A stretch of DNA of 64,000 nt from an uncultured Spartobacteria bacterium (GCA_903901425.1 CAIURC010000107.1:1-64000); one strand, 5' to 3'. Positions 1 through 64,000 are shown, numbered from the stretch's first letter. Notes: generated by a model from the letters alone, not told the origin. Program-made: numbers and translations.

Positions 1-105
1 CCCTCCGGGAACCAGACAACCGGCTCCGGTTCCCGGAGGGAACCGCCCGAGATGACGGAGGCATCGCAAGATAGTAGCCGGTGCGTGGCGCCCAGCGCCA
101 CCACC
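1..105. repeat. Palindromic intergenic repeat module, copy 1 (perfect 13-bp inverted repeat CCCTCCGGGAACC...GGTTCCCGGAGGG at 1-40)
   Basis: Arms 1-13 and 28-40 are exact reverse complements. The segment through GCCGGTGCGTGGCGCCCAGCGCCACCACCGG recurs in diverged form at about 321-401. Confidence 0.75.
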
Positions 106-256
106 GGATGGGGCCCCAAATGGGCCCTCACCCCGGCGGGGTGACAGAGGCGCGGCTTTGCAGACGAACGCACCGTTTATATTCCCGCCCTCTGGCACGC
201 CCTCACGGGGTGCATCGCTTTTTTTCACACGCGACCGGGGGGGGCCGCTCCGCGCC

Positions 257-401
257 ACCGCCCGGCTACCCTCTTTGTTCCCTTCGGGAACCAAACAGCC
301 ACCGTCCGGCTACCCTCTTTGTTCTCTTCAGGAACCAAACAACCGCCTCCGGTTCCCGGAGGGAACCCCGCCGGTGTGTGGCGCGCAGCGCCCCCACCGA
401 A
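257..401. repeat. Tandem about 44-bp repeats (ACCGYCCGGCTACCCTCTTTGTTCYCTTCRGGAACCAAACA) followed by a second copy of the 1-105 module
   Basis: Two direct copies start at 257 and 301. The second runs into CTCCGGTTCCCGGAGGGAACC and GCCGGTGTGTGGCGCGCAGCGCCCCCACCG, matching the module at 1-105. Confidence 0.75.
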
Positions 402-446
402 TAGGAGCCCCGCCCCGCCGAAACACCTCATGCCCGCGCGAGGTTC

Positions 447-1763
447 TCAGATCTGCGGATACACCCAGGGTGCACGGTAGGGACGGGAAAGAAGGGCGTT
501 GGCCTCGGCATCCCCGACAATCTGCTCAGACACGGCATCCCACTGGAGGCTGCGACCCGTTTTCCATGAGATCATTCCGAGCAAGGGCAGCACAGACGCT
601 CGGTGCGCCAGTTCGATGCTGGCCACCGGTGGACGCCGGGCATCAATTGCGGCCATGAAATCAGCCCAGAGCAACTGCAGATTGTGACCATCGGGTTCCT
701 GAAGCAGAGAATCGCCGTGCTCCGTCTTGCCGCCCTTGGTGCTGGGGTAAAAAGTCCAACCGTCACGCCAACCGATGTGGAGCACCCCGCGGCTTCCGTA
801 GTAATAAGCGCCAATCCGGTGCTTTTCACTGTCGTTACCGCCGAACCGACGGTGTTCCCAGACGCAGGTAAACTTCTCAAACTCATAGGTGGCCACCTGG
901 TGGTCAGGGGCGTCGCTGGTCTGGCCCTCCGCGCTCAGGACCGGCGCACCGAACACCGGTCGTCCCCCGGTGCAGAACACCCGTTTGGGATAGTGTTCGC
1001 CGCTCCACCAGAGCACTTGGTCCAGCCAGTGGACCCCCCAGTCGCCCAAGGTGCCGTTCCCGAAATCCAGAGTGTTGCGCCAGCCTCCGGGGTGGAGTTT
1101 TTTGCTGAAGGGCCTGAGCGGCGCCGGGCCGCACCAGAAATCCCAGTCCATGCCTTCGGGCACGGGTTCGTTGGCGACCGCGGTTTCGGGAGCTGAGCCT
1201 GCGCTGTGGGCGAAGAGCCGGACCATTCCGACCTCCCCGACGGCGCCCGATTTGAGGAACTCCATGCCTTGGACATGATGCGGCCCGATCCGGCGATGCA
1301 ACCCGACCTGGACCACGCGCCCGCTCTCTTTGGCCGCCTTCAGCATGGCACGGCTTTCGTGGACGGTATGGCCGGTGGGTTTTTCGACGAACACATGGGC
1401 CCCAGCCCGGAGCGCCTCGATGGTGTTCAGGGCATGCCAGTGGTCCGGGGTCGCGATGATCACGATATCCGGCTTTTCCTTGGCCAGCATTTCCCGGTAG
1501 TCCCGGTAGCACTTGGGTTTTTCGCCTGACAACCCCTCCACTTGGTCGGCAGCGATCTCCAACACATTGGCATCCACGTCCACCAGGGCAACCGTTGCGC
1601 AGCGGCCACTCGCCATGGCTTCTTTCAAGATGTTTTTGCCCCACCAACCGGAGCCGATCAAAGCCGTGCGCAGTTTGCCGCCCCCTGCAGCCCGAGCAAA
1701 AGGGGCGCCGAACGCGCTCGCACCAGCCAGGGCAGTGGTCCTGAGAAAAGTGCGGCGTTTCAT
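447..1763 (-). CDS. Gfo/Idh/MocA family oxidoreductase, secreted (Tat-like leader)
   Basis: MKRRTFLRTTALAGASAFGAPFARA leader, then LRTALIGSGWWGKNILKEAM Rossmann start and DIVIIATPDHWHALNTIEALRAGAHVFVEKPTGHT. Confidence 0.92.
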   Translation of the reverse strand: MKRRTFLRTTALAGASAFGAPFARAAGGGKLRTALIGSGWWGKNILKEAMASGRCATVALVDVDANVLEIAADQVEGLSGEKPKCYRDYREMLAKEKPDIVIIATPDHWHALNTIEALRAGAHVFVEKPTGHTVHESRAMLKAAKESGRVVQVGLHRRIGPHHVQGMEFLKSGAVGEVGMVRLFAHSAGSAPETAVANEPVPEGMDWDFWCGPAPLRPFSKKLHPGGWRNTLDFGNGTLGDWGVHWLDQVLWWSGEHYPKRVFCTGGRPVFGAPVLSAEGQTSDAPDHQVATYEFEKFTCVWEHRRFGGNDSEKHRIGAYYYGSRGVLHIGWRDGWTFYPSTKGGKTEHGDSLLQEPDGHNLQLLWADFMAAIDARRPPVASIELAHRASVLPLLGMISWKTGRSLQWDAVSEQIVGDAEANALLSRPYRAPWVYPQI

Positions 1764-2977
1764 GGGAGTCGGAGGACGACGAGTTGTCCCTGATTGTTCC
1801 GGCAGTACAGGAGGCGATCTGAAAGCACCGGCGCGGTCCATGCTTTGGGCCCAAACACTTGGGTTCGGATCGTGGGTTCAAACCCAGCCGGACTCGCCCG
1901 GCCGATCTGGACCTCGCCCAGTCCGCTCAATGCAATCAGATGTCCATCCGCCAGCAGGACCCCGCCTGAGCCGAAGTTCTCGACGGCCCATTTTTCGCTG
2001 CCAGTCTCGAGTTCGATACACTTCAGAGCAGCCTTGGTGGTGGTATCCCCGTCCACACCGTACAGGTGCCCTTCGTGAAGCACGGCTGCGTTCATCTGAG
2101 TGCGAAGCTTCTTTGTTTTCCACAACTCGGTGACGCCGTTCCCGCCGAGTTTCACCAGCACCCCGCCCTTGCCGTACCCGGTGGAGATAAAGGCGCGGCC
2201 GTCTCCGGTCAGGACCGGGTCGGCAGCGTTCACACCGTATTCGGTAAGCCACTTCATTCGCCACGCTTCCTTGCCGGTGGCCGGATGGACGGCCACGTAG
2301 CTTTTGCCGCTGCCGATCAGAACGAGATCGCCGGCGGGAATCGGTGTGGAGTAACCGGCATCCGCGGCGCCTGATTTCCAGAGGAGTTTGCCGGTGGATT
2401 TGTCCACGGCGGCACCGGCCTCCCCGACGTTCAGCACGAGGCGATTGCCAGCCACCAGAGGCGCCCCGGTGTAGCCCCACATGGGGATGGGGACGCCGGT
2501 TTCCTTGGCGATCTGGACCTGCCACACAACCCGGCCCGTAGCCGTTTCGAAACAAATCAAGTCGCCCCAGCGGCCCAGCCAGTAGAGCTTGTCGCCGTCA
2601 AACGTGGGAGTCCCCGTAGTGCCCCCCTCGAAAAACTTGTCCCCGAGTTCTGCCGGATAGCTGTGCTTCCAAATCTCGCGTCCGGTGGCGGCCTCAAAAC
2701 AGAAGACGGTGTCCTTGCCGTTGGCGTGTCCAGCGGTTGCAGCCCGCCCCCCGGCCACCACCACGGAGGAAAAACCCAAGCCGACCTCGGCACGCCACGC
2801 AACCGCCAGTTCACCGCCCTTGACGGTTTGCGGGATTCCCTTTTCTTCGGAATGCCCGTTGCGGTTGGGGCCGCGGAACTGGGGCCAGTCGGATGCCAGG
2901 GCATGAACCAGTGGCAACGCGAACAGAGGAAGAAGAGATCGGAAGCCGAAACGCGGAGAAGAAACACGGCGACTCAT
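1760..2977 (-). CDS. PQQ-binding-like beta-propeller (outer membrane biogenesis BamB-like) repeat protein, secreted
   Basis: N-terminal ASDWPQFRGPNRNGHSEEKGIP and repeated ATGREIWK/ATGRVVWQ/STGKLLWK motifs. Its stop codon overlaps the downstream gene start by 4 bp. Confidence 0.9.
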   Translation of the reverse strand: MSRRVSSPRFGFRSLLPLFALPLVHALASDWPQFRGPNRNGHSEEKGIPQTVKGGELAVAWRAEVGLGFSSVVVAGGRAATAGHANGKDTVFCFEAATGREIWKHSYPAELGDKFFEGGTTGTPTFDGDKLYWLGRWGDLICFETATGRVVWQVQIAKETGVPIPMWGYTGAPLVAGNRLVLNVGEAGAAVDKSTGKLLWKSGAADAGYSTPIPAGDLVLIGSGKSYVAVHPATGKEAWRMKWLTEYGVNAADPVLTGDGRAFISTGYGKGGVLVKLGGNGVTELWKTKKLRTQMNAAVLHEGHLYGVDGDTTTKAALKCIELETGSEKWAVENFGSGGVLLADGHLIALSGLGEVQIGRASPAGFEPTIRTQVFGPKAWTAPVLSDRLLYCRNNQGQLVVLRLP

Positions 2978-3262
2978 AGGTTGGGGGAGGTGATGGAACC
3001 GCGCGGAGCCTGCGGGCGTCCCTCAAAGGGGCATCGATGCAAGAAAACCGCAGCTGGCGAGCCCATCCGTGGCAGGAACAAGATCGGATGTGAAGCCGAT
3101 TCAGAACCCTCCTATAGAGCTGCGTGCGCCCCCCCTGAGGTCTTCCGCAGGCAGGCAAATGTTTCCGGTTGCCATTGCATCCCCAGACAGCGGGAGAGGA
3201 AACCCGAAATCCAGCTCCGTGCGGAATTTGGGGCTGCCGTATCCCAGATTTCTGGGCCGGGT

Positions 3263-5356
3263 CTAAAACTGGAGGGATGCGCCGAGGTACAGGTTCCTGC
3301 CGTATGCGGGATCGATACCGTCGGCCCGGACCCGGGCATGGTACTCTTCGTCGAAGAGGTTGTTGATGCCGGCCATGAGAGTGACATGGTCACCAACGGG
3401 CAGTTCGGCAGTCAGATCCCAGGTTTGGTAGGCCGGGATGCGGAATCTGGGATCCGCGTCATCCCGTGCGCTGTGAGCGCCCATGAAGGTACCGAGGAAG
3501 GAGACCTTCCATTTTTTGAACCCGTAGACGAGGCCGGTGCGGAGCATGTGCGCGGGGGCGTACTGCGGGGAGCCGCCGTTGTTGGGGCCGCCGTACAAGC
3601 GGGCTTCGAGGAGCGTCAGGCTGCTGTAGAGGTTGAGCGAACCGAACCGGCTGCCCCAGTCCTCGCCGGCAGACTCGGCGGCAAGGCCGATGAGATCAAG
3701 CTGGAGAGCGGCATCCCATCCGTAGTTGATGCTCCGACCAACGCTGGTGAGCTGGTCATGGGCGACTCCAAACCGGTTATCGAGGTCGATCAGGAACACG
3801 CTGGTGTCGTAGGTCAACCAAGGCGTGGGGCGTCCACGGAAGCCGAGCTCGTAGTTCCAGCCGAGGCAGGGATCCGAGTTGGTCGCGGTGAGGCCCGGAG
3901 AAGCAACGATGGATTCGGTAAAGATGGTGGCCCTGTAGCTCTGGGAAACATTGGCGTACACTTGGTTTTCCCGGGGCAAATCATAGGCCACACCGAGGCC
4001 AAACAACGGCTGGTAGTCGGTCTTGTCGACCTCGGTTGCAAGGCTTCCATTCACCGACTTGCGCTGGACCTCCTGCTGGATGCGCTCCATCCGGAATCCC
4101 GGCGTCACGCTGAGGTTACCCCAGGTGAACTTGTTTTCCGCAAACGCAGACCAGTAAAAAACAGACCGATCGATGTCCCTTTGAAGGATGCCGGTGCGCG
4201 CATCCTTTTTCTGCCCTTCCCGCTCCTGACGCGGGGATTCCATGCCGTAGACTTGGAAGCCACCGGCAAGGGTGTGGCTTCCGCCGAGGCCGTCCCAGTC
4301 GTGTTTGAAGCGGGGTTCAAATCCGAGGCTGTAGAACTCCTGGCGTTCGATTGCGTTCCGGTCAGCGAGAGGCGCCACGCCAAAGACGTCCTTGCCCTGG
4401 AGAACGGGGTCGAGCTTTTGGCGGAAGCTGAGGCGGTCGTAGTAGGCAGCCCAGGTTTTGACGGAAAGCTCCGTGCCAGGCTGGACGGTGTGCTGGAGGT
4501 CAGCGGACGCCGCGTATCTCCGGATTGCGAGGCGGTCGTGTTGCCGGGTGCTTTTTGCCGGGGTTTCCGCGGCGTCCTTCTGGCTCAGGCCACCCGGTTC
4601 ACCGTTTTCCGCCTCGTAAAGGTCCAGGGCAAGCACCAGCCGGGTGTTCTGGCTGAACTCGTGCATCAGTTTGATCAGGCCGCCGTCGAGTTTGTAATCG
4701 CTGTTGTATTCGCGGAAACCGTCCGACTGCCGGTGATTGTAGTATCCGTAATAGCCTGTCTTGCCGGCTGTCCCGGAAAAGCTGGTGTAATTGCTGTAGA
4801 GGTTGTCCGTGCCGAAGATGCTCTGGGTCCGGAAACTGGCCACACGGTCCCTTGGGGGCATATGGGTGACGTAGTTGAGAACGCCGGCTGGCTGGGAACC
4901 GTACATGAGGCCACCGCCGCCCCGGATGAATTCGATCCGGTCCACCACGTCGAGGGGCGGCGTGTAGTAGGCTTCGGGGTACCCGAACGGATCGGCATGA
5001 ATCGGAATTCCGTCTTTGAGAACCTGGAGAAACTGCATCCGGTGGGGTTCGCCAATCCCGCGGTAGCCGAGGCTGACCAAGGGTGTGGTTTCCTCGGAAA
5101 AAAGGAGGCCCGGAGTCATGGCGAGGGCCTGTCGGTAGTTGTTGGCCTGAACCTTGGGCAGCGCATCCAAGTCGATCACAGTGGCGCGTTTGCCCGAAAA
5201 AATCCTGCCGTTTTCGACGGCAGGGAGGAACGGGTTTTGGATGATGCTGTCGTCCTCGGACTCGCCGTAGACCGTGACGGTTTCGAGGGTGGCCTGCTGG
5301 GCGGAAGCGAAAGGGGCAGCCAGGAGGAGGAAGAAGAAGCGCGCGGGGAGGTTCAT
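3263..5356 (-). CDS. TonB-dependent outer-membrane receptor (FecA-like, siderophore/metal)
   Basis: Signal peptide MNLPARFFFLLLAAPFASAQQ, plug domain VIDLDALPKVQANNYRQALAMTPGLL...VDRIEFIRGGGGLMYGSQPAGVLNYVT, C-terminal NLYLGASLQF. Upstream ATGs at 5377 and 5479 are possible. Confidence 0.93.
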   Translation of the reverse strand: MNLPARFFFLLLAAPFASAQQATLETVTVYGESEDDSIIQNPFLPAVENGRIFSGKRATVIDLDALPKVQANNYRQALAMTPGLLFSEETTPLVSLGYRGIGEPHRMQFLQVLKDGIPIHADPFGYPEAYYTPPLDVVDRIEFIRGGGGLMYGSQPAGVLNYVTHMPPRDRVASFRTQSIFGTDNLYSNYTSFSGTAGKTGYYGYYNHRQSDGFREYNSDYKLDGGLIKLMHEFSQNTRLVLALDLYEAENGEPGGLSQKDAAETPAKSTRQHDRLAIRRYAASADLQHTVQPGTELSVKTWAAYYDRLSFRQKLDPVLQGKDVFGVAPLADRNAIERQEFYSLGFEPRFKHDWDGLGGSHTLAGGFQVYGMESPRQEREGQKKDARTGILQRDIDRSVFYWSAFAENKFTWGNLSVTPGFRMERIQQEVQRKSVNGSLATEVDKTDYQPLFGLGVAYDLPRENQVYANVSQSYRATIFTESIVASPGLTATNSDPCLGWNYELGFRGRPTPWLTYDTSVFLIDLDNRFGVAHDQLTSVGRSINYGWDAALQLDLIGLAAESAGEDWGSRFGSLNLYSSLTLLEARLYGGPNNGGSPQYAPAHMLRTGLVYGFKKWKVSFLGTFMGAHSARDDADPRFRIPAYQTWDLTAELPVGDHVTLMAGINNLFDEEYHARVRADGIDPAYGRNLYLGASLQF

Positions 5357-5360
5357 GCTA

Positions 5361-5377
5361 TTGAGACTCTTTCTCAT
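5361..5377. promoter_or_regulatory. Putative operator half of a tandem pair: TTGAGACTCTTTCTCAT
   Basis: Imperfect 17-bp palindrome immediately 5' of the TonB receptor ATG (5356); matches the 5421 and 12298 sites. Confidence 0.5.
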
Positions 5378-5420
5378 GTGCGCAGCTTCGAGGAAACCCA
5401 CCCCGTCAAGCAAGTCTTTT

Positions 5421-5437
5421 TTGAGAGTGAGTCTCAA
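5421..5437. promoter_or_regulatory. Putative Fur-like operator: TTGAGAGTGAGTCTCAA
   Basis: 14 of 17 positions are palindromic. Near-identical context (CAAG..CTTTTTTGAGA..GTCTCAATC) occurs at 12291-12316. Confidence 0.6.
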
Positions 5438-5450
5438 TCCCGGCTGGATC

Positions 5451-5954
5451 CTACTTCGTAAACACCGCCCACTGGCCAAGTCCTAGGATGATCCGGATGG
5501 TCTTGTGGCGGAACCCGAGAACCGTGGTGAGGTCGACGAGGTGATCGTGCGGGCTGGTCCGGCGCTGGTTAAGGCCGAGGGCTTCGGTGATTTTGAGCAG
5601 CCAGTCCATATGGGGGACCGGAGTGGTGAGGAGGAGTTTTCCGCCAGGTCGGAGGAGTTGGCGGCAAACTTCGAAACAGTCGACATGTTCAACCACCTCG
5701 AAAGCGATGATGGTGTCAAAAGATTCCGGCTGCAGGCCGAGTGTGCGCCATTGGTTGATATCGCCGACCAAATCGGCCGGCGGCTGGAGGTCGACCCCGG
5801 CGTAGTCGGTGTGGCCTGCAGCCGAAAGAGCTTCCCGCACCCAACCGGAGCCGGAGCCGATTTCGAGGATGCGACCAGGGCTGACGAGTTGAGGCTGAAA
5901 GAACTCGAGCCGCTTGCGGCGGGCCCAACCCTGGACTGGCGGCATGAGTTTCAC
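5451..5954 (-). CDS. Class I SAM-dependent methyltransferase
   Basis: ILEIGSGSGWVREALSAAGHTDYAGVDLQ motif I, FDTIIAFEVVEHVDCFEVCRQLLRPGGKLLLTTP. Confidence 0.88.
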   Translation of the reverse strand: MKLMPPVQGWARRKRLEFFQPQLVSPGRILEIGSGSGWVREALSAAGHTDYAGVDLQPPADLVGDINQWRTLGLQPESFDTIIAFEVVEHVDCFEVCRQLLRPGGKLLLTTPVPHMDWLLKITEALGLNQRRTSPHDHLVDLTTVLGFRHKTIRIILGLGQWAVFTK

Positions 5955-6700
5955 CGGAGCCTTCGGAGTTCAAGGAGCATGTCGATTCCCCAGTGGATGA
6001 CGTTGATGAGGTTGATGCTGTTCTGGCCGCCCTGTCTTTGAAGAAACCGGATGGGAACGCGCGCCCACCGGATTCCGGGCGTTTTTCGGAGGATAAAGGT
6101 AAGCGCAACATTGTGAATGTTGAAAGACGCCGGGATGCGTCGGAGCGCACTGGCGAGCACTTCCCGGCGGATGAGCCGGTAAGGGACGTTGGGATCCTCG
6201 AGGTCGCATCCACTCAGGAGGCTGGCGCCGAGTCGGCACAACTGGGAGGTAAATGCCCGTGCCGGGCCGTCGTCCCTCCGAACCCGGCGGCCGAAAATGC
6301 AGTCGGCGCTGGTGCGACGGCTCCAGAACTCGGCGAAATAAGCGGGGTCGCACTGTCCATCAGAATCGATCTGGAGGATCCATTCGACGCGCGGGGCGGC
6401 TACAGCGGCATCGTACCCAAGGCGGCAGGTGCGGCCGTGCCCGGAGTTGGTCTTGTCGACCACAACCACGCGGCGCGGATGCTCAGCTGAGATTGTTTTG
6501 AGTACGCTCAGGCTGGCATCGGAGGACCCATCGTTGAGAAGAATGAACTGGTAATCCACCCCCTGCCGGTCGAGCTCCTGCATCCAGGAGCCGACTACGG
6601 ACTGGATTGTTTGAGATTCGTTGTAGACGGGAACCACGATGGCCAGCGGAGCCTCCAGAAGTGCCGCAATCGAATCAGGGCGGAGGGATACAAGAGACAT
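5951..6700 (-). CDS. Glycosyltransferase family 2
   Basis: LAIVVPVYNESQTIQSVVGSWMQELD...LLNDGSSDASLSVL...ILQIDSDGQCDPAYF; 4-bp overlap with the downstream methyltransferase. Confidence 0.9.
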   Translation of the reverse strand: MSLVSLRPDSIAALLEAPLAIVVPVYNESQTIQSVVGSWMQELDRQGVDYQFILLNDGSSDASLSVLKTISAEHPRRVVVVDKTNSGHGRTCRLGYDAAVAAPRVEWILQIDSDGQCDPAYFAEFWSRRTSADCIFGRRVRRDDGPARAFTSQLCRLGASLLSGCDLEDPNVPYRLIRREVLASALRRIPASFNIHNVALTFILRKTPGIRWARVPIRFLQRQGGQNSINLINVIHWGIDMLLELRRLR

Positions 6701-6921
6701 GGTGGTGGCGCACTCCCGGGATGATTGAGGTGCCCGGGTGCGCGCAGCGTTTTTTCAGGAGGTCGTTTCCGGAAGGGCGGCAGAGAGCGTGCTTTTCATT
6801 CGAGACCGAGCGCCGGAGCGTACCGGCAGTCATCCCTAGGATTAAGCGATTTCGGGATGGGCATCAATCCGGCATTCCCGCAGGCGATCGCGTTGGCGGC
6901 GAGGGTTGCGCGGGGAGCGCT

Positions 6922-7740
6922 CTACTCAATTCGGATCACCAGCGGGCCACCTGGACTCTTGTCCACTGCTGCACGGCCCACGGACCAGCCTCCCTTGTAC
7001 AAGGCGGTGGAAGCGTAATTCCAAAAAGTGCCCACGCGTTTGGCGTCTCTGGTCGTGGCAGCCTCCACCACAATCTTGCGCTCGCCCCAAGAGCCGGATG
7101 CCAATGCTTTCTCCACCCCGTGGATCGAGGATACGATCTGCGAGAACCCGGCTGACTGTCCCAGTATTTTTTCTCCCGAAAGGGTCAGCGTGGATCCTTC
7201 GGTGGCCTTGGCTATCTCGTCTGGCGTGGCCGTGGCGGGCAGGGTATGCGTGGCTGGGAACCGGACGCTGTACCCGAGAATGACGTTCTGGCGTCTCCCG
7301 CCGCCTTTGCGCATTTCGCCCTGCACGGTCACTGAATCCTCAGAAAAGACCATCTCGAGCTCAAACCGGACCTTGTCTTCACAAAGGCCGACCATTTCGA
7401 TTTTTTTGGGTTGGATGGAGGGCTTCGGTTTTTTTTCGAGCTTGAGCAAGTCGAGGGATTCGCCCCTGCCGCCCTCCAGCTCGGCCACATTGAAATAAAG
7501 CTGGACCGGCTTACCGACGTCCTTGCCTTCACTCTGAGGTTGGACAGTCAAAATGCGGTCGGCATTCAGTTGAGCACGGTAGGTTTTTCCTTTGTAGAGC
7601 AGGTTCAATCCCTTGGCCTCCCCGGCAGCAAAAACCTCCAATTGAATGTCTTTTTCGGACGCGGCATCGGGCGCGGCAGAGAGCGGCACAGAACACAGGG
7701 GCAGGAGCAAAAAAGCAGCGGCAAGAAGGGTTTTGTTCAT
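6922..7740 (-). CDS. Hypothetical secreted protein
   Basis: Signal peptide MNKTLLAAAFLLLPLCSVPLSA; no recognised domain. Confidence 0.7.
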   Translation of the reverse strand: MNKTLLAAAFLLLPLCSVPLSAAPDAASEKDIQLEVFAAGEAKGLNLLYKGKTYRAQLNADRILTVQPQSEGKDVGKPVQLYFNVAELEGGRGESLDLLKLEKKPKPSIQPKKIEMVGLCEDKVRFELEMVFSEDSVTVQGEMRKGGGRRQNVILGYSVRFPATHTLPATATPDEIAKATEGSTLTLSGEKILGQSAGFSQIVSSIHGVEKALASGSWGERKIVVEAATTRDAKRVGTFWNYASTALYKGGWSVGRAAVDKSPGGPLVIRIE

Positions 7741-7858
7741 GGGGTTGAAAAACATTTTCACGCGGGTGAACTGGTTGCAATTTTAAAAGGCTAGGCATTG
7801 CAGGAATCCGCTTTTTATCGGATTCTTCGCTGGTTTCGGGACTCCGGTTTGCCTCCGT

Positions 7859-10800
7859 GTGCATTCTGGGCGCCTCTGGATTCGAAACCCTGCCTCCCCA
7901 TCGCATGTGCCCGGCAGAACAGCTCGCTTTTCCGCAGCTCACCTCCCCCGCGAGGCACCTCCTGTGAACGCCCATCCGGCTCCCAATTCCAACTCCATTC
8001 GAGAGAACCGGGTGCTGACCCTGTGGGACCCCAACCGCCCGGACGCCACCCTGAGCCTCCGTTTCCCGCCCCAAGACGAGCCACTCGATTCGGGATCTGG
8101 GATTTCGATGGAAAAATCTTATGTGCTCGGCCCGGTGGTCGCCCGGGGGGGGATGGGGCAGATCTTTTCCGCGTCCGATCCGCTCCTGGAACGGGAGGTG
8201 GCGATCAAGGTGAACACGGCCGCGGATCGGAGCGAGGACCCGCTTTTTTTGAGGGAAGCCCGGGTGCTGGCCCAGTTGGCGCATCCGAACATTGTGCCGA
8301 TCCACGATTTTGGGAAGAACGCGGGAGGCCAGCCGTTCTACTCGATGAAGCTGGTGCGGGGACAAACGCTGAAAGCGTTGCTTGAAGCGGTCCGCGCGGG
8401 AAAGACGCATGTTTCAACGGCAAACTTGCTCCTGATTTTCCGAAAAATTTGTGATGCGGTGGCGTTTGCGCATTCCCGCGGGTTCCTCCACCGCGACTTG
8501 AAGCCCGAGAATGTGATGCTGGGGGAATACGGGGAAGTGCTGGTGATGGACTGGGGATTGGCGCTCAGAATGAATGAGCGGGGGGCGGCCCCGGGCGTCA
8601 CGGAGGGGGAAACTCCACTGATTGAGGGAACTCCGCAGTATATGGCTCCCGAACAGGCGAATGGCGACACGCTGGATGTCCGCTCAGACGTTTACGCGTT
8701 GGGAGCCACACTGTACTCCCTCCTCAGCGGTCAGCTTCCCGTAACCGGCGCTACCCTCGAGGAGATCCTCGGGAAGGTGCGGCGCGGCGATGTGCTGGAC
8801 AAAGATCCAAGCCTTGCTCCGACACGAATCCCTCCAGGGCTGAGGGCGGTTATCACCAAAGCGACGGCGTTCCATCCTTACAACCGCTACCCAGATGTCT
8901 CCGGGCTTTTGGCAGATCTGGACGCGTATCTGGCCGGGTTCGCCACGGAAGCCGAGCATGCCGGGCTTTTTCGGCAGCTCCTGCTTCTGGTCCGGCGGCA
9001 CCGGATTGCGGCAGGATTGACGGCCATACTTCTGCTCACCGCAGCGGGATTCACGCTCAGCCTGATTGCAAGCCAGCGCCAATCCGCCCTGCACGCCCGC
9101 GATGCACAGGCGCAGTCCCAGCGGGCACGGGAAAACGAAAGCCGGGCCATCGGCAACGAGGAGCGTGCACTGGCCAGCGCACGCGCGGCGCGGCAATCGG
9201 CGGCGGAGGCGACACTGGCGCTGGCAGAAGTCGCAGAGGAAGGCGGGCACGGCGGCGAGTTGCAGCGGGCGCTCACGCGGGTCCCGGAAGAGTTCCGGAG
9301 CCAACTCTGGCGGTACATGCACGACCGCCTTGACAAGGCGGAACTCACCTTCCTGGCGAGTCACGCAAACCGGCCGTGGATGACATGCGCCGCCGACGCC
9401 TCCGGCCCGCACCATCTCCTGGCTTTGGATGAGGCCGGCCGCCTCGCATCCCTCGATCTGGTTTCAGGCACCCAGACCACCGTCTGCACCGTGCCCCCCG
9501 AAGGCCTCGAGGATCTCCTAGTCGTCTCGCCCGACGGCTCCCGCGTTGTTTTGGTCCGACTTGCCCCCGAAAATCCGAACACGTTCCGAATCGAGATGCT
9601 GGAACGCGCCACCGGGAAACTGCTCTGGACTCTCGACCTGCCTCGAGGCGAGGAAAGGTTCAAGCCCTCGTTGCCCGTCTTCGACAGAAGCGGTTGCGTC
9701 CTGATCATGAGCTCGCTCAGCGGGGGCGGTGTTTTGGCAGCCCATGCATGGACAGGCACCCTCCTGTGGCATGCCCCCGAGGAAGAACGGGCCACCGCTC
9801 AGTGCGCCGGAAAAACCGCCCAAGTTTTCGTCTACTCCATCCTCCGTGGCTATTCCCGCCGGGACCTGTGGACCGGTGCCGTCCTCCACTCTGCCCCAGA
9901 ACAGAAATTTCCGAGCGGTAATCTTTCAGGCACAAAAGTGTGTTACGACCCCTTCTCGCTGCAACTCTACTTTCAACACCGCGGAGCGATTCAACGGATG
10001 GACGGACGCTCCCTTGAAACCGCCAGCGCATGCCCCCTCCCGGGAGGCGCCCATTTCCTCGGTGACTTCACTCATCTCCCCCGCAGGAACGTTGTGGCGC
10101 TGCTCGTGCGCGAATCCGATGCCTCCTCCCGTTTACAGTTCTGGGATGCTCACAGCGGAACACTTCTTCGGGAGGTGCTCGGGCCCGGGTCGCGAGGAAA
10201 TTCCAACCGCTGGAATCTGTTTTCCACACCCGTCCCCGGCCAGGTCGCGCTGCTCCAAGGGCTCCGGATCAAGACATGGACCCTGCCCCGGGTCTCCCCC
10301 ACATGGCGCGCTTCGGTCGAGCCCGACGACTTTTTCGACTCCTTCGCCTTTCTGCAAGACCCGGATGCCGCCGCGGCCCTCTACCGGAAATGGTCGGGCC
10401 CCAACTGGTATACGGAAATTGGCGTGGTGGACATCCGCCACACCCCATCCGGTGCCCTCTCCGGCCGGTCTCTGAGCCCCAACCCGAACAAAAACAACAC
10501 GCGCGGGACCCTTTCCACCAACCGGGACGGCACCCTACTCGCCACGGTCCGGCACGACCCGGCCCAGAATAGTTTCGTGCTCCGCCTTTTTTCAGGCAGC
10601 CATGCCGAGAACCCGGGCCCCCAACTTCCACTTCCGGACTGGCACCGCGGCAGCGCCCATCTGAACCCCTCCGGCACCCGCGTCTGGCTGGGAACTGCCG
10701 TCTGGGAGGTTGCCTCCGGGAGTCTCCAGAAAATCCAACGCAATGGCCTGCTCCAGCCCCCGGAAAAGGCCCGGGCCCCGCGCTGGCTGGACGACTCACG

Positions 10801-11290
10801 CATCCTCGAGATCGCGATGACTGTGGCATCCAACTCCCCGGGAGCGCCCAAACAGGAACGCCAAATCGTTCTTTGGGACGCAGTCTCTGGTGTCCGGATT
10901 GCCTCTGTGAACGCTCCCACCGCCCGCTGTATTTCGCCCGACCCGGCTGGCAACCAGTTTGCCGAAGGCGGCACGGACCGTCGGGTCCGAATCCGGGACG
11001 GCACTAACCTTGCCCTTCTCAAGGAACTGCGGGTACACGACGGAGCGCTGTCAGCCATTGCATGGCATCCCAATCTGCCCATCGTCGCCACCGCTTCCGA
11101 AGACCGGACCGTCCGGCTTTGGAACGTTCAAACCGAGGAGCAGTTGGAGGAATACGGCGTGTTCCACAGGCTGCCCGACCGCCTCTTCTGGGATCCCTCC
11201 GGAACGCGCCTCGCTGTGCTGAGCCGGGACGGCGAAGCCACCGTGGACATCTTCCGGCCCGCGTGTGTTTTGAAGTCAACCGTCCGGTGA
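7859..11290 (+). CDS. Transmembrane Ser/Thr protein kinase with C-terminal WD40-type repeats
   Basis: VVARGGMGQIFSASD, EVAIKV, HRDLKPENVMLGEYGEVLVMDWGLA, YMAPEQ. TM segment about IAAGLTAILLLTAAGFTLSLIA, then late WD repeats (DGALSAIAWHPNLPIVATASEDRTVRLWNV). The start could lie downstream, e.g. GTG about 7964. Confidence 0.9.
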   Translation: MHSGRLWIRNPASPSHVPGRTARFSAAHLPREAPPVNAHPAPNSNSIRENRVLTLWDPNRPDATLSLRFPPQDEPLDSGSGISMEKSYVLGPVVARGGMGQIFSASDPLLEREVAIKVNTAADRSEDPLFLREARVLAQLAHPNIVPIHDFGKNAGGQPFYSMKLVRGQTLKALLEAVRAGKTHVSTANLLLIFRKICDAVAFAHSRGFLHRDLKPENVMLGEYGEVLVMDWGLALRMNERGAAPGVTEGETPLIEGTPQYMAPEQANGDTLDVRSDVYALGATLYSLLSGQLPVTGATLEEILGKVRRGDVLDKDPSLAPTRIPPGLRAVITKATAFHPYNRYPDVSGLLADLDAYLAGFATEAEHAGLFRQLLLLVRRHRIAAGLTAILLLTAAGFTLSLIASQRQSALHARDAQAQSQRARENESRAIGNEERALASARAARQSAAEATLALAEVAEEGGHGGELQRALTRVPEEFRSQLWRYMHDRLDKAELTFLASHANRPWMTCAADASGPHHLLALDEAGRLASLDLVSGTQTTVCTVPPEGLEDLLVVSPDGSRVVLVRLAPENPNTFRIEMLERATGKLLWTLDLPRGEERFKPSLPVFDRSGCVLIMSSLSGGGVLAAHAWTGTLLWHAPEEERATAQCAGKTAQVFVYSILRGYSRRDLWTGAVLHSAPEQKFPSGNLSGTKVCYDPFSLQLYFQHRGAIQRMDGRSLETASACPLPGGAHFLGDFTHLPRRNVVALLVRESDASSRLQFWDAHSGTLLREVLGPGSRGNSNRWNLFSTPVPGQVALLQGLRIKTWTLPRVSPTWRASVEPDDFFDSFAFLQDPDAAAALYRKWSGPNWYTEIGVVDIRHTPSGALSGRSLSPNPNKNNTRGTLSTNRDGTLLATVRHDPAQNSFVLRLFSGSHAENPGPQLPLPDWHRGSAHLNPSGTRVWLGTAVWEVASGSLQKIQRNGLLQPPEKARAPRWLDDSRILEIAMTVASNSPGAPKQERQIVLWDAVSGVRIASVNAPTARCISPDPAGNQFAEGGTDRRVRIRDGTNLALLKELRVHDGALSAIAWHPNLPIVATASEDRTVRLWNVQTEEQLEEYGVFHRLPDRLFWDPSGTRLAVLSRDGEATVDIFRPACVLKSTVR

Positions 11291-11317
11291 AACCGGAGTG
11301 TGCAGGGAAGACAGGTT

Positions 11318-12241
11318 TCAGCGGCCGAACATAGATGCCGGCGAACTGATCGACCCCTCCTCGTTGGCCCCGCGCGGACCGCCAAACCGGATTCCCGCCA
11401 CCACAAAGATTTCGGCCCGTGGGGCAGCATCGGTGCAACCAAAGAGCGGGGCCACGTTGATGAAAGTATCGTTGGTCGGCTTGAAGTTGAAGCTCGGTCC
11501 GATCAGAAACTCGTACTCGGCGCTGCCCCGGCTGGATTTGTCCGTTTTCCGTTCCCAGAGCGTTTCGAGGCCAATGTTCAGCTTGTTGTCCACGAGCGCG
11601 TAACTGAGGGCGCTGGTAGCTGACCACTCCTGTTCTCTGGCGCCACCTGTCTCATTTTCAAACGAGATGTTCGCCGCAAACTGCCAGCGCTTTGCAAAAA
11701 CCTCGCCCATCAAAAGCTTCGCCTCGTACGCGTCCGACGCGTTGTCGTTAAACATCCACTCGAAGTACAGGGTAGGATTCAGCGGGATCTTTCCCCAGTC
11801 CGCCAAAGCATACCGGACCTCCACACTCGAGCCCTTGTAAAAACCACGTCCACCCCCGTCGATTCCATAGTTCTGGTAGAGGTCCAACTGGAACCGGTGC
11901 GGCAACCCAATCTCCACCTCGGTCCGCATCCCATGCTCGACCTCGTTTGACCCCTTCGAAAACTCCGGGGTCCAGAACTGGACGATTTCGACCTGGCCCT
12001 CTGGCCGGACATAAACCCGACTGCTGGTGAAGTTGGGCTGGGTGGTCCAATAAGGCTGGTTGTAAGGCCCCACCGGATCCTGCTGACTGGTGATAGGCCG
12101 GAGGGTTTGCGAGGATCCGGTCACCAGAATCTCCGGGAGCGACTCGCCCCTCGCAGCGGGTGTTTTGGGAACAGGACTCTGGGCGGAGACCGAAAAAACA
12201 GAGGACGCAAGAATCGAGAGGAGGAAGGGTTGGATTTTCAT
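11318..12241 (-). CDS. Outer-membrane beta-barrel-like protein of unknown function
   Basis: MKIQPFLLSILASSVFSVSAQ signal peptide, LPEILVTGSS N-terminus, amphipathic strands, C-terminal IFVVAGIRFGG. Confidence 0.7.
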   Translation of the reverse strand: MKIQPFLLSILASSVFSVSAQSPVPKTPAARGESLPEILVTGSSQTLRPITSQQDPVGPYNQPYWTTQPNFTSSRVYVRPEGQVEIVQFWTPEFSKGSNEVEHGMRTEVEIGLPHRFQLDLYQNYGIDGGGRGFYKGSSVEVRYALADWGKIPLNPTLYFEWMFNDNASDAYEAKLLMGEVFAKRWQFAANISFENETGGAREQEWSATSALSYALVDNKLNIGLETLWERKTDKSSRGSAEYEFLIGPSFNFKPTNDTFINVAPLFGCTDAAPRAEIFVVAGIRFGGPRGANEEGSISSPASMFGR

Positions 12242-12248
12242 GCAGTTA

Positions 12249-12265
12249 ATGAGACTGAATCCCAT
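12249..12265. promoter_or_regulatory. Putative proximal operator ATGAGACTGAATCCCAT (degenerate)
   Basis: Same 7-1-7 layout as the TTGAGA...TCTCAA sites; 8 bp upstream of the ATG at 12241. Confidence 0.4.
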
Positions 12266-12297
12266 TACCAAACAGAAACCGCACCCATCAAGCCTTT

Positions 12298-12314
12298 TTG
12301 AGACCGGGTCTCAA
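12298..12314. promoter_or_regulatory. Putative Fur-like operator: perfect palindrome TTGAGACCGGGTCTCAA
   Basis: Perfect 8-1-8 palindrome; extended match to the site at 5421. Confidence 0.6.
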
Positions 12315-12330
12315 TCGCAGCCCTGCCGAC

Positions 12331-12573
12331 TCAGCTCAGCTTTGAATGACTCCCGTCGCAGGTCGCGCCCGCAGCGCTCTTTTTGCAGCCGCAGAAATAC
12401 ACGGTACCCGTCTTTTCCGCCTTGTACGGAACGGGACTAAATCCTGTGCCCTTGTGGCTGCCGTCGCACAACGGCTGGGTGGCGCTGCGGCCGCAGGAAC
12501 ACCAGTAGTAGGTTTTACCGGCTTCAACTTCCGTGGGATACGGTCCGCGCTTGGCAATGATCGGTTCGCTCAT
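12331..12573 (-). CDS. CDGSH iron-sulfur domain protein (two motifs)
   Basis: MSEPIIAKRGPYPTEVEAGKTYYWCSCGRSATQPLCDGSH...YFCGCKKSAAGATCDGSHSKLS. Confidence 0.92.
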   Translation of the reverse strand: MSEPIIAKRGPYPTEVEAGKTYYWCSCGRSATQPLCDGSHKGTGFSPVPYKAEKTGTVYFCGCKKSAAGATCDGSHSKLS

Positions 12574-12667
12574 GCCAACGCCTCTACCCGGGCTTTGCAC
12601 AAAACTCCATCCGGATTGCCCGGTCTCCCGAATAAACCGCAGCTCAGCTCCGTCCAATCCAGCACTT

Positions 12668-13213
12668 ATGCAAAAACTCCTCCTGCTCCTGCTGCTGCTT
12701 GCATCCTCGCTTTCCGCACAAACCTTCGTGTACTCCGGCACCCGCAAGGATTACACGGTCAGCTCGGAGTCCGGCGCCTACGGCTCCAACTCGAAAATTC
12801 TGGCCGTTTCCGATGGCGGGACGAAAGTCACCCTCATCTACTACGGAAAAGCCGGGTCTTACAAATACTACGGGGTGATGGAAACCCACGGGACCCTGCG
12901 TTCCATTCAGACACCGGACGGCCGGTATCAGGCCGTGTATTCGCAGGCGTACTCGGACGAAACCATGGACTACGGGCTGCACCTGCGCGGGCCCTACTCG
13001 AGCCTGGCGCTGAACGGCAGCGTGTTGACCTTTCCCAGATCCTTGGTCGGCACCGAGCGTTATGCCGCCAACGGCATTTCCATCGAAACTGCCTATGCCC
13101 TTTCTTTCGATCGGCGGCGCTCCACGGATGCTTTTCTTTCCGGCAGCTCCCCGGAATCGGTCCGGGACGCCTTTGTCGCGCTTCTCCGTTCCCAAGGATA
13201 CTCCGCCCTTTGA
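12668..13213 (+). CDS. Hypothetical secreted protein
   Basis: MQKLLLLLLLLASSLSAQTFVYSG signal peptide. Confidence 0.65.
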   Translation: MQKLLLLLLLLASSLSAQTFVYSGTRKDYTVSSESGAYGSNSKILAVSDGGTKVTLIYYGKAGSYKYYGVMETHGTLRSIQTPDGRYQAVYSQAYSDETMDYGLHLRGPYSSLALNGSVLTFPRSLVGTERYAANGISIETAYALSFDRRRSTDAFLSGSSPESVRDAFVALLRSQGYSAL

Positions 13214-13336
13214 AGTCGGGTCCGCGCATTCCGGCCCCGTCTTTCGTCCATTCAGCCCCTTTTTCCGGCTGTCTGTCCCATCCGGGTTTTCAGGGCGACC
13301 GCTTTCCCATAGGGTTGCGGCCGAACTGGATGCCCG

Positions 13337-14350
13337 ATGCAGACCCCACAAAGCTCCCGCCTCGATTCTGTTGTTAAATCCCTTCAGGAGGGGTTCCACA
13401 AATACGCAGCGTTTGTCGTCGCAATCTCGTGGCGCAAGTTTGCGCTCCTCGCTTTCCTAGCATTGGTGGCCGGAAGCATTCTGGACGATTTCCTGCCAAG
13501 CAGAAGAAGCGCCGAAATGGAGGCCGCGTTTCAGTTCCTTTCGCAGGTGATGGACTCGGGACACGGCACCCCTTCTGGACTCAGCACGCTTCGGCTGGAA
13601 ACGTCTTCCTCTGCGGGAAGCAAGCTGGCTTGGATTGTGGTGATCGGATCGATCGTCCTGAAGGTGTCTGCCCGCGGCAAGGTGGAGGCCGAGGCCGCTG
13701 CCAGCGCGGCCGAAGAAAACGCGGACCGCGAGGCACTCAAGCGTCAAGTGGCAGAAGCCCGCATGGCAGCGATGGAAGCCCAGGTGGAACCCCATTTCCT
13801 GTTCAACACCCTGGCCAGTATCGACCACCTTATTGAGACCGATCCGGCCACCGCCAGCCGGATGCAGAAGCACTTCATTGCATTCCTCCGGGCAACACTT
13901 CCTTCGTTGCGCGAATCCACCCCTGGCTCGATTCAACCCCTTGAACGCGAGATGGAAATCGTACAGCCCTATCTTGAACTCTTCAAGATCCGGATGGGCT
14001 CCCGGCTCCAAACCCGAATCGAAGTGCCCCCTGAACTCCTCCGCGCTGCGTTTCCCCCCATGATGCTTCAGTCCCTCGTGGAAAACGCGATCAAACACGG
14101 CCTTGAACCCAAACCGGAGGGCGGCCAACTCCAAATCGTGGCTCGCTCGGAAAACAACTCCCTGATCTTGGAAGTCACAGACACTGGCCTCGGCTTTGGC
14201 GCGTCCCCGGTGCCAGGGGCTGGAATTGGCCTCAAAAACATCGAGGAACGGCTCCGCCTTCTTTTCGGAGACCGTGCAGGCCTCCAGATCACCACCCCTC
14301 CCACAGCCGGTACCCGCGTGACGCTCCGCCTCCCGCATTCCAGCCTCTGA
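13337..14350 (+). CDS. Membrane sensor histidine kinase, LytS/YehU (His_kinase) type
   Basis: MAAMEAQVEPHFLFNTLASIDHLI, LVENAIKHGLEPKPEGG, GAGIGLKNIEERLRLLFG. Confidence 0.93.
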   Translation: MQTPQSSRLDSVVKSLQEGFHKYAAFVVAISWRKFALLAFLALVAGSILDDFLPSRRSAEMEAAFQFLSQVMDSGHGTPSGLSTLRLETSSSAGSKLAWIVVIGSIVLKVSARGKVEAEAAASAAEENADREALKRQVAEARMAAMEAQVEPHFLFNTLASIDHLIETDPATASRMQKHFIAFLRATLPSLRESTPGSIQPLEREMEIVQPYLELFKIRMGSRLQTRIEVPPELLRAAFPPMMLQSLVENAIKHGLEPKPEGGQLQIVARSENNSLILEVTDTGLGFGASPVPGAGIGLKNIEERLRLLFGDRAGLQITTPPTAGTRVTLRLPHSSL

Positions 14351-14352
14351 TC

Positions 14353-15132
14353 ATGCCCACCGTTCTCATTGCGGATGACGAAACCCTGCTCCGGGACCAG
14401 CTCAGGGCACGCTTCGCGGAGTCCTGTCCCGGTCTGGTCCTTTTGGCTGAAGCCCGGAACGGGCCGGAAGCCGTCGAACTGGCAACTCAGCACAAGCCCG
14501 AGGTGGTGTTTCTCGACATCCGGATGCCCGGAATCACGGGAGTTGAAGCGGCCCGGCAAATTCTCCACCACCAGCGGAGCGCCGGCCCCGCATGGCCCAA
14601 GTGTGAACTGGTATTTGTCACCGCCTACGACCAGTACGCTCTCGATGCCTTTGCACATGGCGCCCTGGATTACCTCCTCAAACCCGTCGCCGCGGAACGC
14701 CTCCGGCTCACTTGGGATCGCGTCCTGCAACGCCTCGAGGCTCGCCCCCACCATGGACAGCTCGAAAAAATCGAGGCACTCGCAACGCAAATGTCCAGCC
14801 GCCCCAGATTCCTCAAATGGATCCCCGCAGCCACAGGGGCGACACTCCAAATGTGGCCCGTGGAACAGGTGCTGTTTTTTGTCGCCGAGGACAAGTACAC
14901 CCGGGCCGCCACCGCCGAAAGCCAAGCGCTCCTCCGCAAATCGATCCGGGAGCTTCTGGCGGAACTGGACCCGGATCTCTTCTGGCAGATCCACCGGAGC
15001 ACACTCATCAACATCCGGGCGTTGGACAGGGTGCACCGATCGCTGACAGGGGCACTGACCGTCACGCTGCGCGGCTCCACCGAACGTTTCGAAGTCAGCC
15101 GCGCGCACGCGGCCCGGTTCAAATCCTTTTAA
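14353..15132 (+). CDS. LytTR-family DNA-binding response regulator
   Basis: VLIADDETLLRDQLRARF, VVFLDIRMPGITGVEAA, VTAYDQYALDAFAHGALDYLLKPV, LytTR tail FWQIHRSTLINIRALDRVHRS. Confidence 0.94.
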   Translation: MPTVLIADDETLLRDQLRARFAESCPGLVLLAEARNGPEAVELATQHKPEVVFLDIRMPGITGVEAARQILHHQRSAGPAWPKCELVFVTAYDQYALDAFAHGALDYLLKPVAAERLRLTWDRVLQRLEARPHHGQLEKIEALATQMSSRPRFLKWIPAATGATLQMWPVEQVLFFVAEDKYTRAATAESQALLRKSIRELLAELDPDLFWQIHRSTLINIRALDRVHRSLTGALTVTLRGSTERFEVSRAHAARFKSF

Positions 15133-15136
15133 CCCT

Positions 15137-15559
15137 ATGCGCTTCCGCTTTCCTCCCCTCGCTATTTTTCTGCTGCTCCTCGGCATGTGGCCATGGCTCC
15201 GCATCGCCCACGAAACCCAACCCACGACGAAGACCATTCAAATCCAGAAAGGCCCCGCAGCGGGACCGCTGACCACCGAGGAACGCCCCATTCAGGTCGA
15301 AAGCCACAGCCACCGCCTCCAGATCGGGTTCCCGTTCAAACCTGCGTTCCACGCCGATTACACCCGGACCCTCGAAAAACCTGTGCCCAAGGCAATCGAA
15401 CCCTCCTACACCACCGAGGAAACCACCGGCTTCTTTGTGATTACTGACCCGCTCGGGCTGCTCCTCAGCGGTCTGTGTGTAGCAGGCGCCGCCGTCCTTT
15501 TTTTCAACCACCTTGCGGCCGCGAAAAAATCTGAACCCGCCTCGACTCCGCCGCGGTAA
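15137..15559 (+). CDS. Hypothetical membrane protein, co-oriented with the LytTR system
   Basis: N-terminal FLLLLGMWPWL and C-terminal LLLSGLCVAGAAVLFF hydrophobic segments. Confidence 0.55.
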   Translation: MRFRFPPLAIFLLLLGMWPWLRIAHETQPTTKTIQIQKGPAAGPLTTEERPIQVESHSHRLQIGFPFKPAFHADYTRTLEKPVPKAIEPSYTTEETTGFFVITDPLGLLLSGLCVAGAAVLFFNHLAAAKKSEPASTPPR

Positions 15560-15640
15560 AGCACGTTTGCAGTCCTTTCTGGACAGTACTCTTGCCCCGC
15601 CAAACCAGGGGACTGGATCAACACCTCCAGCTCCGGCAGC

Positions 15641-16159
15641 TCACTCCAGACGGACCAGTTTTGTTTTCCATTCCGCCGGGATTTCATTCAACGCCATGAT
15701 CCGGAGCGCACGTTCCGTTGAAGTTACTCCCGTGGTTTTGGTGAGATTCACCGTGGCATCCTCGGGCAGCCGGAACATGGCCCCGGTAGCAGGATCCACA
15801 ACGAGCAAGCCGACCAACCCTCCGAACAAAAGATTGCCCACATACCATCCGTTCAAGCCCGCGGACACGGTGCCTTTTGTGGCCGTGTACCCGGCCATCT
15901 TTACCTCAAACTCGTACCGGGCTGCCGAAAAATATCCGCTGGATGCCGGAAGCGTGAGAGTTGTCGGCGTGATGCTCCGGTGGATCTCCCGCCCGCTCTT
16001 GTCCGAAATCACGATTTCGGCGCCCTTGGGATTGCTGCTGAACGTCACGGGCCAGTCCGACTTGCTCACAATGCTGGCGCATCCTGCAGTCAGAAGTGCT
16101 GAAACAGCACATCCCATGGCTCCCCATTCTTTTCCAGTCCACACTCGGTTCATTTTCAT
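15641..16159 (-). CDS. Putative lipoprotein with PEGA-like domain
   Basis: Lipobox-like SALLTAGCAS; VTFSSNPKGAEIVISDKSGREIHRSITPTTLTLPASSGYFSAARYEFEVKMAGY. Confidence 0.65.
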   Translation of the reverse strand: MKMNRVWTGKEWGAMGCAVSALLTAGCASIVSKSDWPVTFSSNPKGAEIVISDKSGREIHRSITPTTLTLPASSGYFSAARYEFEVKMAGYTATKGTVSAGLNGWYVGNLLFGGLVGLLVVDPATGAMFRLPEDATVNLTKTTGVTSTERALRIMALNEIPAEWKTKLVRLE

Positions 16160-16279
16160 CGCGATTTCTCTATTTGTGAAAGTAAGGCGGCACGGTTTAA
16201 ACGCCTGCCCATCTCCTGCCAAGCCCAACCCAACCCGTTTCCATGCGCCGGAGCCGGAACCGGACGCTGGCAGGATACT

Positions 16280-17323
16280 TCACATCACCGGAATTTTCCG
16301 GTGCCACACGCACCGGAACGCGCCCCCGGCCCCATCCGGGTCCCGCAGAAACCGGCTGCGTTCAAGGTCTTCCGAGGCGCTTCGTTTCCAGAATCTTCGC
16401 GGGGAAACCGCCGGCGCATGCGCCTCCAAAAACTCCGTCTGGGTCTGGAAGCCACCGTGCTCCCAACCCAGCCCGGCAGCCCACGCATTGTAATCCGTAA
16501 AATTCACGTCTGCGGTCAGATCCTGCTGACCCACGTTCGCGTACACCTCAGTGCTCCGCTCCTGAAGCAGGTAGGCCCGGACCGTCCCACGGGGACGCCG
16601 CCGGTACAGTGCCGGAAACTCGTCCCCGTAATCCACCGCGAGGACCGAGCCACGGTGCAGAGCCGGAGCCCAGCCCAGCAGCCACTCCCGGGAGGCCCGG
16701 TGCAGCTCACAGCGCTGTCCTTCTGCCGCGCAGAACCTCAGCACCGAGTACGCATCGGCGGGTTCAACGCCAAGGGATTCAAGGAACTCCCTGGGCCGAC
16801 CGGCTCCGTCCCATTCGATCCAGATCTCCTGCCACCGACCCTCCCGCCATTCCACGCGGACCACCGGGAAGGCATCCAGAAGTTCATTGTGGAAGATGAG
16901 CGCTTCCCCGCCACAGGCCAGGAGCGCCTCCTCCATCGTGGTGTGCCATGTCACAGAACCGCCCAGAACCGCCTGCTGGCGTTTCCGCAAAACCGGCGAG
17001 GCTTCCACCAGATGCCAGTTCCACCGGCGCCGCTCCCAGAATCCCAGCTCCCTGCGAACCACCGCCGAGAGCTGACCGCCGCCAGGGCCTGCCTCAATCG
17101 CATTCCGGATTCCAGCATGAAACCGGCTTTCCCTCCGGAGCCATTCGGCGATTGCAACACCGAGATCCGGAGCCAGGGTGGCCGAGGTGGAGAAGTCCCC
17201 GCCGGGACCGACATCCCGGATCCGGCAGGTGTAATAACCGTGGTTCGGGTCGTACAGCGCCCTAGCCATGAACGCCTCAAAGGATTCGACCCGGACACCG
17301 GACTGGCCGGGTGCCTCAGCCAT
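16280..17323 (-). CDS. SAM-dependent methyltransferase, MidA/NDUFAF7 family
   Basis: FEAFMARALYDPNHGYYTCRIRDVGPGGDFSTSATLAPDLGVAIAEWL; AIEAGPGGGQL; ALIFHNELLDAFPVVRVEW. Confidence 0.87.
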   Translation of the reverse strand: MAEAPGQSGVRVESFEAFMARALYDPNHGYYTCRIRDVGPGGDFSTSATLAPDLGVAIAEWLRRESRFHAGIRNAIEAGPGGGQLSAVVRRELGFWERRRWNWHLVEASPVLRKRQQAVLGGSVTWHTTMEEALLACGGEALIFHNELLDAFPVVRVEWREGRWQEIWIEWDGAGRPREFLESLGVEPADAYSVLRFCAAEGQRCELHRASREWLLGWAPALHRGSVLAVDYGDEFPALYRRRPRGTVRAYLLQERSTEVYANVGQQDLTADVNFTDYNAWAAGLGWEHGGFQTQTEFLEAHAPAVSPRRFWKRSASEDLERSRFLRDPDGAGGAFRCVWHRKIPVM

Positions 17324-17861
17324 GGAGCCGGGCAGGCGTGATCTCAATCGAAAGGCGGCCGTTGCCCACATAGAGGGCACCATCCTGCACCGTGACCTGA
17401 AGCACCATGGTCCGCTCAGCCAGAGTCGCGAGGGACTCGACCTGTTCATCGAAAATCCGCCAGGCCTGGACGTTCCGGACCCGCGCCAGTTTTCCCGCCA
17501 AAGCCGCCCACCACGACTCGGGTCCGAACGAGTAGATGGTGACCTGGTCGGCTCGCGCAGCCGCGCGGAGAATCTTGCGTTCGTCCGGCTGGCCCACTTC
17601 GATCCAGTGGGCGATCCGGCCAGTAAGATCGTTCTGAATCAGAGCTGGAAGATCGGGATCCCAAAGGTCCTGCGTCAGTTCCAGCGGGGTGCGGTCCCCC
17701 GGATCCGCCACATGCAGGGCGTAAGCCAGGAGGCGGATCATCATGCGTTCGTCCGTCTCGGACGGATGCCGGGCAAGGACGACCGGGAACGTCTCGTAAA
17801 CATGGCGGTCCATGTCCGAGAGTTCGAGCGTGGCTTTGTAAACGGTGGCTTTGAGGCCCAT
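17316..17861 (-). CDS. yaeQ: YaeQ family protein
   Basis: [50 protein letters not shown]...[20 protein letters not shown]. Confidence 0.92.
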
Positions 17862-18015
17862 GACAGGCCCCGCAGGATCGGTTTTTCCCAACCAAACGCA
17901 ACCCCGGATCCACCCGGAAAAACCCGAGCTCCTCCTCCGGGCGGCTGTCGGCCGCCGCGTCCGAAACGCGGTCGTGACGCACTGCCCCATTTGCGCGAGG
18001 ATCTCCGCCGAACTT

Positions 18016-18726
18016 ATGAGCATCCATCTCCACGCCCAGAAAGGCGATGTAGCCGAAACCGTCCTCCTGCCCGGTGACCCGCTGCGAGCCCGGTTCATCG
18101 CAGAGCGCTACCTGGAACGCGTGACATGTTACAACGAGGTCCGCGGGATGCTGGGTTTTACGGGATTTTACAAGGGCCACCGGGTCTCGGTGCAGGGTAC
18201 TGGCATGGGCGTCCCCTCCATCAGCATTTACGCAAGCGAACTCATCACCGAGTTCGGGGCCCGCCAACTCATCCGGGTCGGCACCTGCGGCGGGATGCAA
18301 CCCCATGTCCAGGTCCGCGACCTGGTCCTGGCGCTGACTTCCTCCACCGATTCCAGCCTCAACCGGAACACGTTTGGCGGCGTCGATTTCGCACCCCCGG
18401 CCAGTTACCGGCTCCTGCGTGCAGCCGCAGACTGCGCGGCCCGGCTGAACCTCACCACGCATGTGGGCTCAATTTTCACCTCAGACATTTTTTACCGGGA
18501 AGACCGTTCCCTGACCGATCGCCTGATCCAGCACGGAGTGCTGGCAGTGGAAATGGAGACCTCGGCGCTTTACACGCTCGCGGCACGGCACAACATCGAG
18601 GCGCTGACCGTCCTCACCGTGAGCGACCATCTCATTTCAGGCGAATCCGTTTCCGCGGCGGACCGTCAATCGTCGTTCACGGGAATGATGGAGGTCGCTC
18701 TGGAAACCGCAGTGGGTGAGTCCTAG
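18016..18726 (+). CDS. deoD: Purine-nucleoside phosphorylase
   Basis: [34 protein letters not shown]...[19 protein letters not shown]...[11 protein letters not shown]...SDHLISGE. Confidence 0.95.
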
Positions 18727-20669
18727 ATCTGCGCCCGGAGCTCACCAGCGTCTGAGGCCGGACGCGGCTCGAGATCAGACCAAGTCTGTGTGTCGGGCCG
18801 ATCGGCCCCGGCCTTGACCGTGTACCGGCCTGGTGCATAGACCCGCGGCTGAAACCGGTCACCCGCAGCGCGGACCGTGTAAAGAATCTCTTGGGTCTCC
18901 TGACGGATCACCTGGACCACGCCGTTTTTCGGGAAGACCACTGTGGGCAGATATCCAACGGGCTTGCGTCCGTCATTGTCCGCCTGAGTGATTGTGATGG
19001 GCCAACCGGGAAACTGACCCTTGTCACCCTCCGCCACCTTGGCAAACCGCGGCCAGCATTCGAACGTGATCTTCCGCGTCTTCTTGTGGAACCGGATGAG
19101 GCCGTATCCGTCAGCACGTTTTTTCTCGTCCTTCATGTCCTCGGGATTGGCATAAGCGTGCATGCTCATCCGGTTGCCCAAGCCATCAAGGAACTCGCCG
19201 GTCCACGGCAACGGACTGCCGGGCACAGTATTCGGCCCGGCCTTTTCGTCTACCGGATGCCACCAGCGACCGTAGATGGTGTTGACCAGAGCTGGGCTGG
19301 TGAAGTTGAAGGGCCCATCGCCAAACTGCTCAATCCCGTGCTGGACCACCACCGCAAGATGCTGGTCCCCGCACAGATGCGGCGCCCACGCTTTCCGGAT
19401 CTCCACCAGCGCGCGGTTCCGCCCCGCCTGTGGCCACCCGTTGCAATCCAGATCGGCAAGGAGCCTCTGGTCATGCCCCCCGTGCATATGCACCGCCCCG
19501 CAAAATGCCGTCGCCGACAGCACGCATTTCATCTCCGCCCCTCGCCCGTAGTCCTGGCCCCAGTCGCGCAGGAACTTTTCCTGACGCTCCCCAAGAAGCT
19601 GCAATCCCGGAAGATCCACGCTTTTTGGGTCGTACGCAGGGTCGTTGATGTGGTCCGGACGCGGCCCCATCTGCGGAATTTTTCCAGCTGGCCCACTCTT
19701 AAATTTGCGGTCCTCAAGGATGGCAAAGTCGATGCCGCCCACGAGCATCCGGGTGAAATACACACCGACATCACGGCTGACCGGCGCGGAGTCCACAGGG
19801 TCGGGCAAATGCCAGCTCTGCTGCCGTTGGACCTGGTTGACATACGCCACCGGGTACCGAAACCCGCCGTCGGCGTCCCCCGGGATGTGCGACTGTGCCC
19901 CGGCCTCTCCCCAGAGATTTCCGTGCCCCACATCGTGATCATCGGGAATGCATACCGTGGGGCGGTCACGGATGATGTCGCGGAACTGGAGCCCGAACTC
20001 GATCCAGCCGGCGGTATGCTCGGTGTGCCGGTAATGCTGGTCGCCTCCAAAGAACAACACGTCAGGATCCTGTGCCCGGAGGTTCTCCACAATCTCCGTG
20101 CGCGGCCCCGTGGTCCGGCTCGAGTTGCAGCTCATGTTCGCCACGACGATCTCCTCCTTCTCCACAGGATCCCGCCGGATCACCCCTTCAAACCGCGCTT
20201 TTGCGCCATGCAACACCCGGTAGCCCACGGTTTTCGAACCGTCCCAGCCTTCTACTCGGAAATGAGCGTCCCAGCCCGGATACAGGACCGGGCTCCTCGC
20301 AATTTCCTGCCATGTTCCGTCACCCCGCTTCACCTCCAGCCGCGCCACCCGTTCCTCGCCGGGTTTGAGCGGAAACAGCTGGGCGCTCATCTTCAAGACC
20401 CCATTCTGCTGCGTGTAATACGCAAAACACACCACCTCGTCCCTCGGCACATCCATGGAAAGAATCTGCGGTTGAGCCCCTTTCGCGGCCTTCTTTGGCT
20501 CTGCGCCCGCCTTCTTCCACCATTCCCCCGTCGTCAGAGACTCCAGTTGGGGAAACTCTGCGGAAAACGGCGCTTCAAACCCAGGTTCGGCAGCCAGAGC
20601 CTGCACCATGCCGCGCCGCCAAAAAAGCAACGGGGCCAGTTTGAGAAGAAATCGACGCGATATGTTCAT
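18723..20669 (-). CDS. PhoD-like alkaline phosphatase / metallophosphatase, secreted
   Basis: [19 protein letters not shown] leader; [54 protein letters not shown]. Confidence 0.85.
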
Positions 20670-20749
20670 GGACGGCAGGGGGGATGGATGAATCCGCCAC
20701 GGCATCCTCCTCCACAATGGGGGGAACAGTCCGGGCCGATCTTCTAAAC

Positions 20750-22040
20750 TCCAGCCACAGCAAATAGTTTCAAAAAAACAGCCGGATTGATCGAATCATT
20801 GGGATCTAACCACCTGCCCGGGGAGCACGGCGCCTCAGAGTCCACGCTGTCTTGAGGCACACCATCCGGAGCCGCACTGGCCCCGTGCAGCGGCCTTGTC
20901 CAGCCATGCGTCCCACGTTGTTCCAACCCAGGAATTGCGCACTGCCCCCCGTGGACCGCTTTACTCCCCAGCGCATCCGCCCCCCGCTTCCCCCAGCAAC
21001 TCCATCACGGGCTCCCGATGGGATTAGAGCCCGCAGCCAGCAGTGGAGCGCCCCGCGCCATTCCGCCCGGAGTATCTCATGTGTCTTGAGATGGAGAGTG
21101 GCATCGTTTAAGGTTTGAAGCGTCCGTTTTTCATGCCGCGCCGCGAGCTTACTCATCCTCATCAAGTGCACGGCTGGCTCCAGATTTGGAGGCAACAATT
21201 GCATCAAACCGCTTCCATGGTTTTGATTGACCCTGCAGCGCTTCTTTGGCCGGCGGGCCAAAAAGGCATCAAATCGGGATTGCCCGAACACATCATGGAT
21301 GCCGACCCGGTGACTAACTCCGACGAACTGGCGTGGCTGTGTTACCAAGCCCTCATCGGTAGCGAGTTCGAACAAAAGCATGGATCGCACGTCCACCTCA
21401 TGCCCTTCTCTGTGCCCACCGAGTTGCCTGCGGGATGGAAAGAGCGGGCCTCCACGGGATCTTCCGCCTCACCGTCACGGCCCCTCATCCAGCGGATCTC
21501 CTCGCCATCCGAAACCCCGCCGGGACAAGCGTCGCGACCGGCAAGCATGCTGCCTCGGCACGCCGACACGGATTGATCTAGCCCCGGAGAGAACGCCTTC
21601 CCACCCATGAACCGCCTTCTGTATCAAGACGAAGCCCGACTTGAGTATGGAAGGCGTTTCTGGCGGGACCCAGAGCGGAACGCGGGCCTGCTTGCCCCCT
21701 GGCTGGATGCGTGCCATCCCCACCGCGATCGTTTTGTTGAGCGCAGGCAACCCTTGGTGGATCGGGCGCTCTCCTACCCTGCCGGAAGCGATGATGCGCT
21801 GGATGCCGCCCCACAATCCGAAGGATTGAACCTTCGCGTGGTGGTGAAAGAAATCCCCCCGTGTTCGGAAGCTTTCGGGCGTAGGCCAGATCCAGTGCAT
21901 TCGTGTCAGACCTTGACTTTGACACGCCCTCCTAATGCGGGTTTATCAATTTTAATCCTGTGAGCCCAAGGTGCCTTAGCCCCTTTCCACAGAAAACTTA
22001 ATAAGTGGACATTCGATTTGAGAAGTTTTTAAGTTTTATT
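20750..22040. other. Region with no convincing intact CDS; overlapping short ORFs on both strands (degenerate or unknown content)
   Basis: Only short ORFs without recognisable domains; sits at the boundary to the lower-GC segment that begins about 21.9 kb. Confidence 0.45.
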
Positions 22041-22057
22041 ACTTATTTTACAAGCCC

Positions 22058-23659
22058 ATGCACCGCTCCCTTTTGCGCGTCATCACCCTGCTCGGCGTCA
22101 TCTTGCTGATGCCTAAAATTGGCAATGGAGAGCAGGCACCCCCACGCACGGCTCTGGTGATGGGGGTGGGGGATTATGGCGGGGCAAAATTCAAGGGCAG
22201 AACCATCCCAAACCTGCCAGGCATCACCACGGCTGACCTTCCAAGAATGGAGGCCAAGCTGAAGTCGCTAGGTTTCACGGTTGCGGTGGTGAGCAATCCC
22301 ACGCTGAGTCAAGCAAAGGAGGCAGTGGATGCTTTCTCGGCGCGAATCAAGGTCAATCCTGGCGTTTCACTCTTCTACTTCAGCGGCCACGGCGGTGAGT
22401 ATGAGGGAAAAAACTACCTGATCCCTCGCGGCGCAAACATCGGCAGCAAGGCAGACTTGAGCGATGAGGCCCTCAGCGCACAGCGGGTGCTCAACGGCAT
22501 GGAGGAGAGCGGTGCCCGAATAAATCTGGTCTTCTTGGACTGCTGCAGGGAGGATTTGGGGAAAGGCGCGGGCGGGGCGGAAATGGCTCCGCTAAAAGCA
22601 AAGGGAAGTTTCATCGGCTTTGCCACGCGCAGCGGGAACTTTGCCGATACGGGCGAGGACGGCAGTCCATACACGCGATTTTTGCTCAAGCACATGGATA
22701 AACCGGGACTGAGCGTTGCAGATATGTATTCCATGGTGATCGGGGATGTGAAGGAATTCAGCAGGCGGGTGCTGGGGGAGGAACGGCGGCCAGGGTTTTA
22801 CTCGGAACTAGACGCGCCATTTTACTTGGCACCAACTGCAGCCTCTCGATCTTTACCAATGACAAAACCTTTGCTCCCCTTAAAACCGTTGGAATCTGGC
22901 ACGATTTTCAATAGCTTAGGAATGAAGTTTGTTTCCGTACCAAGCACAGACGTACTCATTTGCAGCACCGAGACGCGCGTTCGTGATTACAAAGTCTTCA
23001 TCGCTGAAACCCGATACGACATGAGCGGTTCCGCTCAAACTCTGGCGCAGGATGGCTGGCAACGGCGTGAAGGACAGAACTGGCTGCGGCCGGGTTTCAA
23101 CCAAACAGATGACCATCCGGTCACCTGTGTGAGCTGGGACGATGCGCAGGCATTCTGCAGGTGGCTCAGCCGGAAAGAAGGGCGGAACTATCGGCTGCCT
23201 ACGGACCATGAGTGGAGCCTGGCCGTGGGCATTGGCGACCGTGAATCTTCAACAGAAGCGCCTACCACCAAAGATGAGAAAATCATCGCCTACCCCTGGG
23301 GACGTGGTTTTCCTCCGATGCTCAAGGATGGCAACTATCGCGGCACTGAGAGCCGTCTTGGTGCGGAGCCAAGCAATTGGACAACACTTATTGACGTCAA
23401 TGATGGATTTCCCCGGACTGCTCCGGTGGGAAGCTTCGCGCCTAGTGTCCATGGTCTATACGACCTCGGTGGCAACGTCTGGGAGTGGTGTGCGGATTGG
23501 CATGATCCCGCCGAGCCTATCTGCCGTGTGTTGCGCGGCGGCTCGTGGGCGAGCAGCCAGTCTATCAGCATGCTCTCTTCCATGCGCCTGATTGGTGGGT
23601 CGCCAGAAACACGCCGTAGTGACATCGGTTTCCGTTGCGCGCTGGAGCCAGCCCCCTGA
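22058..23659 (+). CDS. Secreted caspase-family (C14/metacaspase-like) protease fused to FGE-sulfatase/SUMF1-like domain
   Basis: Signal peptide; VMGVGDYGG, LFYFSGHGGEYEGKNYLIPRGA (His), LVFLDCCRED (Cys); SUMF1-like PVTCVSWDDAQAFCRWLSRKEGRNYRLPTDHEW, GLYDLGGNVWEWCADW, RVLRGGSW. Confidence 0.93.
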   Translation: MHRSLLRVITLLGVILLMPKIGNGEQAPPRTALVMGVGDYGGAKFKGRTIPNLPGITTADLPRMEAKLKSLGFTVAVVSNPTLSQAKEAVDAFSARIKVNPGVSLFYFSGHGGEYEGKNYLIPRGANIGSKADLSDEALSAQRVLNGMEESGARINLVFLDCCREDLGKGAGGAEMAPLKAKGSFIGFATRSGNFADTGEDGSPYTRFLLKHMDKPGLSVADMYSMVIGDVKEFSRRVLGEERRPGFYSELDAPFYLAPTAASRSLPMTKPLLPLKPLESGTIFNSLGMKFVSVPSTDVLICSTETRVRDYKVFIAETRYDMSGSAQTLAQDGWQRREGQNWLRPGFNQTDDHPVTCVSWDDAQAFCRWLSRKEGRNYRLPTDHEWSLAVGIGDRESSTEAPTTKDEKIIAYPWGRGFPPMLKDGNYRGTESRLGAEPSNWTTLIDVNDGFPRTAPVGSFAPSVHGLYDLGGNVWEWCADWHDPAEPICRVLRGGSWASSQSISMLSSMRLIGGSPETRRSDIGFRCALEPAP

Positions 23660-23677
23660 AAACGCCCTCTCCTTTTT

Positions 23678-25105
23678 ATGTCCCTGCCATTCACATCGTC
23701 CATCGCTAGCCTGATTGTCGGTCTTGGGTTGTTTTTTTCCAATGCAAGCGCCATCGGAGAGGATCGCACCTACTCTGGCAAAGTTGGCGCACAGGACGCT
23801 ATCTTCACCCTTCGTTGGCAGGACGACAGTGTTGTAACGGGCTCCTATTTTTGCCCATCGGGAAAACGCATCAGCTACGAGCTGCGCGGAGAGAACCAAA
23901 CCGCCGGCCGTTTGAACTTGGATGAATACACCCATGGCCAACTCACCGCCAAAATTGTCCTGCTAAAAGCCGGTGACACGGGCAAGATCACTTGGCAGGG
24001 CATGATATACAATCTCGACGGCCGCAGTCTGCCTGTCTCGTTCACCCGCACCATCTCCATTCCTGTACCAAAAACCTCTGCGGTCTCAGCGAGCAGTCGT
24101 TTATACCTCGCGGTCTGGAACCGCACCCGGTTCACCTGCATGCTAGACTGGAATAAAGATGGCACGGTACGCGGAATTATGAGCGAACCTTCCACGGGCG
24201 AATCCACGCAGATCGAAGGAAAAAATCCAAAGGAAGGCCTCCTCCGTCTGAATTGGCTTCGCAAAGGTGAGCTTGAAAGCTTGGAGCTCAATAAATCTCT
24301 CACCTCCAGAGGAATCGTCTGGCAGGGTGTACTCTCCAGTGGTGAGCCATTCATCTTGGCCCGTTTTCGTAATGGTGGTGCGCCAGCTCAGGCATCCGAA
24401 ACTTACGAACAAGTACGCGTCATTGTGGCACCGCGAACCGACTGGCCTGCCCCGCCATTCCAAGGGAAAAACCTAAGTAACGCGGCATTCAGGGCAGAAC
24501 TCAGAAGGAAAGCAGCTGATGAAACGGACATATATCTGGTCAAAGCGGCGATTGAGTCCGTTTCAAAAACTCATGGTACGCTGCACCTTCACTTCCGCGC
24601 CTTGGCGTTTGATAATGACTATGACAAAATGCACTACATTCCTTCCCTTGAGCATTTCTCATTCAGCGTACCCACCCTTGCTGAACCTGGCTCTTTCAAC
24701 GTCGGAGACCAGTGTTTTGTAAGCGTTGACAAAAAAGGCACTGTTTTTGGAGTTAGCCTTGGGGCCGCTGCCATTACTCATTGGCGAAAACGAGCCGATG
24801 GCTACGTGGAGGTGCTAACAGCCCATAATCGCGGCATGGAGACCGGCACAGCAGTTTCTCGTGAGTATTTACCAGACCGTCTCGATCTGAATGACGGTTC
24901 AGGAGGACAACCTATCCCGCGTGATCTCTATTTCACTCCGAGTTTCGGGTTGGTTCTGCATGTCGAGATGGCAGGTCCTGGCGAGATGGAACTGGAATCC
25001 CTCCCTCCTCAAAAAGGGGACGTAGAAAAGCTTTGGATTTTAGAGGAAAAGCAAGGCGGCAGGCAGGCTATTCCGCTTGCACAGCGCGCTTACGATGCAG
25101 GCTAA
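23678..25105 (+). CDS. Hypothetical secreted protein with two tandem homologous about 90-aa domains and a unique C-terminal domain
   Basis: Signal peptide; RTYSGKVGAQDAIFTLRWQDDSVVTGSYF...GKITWQGMIYNLDGRSLPVSFTR aligns with RLYLAVWNRTRFTCMLDWNKDGTVRGIM...SRGIVWQGVLSSGEPFILARFR. Confidence 0.85.
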   Translation: MSLPFTSSIASLIVGLGLFFSNASAIGEDRTYSGKVGAQDAIFTLRWQDDSVVTGSYFCPSGKRISYELRGENQTAGRLNLDEYTHGQLTAKIVLLKAGDTGKITWQGMIYNLDGRSLPVSFTRTISIPVPKTSAVSASSRLYLAVWNRTRFTCMLDWNKDGTVRGIMSEPSTGESTQIEGKNPKEGLLRLNWLRKGELESLELNKSLTSRGIVWQGVLSSGEPFILARFRNGGAPAQASETYEQVRVIVAPRTDWPAPPFQGKNLSNAAFRAELRRKAADETDIYLVKAAIESVSKTHGTLHLHFRALAFDNDYDKMHYIPSLEHFSFSVPTLAEPGSFNVGDQCFVSVDKKGTVFGVSLGAAAITHWRKRADGYVEVLTAHNRGMETGTAVSREYLPDRLDLNDGSGGQPIPRDLYFTPSFGLVLHVEMAGPGEMELESLPPQKGDVEKLWILEEKQGGRQAIPLAQRAYDAG

Positions 25106-25452
25106 GGATTCCCAAACCTTGCCTCCCTCGTGCAAACCCGCCCAGACGAGAAGTGCAAGCAGGCATAGGAGAGTTTGAAACTCCCAGACGGAAGCCAAAC
25201 CGTCGTTCTGCCAGACAATCCCGGCAATCTCCCTCCGCGGCATGGAAAGACACCGTGGAGCGCGACCCTGCTCACCGAATGCCGCGCGGTCCTACTCCGC
25301 ACGAAGTTCGGATTTTTCCGCCAGGTCACCTCCACATTTCTGGCTATCTTTGCCCTAGCGCGTCAGCTTCCGGCAGGACCGCATCCCTCCCACCCGGCGA
25401 TCTCGATCGAGCGCTCGGAAATACTGCCCCCCACCGCTTTTACCGGTCCGGC

Positions 25453-28400
25453 TCAGCGCCTCTCGCCGGCCCACTGGAACAGGTTCCGGATCAAACGCTG
25501 GTACTCGGGAAGTTCGTGCGCACGGCCATCGTGTCCGAGCGTGATGCAGGCGATCCGGGACTTGGGATGCTCCACCAGCCACACCTGCGGGAACACCTCG
25601 CCCGTTGCCGGGCTTTTCGCCTGCGCCAGCACCGTGATCTTTGCACCCTCCGGGTCCGGCTTGAAATGGTAGAGTTCGTCCGTGACACGGAACGTCTTGG
25701 GAAGCCCCTCCATGAGCGGGTGTCCCGGCTGAACCACTTCGACCTCAAACTCGCCCAACCGATCATGCCCGCGGGCTCCGCCCCCGACAATCTGTCGGTT
25801 CCACTCCGGGAAGCTCTTCCAAGCGTACCACGTGCCGGGATGCATCAGAACCATGCCTTTTCCAGCTGCCGCAAAATCCATCAGGGCGCGCCGTGTCTGG
25901 CTGGAAATCGGCTGGTTCGCGCTCCAACCCAGCACATCCAACCGGCTCAGCACCGCATGCACGCCATTCGCATTCTGGGTGTAGTCGACCCAGCCCCGGC
26001 CGGACAGAGTTCCCTTGTCCGCTCCACCGAACCATTTTGCGAAATCATGTGAACTGCCGCCTCCCACCAGCAGGACCCTCGGACCTGCCGCTTCAACCGA
26101 AGGCTCCGGCACGGGATCACTGAACTGCGCCACAAATCCCGGATCCTCTGTGCTTCCCGGATTCGTTGGGCCCGCATTTTTTGCGGACTTCGGCTCAGGC
26201 GCAGCAGTCGCGGAACTGCTGGTCTCGGCCCATTCGGCGGTGATGGCTGCCAGGGTTGCCGCTGCGCTGGGATTCACGCTCTCAAGTACGATCTTTTCCA
26301 CCAAGCCACCGCGTGCGAGGGGTTTGCTGAACCAGCGGATCTGATGGTTTTGGAGGAGACCGTCGACATACTTCGACGCTGGGACATCGATCCGGCGGTA
26401 ATAGTCCGAGAACTCGACGCCATTTCGGAAAACGAACCGTTCCTTTCCGCCTCCGGTGTACTCGACCGTGACAGCCATGAGGTCTGACGGGTCACCACTT
26501 TGGTACCCCCAGCCTGTCACGCCGCCGAGGAAATGGAGGCGGTTCGCCTTGAACCCGCCCACGCGGAGTTCGACTTTTTCGGGCAGCGTGCTCGCGTAGC
26601 TTCCGCGCGGCCCGCCCCGCAGCACAACCAGATTCTTCCCCCCGGCCACCTTGGCAGGGTCCACGACAGCAAACGGAACCCCTTCCACCTGTTGGGTCCC
26701 GAATTTCTTAAAAGGCAACGTGTCGCCCTTGTGCTCCACCGATTGGTAGAGCCCGTTGCGGCTGTCGGCGGTGAACGCGTTGCGCAGGTCCAATAGCCGG
26801 AACCGGCTGGCATCCCCCCCGCAGAGGTAGGCCAGAAGGTCGCGCAACGATTCTGCGCCCAACCCCTCGAACCCTTCCGGCATCAACGAACGCCCGGTGT
26901 TCACCTTGGCCTTGATCGCCACAGTCTTCACCTCCTCGATCCCCGCAGGCCCCTTCAAAGTCACTGCCCCGGGATTTTCGCGAACAATGATTCCGGAATG
27001 GAACTGGCCGTCCTTGGTTTCCAAGTTCCATGTCACAAAACTCGGATCCACCTCCCGGTTTGGATCGAGGATGTGCACCAGCAGTTCCGCCGGCCCGTGC
27101 GAACCCATGCCCGTCAACGCCGGCCCGACTTCCGCGCCGGTTTCGCCGAGCTTGTGACACACCGCGCAGGCACTTCCGAAAACCTGTTTTCCCTTGGCCT
27201 CATCGCCCGGCTTTTCGACCTCCGGCGTCAACTTTGCGATCAGGTCGTTCTTGGCTTTTGCAGCCGGCCCGAGCAACTGGTCCAGCATTGCGTTCGCCCG
27301 CGTGGCCACCGCCTTGTCCGGATGCGCGCGCAACCGACCCACGTTCACCGGCCCAATCATCGACGCGTTCACTTGGTTCGCCTGGATCGCGTCCAGCAAC
27401 GCAAGAGCCCAAGGACCGCGCTGCAGCAACACCCCAAACGCCGCGGACTGTCCTTCCACCGTCAACTTGCCATACGCTCCAGCCACCATTTTGCCCACCG
27501 GCAAAGCTCCCGTCTCACCCAGCAGCGTCACCAGTTCCGCCTGGAGTTTTTCCGCCCCGAGCGCCGCAGCCAACACCTTCTCCAGATCCTCGCTCCGGCC
27601 CAACCCAAGCAGGTTCCGAGCCGCAGCCACCCGGGCCGGACCGGCAGCGCCCGCGTCCTGCAGGGTCGCAACCAGACGCGCCGCACCGGCCCCCACTTCG
27701 GCAGACAGCCGACCGTGCTTGTCCCATGCGGCTGCCAGAGGAAGGGCACTGGGCCCGTTCGGCCCGCCCAAAAGCGTTTTCAGGGACTGCGCCAGCGCCT
27801 CATCCAGTTCCGGCACCTCCTTCAAAGCGCGGCCCAATTCCTCAAGCACCACTGCGCCCACCCGAGCCCCCCCGCCGGGTGCCGCCGCGACTGTCCGCAC
27901 CAAGGCGGCGGCGGAGGCCAGCATCTTTTTCTCGCCGATTCCCATCGCCAACTGGCCTACCAGAGGACGCAGCGCATCGGGATTCGCCGCTCCCAGCGCC
28001 GCCCCAATGGTCGCCTCCGGCCGGCTCATCGCGGCGCCCACCGCCGCGCTTCTCTGGAAATCATCGTCCAGAAGAGGCCACGCTGCCACCAGATCCCGGG
28101 CGCCCTCTTCATCCAGACCAGCCACAGCCAAGGCCCGGAGCCCTGCCACGCGGACCTGAGGATCGCTGTCTTTTAGCAGGGCGCGCAATCCGGCCCCCAC
28201 GCGCTCCTGTCCGACAGGGGCACCCGTTTTTTCCTCCACCAACAGCGCTGCATTCCGGCGGACCTCCGGAGAAGGATCCGTGAGAGCGACCTGCATCCTT
28301 TCAGAAGTGAGCCCGCCCATCCGGTGCAACGCCCACAGTGCTGCCAATCGGGTCAGGGGCTCGGGATTTTTGAGACGTGCCGACACCGCGTCGGCTGCGG

Positions 28401-30624
28401 ACGGTTTGTCTGCCAGCAACTGCACCGCCATCAGACGCACAGCCCGGTTGGGGTGTTCGAGAGCGGCAGCGAGTTCACCATCCCCCGCCCGGCTCAGATC
28501 CGGCACTGGCACAGCACGGGCCGCCTTGTGGTTCACCCGCCAGATCCGGCCGAAATAATGGTCCCGGTCTGGACGGACCGCCGCATTCACGTCGTTGTGG
28601 TCCGGTCCGCGGGTGTCGTTATGGATAACGGCTTGGTTGTAGAAGTCCGCGATGTACATCGCGCCGTCCGGTCCCACACGGACCTCGATGGGACGCCACC
28701 ACATGTCCTTGGACCGGATGAACTCGGTTTCCTCGCGCCCCGGCAGCTTGTTGGCGGAATAGCTCGCACCCTCCCGCTGAAGCCGTTGATGATGGACAAT
28801 GTTGATCGTGGGTTCGGTGGTGAAATAGTCGCCCGCGTATTCGGCGGGCCAGGTGCCACCGTCGTAGACCACGCAGCCTGCTGCGGCCGTGAACGAGCCT
28901 ACGAAGTCAATCTGGACGTAGGCCATCTGTTCCCAGGTCATTGCCGGGAAGGATTTGGGGGACCGGATCACCTGTTTAAAACTCGTCTGAGTGCCGACCT
29001 TGCCCCGGGCCAGCGCGGCCTCAGGCAGCACCGTGTGGAGGAGCAGCACCCCGCTGGTGGGCTGGGTCCAGAAAACCCGGTTGTCTCCCGTCACTGTCAG
29101 TCCCCAGGTGTTTCCCCCCCTCGAACTGTACTGTTCAAATGCGGAGCCGTCAGGGCGGAATCGGACGACGCCGGAACCGATCACGCCAAAGTCACGCTGT
29201 CCGTCCCCGCTGAGCACATGCTGCGAGCTACTGTACCCGTGGGTCGCGTACACCCAGCCGTCCCAGCCCATCCGGGGATTGTTGATGACCGCGTGCGTGT
29301 CCCGCGTTCCCAAACCCGTGTAGAGTTTCTCCACCCGGTCACAGCGCCCGTCCTTGTCGGTGTCCCGCAGCCAGAGCACATCCGGCGCCTGCGTCACAAT
29401 CACGCCGTCCTTGTAAAAGACGAGCCCAGTCACCAGATCCAGCCCTTCATGGAACACCGCACGCTGGTCCATGACGCCGTCGCCATTTGTGTCCGTCAAA
29501 ATGCTGATCTTGTCCCGGGCCGGCCGTTCCTGCTGGCCGGGTTTCGGATCCACGCCGCCATGGTCCTTCCACTCCTTGCCCCGGTAATCCGGCCGCATCC
29601 CGCGGCGGCCGTTGGGATACTCGGGCGTTTCCGCTACCCAGAGGCGGCCTGCAGCATCCCAGTCAAAGTTGATGGGCTTGCTCAGAAGCGGCTCGGCTGC
29701 CACGAGTTTCAGATCAAAATCCGGGTGCACCTCCAGATTGCTCTGCGTCTGTTCGGGGCGCTGCGGACCGCCCTCCGGATAGGTCAGCGCCGCGATTTCC
29801 TCGGGCCGGGCGAATCCATCCAATGCGGCATCGCGTTTCCCCGCCCACGCAATTCCGCGGAGCAGAAGCGCCCGAAAATGGGGCTTTTCGAAGGTGCCAT
29901 ACAGGTGGCCCGGGATGCTCACAAAAGCCCGGTAGGGTTCGGTGCCGCCTTCGAGTTTCCGTTCGTACACCCACATCTGCGGCTGGATGTCGTAAATGTG
30001 GGCCCGGCCGCCCTCGGCCTCCTTTTTGCCGTCCCGGACCCGGGGGGTGTAGGAAGTCGCCAGAACCCGGATCTCGGGGGAAAGATCCATGTCATAATAA
30101 ATCTCGTCATTGAGATGGAAGTTGGAGGCGCCCCGGGTGATGGGGTGTCCGCCTTCGAGCCACTGGTTTTCGGTGTAGTAAAGGTCCATGGGGCCTTCTT
30201 TCCACCGGGTCCTGCCGGGAACCCATGCGCCGCCGATCACGGACTTCCACCAGGGCGGATCGTTGGAGACGGAGGCGGTGTGGATCACCACGAGCCCCCC
30301 CCCTTTTTTGAGGAACGCATCCAGAGCGGTTTTCTGGGAATCGGTAGCGTTGCCACCGTCCTGGGCATACATCACCAGCACATCGGTCTGCTGCAATTGC
30401 GCGGCATCGGGCCAGTCCATGGCGCCTTCGACACGCATCCCGCGCTCCGTCAGCAAACGCTTCCAGTCGTTCAGAAAACGCTCGTGCTCATGGGCGTTGG
30501 GGCCGTGCGTTTTGCGACCGCCCCGGAGGAAGATCCGGAGAGGTTCCGCAGCATCCACAACGGCGGACCCCAGCGGTCCAAGGAGAAACGCCAGTACGAC
30601 ACACAGGGGAAACGTGATTTTCAT
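25453..30624 (-). CDS. Giant PVC-type membrane-bound dehydrogenase/cytochrome c protein: ThuA - beta-propeller - HEAT - CxxCH heme - ThuA
   Basis: Signal peptide; N-terminal ThuA-like GGGLVVIHTASVSNDPPWWKSVIGG; VHPDFDLKLVAAEPLLSKPINFDWDAAGRLWVAETPEYPNG; HEAT-like Ala-rich repeats; GKQVFGSACAVCHKLGETGAEVGPALTG; C-terminal second ThuA (GKGMVLMHPGTWYAWKSFPEWNRQIVGGGARGHD). Confidence 0.9.
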   Translation of the reverse strand: MKITFPLCVVLAFLLGPLGSAVVDAAEPLRIFLRGGRKTHGPNAHEHERFLNDWKRLLTERGMRVEGAMDWPDAAQLQQTDVLVMYAQDGGNATDSQKTALDAFLKKGGGLVVIHTASVSNDPPWWKSVIGGAWVPGRTRWKEGPMDLYYTENQWLEGGHPITRGASNFHLNDEIYYDMDLSPEIRVLATSYTPRVRDGKKEAEGGRAHIYDIQPQMWVYERKLEGGTEPYRAFVSIPGHLYGTFEKPHFRALLLRGIAWAGKRDAALDGFARPEEIAALTYPEGGPQRPEQTQSNLEVHPDFDLKLVAAEPLLSKPINFDWDAAGRLWVAETPEYPNGRRGMRPDYRGKEWKDHGGVDPKPGQQERPARDKISILTDTNGDGVMDQRAVFHEGLDLVTGLVFYKDGVIVTQAPDVLWLRDTDKDGRCDRVEKLYTGLGTRDTHAVINNPRMGWDGWVYATHGYSSSQHVLSGDGQRDFGVIGSGVVRFRPDGSAFEQYSSRGGNTWGLTVTGDNRVFWTQPTSGVLLLHTVLPEAALARGKVGTQTSFKQVIRSPKSFPAMTWEQMAYVQIDFVGSFTAAAGCVVYDGGTWPAEYAGDYFTTEPTINIVHHQRLQREGASYSANKLPGREETEFIRSKDMWWRPIEVRVGPDGAMYIADFYNQAVIHNDTRGPDHNDVNAAVRPDRDHYFGRIWRVNHKAARAVPVPDLSRAGDGELAAALEHPNRAVRLMAVQLLADKPSAADAVSARLKNPEPLTRLAALWALHRMGGLTSERMQVALTDPSPEVRRNAALLVEEKTGAPVGQERVGAGLRALLKDSDPQVRVAGLRALAVAGLDEEGARDLVAAWPLLDDDFQRSAAVGAAMSRPEATIGAALGAANPDALRPLVGQLAMGIGEKKMLASAAALVRTVAAAPGGGARVGAVVLEELGRALKEVPELDEALAQSLKTLLGGPNGPSALPLAAAWDKHGRLSAEVGAGAARLVATLQDAGAAGPARVAAARNLLGLGRSEDLEKVLAAALGAEKLQAELVTLLGETGALPVGKMVAGAYGKLTVEGQSAAFGVLLQRGPWALALLDAIQANQVNASMIGPVNVGRLRAHPDKAVATRANAMLDQLLGPAAKAKNDLIAKLTPEVEKPGDEAKGKQVFGSACAVCHKLGETGAEVGPALTGMGSHGPAELLVHILDPNREVDPSFVTWNLETKDGQFHSGIIVRENPGAVTLKGPAGIEEVKTVAIKAKVNTGRSLMPEGFEGLGAESLRDLLAYLCGGDASRFRLLDLRNAFTADSRNGLYQSVEHKGDTLPFKKFGTQQVEGVPFAVVDPAKVAGGKNLVVLRGGPRGSYASTLPEKVELRVGGFKANRLHFLGGVTGWGYQSGDPSDLMAVTVEYTGGGKERFVFRNGVEFSDYYRRIDVPASKYVDGLLQNHQIRWFSKPLARGGLVEKIVLESVNPSAAATLAAITAEWAETSSSATAAPEPKSAKNAGPTNPGSTEDPGFVAQFSDPVPEPSVEAAGPRVLLVGGGSSHDFAKWFGGADKGTLSGRGWVDYTQNANGVHAVLSRLDVLGWSANQPISSQTRRALMDFAAAGKGMVLMHPGTWYAWKSFPEWNRQIVGGGARGHDRLGEFEVEVVQPGHPLMEGLPKTFRVTDELYHFKPDPEGAKITVLAQAKSPATGEVFPQVWLVEHPKSRIACITLGHDGRAHELPEYQRLIRNLFQWAGERR

Positions 30625-30708
30625 AGGTCCAAGGATTGCGTGGCCACCGGCGGCGAATTGACACGGCCGGGGGTTGTGAGGAGTCTGACAGCAAGAGTCA
30701 ACGGCTCC

Positions 30709-31551
30709 ATGCCCAGAAAGCACCTCCCCCTATCCGAGACGCACATCATGGGCGCAGACACCCGCGAGATCCGGGTCACCGCCCAGGACTGTCCCGCGCT
30801 TGCCCTGCACCATATCGCGCATGTGGGCGTGGCCTGTGCCGTTGCCCCCTATGAAATGGTGCGCATGGATCTTTCGGGCACCTACCTGCTCTCGTGCAGT
30901 GCCGGGGCCGGCCAGATCTTTCTGGACGGCCGCTGGCAGGCGTGCCGGGAAGGGTGGGCCTGCCTCGCACCACCGCATGCGCTGCTGGCCTTCCACGCCG
31001 ACAAAGGAGCGCCGTGGGAGTTCAGCTGGGTCCGGTACCTGCAGCCGCCTGACCAGAAACCCCTCATTTCCTCATCCTCACCGGCACTGGCCAAGTTTGA
31101 TCCCGCGCCACTCCGGGCCGCGGTACAAGGACTGCACGCCGAGATTCAGAGCCAGTTGGCACCAGCCACGGTGAGTCACTGGGTCGAGATCCTCCACACG
31201 TACGTGCTCCGGTTTGCCCGGCCCTGGCACACCGACGACCGGCTCGGGCACCTCTGGGAATTCGTCTCCACACGACTCTCGGAACCGTGGTCCCTGGAAC
31301 GCCTCGCCCAACGCTGCCACCTGAGCACCGAACACCTGCGCCGGCTCTGCCGAAAGGAACTTGGCCGGAGCCCGATGCACCAGGTGATCTTCCTTAGGAT
31401 GCAGCTCGCCGCACGGCTCCTGTCCACCACCACCGACAAGATCGAGACCATCGCAGGGGCCGTCGGCTACGAGAACCCATTTGTGTTCTCCACCACGTTC
31501 AAAAAATGGGTCGGCTGGCGCCCCAGCGATTACCGGGCACGGAAACCCTGA
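30709..31551 (+). CDS. AraC family transcriptional regulator
   Basis: C-terminal HTH: LSEPWSLERLAQRCHLSTEHLRRLCRKELGRSPMHQVIFLRMQLAARLLSTTTDKIETIAGAVGYENPFVFSTTFKKWVGWRPSDYRA. The ORF track start at 28324 is artefactual. Confidence 0.94.
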   Translation: MPRKHLPLSETHIMGADTREIRVTAQDCPALALHHIAHVGVACAVAPYEMVRMDLSGTYLLSCSAGAGQIFLDGRWQACREGWACLAPPHALLAFHADKGAPWEFSWVRYLQPPDQKPLISSSSPALAKFDPAPLRAAVQGLHAEIQSQLAPATVSHWVEILHTYVLRFARPWHTDDRLGHLWEFVSTRLSEPWSLERLAQRCHLSTEHLRRLCRKELGRSPMHQVIFLRMQLAARLLSTTTDKIETIAGAVGYENPFVFSTTFKKWVGWRPSDYRARKP

Positions 31552-31567
31552 AGCCGTTTGGCTTCAG
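31548..31567. terminator. Hairpin CTGAAGCC-GTTT-GGCTTCAG between convergent genes
   Basis: Perfect 8-bp stem, 4-nt loop, overlapping the 3' ends of both convergent CDS; no strong U tract. Confidence 0.45.
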
Positions 31568-32565
31568 CCCAATTCGGACTTCGGATTCCGGTTGAGCAGC
31601 GCGGCCAGGGCCTCGCCGGCCCGGATTTCGCCATCCAACAGGGCGCGCATCTGGTCGATGATCGGCGTCTCAATCCCGTGCCGGCGCGCGCACTCGACCG
31701 CGCTGAACGTAGTCGGAACGCCCTCCGCCACCATGCTCATGGAGGCGATGATCTGCGGCAGTGTTTCGCCGCGCCCAAGCCGTTCACCCACTGCCCGGTT
31801 CCGGCTGTGCCGGCTGAAACACGTCACCATCAAATCCCCCAGCCCGCTCAGCCCGTAGAAGGTGTCCCGCTGGCCGCCCAGCGCCGCACCGAGCCGAACC
31901 AGTTCAGCGAGGGCCCGTGTCACCAGCGCCGCCTTGGAGTTATCGCCCAGCCCAAGGCCGTCGCCCACCCCGGCGGCAATCGCAAACACGTTCTTCAACG
32001 CGCCGCCCAGCTCGATCCCAGCCACGTCCAGACTCGTGTATGCCCGGAAAAAAGGGGTCGAAAACGCCTTCTGCAGATCGCGTCCCACCGCCGCGTCCCG
32101 GCTCCCCAAAACCACCGCCGTGGGCCGTTTCAAAGCCACCTCCTCCGCATGGCTCGGCCCGGAAAGCACCGCCACAGGGTGCCCCGGGAAACTTTCCTCC
32201 AAAATCTCGCTCATCCGGAGGCCGCTCCCCCGCTCCACTCCCTTGGTGCAGGAAAGCAGCACCGCGTCCCGCCTCACACCGACCGTGGAAAGTCGCGCCG
32301 ACACCTCGCGCATCGCCTTGGACGGCACCACGACCACCACCAGCTCGCTACCCGCCAAGTCTTCCAGTTCCGCGCTCCACCGCACATCCTCCGGGAGCCG
32401 GATTCCGGGCAAATAAGCAGCGTTCTCGCCCTCCTGCCGCATCCGTTCCAGATGCAAGGCGTCATGTCCCCAGACGGTCACCGTGCGGCCGGGCGCGGCC
32501 AGAAGCAACGCGAGAGCGGTACCCCAACTCCCTGCCCCCACAATCCCAATCCGTTCAAAACTCAT
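31564..32565 (-). CDS. gpsA: Glycerol-3-phosphate dehydrogenase [NAD(P)+]
   Basis: IGIVGAGSWGTALALLLA, LLSCTKGVE, VLSGPSHAEEVALKRPTAVV, GGALKNVFAIAAGVGDGLGLGDNSKAALVTRALAEL. Confidence 0.95.
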   Translation of the reverse strand: MSFERIGIVGAGSWGTALALLLAAPGRTVTVWGHDALHLERMRQEGENAAYLPGIRLPEDVRWSAELEDLAGSELVVVVVPSKAMREVSARLSTVGVRRDAVLLSCTKGVERGSGLRMSEILEESFPGHPVAVLSGPSHAEEVALKRPTAVVLGSRDAAVGRDLQKAFSTPFFRAYTSLDVAGIELGGALKNVFAIAAGVGDGLGLGDNSKAALVTRALAELVRLGAALGGQRDTFYGLSGLGDLMVTCFSRHSRNRAVGERLGRGETLPQIIASMSMVAEGVPTTFSAVECARRHGIETPIIDQMRALLDGEIRAGEALAALLNRNPKSELG

Positions 32566-32712
32566 GGCATCAAAACCGGCACACGCTTCAGTGGGTGGAG
32601 TCCTTTCATCCCGGAACTACCTAGCGCCCCGCCGCCCTGCCGTCCACCCCGGCATTTCCATCTTCCTTTTTCCTCCCCTCAAACCCGCTCCACCCGCATT
32701 CTGCTCCCGTCC

Positions 32713-34197
32713 ATGAACCTTCTAGCCGCTGATCCGCCTCCCACCCGTTCCAGGGACGGCTGGTGCCTTGACCACTCCTACACGCGGCTTCCCGCTGCGC
32801 TCCACCGTGCCTGTTCCCCCGCGCCCGCAGACGCGCCGGGTCTGGTGCTTTTCAACAGCGCTCTTGCCAAAGACCTCGGACTGGATCCCAGCCTCGGCGA
32901 ACACCCCAGCGCGGCCGCGCTCTTCACGGGCAACCCGCTCCCGGAAGGTGCGCGCCCCATTGCCCAAGCCTATGCCGGACACCAGTTCGGCAACTTCACA
33001 GTGCTGGGTGATGGACGTGCCCTGCTTTTGGGCGAACAAATCAGCCCGGACGGTTCCCGGCACGACGTCCAGTTCAAGGGCAGCGGTCCCACGCCGTTTT
33101 CGCGGAATGGCGACGGCCGGGCCGCACTCGGTCCGATGCTGCGCGAATACCTGATCAGCGAGGCCATGCACGCATTGGGCATCCCAACCACCCGAAGTCT
33201 GGCAGTTGCTACCACAGGAATCCCTGTGTTCCGCTCCGAAATGCTCCGGGGGGCTGTTCTGACCCGGATCGCAGCCAGCCACATCCGGGTGGGCACCTTT
33301 GAATGGGTGGCAGCCTGTGAGCGGCCTGAAACCCTCAATGCACTTGTCCAGTACACGCTCAAGCGACATTTTCCTGCCCACTCAGAAGCTGCAAATCCCG
33401 CGGCGGCGTTGTTGGATGCCGCACTCGAAAGCCAGGCGTCGCTCCTGGCCCGCTGGATGCAAGTCGGTTTCGTGCACGGTGTCATGAACACCGACAACAT
33501 GGCGCTCTCAGGGGAGACGATTGATTACGGCCCGTGCGCGTTCATGGACCGGCACAATGCCGGCACCGTTTTCAGTTCGATTGACCGGCAAGGCAGGTAC
33601 GCCTACGGCCGCCAGCCGCTGGTTGCCCAGTGGAACCTCGCACGGTTCGCTGAAACCCTTCTCCCGCTTTTGGATCCGAACCCGGACACCGCCGTGGAGT
33701 TTGCCACCGAAAAAGTGCACGGGTTCGCCCGCCGCTACCACGCCCACTGGCTGGACGGGTACCGGCTCAAACTGGGCTTTGCCAGCCCGGATCCCGAAGA
33801 CGCCACGCTCATCCAAGGTGTTCTGGACTGGATGCAAAACACGGGGGCAGACCACACCCACACATTTGCCGCCCTCAGCCGAGCGGAAGCCCAGCAGTGT
33901 CCCCCGTGGCAGGACCCAGTTTTTGTGGAGTGGCATGGCCGCTGGAAAAACCGGCTGGCCTCCGAGGCTCCAGAGCGGGTGTCTGCCCGGATGCGGGCGC
34001 AGAACCCGGTGGTGATTCCGCGCAACCATGCCGTGGAAGCGGCACTTCAGGCGGCTGAAGCCGGCGACCTCGGCCCCTGTCACCGGCTTTTGGAAGGCTG
34101 GAATGCGCCTTACGATCATTCCCGTTCCCGGCCTCCGGAACTGATGAACCCGCCCCCGGCGGGCACACCACCGCACCGAACCTTCTGCGGGACATGA
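32713..34197 (+). CDS. selO: SelO/YdiU family protein adenylyltransferase (pseudokinase fold)
   Basis: AQAYAGHQFGNFTVLGDGRALLLGE, DVQFKGSGPTPFSRNGDGRAALGPMLREYLISEAMHALGIPTTRSL, GVMNTDNMALSGETIDYGPCAFMD. Confidence 0.95.
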   Translation: MNLLAADPPPTRSRDGWCLDHSYTRLPAALHRACSPAPADAPGLVLFNSALAKDLGLDPSLGEHPSAAALFTGNPLPEGARPIAQAYAGHQFGNFTVLGDGRALLLGEQISPDGSRHDVQFKGSGPTPFSRNGDGRAALGPMLREYLISEAMHALGIPTTRSLAVATTGIPVFRSEMLRGAVLTRIAASHIRVGTFEWVAACERPETLNALVQYTLKRHFPAHSEAANPAAALLDAALESQASLLARWMQVGFVHGVMNTDNMALSGETIDYGPCAFMDRHNAGTVFSSIDRQGRYAYGRQPLVAQWNLARFAETLLPLLDPNPDTAVEFATEKVHGFARRYHAHWLDGYRLKLGFASPDPEDATLIQGVLDWMQNTGADHTHTFAALSRAEAQQCPPWQDPVFVEWHGRWKNRLASEAPERVSARMRAQNPVVIPRNHAVEAALQAAEAGDLGPCHRLLEGWNAPYDHSRSRPPELMNPPPAGTPPHRTFCGT

Positions 34198-34602
34198 ACC
34201 CCGGCAATCCGTCATGCCCAACTCGATCCCGGGATGCACGGGCCCCTCAAGGAATCCCACACCCGTTTTTCAAGGCGCTGGGATGAGTTCAAATGCACGG
34301 TTTCGACTTCGATTCACGCGGGGACGCCAACCCGCCGCGGCCAGAAAAAAGCTTGGCATGGCAGATCAGAGAACGATCCTCGCCATCGGAGATCCGTGCC
34401 ATGAATTTCACTTCGGCCACACTCATTCCCACAAAATGTCTGGTGCAATCCGGCACGGCGTGGGCCTTGCAACCCGTTTGGGGCCTTCTCACTTCCAGCC
34501 CCAACCTGCCAAGTGTCTCCCGCTGGCTCCACTTTGGCTCCGCGTGCACGGGGCGGACCGGCAATCTGGTGGCGGGGACCATTATTGATTAGATTCCGGC
34601 AG

Positions 34603-36609
34603 ATGCCCAGAAAGCAACTGCTCATCACCACATGTCTCATCGTGGTTCCGGCGCTGGCTTTGGCGCTGCTGAGCCTGCTCTCTGTGCGGAGTCAAAAAGA
34701 GGGCACCGACCGGGAACGGGAACGGCTGGCGGACAGACTAGGCAAAGGCATCCTTGAACAAATCAACCGCTCGTTCTCGGAGATCGAAGCCCGGGTGGAT
34801 TTAGCCGAAATCGAGCTTCTTGCACCGGACCGCAACCAAACCGCTCTGCCCGCGCTACTTGCACTGCCGCCCATCGAAACCGTGTTTGTCATTGCCAAGG
34901 ACGGCGCGCTCAAGGCTCCGGTCCCGCATTGGAGGACGGCAGCCGTACAGGAACTGGATAGGGATTTCAAAAGCGCCTTCGACCAGGCTGAGGTGCTCGA
35001 GATCCGGGGCAAGCCGCAGGAAGCGGCAGGCCGGTATGAAGAACTTCTGGCGGCCTCGCGTTCCAGCCGAACTCAGGCGCTCCTTTTGAACGCGCTTGCA
35101 CGGTGCCTCCGCAAGGCGGGACAGCCCGAAAAGGCCGAGGAGCTCTACCACCGCCTGCGCACCGAACACCCAACGGAGCTTTCAACCCAAGAGACGTCAC
35201 TGGCGGCTGCAGCCGCCTTGGAAACCCTGTCCATCGCAATTCAACTCAAGGATCCCAGCCGGGCTTTGGATCCGTGCCGCCGGTTTTTAGAAGACCTTCT
35301 GAAGGGGCGGATTCCGGTTTCCCGCCCCGAGGCAGCCTACTGTGCATCCGAGGTGGCTGCATTTCTCAAGACGCCCGGGCTTACCGCAGAGGGCGCAGAA
35401 TGCTCGCGTGCCCTGTCGCTTTTGCGCAATGTGCTCGACGCCGAACGCACCGCGGAAAAACTTTGGGCCGAGCCCGTGCCGACAGAACCGGTTCCCAACA
35501 AATCCCCCGTTCGATACACCTATCGGGCCGCCACACCGGAAATACTGGTCGGAACAAAGCCGCTGGGACCGGATGGACTCCGGCTCGTGACCTGCCTGCG
35601 TACTGAGGTGCTCAAAGCCGAATCCCGAACCTCGATCGCACAGCTCCTGCAATACTCAGGCAGTTTCGCCTACGAGATCCGGGACGCCCGTCAAGCCGCC
35701 TGGCTGGCAGCCATAGACGGCCCGCTCACCCCGCCTATCGCGCGTTTTTCGCTTGAACGCCTCCCGGGCTGTGAACTTTCCGTAAGCGTGCCAGAATCTC
35801 CGGCTTTAAAAGCGGAGGCCCGGATCCGGATGCTGGCATCCTGCGGGCTGGTCCTGCTGCTCCTGATGACCATCGGTGCAAGCCTGTATTTCATGAACAC
35901 CCTGGTCCGGCGGACGGCCGAGTTGTCCGCATTGAAGACCGATTTTGTGTCTGCGGTCTCCCATGAGATGCGCACCCCGCTGGCCACCATTCGAATGATT
36001 GCGGAGATGTTCCAGATGCAACGGGTCAAGGACCTGAGGACCAGCCAGGAGTACATCGAGACCATCGCAAGCGAGACCGACCGGCTCACGCGCCTCATCA
36101 ACAAGGTGTTAGACTTTTCCCGGATGGACTCGGGTCGGCAGAACTATTCGTTTGTCCGCACAGCACTCGGGCCGATCGTCAGCGCCACGGTGCGAAACTT
36201 CGAAGCCGGCCTTTCAAGAGCCTGCAGGATCCGCGTGACCATCCAGGAGGAACTCCCCGAAGTGGCGGTGGACGAGGACGCCATCGTCCAGGCGCTACTC
36301 AACCTGCTCGATAACGCGGTGAAATATTCGCCCGAACCCGGTCAGGTGGAAGTGACGTTGTCACTGCAGGGAACCGAACTGCTCCTGCATGTAGCCGACC
36401 AAGGCATCGGGATTGACCCGCGCGAACTGGGAATGATTTTTGAGAAATTCTACCGCTGCGAAGACGAATTGACGCGCAGGACCACAGGCACCGGCATCGG
36501 GCTTTCGATCGTCCAACACATCGCCGAGGCGCACCGGGGCCGGATCGAGGCCCGAAGCGCTCCCGGCTCGGGCAGCGTGTTCACGCTGCACCTTCCCTTG
36601 ACTGAATAA
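34603..36609 (+). CDS. Membrane sensor histidine kinase (HisKA/HATPase) with large N-terminal extracytoplasmic region
   Basis: ALKTDFVSAVSHEMRTPLATIRMIAEMF, LLDNAVKYSPEPGQVEV, TGTGIGLSIVQHIAEAHRGRIEA. Confidence 0.94.
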   Translation: MPRKQLLITTCLIVVPALALALLSLLSVRSQKEGTDRERERLADRLGKGILEQINRSFSEIEARVDLAEIELLAPDRNQTALPALLALPPIETVFVIAKDGALKAPVPHWRTAAVQELDRDFKSAFDQAEVLEIRGKPQEAAGRYEELLAASRSSRTQALLLNALARCLRKAGQPEKAEELYHRLRTEHPTELSTQETSLAAAAALETLSIAIQLKDPSRALDPCRRFLEDLLKGRIPVSRPEAAYCASEVAAFLKTPGLTAEGAECSRALSLLRNVLDAERTAEKLWAEPVPTEPVPNKSPVRYTYRAATPEILVGTKPLGPDGLRLVTCLRTEVLKAESRTSIAQLLQYSGSFAYEIRDARQAAWLAAIDGPLTPPIARFSLERLPGCELSVSVPESPALKAEARIRMLASCGLVLLLLMTIGASLYFMNTLVRRTAELSALKTDFVSAVSHEMRTPLATIRMIAEMFQMQRVKDLRTSQEYIETIASETDRLTRLINKVLDFSRMDSGRQNYSFVRTALGPIVSATVRNFEAGLSRACRIRVTIQEELPEVAVDEDAIVQALLNLLDNAVKYSPEPGQVEVTLSLQGTELLLHVADQGIGIDPRELGMIFEKFYRCEDELTRRTTGTGIGLSIVQHIAEAHRGRIEARSAPGSGSVFTLHLPLTE

Positions 36610-36630
36610 GCTACATCCCCCCTGATCCCC

Positions 36631-37314
36631 ATGAAACGCATTCTGGTGGTTGAAGACGAACCCAAGCTCCGGCGGGTACTCGTTGATTTTCTTGAAACCG
36701 AAGGCTACGAGGTGGTCGTCGCCACCGATGGCGAGGCCGCCCTGGATCTTGCATGCCAAAGAAAGCCCGACGTCATCATCCTCGACGTCATGCTTCCCAA
36801 GGTGAACGGGTTCGACGTGTGCCGTTCCCTGCGCGAGCGCGGATCAAGGACTCCGATCCTGTTGATCACGGCCAAGGGCGAGGAAACCGACAAAGTGCTC
36901 GGTTTGGAGCTGGGCGCGGACGATTACATCACCAAACCTTTTGGCCTGAAGGAACTGAACGCCCGGGTCCGCGCACGGCTCAGAACGGCCACGCCCCGCC
37001 CGGAGCGTGCCGTGGAGCAGTACTCCCTCGGTTCGATGGTCATTGATTTCAAGCAACACTGTGTGCTTCGGGATGGCCGTCCGCTGCCGCTCTCGGCACT
37101 GGAAGCGGGCCTCCTCAAGTATTTCATCGAACACCGGGGCGAGGTCGTCAGCCGGAACGACCTGCTCGACAAAGTCTGGGGGTACGACAGTTTTCCCAGC
37201 ACCCGCACCATAGACACCCATGTGCTGAATCTGCGCAAAAAACTGGAGGACCGGCCCGATGCACCCCGCTGGCTGATTACCGTACATGGCGTGGGCTACA
37301 AGTTCACCGGCTGA
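36631..37314 (+). CDS. OmpR/PhoB-family response regulator
   Basis: KRILVVEDEPKLRRVLVDFLE, VIILDVMLPKVNGFDVC, ADDYITKPFGLKEL, winged helix VVSRNDLLDKVWGYDSFPSTRTIDTHVLNLRKKLED. Confidence 0.96.
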   Translation: MKRILVVEDEPKLRRVLVDFLETEGYEVVVATDGEAALDLACQRKPDVIILDVMLPKVNGFDVCRSLRERGSRTPILLITAKGEETDKVLGLELGADDYITKPFGLKELNARVRARLRTATPRPERAVEQYSLGSMVIDFKQHCVLRDGRPLPLSALEAGLLKYFIEHRGEVVSRNDLLDKVWGYDSFPSTRTIDTHVLNLRKKLEDRPDAPRWLITVHGVGYKFTG

Positions 37315-37442
37315 ACTTGAAGAAGCGCCTCGCGAACGTTTGGCCGCGTTTTGACAATTGCCTGACAACCTTCGCAAACCCCCGCTCTACCTTCCGAGCG
37401 TCACGGGAAACCATGGGTTTCCCCGCAACCTAAAAAACACTG

Positions 37443-38633
37443 ATGAAAAAATTGTTCACGATCCTCGGCCTGTGCGCAGCCATGGGCACCGCCCCAGCTG
37501 CAGAAGCGGAAAGCATGGAACTGCTTTACCAACGGGCGTTACACCTCGAAACAGCCAAGGCGGATTACGATGGCGCAATCCCCATCTACGCCACAATCCT
37601 TAGCGTCCACGCCCAGAACGCGGGGCTCGCAGCCAAGTCGCTCTTCCGGCAAGGCCTGTGCTACGAAAAAACGGGCAAGTTCGAACTGGCCAGGGACTGC
37701 GCGCGAAAGCTCCTCGGCGCGTTTCAGGCCATCACCAAATCCGACCCGGAAATCGCCAAATGGGCAGTGCGGGTCAGCGGCGACTCCAAGAGCGAGGATC
37801 TGGCTCACATCAAGCTCCCAGACAACCCCAGTAAAGATGAGGTCCGGGCCTACGTCAGGGCAATCGTCGACGCCTGTCGCGGCCGACGGAGCTGGTCGAA
37901 CACCGATCCTGAGGTAAAAATGCTCGAGAAAGTCGGCCCGAAAAACTTGGACCTCCTCATTGCCGCTCTGGCCGTTGAACCACAGAACTTTCATCTGCGT
38001 TACGTCATTGGCGAACTCGTAGATGAAAACAGCAAGCAACTGGTCCTTGAAAACTTGGGAGCCTGCAGTGCCCTCGTGGGAGTGGTTTTACAGCAGGGTT
38101 GGGAACAGGAGGCCAAACAGACACTGATCAAGGGCTTCGGAAACGGAAACCATCATCTCTCTCCCGAGTGGATTGAAGCCGTTGCAAAGCTGAAAGAACC
38201 CTCCACATACCCCCTACTTCGGGACTATTTTGTCCGGGGCGCCAATAGATACCTAACCTATGAGGCGATCAAAAATCTGCCCATCGAAAATCTGCCGGGT
38301 GCCGTGCAGGATGCATGGCAGATGACCCGCTCTCTGGGAGTGGGTCTCGGCCTCACGGCGCTCATCGCGGCCGAATACGGGCACCTCGACGCTCTGGAGT
38401 GCCTCTTCGAAGAATTGACCGGCATTTCCGGAAATGACGAATGGTTCGCAAAGCGCGCCCGCAAAGTCATCTACCGCGTCACGGATTTCACCGGGAGCAA
38501 GGAGGAGGCTTTGGCATGGTTTAAAACCTGCCGCGAGAACCTGCGGTTTGACCCCGAAAAAAAGAGGTTCGTCTTCTCCAAAGAGAGCACACAGTCTGGC
38601 AGCCCCGCACGGAACGCCATGCCTGCCAAATAG
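37443..38633 (+). CDS. Hypothetical secreted TPR-like protein
   Basis: Signal peptide MKKLFTILGLCAAMGTAPAAEA; helical tetratricopeptide-like N-terminal half. Confidence 0.7.
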   Translation: MKKLFTILGLCAAMGTAPAAEAESMELLYQRALHLETAKADYDGAIPIYATILSVHAQNAGLAAKSLFRQGLCYEKTGKFELARDCARKLLGAFQAITKSDPEIAKWAVRVSGDSKSEDLAHIKLPDNPSKDEVRAYVRAIVDACRGRRSWSNTDPEVKMLEKVGPKNLDLLIAALAVEPQNFHLRYVIGELVDENSKQLVLENLGACSALVGVVLQQGWEQEAKQTLIKGFGNGNHHLSPEWIEAVAKLKEPSTYPLLRDYFVRGANRYLTYEAIKNLPIENLPGAVQDAWQMTRSLGVGLGLTALIAAEYGHLDALECLFEELTGISGNDEWFAKRARKVIYRVTDFTGSKEEALAWFKTCRENLRFDPEKKRFVFSKESTQSGSPARNAMPAK

Positions 38634-38652
38634 TTCGGGCCACCTCATTCTC

Positions 38653-38690
38653 AGACGCCACCGCCCCATGGGCAGTGGCGTCTTTCTGTT
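38653..38690 (+). terminator. Intrinsic terminator AGACGCCAC...GTGGCGTCTTTCTGTT
   Basis: Perfect 9-bp stem followed by a T-rich tail, 20 bp past the stop of the upstream CDS. Confidence 0.75.
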
Positions 38691-38979
38691 CTGAAAAAGT
38701 GCATCCTCCGCCAGCCATCCAAAGGCGCCTGCGCACTGGGCAGATCGCCTGATCGAACTCGAATGAAAGCGGGCTCCATCCGCAGGCGGGTTCCGTCTTT
38801 GCGGAGGACGCTCTAAAGCCCCGCAAAAAAAGGAACTTTTTTTGCACCCGGAAGTGGGAACGGTCCGCAGATGTCCTACCCCTCCTGCTAGGATCCCGGT
38901 ATTCAGATTTGAAATACCCGTCTTCCCTAATTTTGACCTCCCGTTGGTTTTCTCGAATCCCGTAGGCTCCATCCACCCC

Positions 38980-40254
38980 ATGGCTTTCCGTTTCTTCCAT
39001 ACCGCCGACTGGCACCTTGGCCAGACCTTTCACGAGTACGACCGCGACCATGAACACGGCCGGTTTTTGGAATGGTTTCTGGATTGCCTGATCCAGAAAC
39101 AACCAGATGCCCTTCTTCTGGCTGGCGATGTTTTTGATACCATCAACCCCTCGGCTGTCGCACAACGCCGTTTCTACGCGTTTCTGGGGCAGGTCCGGAT
39201 GACCTTGCCGGGCCTTCAAATCGTCATCACCGCAGGCAACCATGACGCCGGGTCACGTCTGGAGGCGCCTTCCGCGCTGCTGGATTCGCTCAACATCCAT
39301 CTGGTTGGCACCATCCAAAAAACGGTGGACGGCGAGATCCTGCTCGACCGCATGATCCTGCCGTTGCGTGACGCATCAGGAACGGTGAAAGCGCTGGCTC
39401 TGGCTGTTCCCTACCTGCGCCCCTCGGACGTACCCATGGTTACAGACGCGAGCGATCCCTATCTGGAGGGGGTTCGCGCACTGTATCACGCGCTCACCCA
39501 GCGGGCCCGGCTCCTTCGGGATGAGAAGTATCCTGAGGCTGCGCTCATCGCACTCGGCCATTGCCACATGGCTGGCGCCAACGAGTCACGTGATTCCGAA
39601 CGGCGCCTCATTATTGGCGGCAATGAGGCGCTGCGGCCGGACTCGTTCCCACCGGATCTGGCCTACGTGGCTTTGGGTCACCTGCACAAGCCCCAGGCGA
39701 TCGACGGAGGCCGGATCCGGTACTGCGGCAGTCCGATCCCCCTGTCTTTCTCAGAACTGGATTACCCGCACCAAGTGCTTCTGTGTACGCTGCATCCCAG
39801 CGAGGGTTTGGTGGTTGAACCGTTGCCGATTCCCAAAACCGCCCATTTGATCAGGATCCCCAAGGCCGGTGCTGCAAAGATGGACGAGGTCCTCCGCAGG
39901 ATTGGCGAGATCGCCGCGGATCCGTCGGTTCCGTTGGGCGAGCAACCCTTTTTGGAAGTGAACGTGGTTAACGATGGACCAGACCCGTCTCGGCGGCACC
40001 GAATCGAGCAGGAGCTCATCGGCAAAGGGGTTCGGCTGGCAGTGATCCGGCAGCACCAGCCAGCTGAGGAGACACCCCCGATCCACTCCGCGACCGGCAC
40101 ACCGCAGGTGCTGGCTGATTTGAGCACGCTCGACCCGGAGAGCCTCCTTCAGGACGCGTTCCGCGAGAAATATCGCACCGATCTCCCTCAGGAGTTGCTC
40201 GTTGCCCTCCGCGAGTTGCTCGCCACAGAAGCTGTCGACTCCACCGCCTCATGA
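38980..40254 (+). CDS. sbcD: Exonuclease SbcCD subunit D
   Basis: MAFRFFHTADWHLGQTFHEYDRDHEHGRFLEWFL, LLLAGDVFDTINPSAVAQRRFY, ITAGNHDAGSRLEAPSALLDSLNIHLVG, GHCHMAG. Confidence 0.95.
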   Translation: MAFRFFHTADWHLGQTFHEYDRDHEHGRFLEWFLDCLIQKQPDALLLAGDVFDTINPSAVAQRRFYAFLGQVRMTLPGLQIVITAGNHDAGSRLEAPSALLDSLNIHLVGTIQKTVDGEILLDRMILPLRDASGTVKALALAVPYLRPSDVPMVTDASDPYLEGVRALYHALTQRARLLRDEKYPEAALIALGHCHMAGANESRDSERRLIIGGNEALRPDSFPPDLAYVALGHLHKPQAIDGGRIRYCGSPIPLSFSELDYPHQVLLCTLHPSEGLVVEPLPIPKTAHLIRIPKAGAAKMDEVLRRIGEIAADPSVPLGEQPFLEVNVVNDGPDPSRRHRIEQELIGKGVRLAVIRQHQPAEETPPIHSATGTPQVLADLSTLDPESLLQDAFREKYRTDLPQELLVALRELLATEAVDSTAS

Positions 40255-43200
40255 AAATTCTCCGCATCAGCCTCAGGAACCTGGCTTCGCTCGGAGGCAG
40301 CCACACGGTGGATTTCACCCGCGAGCCGATGAAATCCACCGGCCTGTTTTCGATCAGTGGCGACACCGGCTCTGGAAAAAGCACGCTGTTGGATGCGCTT
40401 TGCCTTGCCCTGTACGAAAACACCCCCCGGTTGACCGCTGCCAAAGGCGTGAAAATTCCGGATGCGGACGGACTCATCACGCAGAAAGACCCCGGCAATC
40501 TTCTCCGGCGCGGCACCGCCGAGGGTTTCGCTGAGGTGGCCTTTGTCGGTGTGGACCAGGCTGTCTACACCTCCCGGTGGAGCATCCGGAGGGCACGGGG
40601 TCGGAGCGAAGGCGGGCTGCAGAACTCCGAGATGGTGCTCTACCACGGGAATGTGATCCACGGTGCCAATGGCGTGGTGTGCCAGGGCGGCCGGAAAACC
40701 GAGGTCCTGCCGGTGATCGCCCAGAAAGTGGGGCTGAAGTTTGAGCAATTCACCCGGGCAGTCCTGCTCGCCCAAAACGATTTTGCGGTGTTTTTGAAGG
40801 CGGACGACAAAGAACGTGCAGAGATCCTCCAGGCCCTCACCGGCACCGAGCGTTTCGAGCGACTTTCAGTGGCAGTGTTTGAACGCGACCGCGCGGAGCA
40901 GGAAAAAATCAAGGCCCTCGAGAGTCAACTGCAGGGAAACGCCCCGCTGTCGGCCGAGTTGCGGGCCGAAAAAGAGGCGGAGCACAAGGCTGCCGAGGAG
41001 GCTTTCCAGACTGCAGAAACGAAATTCAATGAACGCAAGGTCCACGCGGAGTGGCTGCGCCGTCTGGCCGAGTTGAATGCGGCACAGGAGGCTTCGCAGG
41101 CCGCCAAACGTACTGCAGCTGAGGCGTTTGAGGCAGCGGCTCCGCGTCGCGCCCATCTGGCCCGGGCACTGGAGGTCTCCCGAAACGCACGGTCCCTGTT
41201 TGATCAGGAGCGTCATGCGATGGCTCACCAGCAGCGCGCTGAACTGGCGTCCGGGACGGCCGTCGAAAAGCATACGGCGGCCAAAAAACAGCTTGAGGAA
41301 AGCCTCCTAGCCCAAGCTGCGGCAATCGACATCGAAAACAAGGCTAGGCAGGCCGAACTCGCACAGGCTCCGATCCTGCTCAAGACCCGCGAACTCGATG
41401 CGCAGTTGATTCCACTCAGCCAGCGGTTTAGTGAAGCCTCCAAGGAACGGGCGCAGGCCGCCAGGAATGTTTCTGATTTAGAAACCAGCAGCGAAACCCT
41501 CCGGAAACGGGGCTTAAAACTGGATACGGACCGGGCTGACATCGAAAAACAGAAGCAGCGCTTCATTCATCTGGCGCCACTGATGGAGGAAGCCGGTGTC
41601 TGGATTGGCCGGCTCTCAGAAGCGTACCGCGCATTCACTGATGAAGTTGCAAAGCGGCGTGATCTGGAAACGAAAGCCCGGGTGTCCAAAGCCGCCACAC
41701 TCGCGCTTGAAACCGCCCTGAATCGCGCAAATACGGCAGCGGAACAGTTGAACCTGCGAAAGAAGGCACTCGGAGAGGCGCAGAACGCCTTGAAGTTGTT
41801 TGACGCCGAAAAACTCGCCCTCCGTGGACGGCAATTGAACGAAACCGGCCAAGCCTTGGGGTTTCTCAGGGAACGGTTCGCCACGATTGCAACTCTTGAA
41901 GCGCAGCGGACCGAGTTGGAGAACGAGCTCACCACGCTCCAAAAGGACATTGCAACCGACACAGCATCGCTGGCGGATCTGCAAGGCATCCAAATCCGGG
42001 ATGCGGAAATCGCCGCGCAATCCGCCCAGGAGGCGCTTGCAGCGGCGGAGGCCGCGGTGAGTGATCAAGCTGCGATGCTGAGAGCCAAACTCCAGGAACA
42101 TCTGGCCTGTCCGGTCTGCGGCTCTCAGGAGCACCCGTTTTCGACTCATCCACCGGTGCATGACGCGGCACTGGAGGCCATCCGGAAGAGCAAGAACGCG
42201 AAGGATCAGACCCTCGAAAAACTCCGCGGTCTTGCAGCCGGGTTGACCGCGCGGCTGGAGACGCTTCGGAAATTGGTGAAAACCAAAGAGCCGCAGCTCA
42301 CGAAACTTCAGAGACAGATGGATCTCGCTCAGAGCACGCCTTCCCATCACCCCCTGGCTCAGGGGATTTTGAATCTTGCCAAGACGGAGCAGAGTGGAGC
42401 GTTGGAGGAGCAACTCCGCGCGCTCGAAACGGAGCGTCGAAAACTGGAGGAGGACGAAGGCGTATTCCGCAAAGCGACTCTGGCGCGGGATACGGCCCAA
42501 ATGGCTTACGATCGTGAGAACGAGGTCTTTACTCAGGCGGAAAAGTCCGCATCTGTTTCACGCACGGAGGCTGCCACGGCCGAGCAGGCCCTGAAATCCA
42601 GCCAGGCGGCTCTGGAGCGCGCACAAGCCGAGACGGCCCTGCGTTCTGCCGAAGTCGAGCCCCTCTGGCGCGTGCTTCCGGAACCGGACAAACGGCGGTT
42701 CCCGGCCGATGCACCGGCGCTGATCCAAGGCCTGAAGGAAGACACCGACCAGTTGCGCATCTTCGACCAGGCGCTGCAGAAAAACGCGCAGGAGTTAGAC
42801 ACATTGAAGGTGCAAATGACCGCCAGTACCCAGACCCTGGCTGCCGCAAATGGAACTCTGGAAAAGTGCGCTCAGAAGGAGGCCGCTGCCCGCGAGGATC
42901 ACCAGAAAATCCACGCGGCCCGCAAAGAACTCTTCGGCGACCGCATACCCGATGCGGTGGAAGCGGAGCTTCGGAACGCCCGCGCTCAGGCTGAACAGCA
43001 GAAGACCAAGGCCGAAGCGGATTTCGCAATGGCAGACAAACGGATCGCTGCGGCCGTCGAATCCATGGAAAAGGCCGCCGCCGATCGGATCGCTGCAGTC
43101 AAGGCCTGTGCGGACACCACGGCTCTGCTGAATCAGTGGGTGTCAGATTTTTCCAAGCGCTCAGGTGCGCCACTGGACCGTCAGGAACTGGAGTCTTTGC

Positions 43201-44264
43201 TTGGTTTGGACAACGCATGGTTTCCGGAGGAGCAGGCGGCATTGGATGCCCTCTCGAATCAGTTGAAACTTACCGAGGGCCAGCTCCAAACTCACGCAGA
43301 TCAACGAGCCCAACATCTGGCGGAACCACCGACACAAGATGACGCGTTGACAGTGGCCAGCGATCTTGAGCTCAGGCGGCAAGCGAGGAGCGAGGCAGAC
43401 GAAAAACGGATTGCGGCAGCTGCCGTGCTTAGCGCTGACGACCGCCGGGCATCGGCAAGTGCGGAATTGACCGGCCAACTTTCGGACCAACGTATGAAAG
43501 CGGCGCCATGGGCAAGGTTGAACGAACTGGCGGGGTCCGCCGATGGGTCCAAGTTCCGCTCAATTGCCCAGCGCCGCACTCTGGACCTGCTGCTGGCCAA
43601 CGCCAATGCACAACTCGATCAACTGGCTGCCCGCTACAGGTTGGAACGTCTGCCCGAGTCCCTAAACCTGATCGTGATTGACCGCGACATGGCCGACGAA
43701 CGCCGGGGCGTGCATTCGCTTTCGGGCGGCGAGTCCTTTCTGGTGTCTCTCGCGCTGGCGCTGGGCCTCGCTTCACTGACTGCCAGCCGGATCCGGATCG
43801 AGTCTCTGTTTATCGATGAAGGCTTCGGCAGCCTTGACCCGGCCACCCTGAACACCGCGATGGGCGCCCTCATGCACCTCGAGACTCAAGGGCGCAAGGT
43901 CGGGGTAATCTCCCATGTGCGGGAAATGACCGATGCCATTCCGGTTCAAATCCGCGTGGTCAAAGGGCGTCAGGGATCCTCCCGGTTGATGGTTCCGGGC
44001 ACGGAACCAGCCGAGCCCTACGAAGAGACGGTTTCCGGTCCGCGCGAGCGCGTCGCTACCGTACCCCAGCTCGCAGTGGAAGACCTGGCAGCCCGGCTAA
44101 CCGAAATTTTGCGCCGTGAAAAATTGGAGGGAAACGCGATTGTCTCGACACGAAGCCTCCGCGAGGAACTGGGCTGCTCCACGGAGGAGTTCTCGGCGGC
44201 CAGAGCGGCGCTTGGGGGCAGATTGGTGTCTCAAGGCAGAAGCATCGGTCTGCCCGCTGAGTGA
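40251..44264 (+). CDS. sbcC: Exonuclease SbcCD subunit C (SMC-like ATPase) with C-terminal extension
   Basis: [26 protein letters not shown] (Walker A), zinc hook CPVCG, LSGGESFLVSLALALGLA signature, SLFIDEGFGSLD; 4-bp overlap with sbcD. Confidence 0.95.
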   Translation: MKILRISLRNLASLGGSHTVDFTREPMKSTGLFSISGDTGSGKSTLLDALCLALYENTPRLTAAKGVKIPDADGLITQKDPGNLLRRGTAEGFAEVAFVGVDQAVYTSRWSIRRARGRSEGGLQNSEMVLYHGNVIHGANGVVCQGGRKTEVLPVIAQKVGLKFEQFTRAVLLAQNDFAVFLKADDKERAEILQALTGTERFERLSVAVFERDRAEQEKIKALESQLQGNAPLSAELRAEKEAEHKAAEEAFQTAETKFNERKVHAEWLRRLAELNAAQEASQAAKRTAAEAFEAAAPRRAHLARALEVSRNARSLFDQERHAMAHQQRAELASGTAVEKHTAAKKQLEESLLAQAAAIDIENKARQAELAQAPILLKTRELDAQLIPLSQRFSEASKERAQAARNVSDLETSSETLRKRGLKLDTDRADIEKQKQRFIHLAPLMEEAGVWIGRLSEAYRAFTDEVAKRRDLETKARVSKAATLALETALNRANTAAEQLNLRKKALGEAQNALKLFDAEKLALRGRQLNETGQALGFLRERFATIATLEAQRTELENELTTLQKDIATDTASLADLQGIQIRDAEIAAQSAQEALAAAEAAVSDQAAMLRAKLQEHLACPVCGSQEHPFSTHPPVHDAALEAIRKSKNAKDQTLEKLRGLAAGLTARLETLRKLVKTKEPQLTKLQRQMDLAQSTPSHHPLAQGILNLAKTEQSGALEEQLRALETERRKLEEDEGVFRKATLARDTAQMAYDRENEVFTQAEKSASVSRTEAATAEQALKSSQAALERAQAETALRSAEVEPLWRVLPEPDKRRFPADAPALIQGLKEDTDQLRIFDQALQKNAQELDTLKVQMTASTQTLAAANGTLEKCAQKEAAAREDHQKIHAARKELFGDRIPDAVEAELRNARAQAEQQKTKAEADFAMADKRIAAAVESMEKAAADRIAAVKACADTTALLNQWVSDFSKRSGAPLDRQELESLLGLDNAWFPEEQAALDALSNQLKLTEGQLQTHADQRAQHLAEPPTQDDALTVASDLELRRQARSEADEKRIAAAAVLSADDRRASASAELTGQLSDQRMKAAPWARLNELAGSADGSKFRSIAQRRTLDLLLANANAQLDQLAARYRLERLPESLNLIVIDRDMADERRGVHSLSGGESFLVSLALALGLASLTASRIRIESLFIDEGFGSLDPATLNTAMGALMHLETQGRKVGVISHVREMTDAIPVQIRVVKGRQGSSRLMVPGTEPAEPYEETVSGPRERVATVPQLAVEDLAARLTEILRREKLEGNAIVSTRSLREELGCSTEEFSAARAALGGRLVSQGRSIGLPAE

Positions 44265-44286
44265 GTAAACCTGCGGCCGAAAACCG

Positions 44287-44485
44287 GTGGTCTGTCCCCA
44301 GAAAAGTCCACCGCTGCGTTCCTCTCACGGCACACAACGTGGTCTTTCCCCCCAAAAAAACGCCTGCCCCATCCAGACTATCAGGGCGCACCCACTCAGC
44401 GTTCTGTCCCCAGAATTCACCCGTTTTCCTGAAAACGGAGGTCTGTCCCCAGCGAGAACCACCTGAACGTGGTCTGTCCCCAAGA
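44287..44485. repeat. REP-like cluster: about five GGTCTGTCCCCAG units with interspersed hairpins
   Basis: Units near 44289, 44340 (degenerate GGTCTTTCCCCCC), 44401, 44440 and 44471; perfect hairpin CCGTTTTC-CT-GAAAACGG at about 44422-44439 directly before one unit; ACCAC-CTGAAC-GTGGT before another. Confidence 0.75.
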
Positions 44486-44600
44486 TTCGGCTCCCGGGCA
44501 TCCGGATTCTCATCCAGAAATGCCCCCCTGTGGGCAATGCGAGCGACTCCCACTGAATTGTTCCGCCTAAGAAACCACCCGATCCGGGGGTGACCAGCCC

Positions 44601-46583
44601 GTGTCCATCGCCTTCAGAGTTCCCGTGACCGCTCCCGTGAAAACCTTTCTCCGGCTCGCCTTTTGGCTCTCCTGTGCTTGGCAGATTCCTGCAGCCGCGG
44701 CACCTCCCGGAGACGCCTCCGGAGCAGCGGACCAAGGGCTCAGTGAGCTAGGAACTGGTTTTTCAACGCGAGTGGCTCAGGCGTTTGAAATCCAGCGTGG
44801 CAAACCCCTAGCCCGCGCAAAAAAAGAACCGCCGCTCGGCCCGGGAAGAGGTCAGTATGTCAGGGGCTATTCGTTTTCGCTGGTTGAATTTGCCACGCGC
44901 TGTCTCCTCCTCAACGAACAGGTGCCGGAAGCCAACGCGGCCCTGATTGAGAATGCCCGGCATTACTTGGAAAACCCGGATGACCTGTCAGACCGTGACA
45001 ATTTCCACTGGCACTCCGAGATGCTCCTGCGCCTCATCGAAATGTACGGCGCCAAGGGTCGCGAGGCAGCGGGAAGACTGGGGCCAGAAGCGGAGACGGA
45101 GATTCTTGCCGCAGTCTGGCAGTATGCCCGCCGGGTGTCGAAGCTCTCAGACGCCGACGCCGATCGTTCGCAGACTTGGGAGGTGCACGAATCCGAGAAC
45201 CATCACCTCCAGATCATCACCACGCTCTGGCATTTTGTGCAGATTGCAAGAGAGCTTCCGGAATACCGGGAGATGAAGTTCGAGGACGGTTTTCGCGCAG
45301 AAGAGCATTACTTGGCGTGGACGAATTACCTCAAGGCTTACTGCTTGGAGAGGGCACGGAAGGGTTTGTTCATCGAAGCCGGTTCGGACAACTACAACGG
45401 TGTAGCGATCAAAGGGTTGTACAACATGTTCGATTTTGCGGCGGACCCGGAGCTAGCCCGTCGGGCGGGCCTTCTGCTGGACCTGTTTTGGGCGTGTTGG
45501 GCGGAGCAACAACTGGACGGGGTGCGTGGCGGCGGAAAAGCCCGGATTTACCAGGGAGGCGACAGTCTTTCCGGGCGTGGCTCGCATATTGCCCGGCTGG
45601 CATGGTTTTATTTCGGCCTCGGTCAGCCACCCAAGTCGGTCTTTTGCCCGATGCTGTCCGCCCTGACCAGCCGTTGGAAACCCGCACAGGTGTTGGCAGA
45701 CCTTGCTCAGGATCCGTCTTCCCGCGGGAATTATGCTGTTCGACAACGGATCCAGGGTCTTGCCGTGCCCGGGTTTCACACCCTGCCCGTGTACCATCTG
45801 CGGACGGACCAGGGGGGGATTTTGAATTATGCGTGGTGCACACCGGGTTTTGTGCTCGGTTCACTGATGTTCGAGGCGCGCCCCGGCTCAGACTGGGCCG
45901 CCATCAGTTCCCAGAACCGCTGGCAGGGGGTGGTGTTTTCAGGAGACCCGGAGGCGCGGATTGTGCCACAGGTTCAGTCCGAAAACGGGGATGTGGTTTA
46001 CAACGCGCACTGGTCGGTTCAGGAACGGGGCGCATTGATCACCCAGAAACTGAAGACGCACCGGTTTGGAAAATCCATGCGCGTTTGGTTTTCCGAGTCC
46101 GGGTTGTCTGCGCGCCACGAAGAATCCGGCTGGTTTTTTGTGACAGCACCGGAGGCCTATGCTGCCGTCCGGCCTGTCTCAGGCGGCACGGCATGGGAGC
46201 CGGCACCCCCGGGGCGCCTTCGCGGGGCATGGATGGTCTGTGAGGACGAGTGGACCCCGGTGATTCTTGAGGTGGCCGGCAAAACGGAGTGGCCGTCAGC
46301 AGAGGCCTTCCAAAAGGCCGTCGTCGCGTTGCCGATCCGGCAGGAGGCTGGCGTGGTGCACTACACGAGCCTCGCCGGCGACACGTTCCGGTTTTGGGCG
46401 GACCAGAGCCGGCCTCCGGAGGTGAACGGCAGACGCGTGGACCTGGCCCCCCGGCTGGCATTCGACAGCCCGTTTGTCCGCGGGGAATGGAACAGCGGGG
46501 TCATTACGGTATCCGCAGGGGACCGGCGTCTCGTGCTCGACTTCAACTCCCCGCCAGAGAGAAAGACACAGACCAATCCATGA
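44601..46583 (+). CDS. Secreted protein, possible alpha/alpha-toroid polysaccharide lyase-like (heparinase/alginate-lyase-like)
   Basis: Signal peptide-like N-terminus; helix-rich N-terminal half (TWEVHESENHHLQIITTLWHF, EAGSDNYNGVAIKGLYNMFDFA) and beta-rich C-terminal half. Family assignment uncertain. Confidence 0.55.
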   Translation: MSIAFRVPVTAPVKTFLRLAFWLSCAWQIPAAAAPPGDASGAADQGLSELGTGFSTRVAQAFEIQRGKPLARAKKEPPLGPGRGQYVRGYSFSLVEFATRCLLLNEQVPEANAALIENARHYLENPDDLSDRDNFHWHSEMLLRLIEMYGAKGREAAGRLGPEAETEILAAVWQYARRVSKLSDADADRSQTWEVHESENHHLQIITTLWHFVQIARELPEYREMKFEDGFRAEEHYLAWTNYLKAYCLERARKGLFIEAGSDNYNGVAIKGLYNMFDFAADPELARRAGLLLDLFWACWAEQQLDGVRGGGKARIYQGGDSLSGRGSHIARLAWFYFGLGQPPKSVFCPMLSALTSRWKPAQVLADLAQDPSSRGNYAVRQRIQGLAVPGFHTLPVYHLRTDQGGILNYAWCTPGFVLGSLMFEARPGSDWAAISSQNRWQGVVFSGDPEARIVPQVQSENGDVVYNAHWSVQERGALITQKLKTHRFGKSMRVWFSESGLSARHEESGWFFVTAPEAYAAVRPVSGGTAWEPAPPGRLRGAWMVCEDEWTPVILEVAGKTEWPSAEAFQKAVVALPIRQEAGVVHYTSLAGDTFRFWADQSRPPEVNGRRVDLAPRLAFDSPFVRGEWNSGVITVSAGDRRLVLDFNSPPERKTQTNP

Positions 46584-46755
46584 ACCGGAGCCTCGCCAAG
46601 AATTTTGGGCGCTTCGGTCGGGGATTCAAAGCCCGCCTAGTGCAGACAAAGCGTTCGGCCACCTAGCTCTGATTGCATCCGGCCCATCCTCTGTGTTCCC
46701 TACCGGGTTTTCTGGTGGTATTCAGTAGCCCATCCCTCGCCAGCCTCTTTCTCCC

Positions 46756-47712
46756 ATGAACACCCCAAAGAAGCTTTCAATCCGCTCCTCAGCCGGGACC
46801 GTAGCGCTTGTTTTGTTGACCGGATCAATGCCCGGTTTGGCGGTCGAGGCGACTCCAGCAGAAATCCCGATCGTCGACACCCACACCCATTTCTACGATC
46901 CCTCGCGACCGGAGGGAGTGCCATGGCCGGGAAAAGGGAGCCCGCTTTTTCGGACAGTCCTGCCCGGAGATTTTCGCGCGTTAAAGAAGTTCCGCCCGGT
47001 GCGAGGGACGGTAGTGGTGGAGGCCAGCAAATGGGTGGAAGACAATGCCTGGCTGCTCGCTCTCGGGGAAAGTGAACCCCAAATCCTTGGGATCGTGGGG
47101 AACCTGAATCCCCTCGCGCCCTCATTTGCTGCAGATCTGGCCCGGTTTTCCGCAAATCCACTCTTCCGAGGGATCCGTGTTTCCGAGCAATCTCTGGAGA
47201 CGGTACTCAACCGCGGAGAGTTGCAGGAACTGAGCCTGTTGGCGGAACGGAAACTCACGCTGGATGTGATTGGCGGCCCGTCGATGCCAGCGCTGGCGGC
47301 CAAGGTGGCGAGACGGATGCCCCATTTGACCTTGGTTCTGGACCACATGGGGGGTGTTCCCATCACGGAATCCCCCCTTCCTTCGGAGTGGGTGGAGGGA
47401 ATCCGGGCCGCAGGCGCGTGCGGAAACGTGTACTGCAAGGTTTCGGGCATGATGGAAAGTGCTGCGGTTTCCGGCAAACGTCCCGCGCCCCGCGACCCGG
47501 CCTTTTACCGGCCCTATCTGGACGCGGTCTGGCAGGCATTTGGCACAGACCGCGTGCTGTATGGCAGCAACTGGCCGGTCTGCGAGCTCGGAGCCGACTA
47601 CGAAACCGTCCAACGACTGGCGATCGAGTATGCCAATGAGAAGGGGCCGGATGCTGTCGCGAAGTTCTGTTCTGGGAACAGCCAGCGGGCCTACCGGTGG
47701 GCGGACCGCTGA
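46756..47712 (+). CDS. Amidohydrolase family (TIM-barrel metal-dependent hydrolase), secreted
   Basis: IPIVDTHTHFYDPSRPEGVPWP, LTLVLDHMGGVPI, VYCKVSGM, DRVLYGSNWPVCEL. Confidence 0.9.
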   Translation: MNTPKKLSIRSSAGTVALVLLTGSMPGLAVEATPAEIPIVDTHTHFYDPSRPEGVPWPGKGSPLFRTVLPGDFRALKKFRPVRGTVVVEASKWVEDNAWLLALGESEPQILGIVGNLNPLAPSFAADLARFSANPLFRGIRVSEQSLETVLNRGELQELSLLAERKLTLDVIGGPSMPALAAKVARRMPHLTLVLDHMGGVPITESPLPSEWVEGIRAAGACGNVYCKVSGMMESAAVSGKRPAPRDPAFYRPYLDAVWQAFGTDRVLYGSNWPVCELGADYETVQRLAIEYANEKGPDAVAKFCSGNSQRAYRWADR

Positions 47713-47807
47713 CGGGGTCAGCGCCGGACCGTTGAGCGGCTTGGATTAAAAAGGGCGTGCAACCCCACCGTTTCCTTCCTTAGCCTTTGAGTTTGACCGG
47801 TTGCACC

Positions 47808-47993
47808 ATGAAAACCTGCTTTCTCCCTCTTGCCCTGCTCCTGCCACTGATTGCCTCTGCGCATCCGGGCCATCTTGCACTGGACCCCGCTGCCGGGCTC
47901 CCGCATCCGGGGCACGAACTGGAGATTGTGCCTTTCCTTCTGGTGGGCGTGCTGGCAGCGGCAGCCTGGCGGTTGTTCCGTTCCACCCGGTAG
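47808..47993 (+). CDS. Small membrane protein with two HPGH motifs
   Basis: MKTCFLPLALLLPLIASAHPGHLALDPAAGLPHPGHELEIVPFLLVGVLAAAAWRLFRSTR. Confidence 0.6.
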   Translation: MKTCFLPLALLLPLIASAHPGHLALDPAAGLPHPGHELEIVPFLLVGVLAAAAWRLFRSTR

Positions 47994-48020
47994 TCCCCCC
48001 GGGGCTCCCAGCCGGGAGAT

Positions 48021-48734
48021 TCACTCTCCGCGGGCAAGAAACTGGATTTGTTTCCGGAGTTCGGTGGCCTCCCATTGGCCGCTGGCATTGGGTTGGTCCA
48101 GGTAACCATAGTTGAGCACGGACCCCGCCCGGGCGAGGACCAGTCTCGACACCTGTCCGAACGCACCCATCCCCATCACGGCCAGATGTTGTCCGGCGGA
48201 TCCCGGGAAGAGGCCCAGCAGAGTAGCAACGTCAGCCGGTCGTTCGGCCTTGGCCGCAAGCTTGAACACATCGGCCCCTGCCCGACGCGCCTTCCCTGCC
48301 AACGCTTTGAGCTGGGTCAAAGACGGCATCCGCCGGAAAAAATGGCTCGAAACCACCACCTGCACCCCGGCCGTCCGCGCCTCCGAAACCACATGGGCCA
48401 GAGGTTTCATGGAGCGCAGTTCCACGTCCATCCAGACGGCATACGGCAGAAAACGGCGATACAGCGCCCCCCGCGCCCCCGCCGACAGACCGCCCACCCC
48501 ACCCTCAGCCGGATGCCGGGCAGTGATCAGGAGCGGAAACTTCAATCTCCGCGCGGCCTTCTCCAGGGTTTCGAGGTCGGAGACAAATGCGTCCAGGCGC
48601 AACTCCAGGACGTCCACGCTACCGGGCTTTAACTTCAGTGCGCATCGGAGGGCTCCGGGAGAATGCACGGTGCCGACCACGCGCGCGCCCTCTGGAAATA
48701 CCGGGATCCGGGATTCACTAGAAAATTTTTTCAT
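48021..48734 (-). CDS. aroD: Type I 3-dehydroquinate dehydratase
   Basis: DVLELRLDAF, PLLITARHPAEGG, VVVSSHFFRRMPS, ADVFKLAAKA, MGAFGQVSRL. Confidence 0.9.
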   Translation of the reverse strand: MKKFSSESRIPVFPEGARVVGTVHSPGALRCALKLKPGSVDVLELRLDAFVSDLETLEKAARRLKFPLLITARHPAEGGVGGLSAGARGALYRRFLPYAVWMDVELRSMKPLAHVVSEARTAGVQVVVSSHFFRRMPSLTQLKALAGKARRAGADVFKLAAKAERPADVATLLGLFPGSAGQHLAVMGMGAFGQVSRLVLARAGSVLNYGYLDQPNASGQWEATELRKQIQFLARGE

Positions 48735-48782
48735 GGGAATATCACCTGCTCAGGAGGAACCTATCAGCCGCTAGAACACGGA

Positions 48783-50174
48783 ATGCTCGGCCGAACTCAA
48801 GAACTGAATGTGCAGTGGCAGAAGTTCCTCGACGGACTTCTGCTCGGGCTCGCGCTCTGGCTGGCCCACCGGCTCCGGTTGTCCGTGGCGGAGTTGCCAC
48901 CGTTTGAAAAAACGATTCCTGAATTTGTCCATTTCCGGTGGCTGCTTCTGGTGATCGTGCCTCTGGGACCGTTCCTTCTGGATCTGCAGGGCTTTTACGC
49001 CCAGAAGGCGAGCGGAGACCAGAGCCATGCTGCCCGGCAGATGGCCCGGGCAGCGATCTGGCTGGGGTTGGCCGTCGCGGGCTGCAGTTATTTTCTCCGC
49101 TTGGAGGTGCCGAGCCGGGCCGTGATGCCGCTTTTTGCATTTCTTGCGGCCGGCCTTCTCCTGCTCCGCCATGGGCTCGGACTCCGGATGCTCCACCACC
49201 AGATCCGGAGGGCGGCCCTTCGGGAACCCGTGTTGCTGGCAGGGAGCCTGGGGGACATCGCCCAGTTCAGACAGAGCCTTTCAGCGGAGGAACTCCTGTC
49301 GCTGGAGGTTGTGACGGAGTTCGATTTAGATACCCGGCCGGTCTCGGAATTGACCGAGCTCCTGCACCGGCACTCGGTTTCGCGGGTGGTTTTTGCCGGA
49401 GGCCAGAGTCCGCTCCATGTGCTGCAGCAGGCGATTGGAGCGTGCGAACTGGAGGGGGTGGAAGCCTGGCTGAGTGCAGATTTCATCCGGACCGCGATTG
49501 CGAGGCCGGTCCTGGACACATTCGGTGCGCGGCCCATGCTGGTGTTCCGGACAACGCCGGAAGTGTCATGGGCGCTCCTAGTCAAGGCGTGCATGGACCG
49601 GGTGGGTGCGGCCCTTGGACTGCTGTTGACGGCGCCGCTGCTGCTCCTCATCGCGCTGGCCGTTAAACTGACCTCCAGGGGACCGGTCCTTTTCCGGCAA
49701 CAGCGCGGGGGAAGACATGGGCGCCCATTCACCTTTTACAAGTTTAGGTCGATGGTCTGGGATGCCGAGCATCGCCAAGCCGAGCTTGCGCCGTTCAACC
49801 AAATGCAGGGACCAGTGTTCAAACTGGAGGAAGACCCGCGCGTCACCCCGCTGGGGAGGTTTCTGCGCCGGAGCAGCTTGGACGAACTGCCACAGCTCTG
49901 GAACGTGCTTCGCGGGGAAATGAGCCTGGTCGGCCCCCGCCCCCTTCCCGTCTACGAAATCGCCCAAATCCAGTCCTCTGCCCAGCGACGGCGGCTGAGC
50001 ATGAAACCCGGCCTGACCTGCCTCTGGCAGATCCGCGGCCGGAGCGAAATCCGGAGCTTTGAGGAATGGGTCCGGCTCGATCTCGAATACATCGACCACT
50101 GGTCCTTGGGCCTCGACTTCAATATCCTTCTCCAAACCGTCCCGGTGGTGCTCCGCGGCGCCGGCGCCCGCTGA
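48783..50174 (+). CDS. Exopolysaccharide biosynthesis polyprenyl glycosylphosphotransferase (bacterial sugar transferase)
   Basis: [80 protein letters not shown]-terminal TM segments. Confidence 0.93.
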
Positions 50175-50228
50175 CACCTGTCCCCGCGCTTGCGCACGGG
50201 CGCACTTTGGGGAAGAGTCCCCCGGCCC

Positions 50229-51821
50229 ATGCAAGACGAGATCCAACGCCGGCGCACCTTCGCCATCATCTCCCATCCGGACGCCGGAAAGACCACGCTC
50301 ACCGAAAAGCTCCTGCTTTACGGGGGGGCCGTTCAGTTGGCCGGCTCGGTCACCGCACGCAAAAACGCCCGGGCCGCGACCTCCGACTGGATGGAACTGG
50401 AACGCAAACGCGGCATCTCGGTCAGCTCCACCGTGCTTCAGTTCGACTACGCCGGGTTCCGGGTCAATCTCCTCGACACGCCCGGCCACCGCGATTTCTC
50501 GGAGGACACCTACCGGGTGCTGACCGCCGTGGATGCGGTGGTCATGGTGATCGACGCAGGGAAGGGGATCGAATCCCAGACCCGGAAACTCTTCGAGGTG
50601 TGCCGGCGCCGCGGAGTGCCGATCTTCACGTTCATGAACAAGTGCGACCGGCCCACCCGGGAACCGCTTGCTTTGCTCGACGAGCTCGAGAGCGTGCTCG
50701 GGATCGGCGCGTTTCCGGTCAACTGGCCGCTTGGGACCGGCTTCAGTTTCAAGGGCCTGTTCGATCGCCAGAAACTTCAGGTCCATCTGTTTGAAAAAAC
50801 GCCGCAGGGCGCGTACCGGGTCCCGGTCGAGGTCGGGAGCATCGATGAACCGTTTGTACGCGACCGGCTGGATCCGGATGATTTCAAGAAGGCACTCGAG
50901 GAACTTGAGATGCTCGACATGGCCGGGATGGCGTATTCCCAAGAAAAAGTGCTGCGAGGCGAGCTGACCCCGGTGTTTTTCGGGTCCGCAATGAACAACT
51001 TCGGTGTCCAGCTCCTGCTGGACGCCTTCCTGGAACGGTCCACACCGCCCCAGCCCCACAAATCCCTTGAACAGGTCATCGCCCCGGATCATCCCGCGTT
51101 CTCCGGGTTCATTTTCAAAATCCAGGCCAACATGGATCCACGCCACCGGGACCGCATCGCCTTTCTCCGGATCTGTTCCGGCCGGTTCACCCGCGACATG
51201 ACCGTGCTCCATTCGCGCACCGGGAAAAAAGTGCGGCTATCCAGCGCGCACAAGCTGTTCGCGCAGGAACGGGAAACGATTGATGAGGCGTATGCCGGGG
51301 ACGTGATTGGCCTGGTGGGCCATTCCGAGTTCGGGATTGGCGACACGCTCACGGAAGACGCCGCGATCGCCTACCATGAGATCCCGCGGTTTCCTCCGGA
51401 GTGCTTTGCCTTTCTACACAACCCGAACCCATCGAAGTTCAAGCAGTTCCGCCAAGGCGTGGATCAACTCCTTCAGGAGGGCGTGATCCAAGTGTTTGAT
51501 CTCCGGGACAGTGTTCAGAAAATCCCGCTGCTTGCCGCGGTCGGTCAGCTCCAGTTTGAGGTGGTCCAGTACCGTCTCGAGAGCGAGTACGGAGCCGAGT
51601 CCCGTCTTGAGACTGCGGATTGGCAGGCATACCGGTGGCTGCCCGAGACCGTAGACGTCAAGGCGCTCAAGCTTCCCACCGGGTGCCGGGTCGCCCACGA
51701 CGGCAGGGGCCAGGCCGGGGTTCTCTTTCCCAGCTCCTGGACGGAACGCTACTTTGGCGAGATCAATCCGGGCGTGTCTCTTTCGGAAACCCCTGCCGAG
51801 GCCGCAGGCTCCGGCGATTGA
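50229..51821 (+). CDS. prfC: Peptide chain release factor 3
   Basis: RRTFAIISHPDAGKTTLTEKLLLYGGAVQLAGSV, RGISVSSTVLQFDYAG, LLDTPGHRDFSEDTYRVLTAVD, FMNKCDR. Confidence 0.96.
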   Translation: MQDEIQRRRTFAIISHPDAGKTTLTEKLLLYGGAVQLAGSVTARKNARAATSDWMELERKRGISVSSTVLQFDYAGFRVNLLDTPGHRDFSEDTYRVLTAVDAVVMVIDAGKGIESQTRKLFEVCRRRGVPIFTFMNKCDRPTREPLALLDELESVLGIGAFPVNWPLGTGFSFKGLFDRQKLQVHLFEKTPQGAYRVPVEVGSIDEPFVRDRLDPDDFKKALEELEMLDMAGMAYSQEKVLRGELTPVFFGSAMNNFGVQLLLDAFLERSTPPQPHKSLEQVIAPDHPAFSGFIFKIQANMDPRHRDRIAFLRICSGRFTRDMTVLHSRTGKKVRLSSAHKLFAQERETIDEAYAGDVIGLVGHSEFGIGDTLTEDAAIAYHEIPRFPPECFAFLHNPNPSKFKQFRQGVDQLLQEGVIQVFDLRDSVQKIPLLAAVGQLQFEVVQYRLESEYGAESRLETADWQAYRWLPETVDVKALKLPTGCRVAHDGRGQAGVLFPSSWTERYFGEINPGVSLSETPAEAAGSGD

Positions 51822-51854
51822 CACCGTAGGCGGGTTTCTGCTCGAGTCGGGTCC

Positions 51855-52106
51855 GTGAAACTCTGCCTCCCCCTGATTTTCTGTGCCGCCACTCTTCTGG
51901 CGGGTTGTTCGACCCTTTCCAACCGCCACGGCGACTACCGTCCCACCGAGGGCTCAGGCCCCTATTCTAAGGCCCTCAAGGCAGGGACATGGAGAAAGGG
52001 CGTTGAGTTAAAACCCAACCAGAAAGCACAGCCCGGCAAGCTCACGCCGCCTCCGCCCGCGCCGGTTCTGCCGTATGCGCCGGTGGAGCCGCTTAAACTT
52101 CCCTGA
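51855..52106 (+). CDS. Small putative lipoprotein
   Basis: MKLCLPLIFCAATLLAGCSTLSN lipobox; basic, proline-rich C-terminus. Confidence 0.7.
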   Translation: MKLCLPLIFCAATLLAGCSTLSNRHGDYRPTEGSGPYSKALKAGTWRKGVELKPNQKAQPGKLTPPPPAPVLPYAPVEPLKLP

Positions 52107-52167
52107 CCCGCACTCGGAGCGGCCTTGGTCTTTTAAAGTCACGGTCTGGCCGCAAACACTCAAACGG

Positions 52168-52205
52168 AAAGCGGTCTTCCAGATTTCTCTGGAAGACCGC
52201 TTTTT
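52168..52205. terminator. Bidirectional intrinsic terminator AAAGCGGTCTTCCAGA-TTTC-TCTGGAAGACCGCTTTTT
   Basis: 16-bp perfect stem flanked by A and T runs, between convergent genes. Confidence 0.9.
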
Positions 52206-52226
52206 CGTGACAGGCTCAGGCTTGAA

Positions 52227-55200
52227 TCAGCGCACCTTGAACACGCCACGCATCAGGATGTGATGCCCGGGGAAGGTGCAGACATACGGGTAATCGCCAG
52301 GAGTCTTCGGAGCGACGAATTCGATGGTCGATTCCTTGTTGGCATCAATCAGCTTTGTGGAAGCTAGGATGTCCGCGCTTTGCGGAATGAAGCCGACTTC
52401 AAACCCCTTCGCGCCAAGCTCTGCTGCCTTGGCTGCCACTTCATCCGCCTTGCCCGGGTTCACCACCACGAGGTTGTGCGGCATGCTGTCAGGGTTGGAC
52501 AACGTCAACTTCACCTTTTTGCCCGCTTTCAACGGCAGTTCCTTCAAATCGTAGTTCATCTTCTCCACCACCGTCGCAATCCGGATTTCGGTCAGGTCCG
52601 GTTTGTCCGAGATGATCCCCGACTTTTTGACGGCCTCAGTCTTCTTCTCCGCCGCAGCCAAACTCGGCGTGCCGGGCTTCGCATCGAACCAGTTTTTGGT
52701 GTGCAACGCCGCAAATCGCGCATGCGGTTCGGGTGACTCCAGAAGTTTGCCCAGCAGTTCCGCGTCGTTTTCCCCGTGCTGCTGCTGGATCCAAAGCGCC
52801 TCCAGAAGATGATGCGCGTCCTCCTTCTTCGCGGGATCAAACTGCTTCTTCCATTTCTTCGCCTCCGCCAGCACCTCCGCCGAGTTGCGGCCGCTCAATT
52901 CCACCCGGGTCCGGTGCCGGACACCGTCCACCGGATGCTTGAGGTTTTCAAGAAGAGCAGGAATCGGCTGGCCCGCAATCTTGACCTTCGGCTGCAACGC
53001 CCTGCCTTCCGCGGTGATCCGGTAAATCCGGCCATGGAGATGGTCCCGGTTGGGGTCCCGGACGTTGTGCTGCATGTGGCCAATGATCACGTTCTGCCAG
53101 TCGGCCAGAAACAGCGACCCGTCTTCGCCGAACACCGCGTCTGCGGGCCGGAAGTTTTTGTCGCCGCTCATCAGGAACCCCTTGGAGGCCTGGGGCGCCT
53201 TGCTGCCATCGGCCATGACTTCCTCCACGTTCAAATCGGCGCCGGCAGGTTCTCCCCAGACGCTGCCATCGGCCGTGTTCCGGGCGAGTTTGTAATGTTT
53301 CACCCCGCGGAACCCGATCACATTGCAGATGAGGAAATCGCCCTGCATGGATTCCGGGAAATGCGTGCTTGAAACGATCTCCGAGGCTGTCACGGGGCGC
53401 ACTTCCTTTTTCAGCAGCTCATGCATCTTGAATCCGCTGCCCTCAGGACGGACCTGGTAGGCGCGACCACCCGTGCCGTCGGTGGCGTACTGGTAGCCCC
53501 AGTAGTCGAAACTGGTCCCGTGCGGGTTGGGGCTGTTGGTGGCTTGGAACGTCACGCTGTAGCGGCGCGGGTCAAACCGGAACAGGCCGGAATTGCCCGT
53601 CTGCAACGAGGTGCCCCAGGGATGCTCGTGGTTGTGGACTAGGAAAATCCCGCTCTGCCAGTAGATGCCGCCATCCGGCCCGAGGATCAGATTGTTTGCT
53701 GCGTGATGCGTGTCCGCAGTGCCGAATCCCTGAAGAAGGACGGTACGCTGATCGGCTTTGTCGTCGCCATCCGTGTCCTTGAGAAACACCAACTCGGAAC
53801 TGGTCGTCACCAGCACACCACCATTCCAGAGCTCGAATCCGAGCGGGTTCTGGATCCGGGCAAATTCGGTGACCCGGTCGGCGCGACCATCCGAGTTGTC
53901 GTCATGGAGAATGAGGAGGGCGTCGTTCATTTCCTTGCCTGGCTCCCATTTCGGGTAGGTCGGCCAGACTGCGGCCCAGAGGCGGCCCTTGGGATCGACC
54001 TGAAGCTGGACGGGATTGACCAAGCCGGGGAACTGGCCTTCCTCGGCAAAAAGTTCGATTTTGAACCCAGGCGCAATGGCGATCGAGGAGATCGCCTCTT
54101 TGCCGCCCTGATACTTTAAAACGCCCTCCTTCATGGCGCTAGAGCTCTTGCTGCCGCCCCCGACATTCGAGATCACCGGGACGGGTTTCGGCATGTTGGA
54201 GTCGTCGAGCTTGTGCTGTTTACCGGCCGCCAGCGCCCAGACATGCTCGTCCCGGTTGGCAGTCAGCACATCCAGCATCGCCATTTCGTGGACCAACACC
54301 TCGGCATTGGTCTGGTTGTTGACGAACGCCAGAGTGGACCGGCCGCCCCAGACATCGTTCTCGTCCGTGGCACGCGCCCGGTTGAACCAGTGGAAATCCT
54401 TGTCCAGAACCGCCTCGCGGAGCTTCGCCATGGAGGAGGACACGCCCACTTCCCGGCCCAGCAAGGCCTTGGCTATGAACTCGGAAACCGCCTTGTAGCC
54501 GTCCTCATTGAGGTGCACACCGTTCAGGGTCAGTGCCCGCTTCGCACTTCCAAAAAGGGCCAGGCTCGGATGATAGAGGTCCACATACGCCACTCCGGCC
54601 TCCTTGGCCGCAGCTTCGGTGGCTGCCGCATACGCCTCCAAACGCTGGTTGTGTTCCTTGCCATCCGGCAACAACGGCGTCTTCAAGTTTTCAAAAGCCG
54701 TCGGGCTGAACAGCACGATCCGCGGGAAACTCTTCCCATTCGGCTGCAGCCCCCGCGTCTTCTGAACAAATTCCACCAGTTGTTTCCGGTACTCGTCCGG
54801 TTTCCCGTCAAACGACTCGTTGTACCCGTAAAAAGCGAAAACCACGTCCGCCTTGGCCTCCCGCAGGAGCGCCTCCACGGACGGCACGTTCGCACTCCGG
54901 GGCGCACTGTTCACGCGGTCCCCACTCGTCGCCAGATTCCGGAACCGGACCTGTTTCCCATTCAACTGGCTCTGCAAGAGCGTTTCCAGCCAGCCGTCAG
55001 CATGCATCCGTTCCGCCAGTCCGTTGCCCACCACCGCCACCACGTCTTTCTCCTGAAACGCGAACGGGGCGGCATCCTTGTACCCCGCAGGCACTGGCAC
55101 TGCCGGCGGCAACTGCGCGGCAGCAGGCGCGGGCTTTCTCTCAGACTGCGCGGGCTTCGCCTCGGCTTTTTTCGGGGCTGCAGCCGGCGCACTGGTGTTG

Positions 55201-56213
55201 TGATTCGCCGGGATCGGGCTTTCAAACCCGTTGTACACGGCAGGCTTCACTCCCCGCGCATGCCCCATCCCCTTGAACGTGTTGGGCTCGTACTTGCCCA
55301 CAAACCCAATTTCCGATTCAGGCTGGATCTGCCCTTCAAGGCCCAGAATCCAGTACACACCGTTCACCAGCATCCGCCGGTATCCGGGATTCAGCAGGTC
55401 CTCCGAGGCCCCGTAGAGCGAGGTGAAGACCCGCCCTTCCTTGCCACCTGCAACTTTGTAGGTCCGCGTCCATTCACTGGCCATCGGCGGCTTGCTCGCA
55501 TCTGGCGCAGCACCGGCATCCATCGCCATCAGCGGCTGGGCCATCGTCAGAATCGTCCAGTCCGGCGCAGGTTCCGCGTTGTAGCCACCGGCCTGCACGT
55601 GCACATCTTTCACACCACGCAGAATCGGGTGAGCGGACTGCGCCGGCACTGCGGTGATCCGGGTGCTCTGCTGGTGGTTCTTTCCATAATGTCCCACCCA
55701 AGTCTGCCCCAGAACCTGGTGCCCGAATCCCTTCAGAAAATCCGTGCCGTCGTACGTGAAATGGTACCGGTAATAAGGGTCGTCCTTCCGGTCCTTGGGA
55801 TAACTGAAGGCGTGCGTCGATGTGCGCAACCCCATCACCGGTCCGCCCCGCTTCAGATACCCATCCAGATGCTTCATCTGATCCGGGGGCAATGCCAGAA
55901 ACCGGGTGAAAATCACCAGTCCATCCGCCTGGTCCAGTTCTTCCATCCCGGGGATGTTCGAAACGCCCGCCTCAATCTCCCCATTCTTGTCCACGCCAAA
56001 CAATACCCGGCATTCGATCCCGTGGTGCTTGGCCAGAATCCGGGCCAGTGCCGGGATGGTTTCCTCGGAGCGGTACTCATGGTCACTGGCCATCAGAACC
56101 AGTTTTTTACCCTTGGGAGCGGTTCCCGCGGGGTAAACAACCGGGTTCGCGTAGAGCGGGCACACTGCGGCGACCAAATAAGCTGCGCCGAGCAGCAGGA
56201 TTTTTTTCTTCAT
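52227..56213 (-). CDS. Giant PVC-type protein: ThuA - SGNH/GDSL hydrolase - dehydrogenase-like beta-propeller - HEAT - C-terminal plastocyanin/azurin-like cupredoxin
   Basis: Signal peptide; KKLVLMASDHEYRSEETIPALARIL; VVAVVGNGLAERMHADGWLETLLQ...GVHLNEDGYKAVSEF; APGFKIELFAEEGQFPGLVNPVQLQVDPKGRLWAAVWPTYPKWEPG; SMPHNLVVVNPGKADEV...YPYVCTFPGHHILMRGVFKV. Confidence 0.9.
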   Translation of the reverse strand: MKKKILLLGAAYLVAAVCPLYANPVVYPAGTAPKGKKLVLMASDHEYRSEETIPALARILAKHHGIECRVLFGVDKNGEIEAGVSNIPGMEELDQADGLVIFTRFLALPPDQMKHLDGYLKRGGPVMGLRTSTHAFSYPKDRKDDPYYRYHFTYDGTDFLKGFGHQVLGQTWVGHYGKNHQQSTRITAVPAQSAHPILRGVKDVHVQAGGYNAEPAPDWTILTMAQPLMAMDAGAAPDASKPPMASEWTRTYKVAGGKEGRVFTSLYGASEDLLNPGYRRMLVNGVYWILGLEGQIQPESEIGFVGKYEPNTFKGMGHARGVKPAVYNGFESPIPANHNTSAPAAAPKKAEAKPAQSERKPAPAAAQLPPAVPVPAGYKDAAPFAFQEKDVVAVVGNGLAERMHADGWLETLLQSQLNGKQVRFRNLATSGDRVNSAPRSANVPSVEALLREAKADVVFAFYGYNESFDGKPDEYRKQLVEFVQKTRGLQPNGKSFPRIVLFSPTAFENLKTPLLPDGKEHNQRLEAYAAATEAAAKEAGVAYVDLYHPSLALFGSAKRALTLNGVHLNEDGYKAVSEFIAKALLGREVGVSSSMAKLREAVLDKDFHWFNRARATDENDVWGGRSTLAFVNNQTNAEVLVHEMAMLDVLTANRDEHVWALAAGKQHKLDDSNMPKPVPVISNVGGGSKSSSAMKEGVLKYQGGKEAISSIAIAPGFKIELFAEEGQFPGLVNPVQLQVDPKGRLWAAVWPTYPKWEPGKEMNDALLILHDDNSDGRADRVTEFARIQNPLGFELWNGGVLVTTSSELVFLKDTDGDDKADQRTVLLQGFGTADTHHAANNLILGPDGGIYWQSGIFLVHNHEHPWGTSLQTGNSGLFRFDPRRYSVTFQATNSPNPHGTSFDYWGYQYATDGTGGRAYQVRPEGSGFKMHELLKKEVRPVTASEIVSSTHFPESMQGDFLICNVIGFRGVKHYKLARNTADGSVWGEPAGADLNVEEVMADGSKAPQASKGFLMSGDKNFRPADAVFGEDGSLFLADWQNVIIGHMQHNVRDPNRDHLHGRIYRITAEGRALQPKVKIAGQPIPALLENLKHPVDGVRHRTRVELSGRNSAEVLAEAKKWKKQFDPAKKEDAHHLLEALWIQQQHGENDAELLGKLLESPEPHARFAALHTKNWFDAKPGTPSLAAAEKKTEAVKKSGIISDKPDLTEIRIATVVEKMNYDLKELPLKAGKKVKLTLSNPDSMPHNLVVVNPGKADEVAAKAAELGAKGFEVGFIPQSADILASTKLIDANKESTIEFVAPKTPGDYPYVCTFPGHHILMRGVFKVR

Positions 56214-56452
56214 GGAATGGATTGGGGTCGGGGGGAATGGGCGGGGATTTTTCGGGGAAAAGGACAGGAACCTGAGCAATACATTTCGCAAACTGATCAC
56301 ATTGATTTGTTTGCGCAATGAACTGCACGGGTTGAATCCCGAAACGCTCGGATTCTTAGTGGATTTCCACCTCCGCGGATCATTTGCCGCTCGGGCCCAC
56401 CCGAATTTCACCGTTTCCCTCGCACCGGGTCGCCCGTTACCCTGAGCGCCTT

Positions 56453-57055
56453 ATGTTCACAGGCCTTGTCCAAGAATGCGGCACCGTTTCCCAAGTCGAA
56501 CTGTCCCCAGCAGGAGCCCGGCTGACCCTTGAGGCTCCCAAAATGGCGGCCGACGCCCAGCTCGGGGACAGCATTGCCGTCAACGGTTGCTGCCTGACGG
56601 TAGCCGCGAGACCGGAAGGCCTTCTTCAGTTTGATCTTCTGGCCGAGACCCTCCGGTGCACCAATCTCGGCAGCCTGCGCCCCGGCAGTCTGGTGAATCT
56701 GGAGCCCGCTTTGGCTGCCACCGACAAGCTGGGTGGCCATTTTGTCCAGGGACACGTGGACTGCACCTCAGAGATTCTTGCCTTTGAACCGTCTGGCGCG
56801 GACTACCGTCTGGAGATTGGGCTTCCGACGAAAAAGGCGCGGTATGTGGTGCACAAGGGATCCATCGCGGTGAACGGCATCAGCCTGACGGTAGCGGAGC
56901 TTCTGCCCTCGAGTTTTGTGCTCTGGATCATCCCGCACACCTTGGCTGTCACCCAGCTGCGCCAGAGCCGGGCCGGAGATCTGGTGAATCTGGAGTTTGA
57001 TTTGCTCGCCAAATACGTCGAACGGCTGCTGGGAGACCGGCTCGCTGGAAGCTGA
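56453..57055 (+). CDS. ribE: Riboflavin synthase alpha subunit
   Basis: MFTGLVQECGTVSQVE, GDSIAVNGCCLTV, LGGHFVQGHVDCTSEI, KGSIAVNGISLTV; two lumazine-binding repeats. Confidence 0.95.
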   Translation: MFTGLVQECGTVSQVELSPAGARLTLEAPKMAADAQLGDSIAVNGCCLTVAARPEGLLQFDLLAETLRCTNLGSLRPGSLVNLEPALAATDKLGGHFVQGHVDCTSEILAFEPSGADYRLEIGLPTKKARYVVHKGSIAVNGISLTVAELLPSSFVLWIIPHTLAVTQLRQSRAGDLVNLEFDLLAKYVERLLGDRLAGS

Positions 57056-57061
57056 CCCGTT

Positions 57062-57967
57062 TCAGGCCAGTCCTTCCGCCACGCTCTGGCAGAGTCCAAT
57101 AAAAGTCTCTTCTGCAAGACTTAACCGGCGCCCGTTTGACAGCAGAACCGCCCATTTTCTCCTCAACTTCCGGCGTCCCAGCGGGAGCGTGACCAGAGAA
57201 CCTTCCGCAAGCTCCTTCCGGAGCGTCCAAGGGGCCAGAATGCTTACCCCATACCCAAGCTTCACGAGTTCCTTCGCCGCCTCCACACTGCCCATCTCAA
57301 GAGTGCTGAAGAGCGTGGTGCCCTCCTCGCGGAAATAGTCTTCGATCATCGCGAAGGTGTAGCTGGCCTTTTCGTAGAAGATGTAATTCTGCCGCGGAAT
57401 TTCATCCCGAGTCACCTTCCCGGCCTTTGCCCACGGGTGCAACGGACTGAGAACAAACGCAAGTTCATCCGAAAAAATTGGCCGGATGTCCAAGGCTTCC
57501 TGTTGTTTGGGTTCAAGGTTGATGGCCAGATCAATCTGATGCGCCCGCAACCGCTCCAGGTTTCTGGGTGTGTCCCCGGGTTGAATGGAAATGTCGCAGT
57601 GCGCAAAGCTTTCCCGGAACTCGCGTAACACGGGAGGCAGAATGTACTGGCATGCGGTACTGCCGGCCCCGATCCGCATTCTGCTGCTGCCCCAGCGCCC
57701 CAAGCGCCCGAGCTCCGCCCGCGCAACCTCCATCTCCGAGAGGATCTTTTCCGCCTGAGCAAGAAGCTGCTCCCCCGCCTGCGTCACCAGCACGGTTTTT
57801 CCCACCCTGTCAAAAAGACGACACGCCACATCCCGCTCCAGCGCCTTGATGCTGTGGCTCACAGCGGACTGGGTCAGATTCAGCTCATGCGCAGTCCGGG
57901 TAAAACTCAGAGTTCTGGCGAGCACCACAAAAGCCCGGAGTTGCCTACTGTCGAGGGGTTCGCCCAT
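57062..57967 (-). CDS. LysR family transcriptional regulator
   Basis: LDSRQLRAFVVLARTLSFTRTAHELNLTQSAVSHSIKALERDVACRLFDRVGKTVLVTQAGEQLL. Alternative ATG at 57988. Confidence 0.95.
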   Translation of the reverse strand: MGEPLDSRQLRAFVVLARTLSFTRTAHELNLTQSAVSHSIKALERDVACRLFDRVGKTVLVTQAGEQLLAQAEKILSEMEVARAELGRLGRWGSSRMRIGAGSTACQYILPPVLREFRESFAHCDISIQPGDTPRNLERLRAHQIDLAINLEPKQQEALDIRPIFSDELAFVLSPLHPWAKAGKVTRDEIPRQNYIFYEKASYTFAMIEDYFREEGTTLFSTLEMGSVEAAKELVKLGYGVSILAPWTLRKELAEGSLVTLPLGRRKLRRKWAVLLSNGRRLSLAEETFIGLCQSVAEGLA

Positions 57968-57987
57968 GCATGAATCTTTTTCATGCA
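57967..57987. promoter_or_regulatory. Putative LysR operator: inverted repeat TGCATGAA-TCTTT-TTCATGCA
   Basis: Perfect 8-bp arms, 5-bp spacer, in the divergent LysR/nitrate-uptake intergenic region. Confidence 0.65.
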
Positions 57988-58037
57988 TTTGATCGAAAAG
58001 TCGATTCCCGTTTTATGCACATCTGCCACCCGATGGC

Positions 58038-59132
58038 ATGCCAGAGGCTTATGGGGCTGCCATCGCTCCCATGGCTGCTCGCACTCACATCTCAGCACCC
58101 GCCTTGCGCATCGGCTTCGTGGCGCTTGCGGACTGCGCACCCCTGGTGGTTGCCCAAGAGCGCGGGCTCTTCAGCGCAGCCGGTCTGCGGGTTGAACTTC
58201 ACAGGGAGGTCGGCTGGGCCACCATCCGGGACAAGATCATCTACGGGGAGCTCGACGCGGCACAGGCGCCTGCCGGACTCTTGGTTGCGGCAAACTGCGG
58301 GATTGGCTGCATTCCAACGCCCTGTGTCACTGCGCTGATCCTCAACCTGCACGGCAATGGGATCACACTCTCCATGAGCCTTCGCAGGGAGGGCGTCGAA
58401 GATGGTCCTTCACTGGCGGCACATGCACGTTCCCGCGAGGAACCGCTGACGTTCGGCGTGGTGCATTCTCTTTCGTCCCACCACATCCTGCTCCGTCAAT
58501 GGCTCCGAAAGGCCGGCCTGCATCCCGAAAGAGATGTGCGTATCGTGGTGGTGCCTCCCGCGCAAATCCACCGTCACCTCGCAGCCGGCAACCTTGACGG
58601 CTTCTGCGTGGGAGAACCCTGGAACTCCCTTGCAGTGCTGAAAAGGACCGGATGGTGTGTCGCGACCAGCCCGGACCTCGCTCCCGGCCATCCCGAAAAG
58701 GTCCTGCTGGTCACCGAATCCTTCACCAAGCGAAGGTCCAGCGAGCACCGCCTCCTGCTCGCGGCGCTTCAGGAGGCCTGCGCCTACTGCGAACTCCCGG
58801 AACATCGGGATGCGATTGCGGACCTTCTCAGCGCGGACCGCTTCGTCGCCACCTCCCCTGAAGCCCTCCGCCGCAGTCTCTCAGGTCCCTTTGCCTATGG
58901 AGATGGCAGGACCTGCGAAGCAGCCGGACTTCACATTTTTTCGGGAGACCGATGCAACGAACCCTCGGGAGACAAACTCCGCTGGCTGCTGCACGGACTG
59001 CAATCGACGGAAATTGTTCCCGCGGGAACCCTTCCCGAACTCTCCGAATCTGCGCGCTGGTTCCGATCGGACCTGTATCGGGACGCCCGTTCTTTTGCTG
59101 CAGCCACAACCATCCATCCCAACGCCTCATGA
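58038..59132 (+). CDS. NrtA/CmpA/NasS-like nitrate-binding protein lacking an obvious signal peptide
   Basis: LRIGFVALADCAPLVVAQERGLFSAAGLRVELHREVGWATIRDKIIYGELDAAQAPAGLLVAANCGIG; DGFCVGEPWNSLAV. Start may be 58074. Confidence 0.88.
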   Translation: MPEAYGAAIAPMAARTHISAPALRIGFVALADCAPLVVAQERGLFSAAGLRVELHREVGWATIRDKIIYGELDAAQAPAGLLVAANCGIGCIPTPCVTALILNLHGNGITLSMSLRREGVEDGPSLAAHARSREEPLTFGVVHSLSSHHILLRQWLRKAGLHPERDVRIVVVPPAQIHRHLAAGNLDGFCVGEPWNSLAVLKRTGWCVATSPDLAPGHPEKVLLVTESFTKRRSSEHRLLLAALQEACAYCELPEHRDAIADLLSADRFVATSPEALRRSLSGPFAYGDGRTCEAAGLHIFSGDRCNEPSGDKLRWLLHGLQSTEIVPAGTLPELSESARWFRSDLYRDARSFAAATTIHPNAS

Positions 59133-60418
59133 AATCCCAACCAAATCCACTCTCACGCCGCCGGTTCCTTGCGCAAAGCACCAAGACCCTCGGGTTGCGT
59201 GCCCTTCTGGCCGGACTTCCCGCAGGCTGGTCAGGGACCGCATATGCCAGCGACGCCCCTGAGACACCAGACGTCAAGTTTGGCATCATCGCACTGACCG
59301 ACTGTTCGCCCATCGTGATCGCCCACGAAAAGGGGCTTTTTAAGAAATACGGAATCCGTTCTGTGGTGGCCAAGGGGGCGAACTGGGCAGCGATCCGGGA
59401 TTCGCTTTCCACAGGAGACAACCAGGCGACGCACATGCTGCTGGGCATGCCCCTCGCCTCAACGATGGGTCTCGCAGGGGCCCCAAAGAAGGAGATGGTT
59501 GTGCCCTGGCTTCTCAACAGGAACGGGCAGGCGATCACGCTCAAACGGGAACTGGCTGGCAAGGTGAGCGAGGATCCCAAGGCACTCAAACCCTTTGCCG
59601 ATGCTGCCAAGGCCAAGGGGACACCCATGACATTCGCCATGACGTTCCCGCCGGGCACCCATGCCATGTGGATGCGTTATTACCTCGCGGCAGGCGGCAT
59701 TCATCCGGGCGACGCCCAAGGAGCCGGAGCCGACATCTCGCTGATCACCATTCCCCCTCCGCAAATGGTGGCCAACATGAAGGTCGGAAAAATGGATGGT
59801 TTCTGCGTTGGGGAACCATGGAACTCCCGCTCCATCGCAGACGAAGTGGGATTCACGGCCATCACCACCCAAGCCATCTGGAAGGATCATCCCGAGAAAG
59901 TCTGCGCTTTCACGGCAGAGTTTGCTGACAAAAACCCCAAGACGGTGAAGGCGGTTCTCAAGGCACTCCACGAAGCCAGCGTCTGGCTCGACAAAATGGA
60001 AAACCGCACAGAGGCCGCCCAGATCGTTTCTGCCCCCACGTACATCAACTGTCCTCCAGAGACCATCCTTGGAAGGCTTCTGGGCAAGTACGACATGGGT
60101 GATGGCCGCAAGTTCCGTGACCCGAATCCCATGATCTTCAGCCTCCGGGACTGCAACTTTCCCCAACCCAAGTTCGCCAAATGGTGGATCACGCAGTTCC
60201 GCCGCTGGGGCTTTGTGGAAGGCACACCCGACTATGCCGGGGTGACGAAAAAGGTGATGCGTCCGGATCTGTACGAGGAAGCGATGAAGGAAATAGGGCA
60301 CACCCATGGAGGCCTGAACAACGCCCCGGAAAAGTTCTTTGACGGCACCGTGTTCGATCCGGGCGCAGACCTGGACGCCTTTGCCAAGAGCTTCCCGATT
60401 CACAGCATCAAAGGCTGA
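59129..60418 (+). CDS. nrtA: Nitrate ABC transporter substrate-binding protein (NrtA/CmpA family), Tat-exported
   Basis: SRRRFLAQSTKTLGLRALLAGL Tat-like leader; VKFGIIALTDCSPIVIAHEKGLFKKYGIRSVVAKGANWAAIRDSLSTGDNQATHMLLGMPLAS. Confidence 0.92.
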   Translation: MKSQPNPLSRRRFLAQSTKTLGLRALLAGLPAGWSGTAYASDAPETPDVKFGIIALTDCSPIVIAHEKGLFKKYGIRSVVAKGANWAAIRDSLSTGDNQATHMLLGMPLASTMGLAGAPKKEMVVPWLLNRNGQAITLKRELAGKVSEDPKALKPFADAAKAKGTPMTFAMTFPPGTHAMWMRYYLAAGGIHPGDAQGAGADISLITIPPPQMVANMKVGKMDGFCVGEPWNSRSIADEVGFTAITTQAIWKDHPEKVCAFTAEFADKNPKTVKAVLKALHEASVWLDKMENRTEAAQIVSAPTYINCPPETILGRLLGKYDMGDGRKFRDPNPMIFSLRDCNFPQPKFAKWWITQFRRWGFVEGTPDYAGVTKKVMRPDLYEEAMKEIGHTHGGLNNAPEKFFDGTVFDPGADLDAFAKSFPIHSIKG

Positions 60419-60423
60419 GCCCC

Positions 60424-61317
60424 ATGAAACCGCTTCAGCGACTACAACGCTTCTTTCTGGAGTCCCTGTTTCTACCCGCGGTGGGCCTTCTTCTCTGCCT
60501 TCTCCTATGGCAGGTGCTCTCGGGCAAAACGGTGAAGACCACCGTGCGGGATGACTTCGGGGATCTGGTGACCGTCACCAAACGCGTGGGGCTTTCCAAG
60601 GACCTGCCCAGCCCCGCGGAAACGTGGGCTGCCAGCAAAACGTATGTGCTCCAACCTTGGGCCAAACGCGGGGAACTCGACCAAGGCATCCTCGCATTCA
60701 CCTGGCTCTCCCTCAAGCTGGTGGCGCAGGGGTACGCGATTGCCCTGATCCTCGGCACTCCGATCGGTTTTTGCCTCGGCCTCTCCAAGTCCTTCGCAAA
60801 GACCTTTGACCCCATCATCCAGATCCTCCGGCCCGTGTCTCCACTCGCATGGCTGCCTTTGGGCATGGTGCTGTTTCTGAGCGTCAAAATCCATGTGCCC
60901 GGAGCGGGGGCTCCCTACACCGCCTCTGAGCTCGCTGCGATCTTCACCATCGCCGTGTGTTCCATGTGGCCCACCGTGCTCAACACCGCTGTGGGTGTCC
61001 GGGCCATTCCTCAAGATTACCTCAACGTCGCCAAGGTTCTGAAACTCTCGCGCACCAAGACGCTGCTCAAGGTGCTGGTACCCGCCACTCTCCCCTACAT
61101 GTTCACTGGCTTCCGGCTTTCCCTCGGGATCGCATGGCTGGTGATCGTGGCCGCCGAAATGCTCACGGGCCGCCCAGGAGTCGGAGGTTTCCTGTGGCAG
61201 CAATACAATGCTCTGAACTACGCCCACATCATCCTCTGCATCCTCACGATCGGGTTCGTCGGATACGCCCTCGACCGCCTCATGAGCCTCGTCGAAAGCC
61301 GCTTCAAATCTGTCTAG
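60424..61317 (+). CDS. nrtB: Nitrate-type ABC transporter permease
   Basis: ALILGTPIGFCLGLSKSFAKTFDPIIQILRPVSPLAWLPLGMVLF...PATLPYMFTGFRLSLGIAWLVIVAAEMLTG. Confidence 0.93.
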   Translation: MKPLQRLQRFFLESLFLPAVGLLLCLLLWQVLSGKTVKTTVRDDFGDLVTVTKRVGLSKDLPSPAETWAASKTYVLQPWAKRGELDQGILAFTWLSLKLVAQGYAIALILGTPIGFCLGLSKSFAKTFDPIIQILRPVSPLAWLPLGMVLFLSVKIHVPGAGAPYTASELAAIFTIAVCSMWPTVLNTAVGVRAIPQDYLNVAKVLKLSRTKTLLKVLVPATLPYMFTGFRLSLGIAWLVIVAAEMLTGRPGVGGFLWQQYNALNYAHIILCILTIGFVGYALDRLMSLVESRFKSV

Positions 61318-61320
61318 CCC

Positions 61321-62229
61321 ATGCCGCTCCTCTCTCTCAAAGATGTCAGGATCGGTTTCGGCTCCGGGCCCGGACGCCATGAGGTCCTGCGCGACATTCA
61401 CCTCGAAATCCAAGAAGGCGAGTTCGTTGCGATTGTCGGTTACTCAGGCTCTGGCAAGTCCACCCTGCTGAACCTCCTCGCCGGTCTCCTGCAGCCGGAT
61501 GCAGGTTCCCTGCAGCTCCGCGGCTTGCCCGCACCTGGCCCCGGCCCCGACCGGGGAGTGGTCTTCCAGAATTATTCGCTCCTCCCGTGGCTTACCGTGA
61601 CGGAGAACATCGCGCTCGCAGTAGACCAGGTTTTTCCAGAATGGCAGCCCGGACAACGGGCGGCGCATGTGCGTCGGTACATCGAGATGGTCCGCCTCAC
61701 ACCCGCTGCCCAGAAGCGGCCGTCCGAACTCTCCGGGGGAATGCGCCAGCGTGTTTCGCTTGCACGGGCTCTGGCCTGCGAACCCGCGATTCTACTGATG
61801 GACGAACCCTTCGGAGCCTTGGATGCGCTGACACGGGCCAATCTTCAAGACGAGGTGGTCCGCATCTGGCTCGAGAACCGGCGCACCGCCTTGCTGATTA
61901 CGAACGACGTCGATGAGGCCCTTCTGATGGCTGACAGGATCCTCCCACTCAGCGCAGGTCCCGGGGCCACACTGGGCCCCTCGGTCTCCGTGCCGCTTTC
62001 GCGTCCTCGGGACCGGAGATCTCTCCACCATGAAGCTTCCTACAAACACGCGCGCCGCACGGTGCTCGACTATCTGCTGGGACCGGGCAGCCATGCGAAA
62101 CTGGCGGTTTCCCGCAAACTCGTTCTGCCTGACCTCCTTCCGGAGGACCTCGATGGCCCTCGGCCCTCCCTGTTTGCCCCACCGAAGCGGCGGGCTCATT
62201 CCGCCACGGAAACCGTTGAGCTGCACTAG
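61321..62229 (+). CDS. nrtC: Nitrate-type ABC transporter ATP-binding protein (NrtC-like ATPase, no fused NrtA domain)
   Basis: [53 protein letters not shown]. Confidence 0.9.
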
Positions 62230-62246
62230 CCCCTTTCTTCCAGCCC

Positions 62247-63125
62247 ATGAGCGCACACCTTGAGCTTTCACAAATCGGAAAAACCTATTCATCCGCCCGG
62301 GGCAGGGCGGTGATCGTGCAGAACTTTAACCTCAAGGTCGCCAAAGGCGAATTTGTGACCCTCATCGGCCATTCCGGCTGTGGCAAGTCCACCGTTCTCT
62401 CCATGCTCTCAGGACTCCAACCCCCGTCAGAGGGCGCCATCATTCTTGCAGGGAAAGAAGTCCGTGGACCGGGCCCTGACCGCGGGGTGGTTTTTCAATC
62501 GCCCTGCCTTCTTCCGTGGTTGTCTGCATTCGACAATGTCCTTCTGGGGGTCAACCAAGTCTTCCCGAATGCCCCGCGGGCTGAACGGCATCAGGTGGCC
62601 GAATATTACCTCAGCATCGTTGGCCTCGCCGACTCCATGCACCGTCGGCCCGCCGAAATCTCTGCCGGCATGCGTCAGCGGGTCGGCATCGCGCGAGCCT
62701 TCGCAATCGCACCCAAGATGCTCCTCCTCGACGAACCCTTTGGGATGCTCGATTCCCTGACCCGCATGGAGCTCCAGCAGGTGTTGGTCGACCTGTGGCG
62801 CCGGGATCAGAAAACCGCCGTCATGGTCACGCATGACGTCGATGAGGCCCTCTTCCTCTCCGACCGCATCGTCATGATGACCGACGGACCCGCTGCAGAG
62901 GTGGGAGACATCCTCACGGTGCCCTTTCCCCATCCCCGTTCCCGACAGGAAGTGTTGGACCATCCCGAGTACAGCCGTCTGCGCGATCATCTCATCGAAT
63001 TCCTTGAAGTTCACGCCCATCGCCGAAAGACGGGCCCTGCTGAAGCTCCAGCAGACACCGCCGCGTCCGTGCCGCTCGCCTGCCCCCATCCCGAACCCAC
63101 CCCCCTTCCGCTTTCCACTCCATGA
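62247..63125 (+). CDS. nrtD: Nitrate-type ABC transporter ATP-binding protein
   Basis: [63 protein letters not shown]. Confidence 0.92.
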
Positions 63126-63202
63126 ACCAGACCGGGGGTCCCGGTCTGCCACAGAACCGCCACCACGTCCACGCAGCCCAGTCCACTCCATCCACAGCCA
63201 CC

Positions 63203-64000
63203 ATGAAAAACTCCGCCCTTCCATTCCTCCTCGCAGGCTCAATCGCCTGCGTTCCAAACGCGCATTCCGGAGAACCCGCGCCGCGCCCTGCGCCAGACAC
63301 GGTGCTCGAGAAGAAAAGCGAGAATCCACTGAGCTTTCTCGATGGCAAAGTGGTTTTTGACCTGCATGAAAAACTTCGGTTTGAGGCCAGGCACAACAAC
63401 TTTGATTTCAACGATTCCGTCAACGCATTCACGGACGATGCCTGGTTGCTCCAAAAGTTCCGGCTCGGATTGACCCTCCAACCGACTCCCTGGTTCAAAG
63501 CCTATGTTCAGGCCCAAGACGCTAGGGAAATCGACTCTGACCGCCCCAACATTCCCGGCGCGCTCGCGGCCGAAGGGGACGACAACTTTGACCTGTATCA
63601 AGGCTATTTGGAGTTCTCCAACTACAAGGTCTTCCCGCTTGGCCTCAAGGTCGGACGCCAGATTCTGACTTATGGGGATGAACGCCTGGTTGGCCCCCTG
63701 GACTGGAACAACTTCAGCCGGACCTTCGATGCGGTCAAACTCCGGCTTGAGCAGCCGGGATGGTCGGTGGACCTTTTCACCAGCACTCCCGCGGTTGTCA
63801 GCCGGGATTCGTTCAACACTTCCGACCTGTTTAATGGCACCGAAACCGGCCGGAACCTTGTGTTCAGCGGAATCCATTTCCAGACCGATGCGGTCCCTTG
63901 GGGCAGTTATGAAGCCTACAGCTATGTGGTGGACCAGGCTCTCGGCAACACCAGCAACCTCTCCGGACAGCTCGCCGCCCGTGTCTTCACGGGCAACCCG
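63203..64000 (+). CDS. Outer-membrane porin, alginate-export-like family (partial; runs off the window)
   Basis: MKNSALPFLLAGSIACVPNAHSGE signal peptide; FEARHNNFDFNDSVNAFTDDAWLLQKFRLGLTLQPTPWFKAYVQAQDARE...LKVGRQILTYGDERLVGPLDWNNFSRTFDAVKL. Absent from the ORF track because no stop falls inside the window. Confidence 0.85.
   Translation, partial: MKNSALPFLLAGSIACVPNAHSGEPAPRPAPDTVLEKKSENPLSFLDGKVVFDLHEKLRFEARHNNFDFNDSVNAFTDDAWLLQKFRLGLTLQPTPWFKAYVQAQDAREIDSDRPNIPGALAAEGDDNFDLYQGYLEFSNYKVFPLGLKVGRQILTYGDERLVGPLDWNNFSRTFDAVKLRLEQPGWSVDLFTSTPAVVSRDSFNTSDLFNGTETGRNLVFSGIHFQTDAVPWGSYEAYSYVVDQALGNTSNLSGQLAARVFTGNP

Follow-up and report, generated by a model that had tools for sequence, protein, structure and literature searches.

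Secreted caspases are common in bacteria, but, to our knowledge, little has been established about what triggers them and which partners they have. Two adjacent genes in the 64-kb window (the whole stretch of DNA that was analysed, from an uncultured Spartobacteria bacterium) raise the question of whether such a protease is encoded here together with its partner, and whether the two were acquired from elsewhere as a foreign-looking pair, as a sequence-only reading had proposed. The answer we prefer, at a probability of about one half, is that a secreted caspase-FGE protease and a separate double-barrel sensor or adaptor work as one system.

The two genes and their products

The first gene (22058–23659, + strand; 533 aa), identified by ORF call and Pfam, and the second (23678–25105, + strand; 475 aa) are separated by 18 bp (23660–23677), with no terminator-like site on the + strand of this gap. 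The coordinates, shared strand and spacing are as originally read, and so is the presence of Sec-type signal peptides on both proteins (aa 1–~25 in the first), which we took by eye from the hydrophobic N-termini, with no predictor. No obvious Shine-Dalgarno sequence is seen at either gene, and scans of the locus for promoters and terminators yielded no more than about the chance level. The left flank (20718–22057, no strand assigned) had been described as degenerate, and our results agree: it has no recognisable gene, no Pfam match beyond a single sub-threshold one to a leader peptide, no copy elsewhere in its own genome, and a match in one of three same-genus genomes over a 47-bp stretch and nothing more. 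It appears to be non-coding or decayed, and its AT-rich last ~100 bp probably hold the promoter. On the other side of the pair, 25453–30723 on the − strand encodes a 1756-aa protein with ThuA, DUF7133, HEAT and cytochrome c domains, of an ordinary large Verrucomicrobiota/Planctomycetota type.

The first protein matches Pfam Peptidase C14 at aa 30–256 (22145–22825, + strand; E 2e-23) and FGE-sulfatase at aa 303–528 (22964–23641, + strand; E 2.4e-42). Its His111 (codon 22388–22390) and Cys163 (codon 22544–22546, both + strand) line up with the motifs GHG and LDxC in the paracaspase MALT1, the sole solved structural neighbour of the caspase part at the threshold used, and the His-Cys dyad is intact. 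From the domain and the dyad we predict a caspase-type protease, which its N-terminus suggests is secreted. The C-terminal domain, of C-type-lectin fold, has SUMF2 (1y4j) and formylglycine-generating enzymes (FGE) as its best solved matches and closest solved relatives but is without the FGE cysteine pair: the window protein has Ser-Ser (SWASSQSIS) where the bacterial FGE 2q17 has Cys-Cys (SYLCHDSYC). Because both active-site cysteines are replaced by serine, this domain is most likely a catalytically inactive, ligand-binding one. In PADLOC the pair matched a generic caspase model only (E 2e-9), with no match for the partner.

The partner, for which neither Pfam nor NCBIfam gave a match above the cut-off, consists of two copies of a ~95-aa domain, at aa 29–125 (23762–24052) and, in diverged form, at aa ~140–232 (24095–24373), followed by a C-terminal region of ~240 aa (aa 236–475; 24383–25102; all on the + strand). 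Comparison with relatives from the same taxonomic order marks aa 29–125 as a mobile domain. Its model, built from a ten-sequence alignment, has a pLDDT of 93.8 and eight antiparallel strands, and the top Foldseek matches in the PDB (E 2.3e-3) are rhizavidin, agroavidin and streptavidin; nitrobindins and a lipocalin rank lower. The predicted eight-stranded barrel and a short motif, VTGxY...Y.L.G, are held in common with the avidin family (PF01382; rhizavidin, streptavidin), but the TM score is only about 0.6 and the identity to the listed avidins roughly 8–17%. Pfam Avidin is the best weak match (E 0.0059), in one of ten barrel copies and not in the window copy; hhalign against streptavidin gave a probability of 33% over 33 residues only; and a viral structure library gave nothing significant, its top entry being a pithovirus avidin-family protein (E 0.017). 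Avidin-like refers here to the predicted fold of the barrel; it may belong to the avidin family, and it may bind biotin. In the partial library of literature that we searched, we found no avidin-like domain associated with Verrucomicrobia and no avidin fold with a caspase, and the words avidin and lipocalin are absent from two eLife papers (PMC7159879, PMC8195603). The model of the full-length partner, from two sequences, has a pLDDT of 50 and is unusable past aa ~230. The C-terminal 240 aa were seen in one relative only, which is also the single full-length one (L082:6905–8371, from a marine Verrucomicrobiales MAG; 27% identity over the whole length, E 3e-43).

The double barrel in other genomes

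In 1353 genome searches, which overlap, and a contig scan, several tens of proteins proved to carry the barrel domain. A first genome-contig scan with the whole partner as query gave nothing; the scan with an alignment of the barrel domain gave five loci. Proteins composed of a signal peptide, a C14 domain and two barrels are present in two species of genus g297 (L143:9727–11358 and L167:467–1942) and are 65% identical over their full length, and in a third species of the genus (L170) the barrel part only, 74% identical, is present, the protein being cut by the contig edge. The window caspase and these fused caspases are only 28–31% identical, so the two associations of a caspase with the barrel probably arose separately. 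Other barrels are fused to Trypsin_2 (L072), to YARHG (L095), to DUF3298/PdaC (L144, with L145 similar) and, as a pair, to a marginal Peptidase_M48 match (L094). At least three species of a single genus have TIR_2, a hydrophobic segment and two barrels in one protein (L074:9343–10857, L078:9126–10643 and, by close likeness to these, L075:8309–9805), and L073 has the same arrangement with one barrel copy. PADLOC gives a ThsB (TIR-like) match for L074. The commonest form of the barrel is a small lone secreted protein or lipoprotein without an effector nearby.

Relatives fuse the double barrel to a caspase, and others fuse the barrel to a TIR domain, a trypsin or a metalloprotease. It is therefore probably a previously undescribed part that serves such effectors for sensing or docking; a more general role at the envelope is possible, because most copies stand alone without an effector nearby. 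The recurrent pairing with caspase genes that had been anticipated is found as fusion (L143, L167) and not as neighbourhood. No caspase is seen among the neighbours examined of the full-length relative L082, whose genome has 14 C14 genes elsewhere, and there is no separate caspase gene near the barrel at the other domain-bearing loci examined. The separate pair of caspase and partner did not recur in the genome searches and was seen once. We estimate the probability of a barrel lying next to a caspase by chance among the ~40 loci as roughly 0.1.

How the pair may work

The pair would form an extracytoplasmic protease system, in which the caspase-FGE protein is a secreted protease with an FGE-like domain that binds a ligand, and the partner, with its two avidin-like barrels and C-terminal domain, acts after secretion as a receptor or adaptor. 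At the cell envelope the barrels most likely recognise a ligand or a second protein, either recruiting the caspase to it or keeping the caspase inactive until the ligand arrives. Secretion, physical interaction, ligand binding, activation and any role in defence are what we infer from the features described above. In other Verrucomicrobiota the barrel would do so in cis, forming the tail of the effector itself (caspase, trypsin, M48 protease or membrane-anchored TIR protein), and the TIR-double-barrel proteins are candidate envelope-sensing TIR effectors. More tentatively, the barrel might be an extracytoplasmic effector-associated domain of Verrucomicrobiota at large, a single sensing or assembly module serving the caspase, trypsin, M48 and TIR effectors, acting in cis in most lineages but in trans in the window. 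It would then correspond, on the envelope side, to the effector-associated domains that bacterial conflict systems have in the cytoplasm. With one small domain found repeatedly on or next to effectors of the caspase, trypsin, M48 and TIR types, there is a tangible starting point for identifying the ligand of that domain, and the caspase-barrel fusions are a place to measure ligand-controlled protease activity directly.

The strongest support for the pair is the caspase-double-barrel fusion; its weakest points are that the pair was seen once and that the barrel is often alone. These last two observations are what would be expected if the genes were incidental neighbours, the caspase-FGE gene being one more of the genus set and the partner an unrelated envelope protein that landed beside it. 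The two genes also differ in GC content (0.570 and 0.527), and flanking synteny is lost even beside a gene that is 67–69% identical in the same-genus genome G002. Against this, the genes are 18 bp apart on the same strand, both products are apparently secreted, and caspases were joined to double barrels independently in g297; we regard chance adjacency as possible but not probable. Adjacent, co-directed genes for two apparently secreted proteins would also suit a protease with a dedicated substrate or inhibitor, the caspase cleaving the partner, with freed barrels that signal, or the partner blocking the caspase, and small calycin-type beta-barrels do include protease inhibitors. This we consider unlikely: the barrel is carried by four unrelated types of effector, among them three peptidases that differ in catalytic class, and a caspase-specific inhibitor or substrate would not explain its presence on all four. 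The earlier proposal of a protease with a partner is strengthened by the fusions (L143, L167), though pairing as neighbouring genes did not recur in the searches, and of the roles it had suggested, inhibitor or substrate would fit the fusions less well than sensor or adaptor.

Origin of the genes and their relatives under a retroelement

Contig C71, from the same genome, has two genes that match the caspase domain of the window gene with 76% and 62% protein identity, and a gene from another genome of the genus does so with 74%; the DNA identities are 73%, 66% and 72%, respectively. The similarity in DNA starts past the signal peptide and stops sharply at nt 770, the boundary of the C14 domain, and the FGE part cannot be aligned as DNA to these relatives. 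Because the DNA similarity is confined to the caspase domain, we take the caspase-FGE gene for a probable chimera of domains that was assembled within the genus. The caspase domain itself appears to be native to the genus, since its closest relatives sit in this genome and in another of the genus.

The lower GC and different codon flavour attributed to both genes belong mainly to the partner. The GC content dips to 0.52–0.57 across 22–25 kb against ~0.61 around it, and the baseline for ORFs of the same genome is 0.612 ± 0.027 (76 ORFs, from the window and about 56 kb of three contigs, one of which, L010, overlaps the window end by 4 kb; the codon baseline is the same). The partner (GC 0.527, GC3 0.540) is ~3 SD under this baseline and has the lowest GC of the set, whereas the caspase-FGE gene (GC 0.570, GC3 0.633) is only ~1.5 SD under it, a value as low as that reached by other baseline ORFs. 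The length-corrected codon-usage distance is ordinary for the caspase-FGE gene (z 1.1) but unusual for the partner (z 4.8); nine sampled ORFs are more extreme than the partner, three of them being caspase-FGE siblings on C71.

Signs of mobility were also sought. There is no tRNA in the 64-kb window, no flanking repeats resembling an element were seen, none of the scanned ORFs matched an integrase or transposase, and comparison with plasmids gave no match. The neighbouring gene at 18723–20717 has the 67–69% identical relative in G002 mentioned above, and no other neighbours are common to the two loci, so that no empty insertion site can be defined. Recent acquisition of both genes as an island from a distant donor would accommodate their lower GC, the atypical codon use of the partner, its absence from the genus genomes searched and the non-coding left flank, but with a caspase domain that appears genus-native by the DNA identities of 73% (C71) and 72% (same genus) that end at nt 770, with ordinary codon usage in the caspase gene and with no mobile-element signature in the scanned stretches, we rejected whole-island transfer as very unlikely. 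The horizontal acquisition proposed for the pair finds no support in the case of the caspase. For the partner, which was not found in three same-genus genomes or in the other relatives searched and is low in GC, an origin outside the genus is plausible, if unproven.

Proteins combining C14 and FGE-sulfatase domains have been known since 2012 as bacterial metacaspase-FGE proteins (Asplund-Samuelsson et al. 2012, PMC3501461); in the searched text of that paper the FGE domain is given for 33 (4.9%) of the surveyed prokaryotic metacaspase sequences, and Verrucomicrobia are not mentioned. The window gene has the same two domains but has lost the FGE cysteines and is followed by the double-barrel gene. 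Variable proteins of cyanobacterial diversity-generating retroelements (DGRs) carry orthocaspase-like N-terminal peptidase domains (PMC7517822), and FGE has been described as a DGR-controlled subtype of the CLec fold that has trypsin and caspase effectors in its neighbourhood (PMC10907252). DGR sensors and conflict systems (PMC10907252, PMC7517822, PMC7159879) share the caspase, trypsin and TIR effector classes with the barrel and caspase loci described here. In contrast to DGR-diversified systems, the window gene has no template repeat, the unit has no NTPase, MoxR or vWA, and the proteins are apparently secreted.

A DGR is present in the same genome, on contig C71 (L008:4282–19414, equivalent to C71:79281–94413). 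It comprises four caspase-FGE genes, an HRDC-domain accessory gene (L008:6299–6772), a reverse transcriptase (L008:6769–7764; RVT_1, E 6.8e-16) and, at the 3' end of the latter, a template repeat of 133 bp (L008:7748–7880), and the variable repeats of the four targets lie at L008 6069, 10571, 16845 and 19276. The variable repeats differ from the template at template adenines in 71 of 83 cases; the remaining 12 are three C-to-T differences in each of the four copies. The window gene was considered as a further target and rejected, there being no template for 23400–23659 in the 96%-complete genome. In G002 (contig C62), two caspase-FGE genes (L041:5099–6778 and 7781–9544) have near-identical 3' ends flanking divergent stretches, a pattern that fits the expectation for DGR targets; no reverse transcriptase or template was found in the 16-kb stretch examined. 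In each of these two genomes an OmpA-domain gene immediately precedes a caspase-FGE gene (L008:8500–9015 and L041:7199–7768), and further putative OmpA-like ORFs lie at L008:14822–15247 and 16980–17660; the OmpA-domain product may be a partner that anchors the DGR targets to the envelope.
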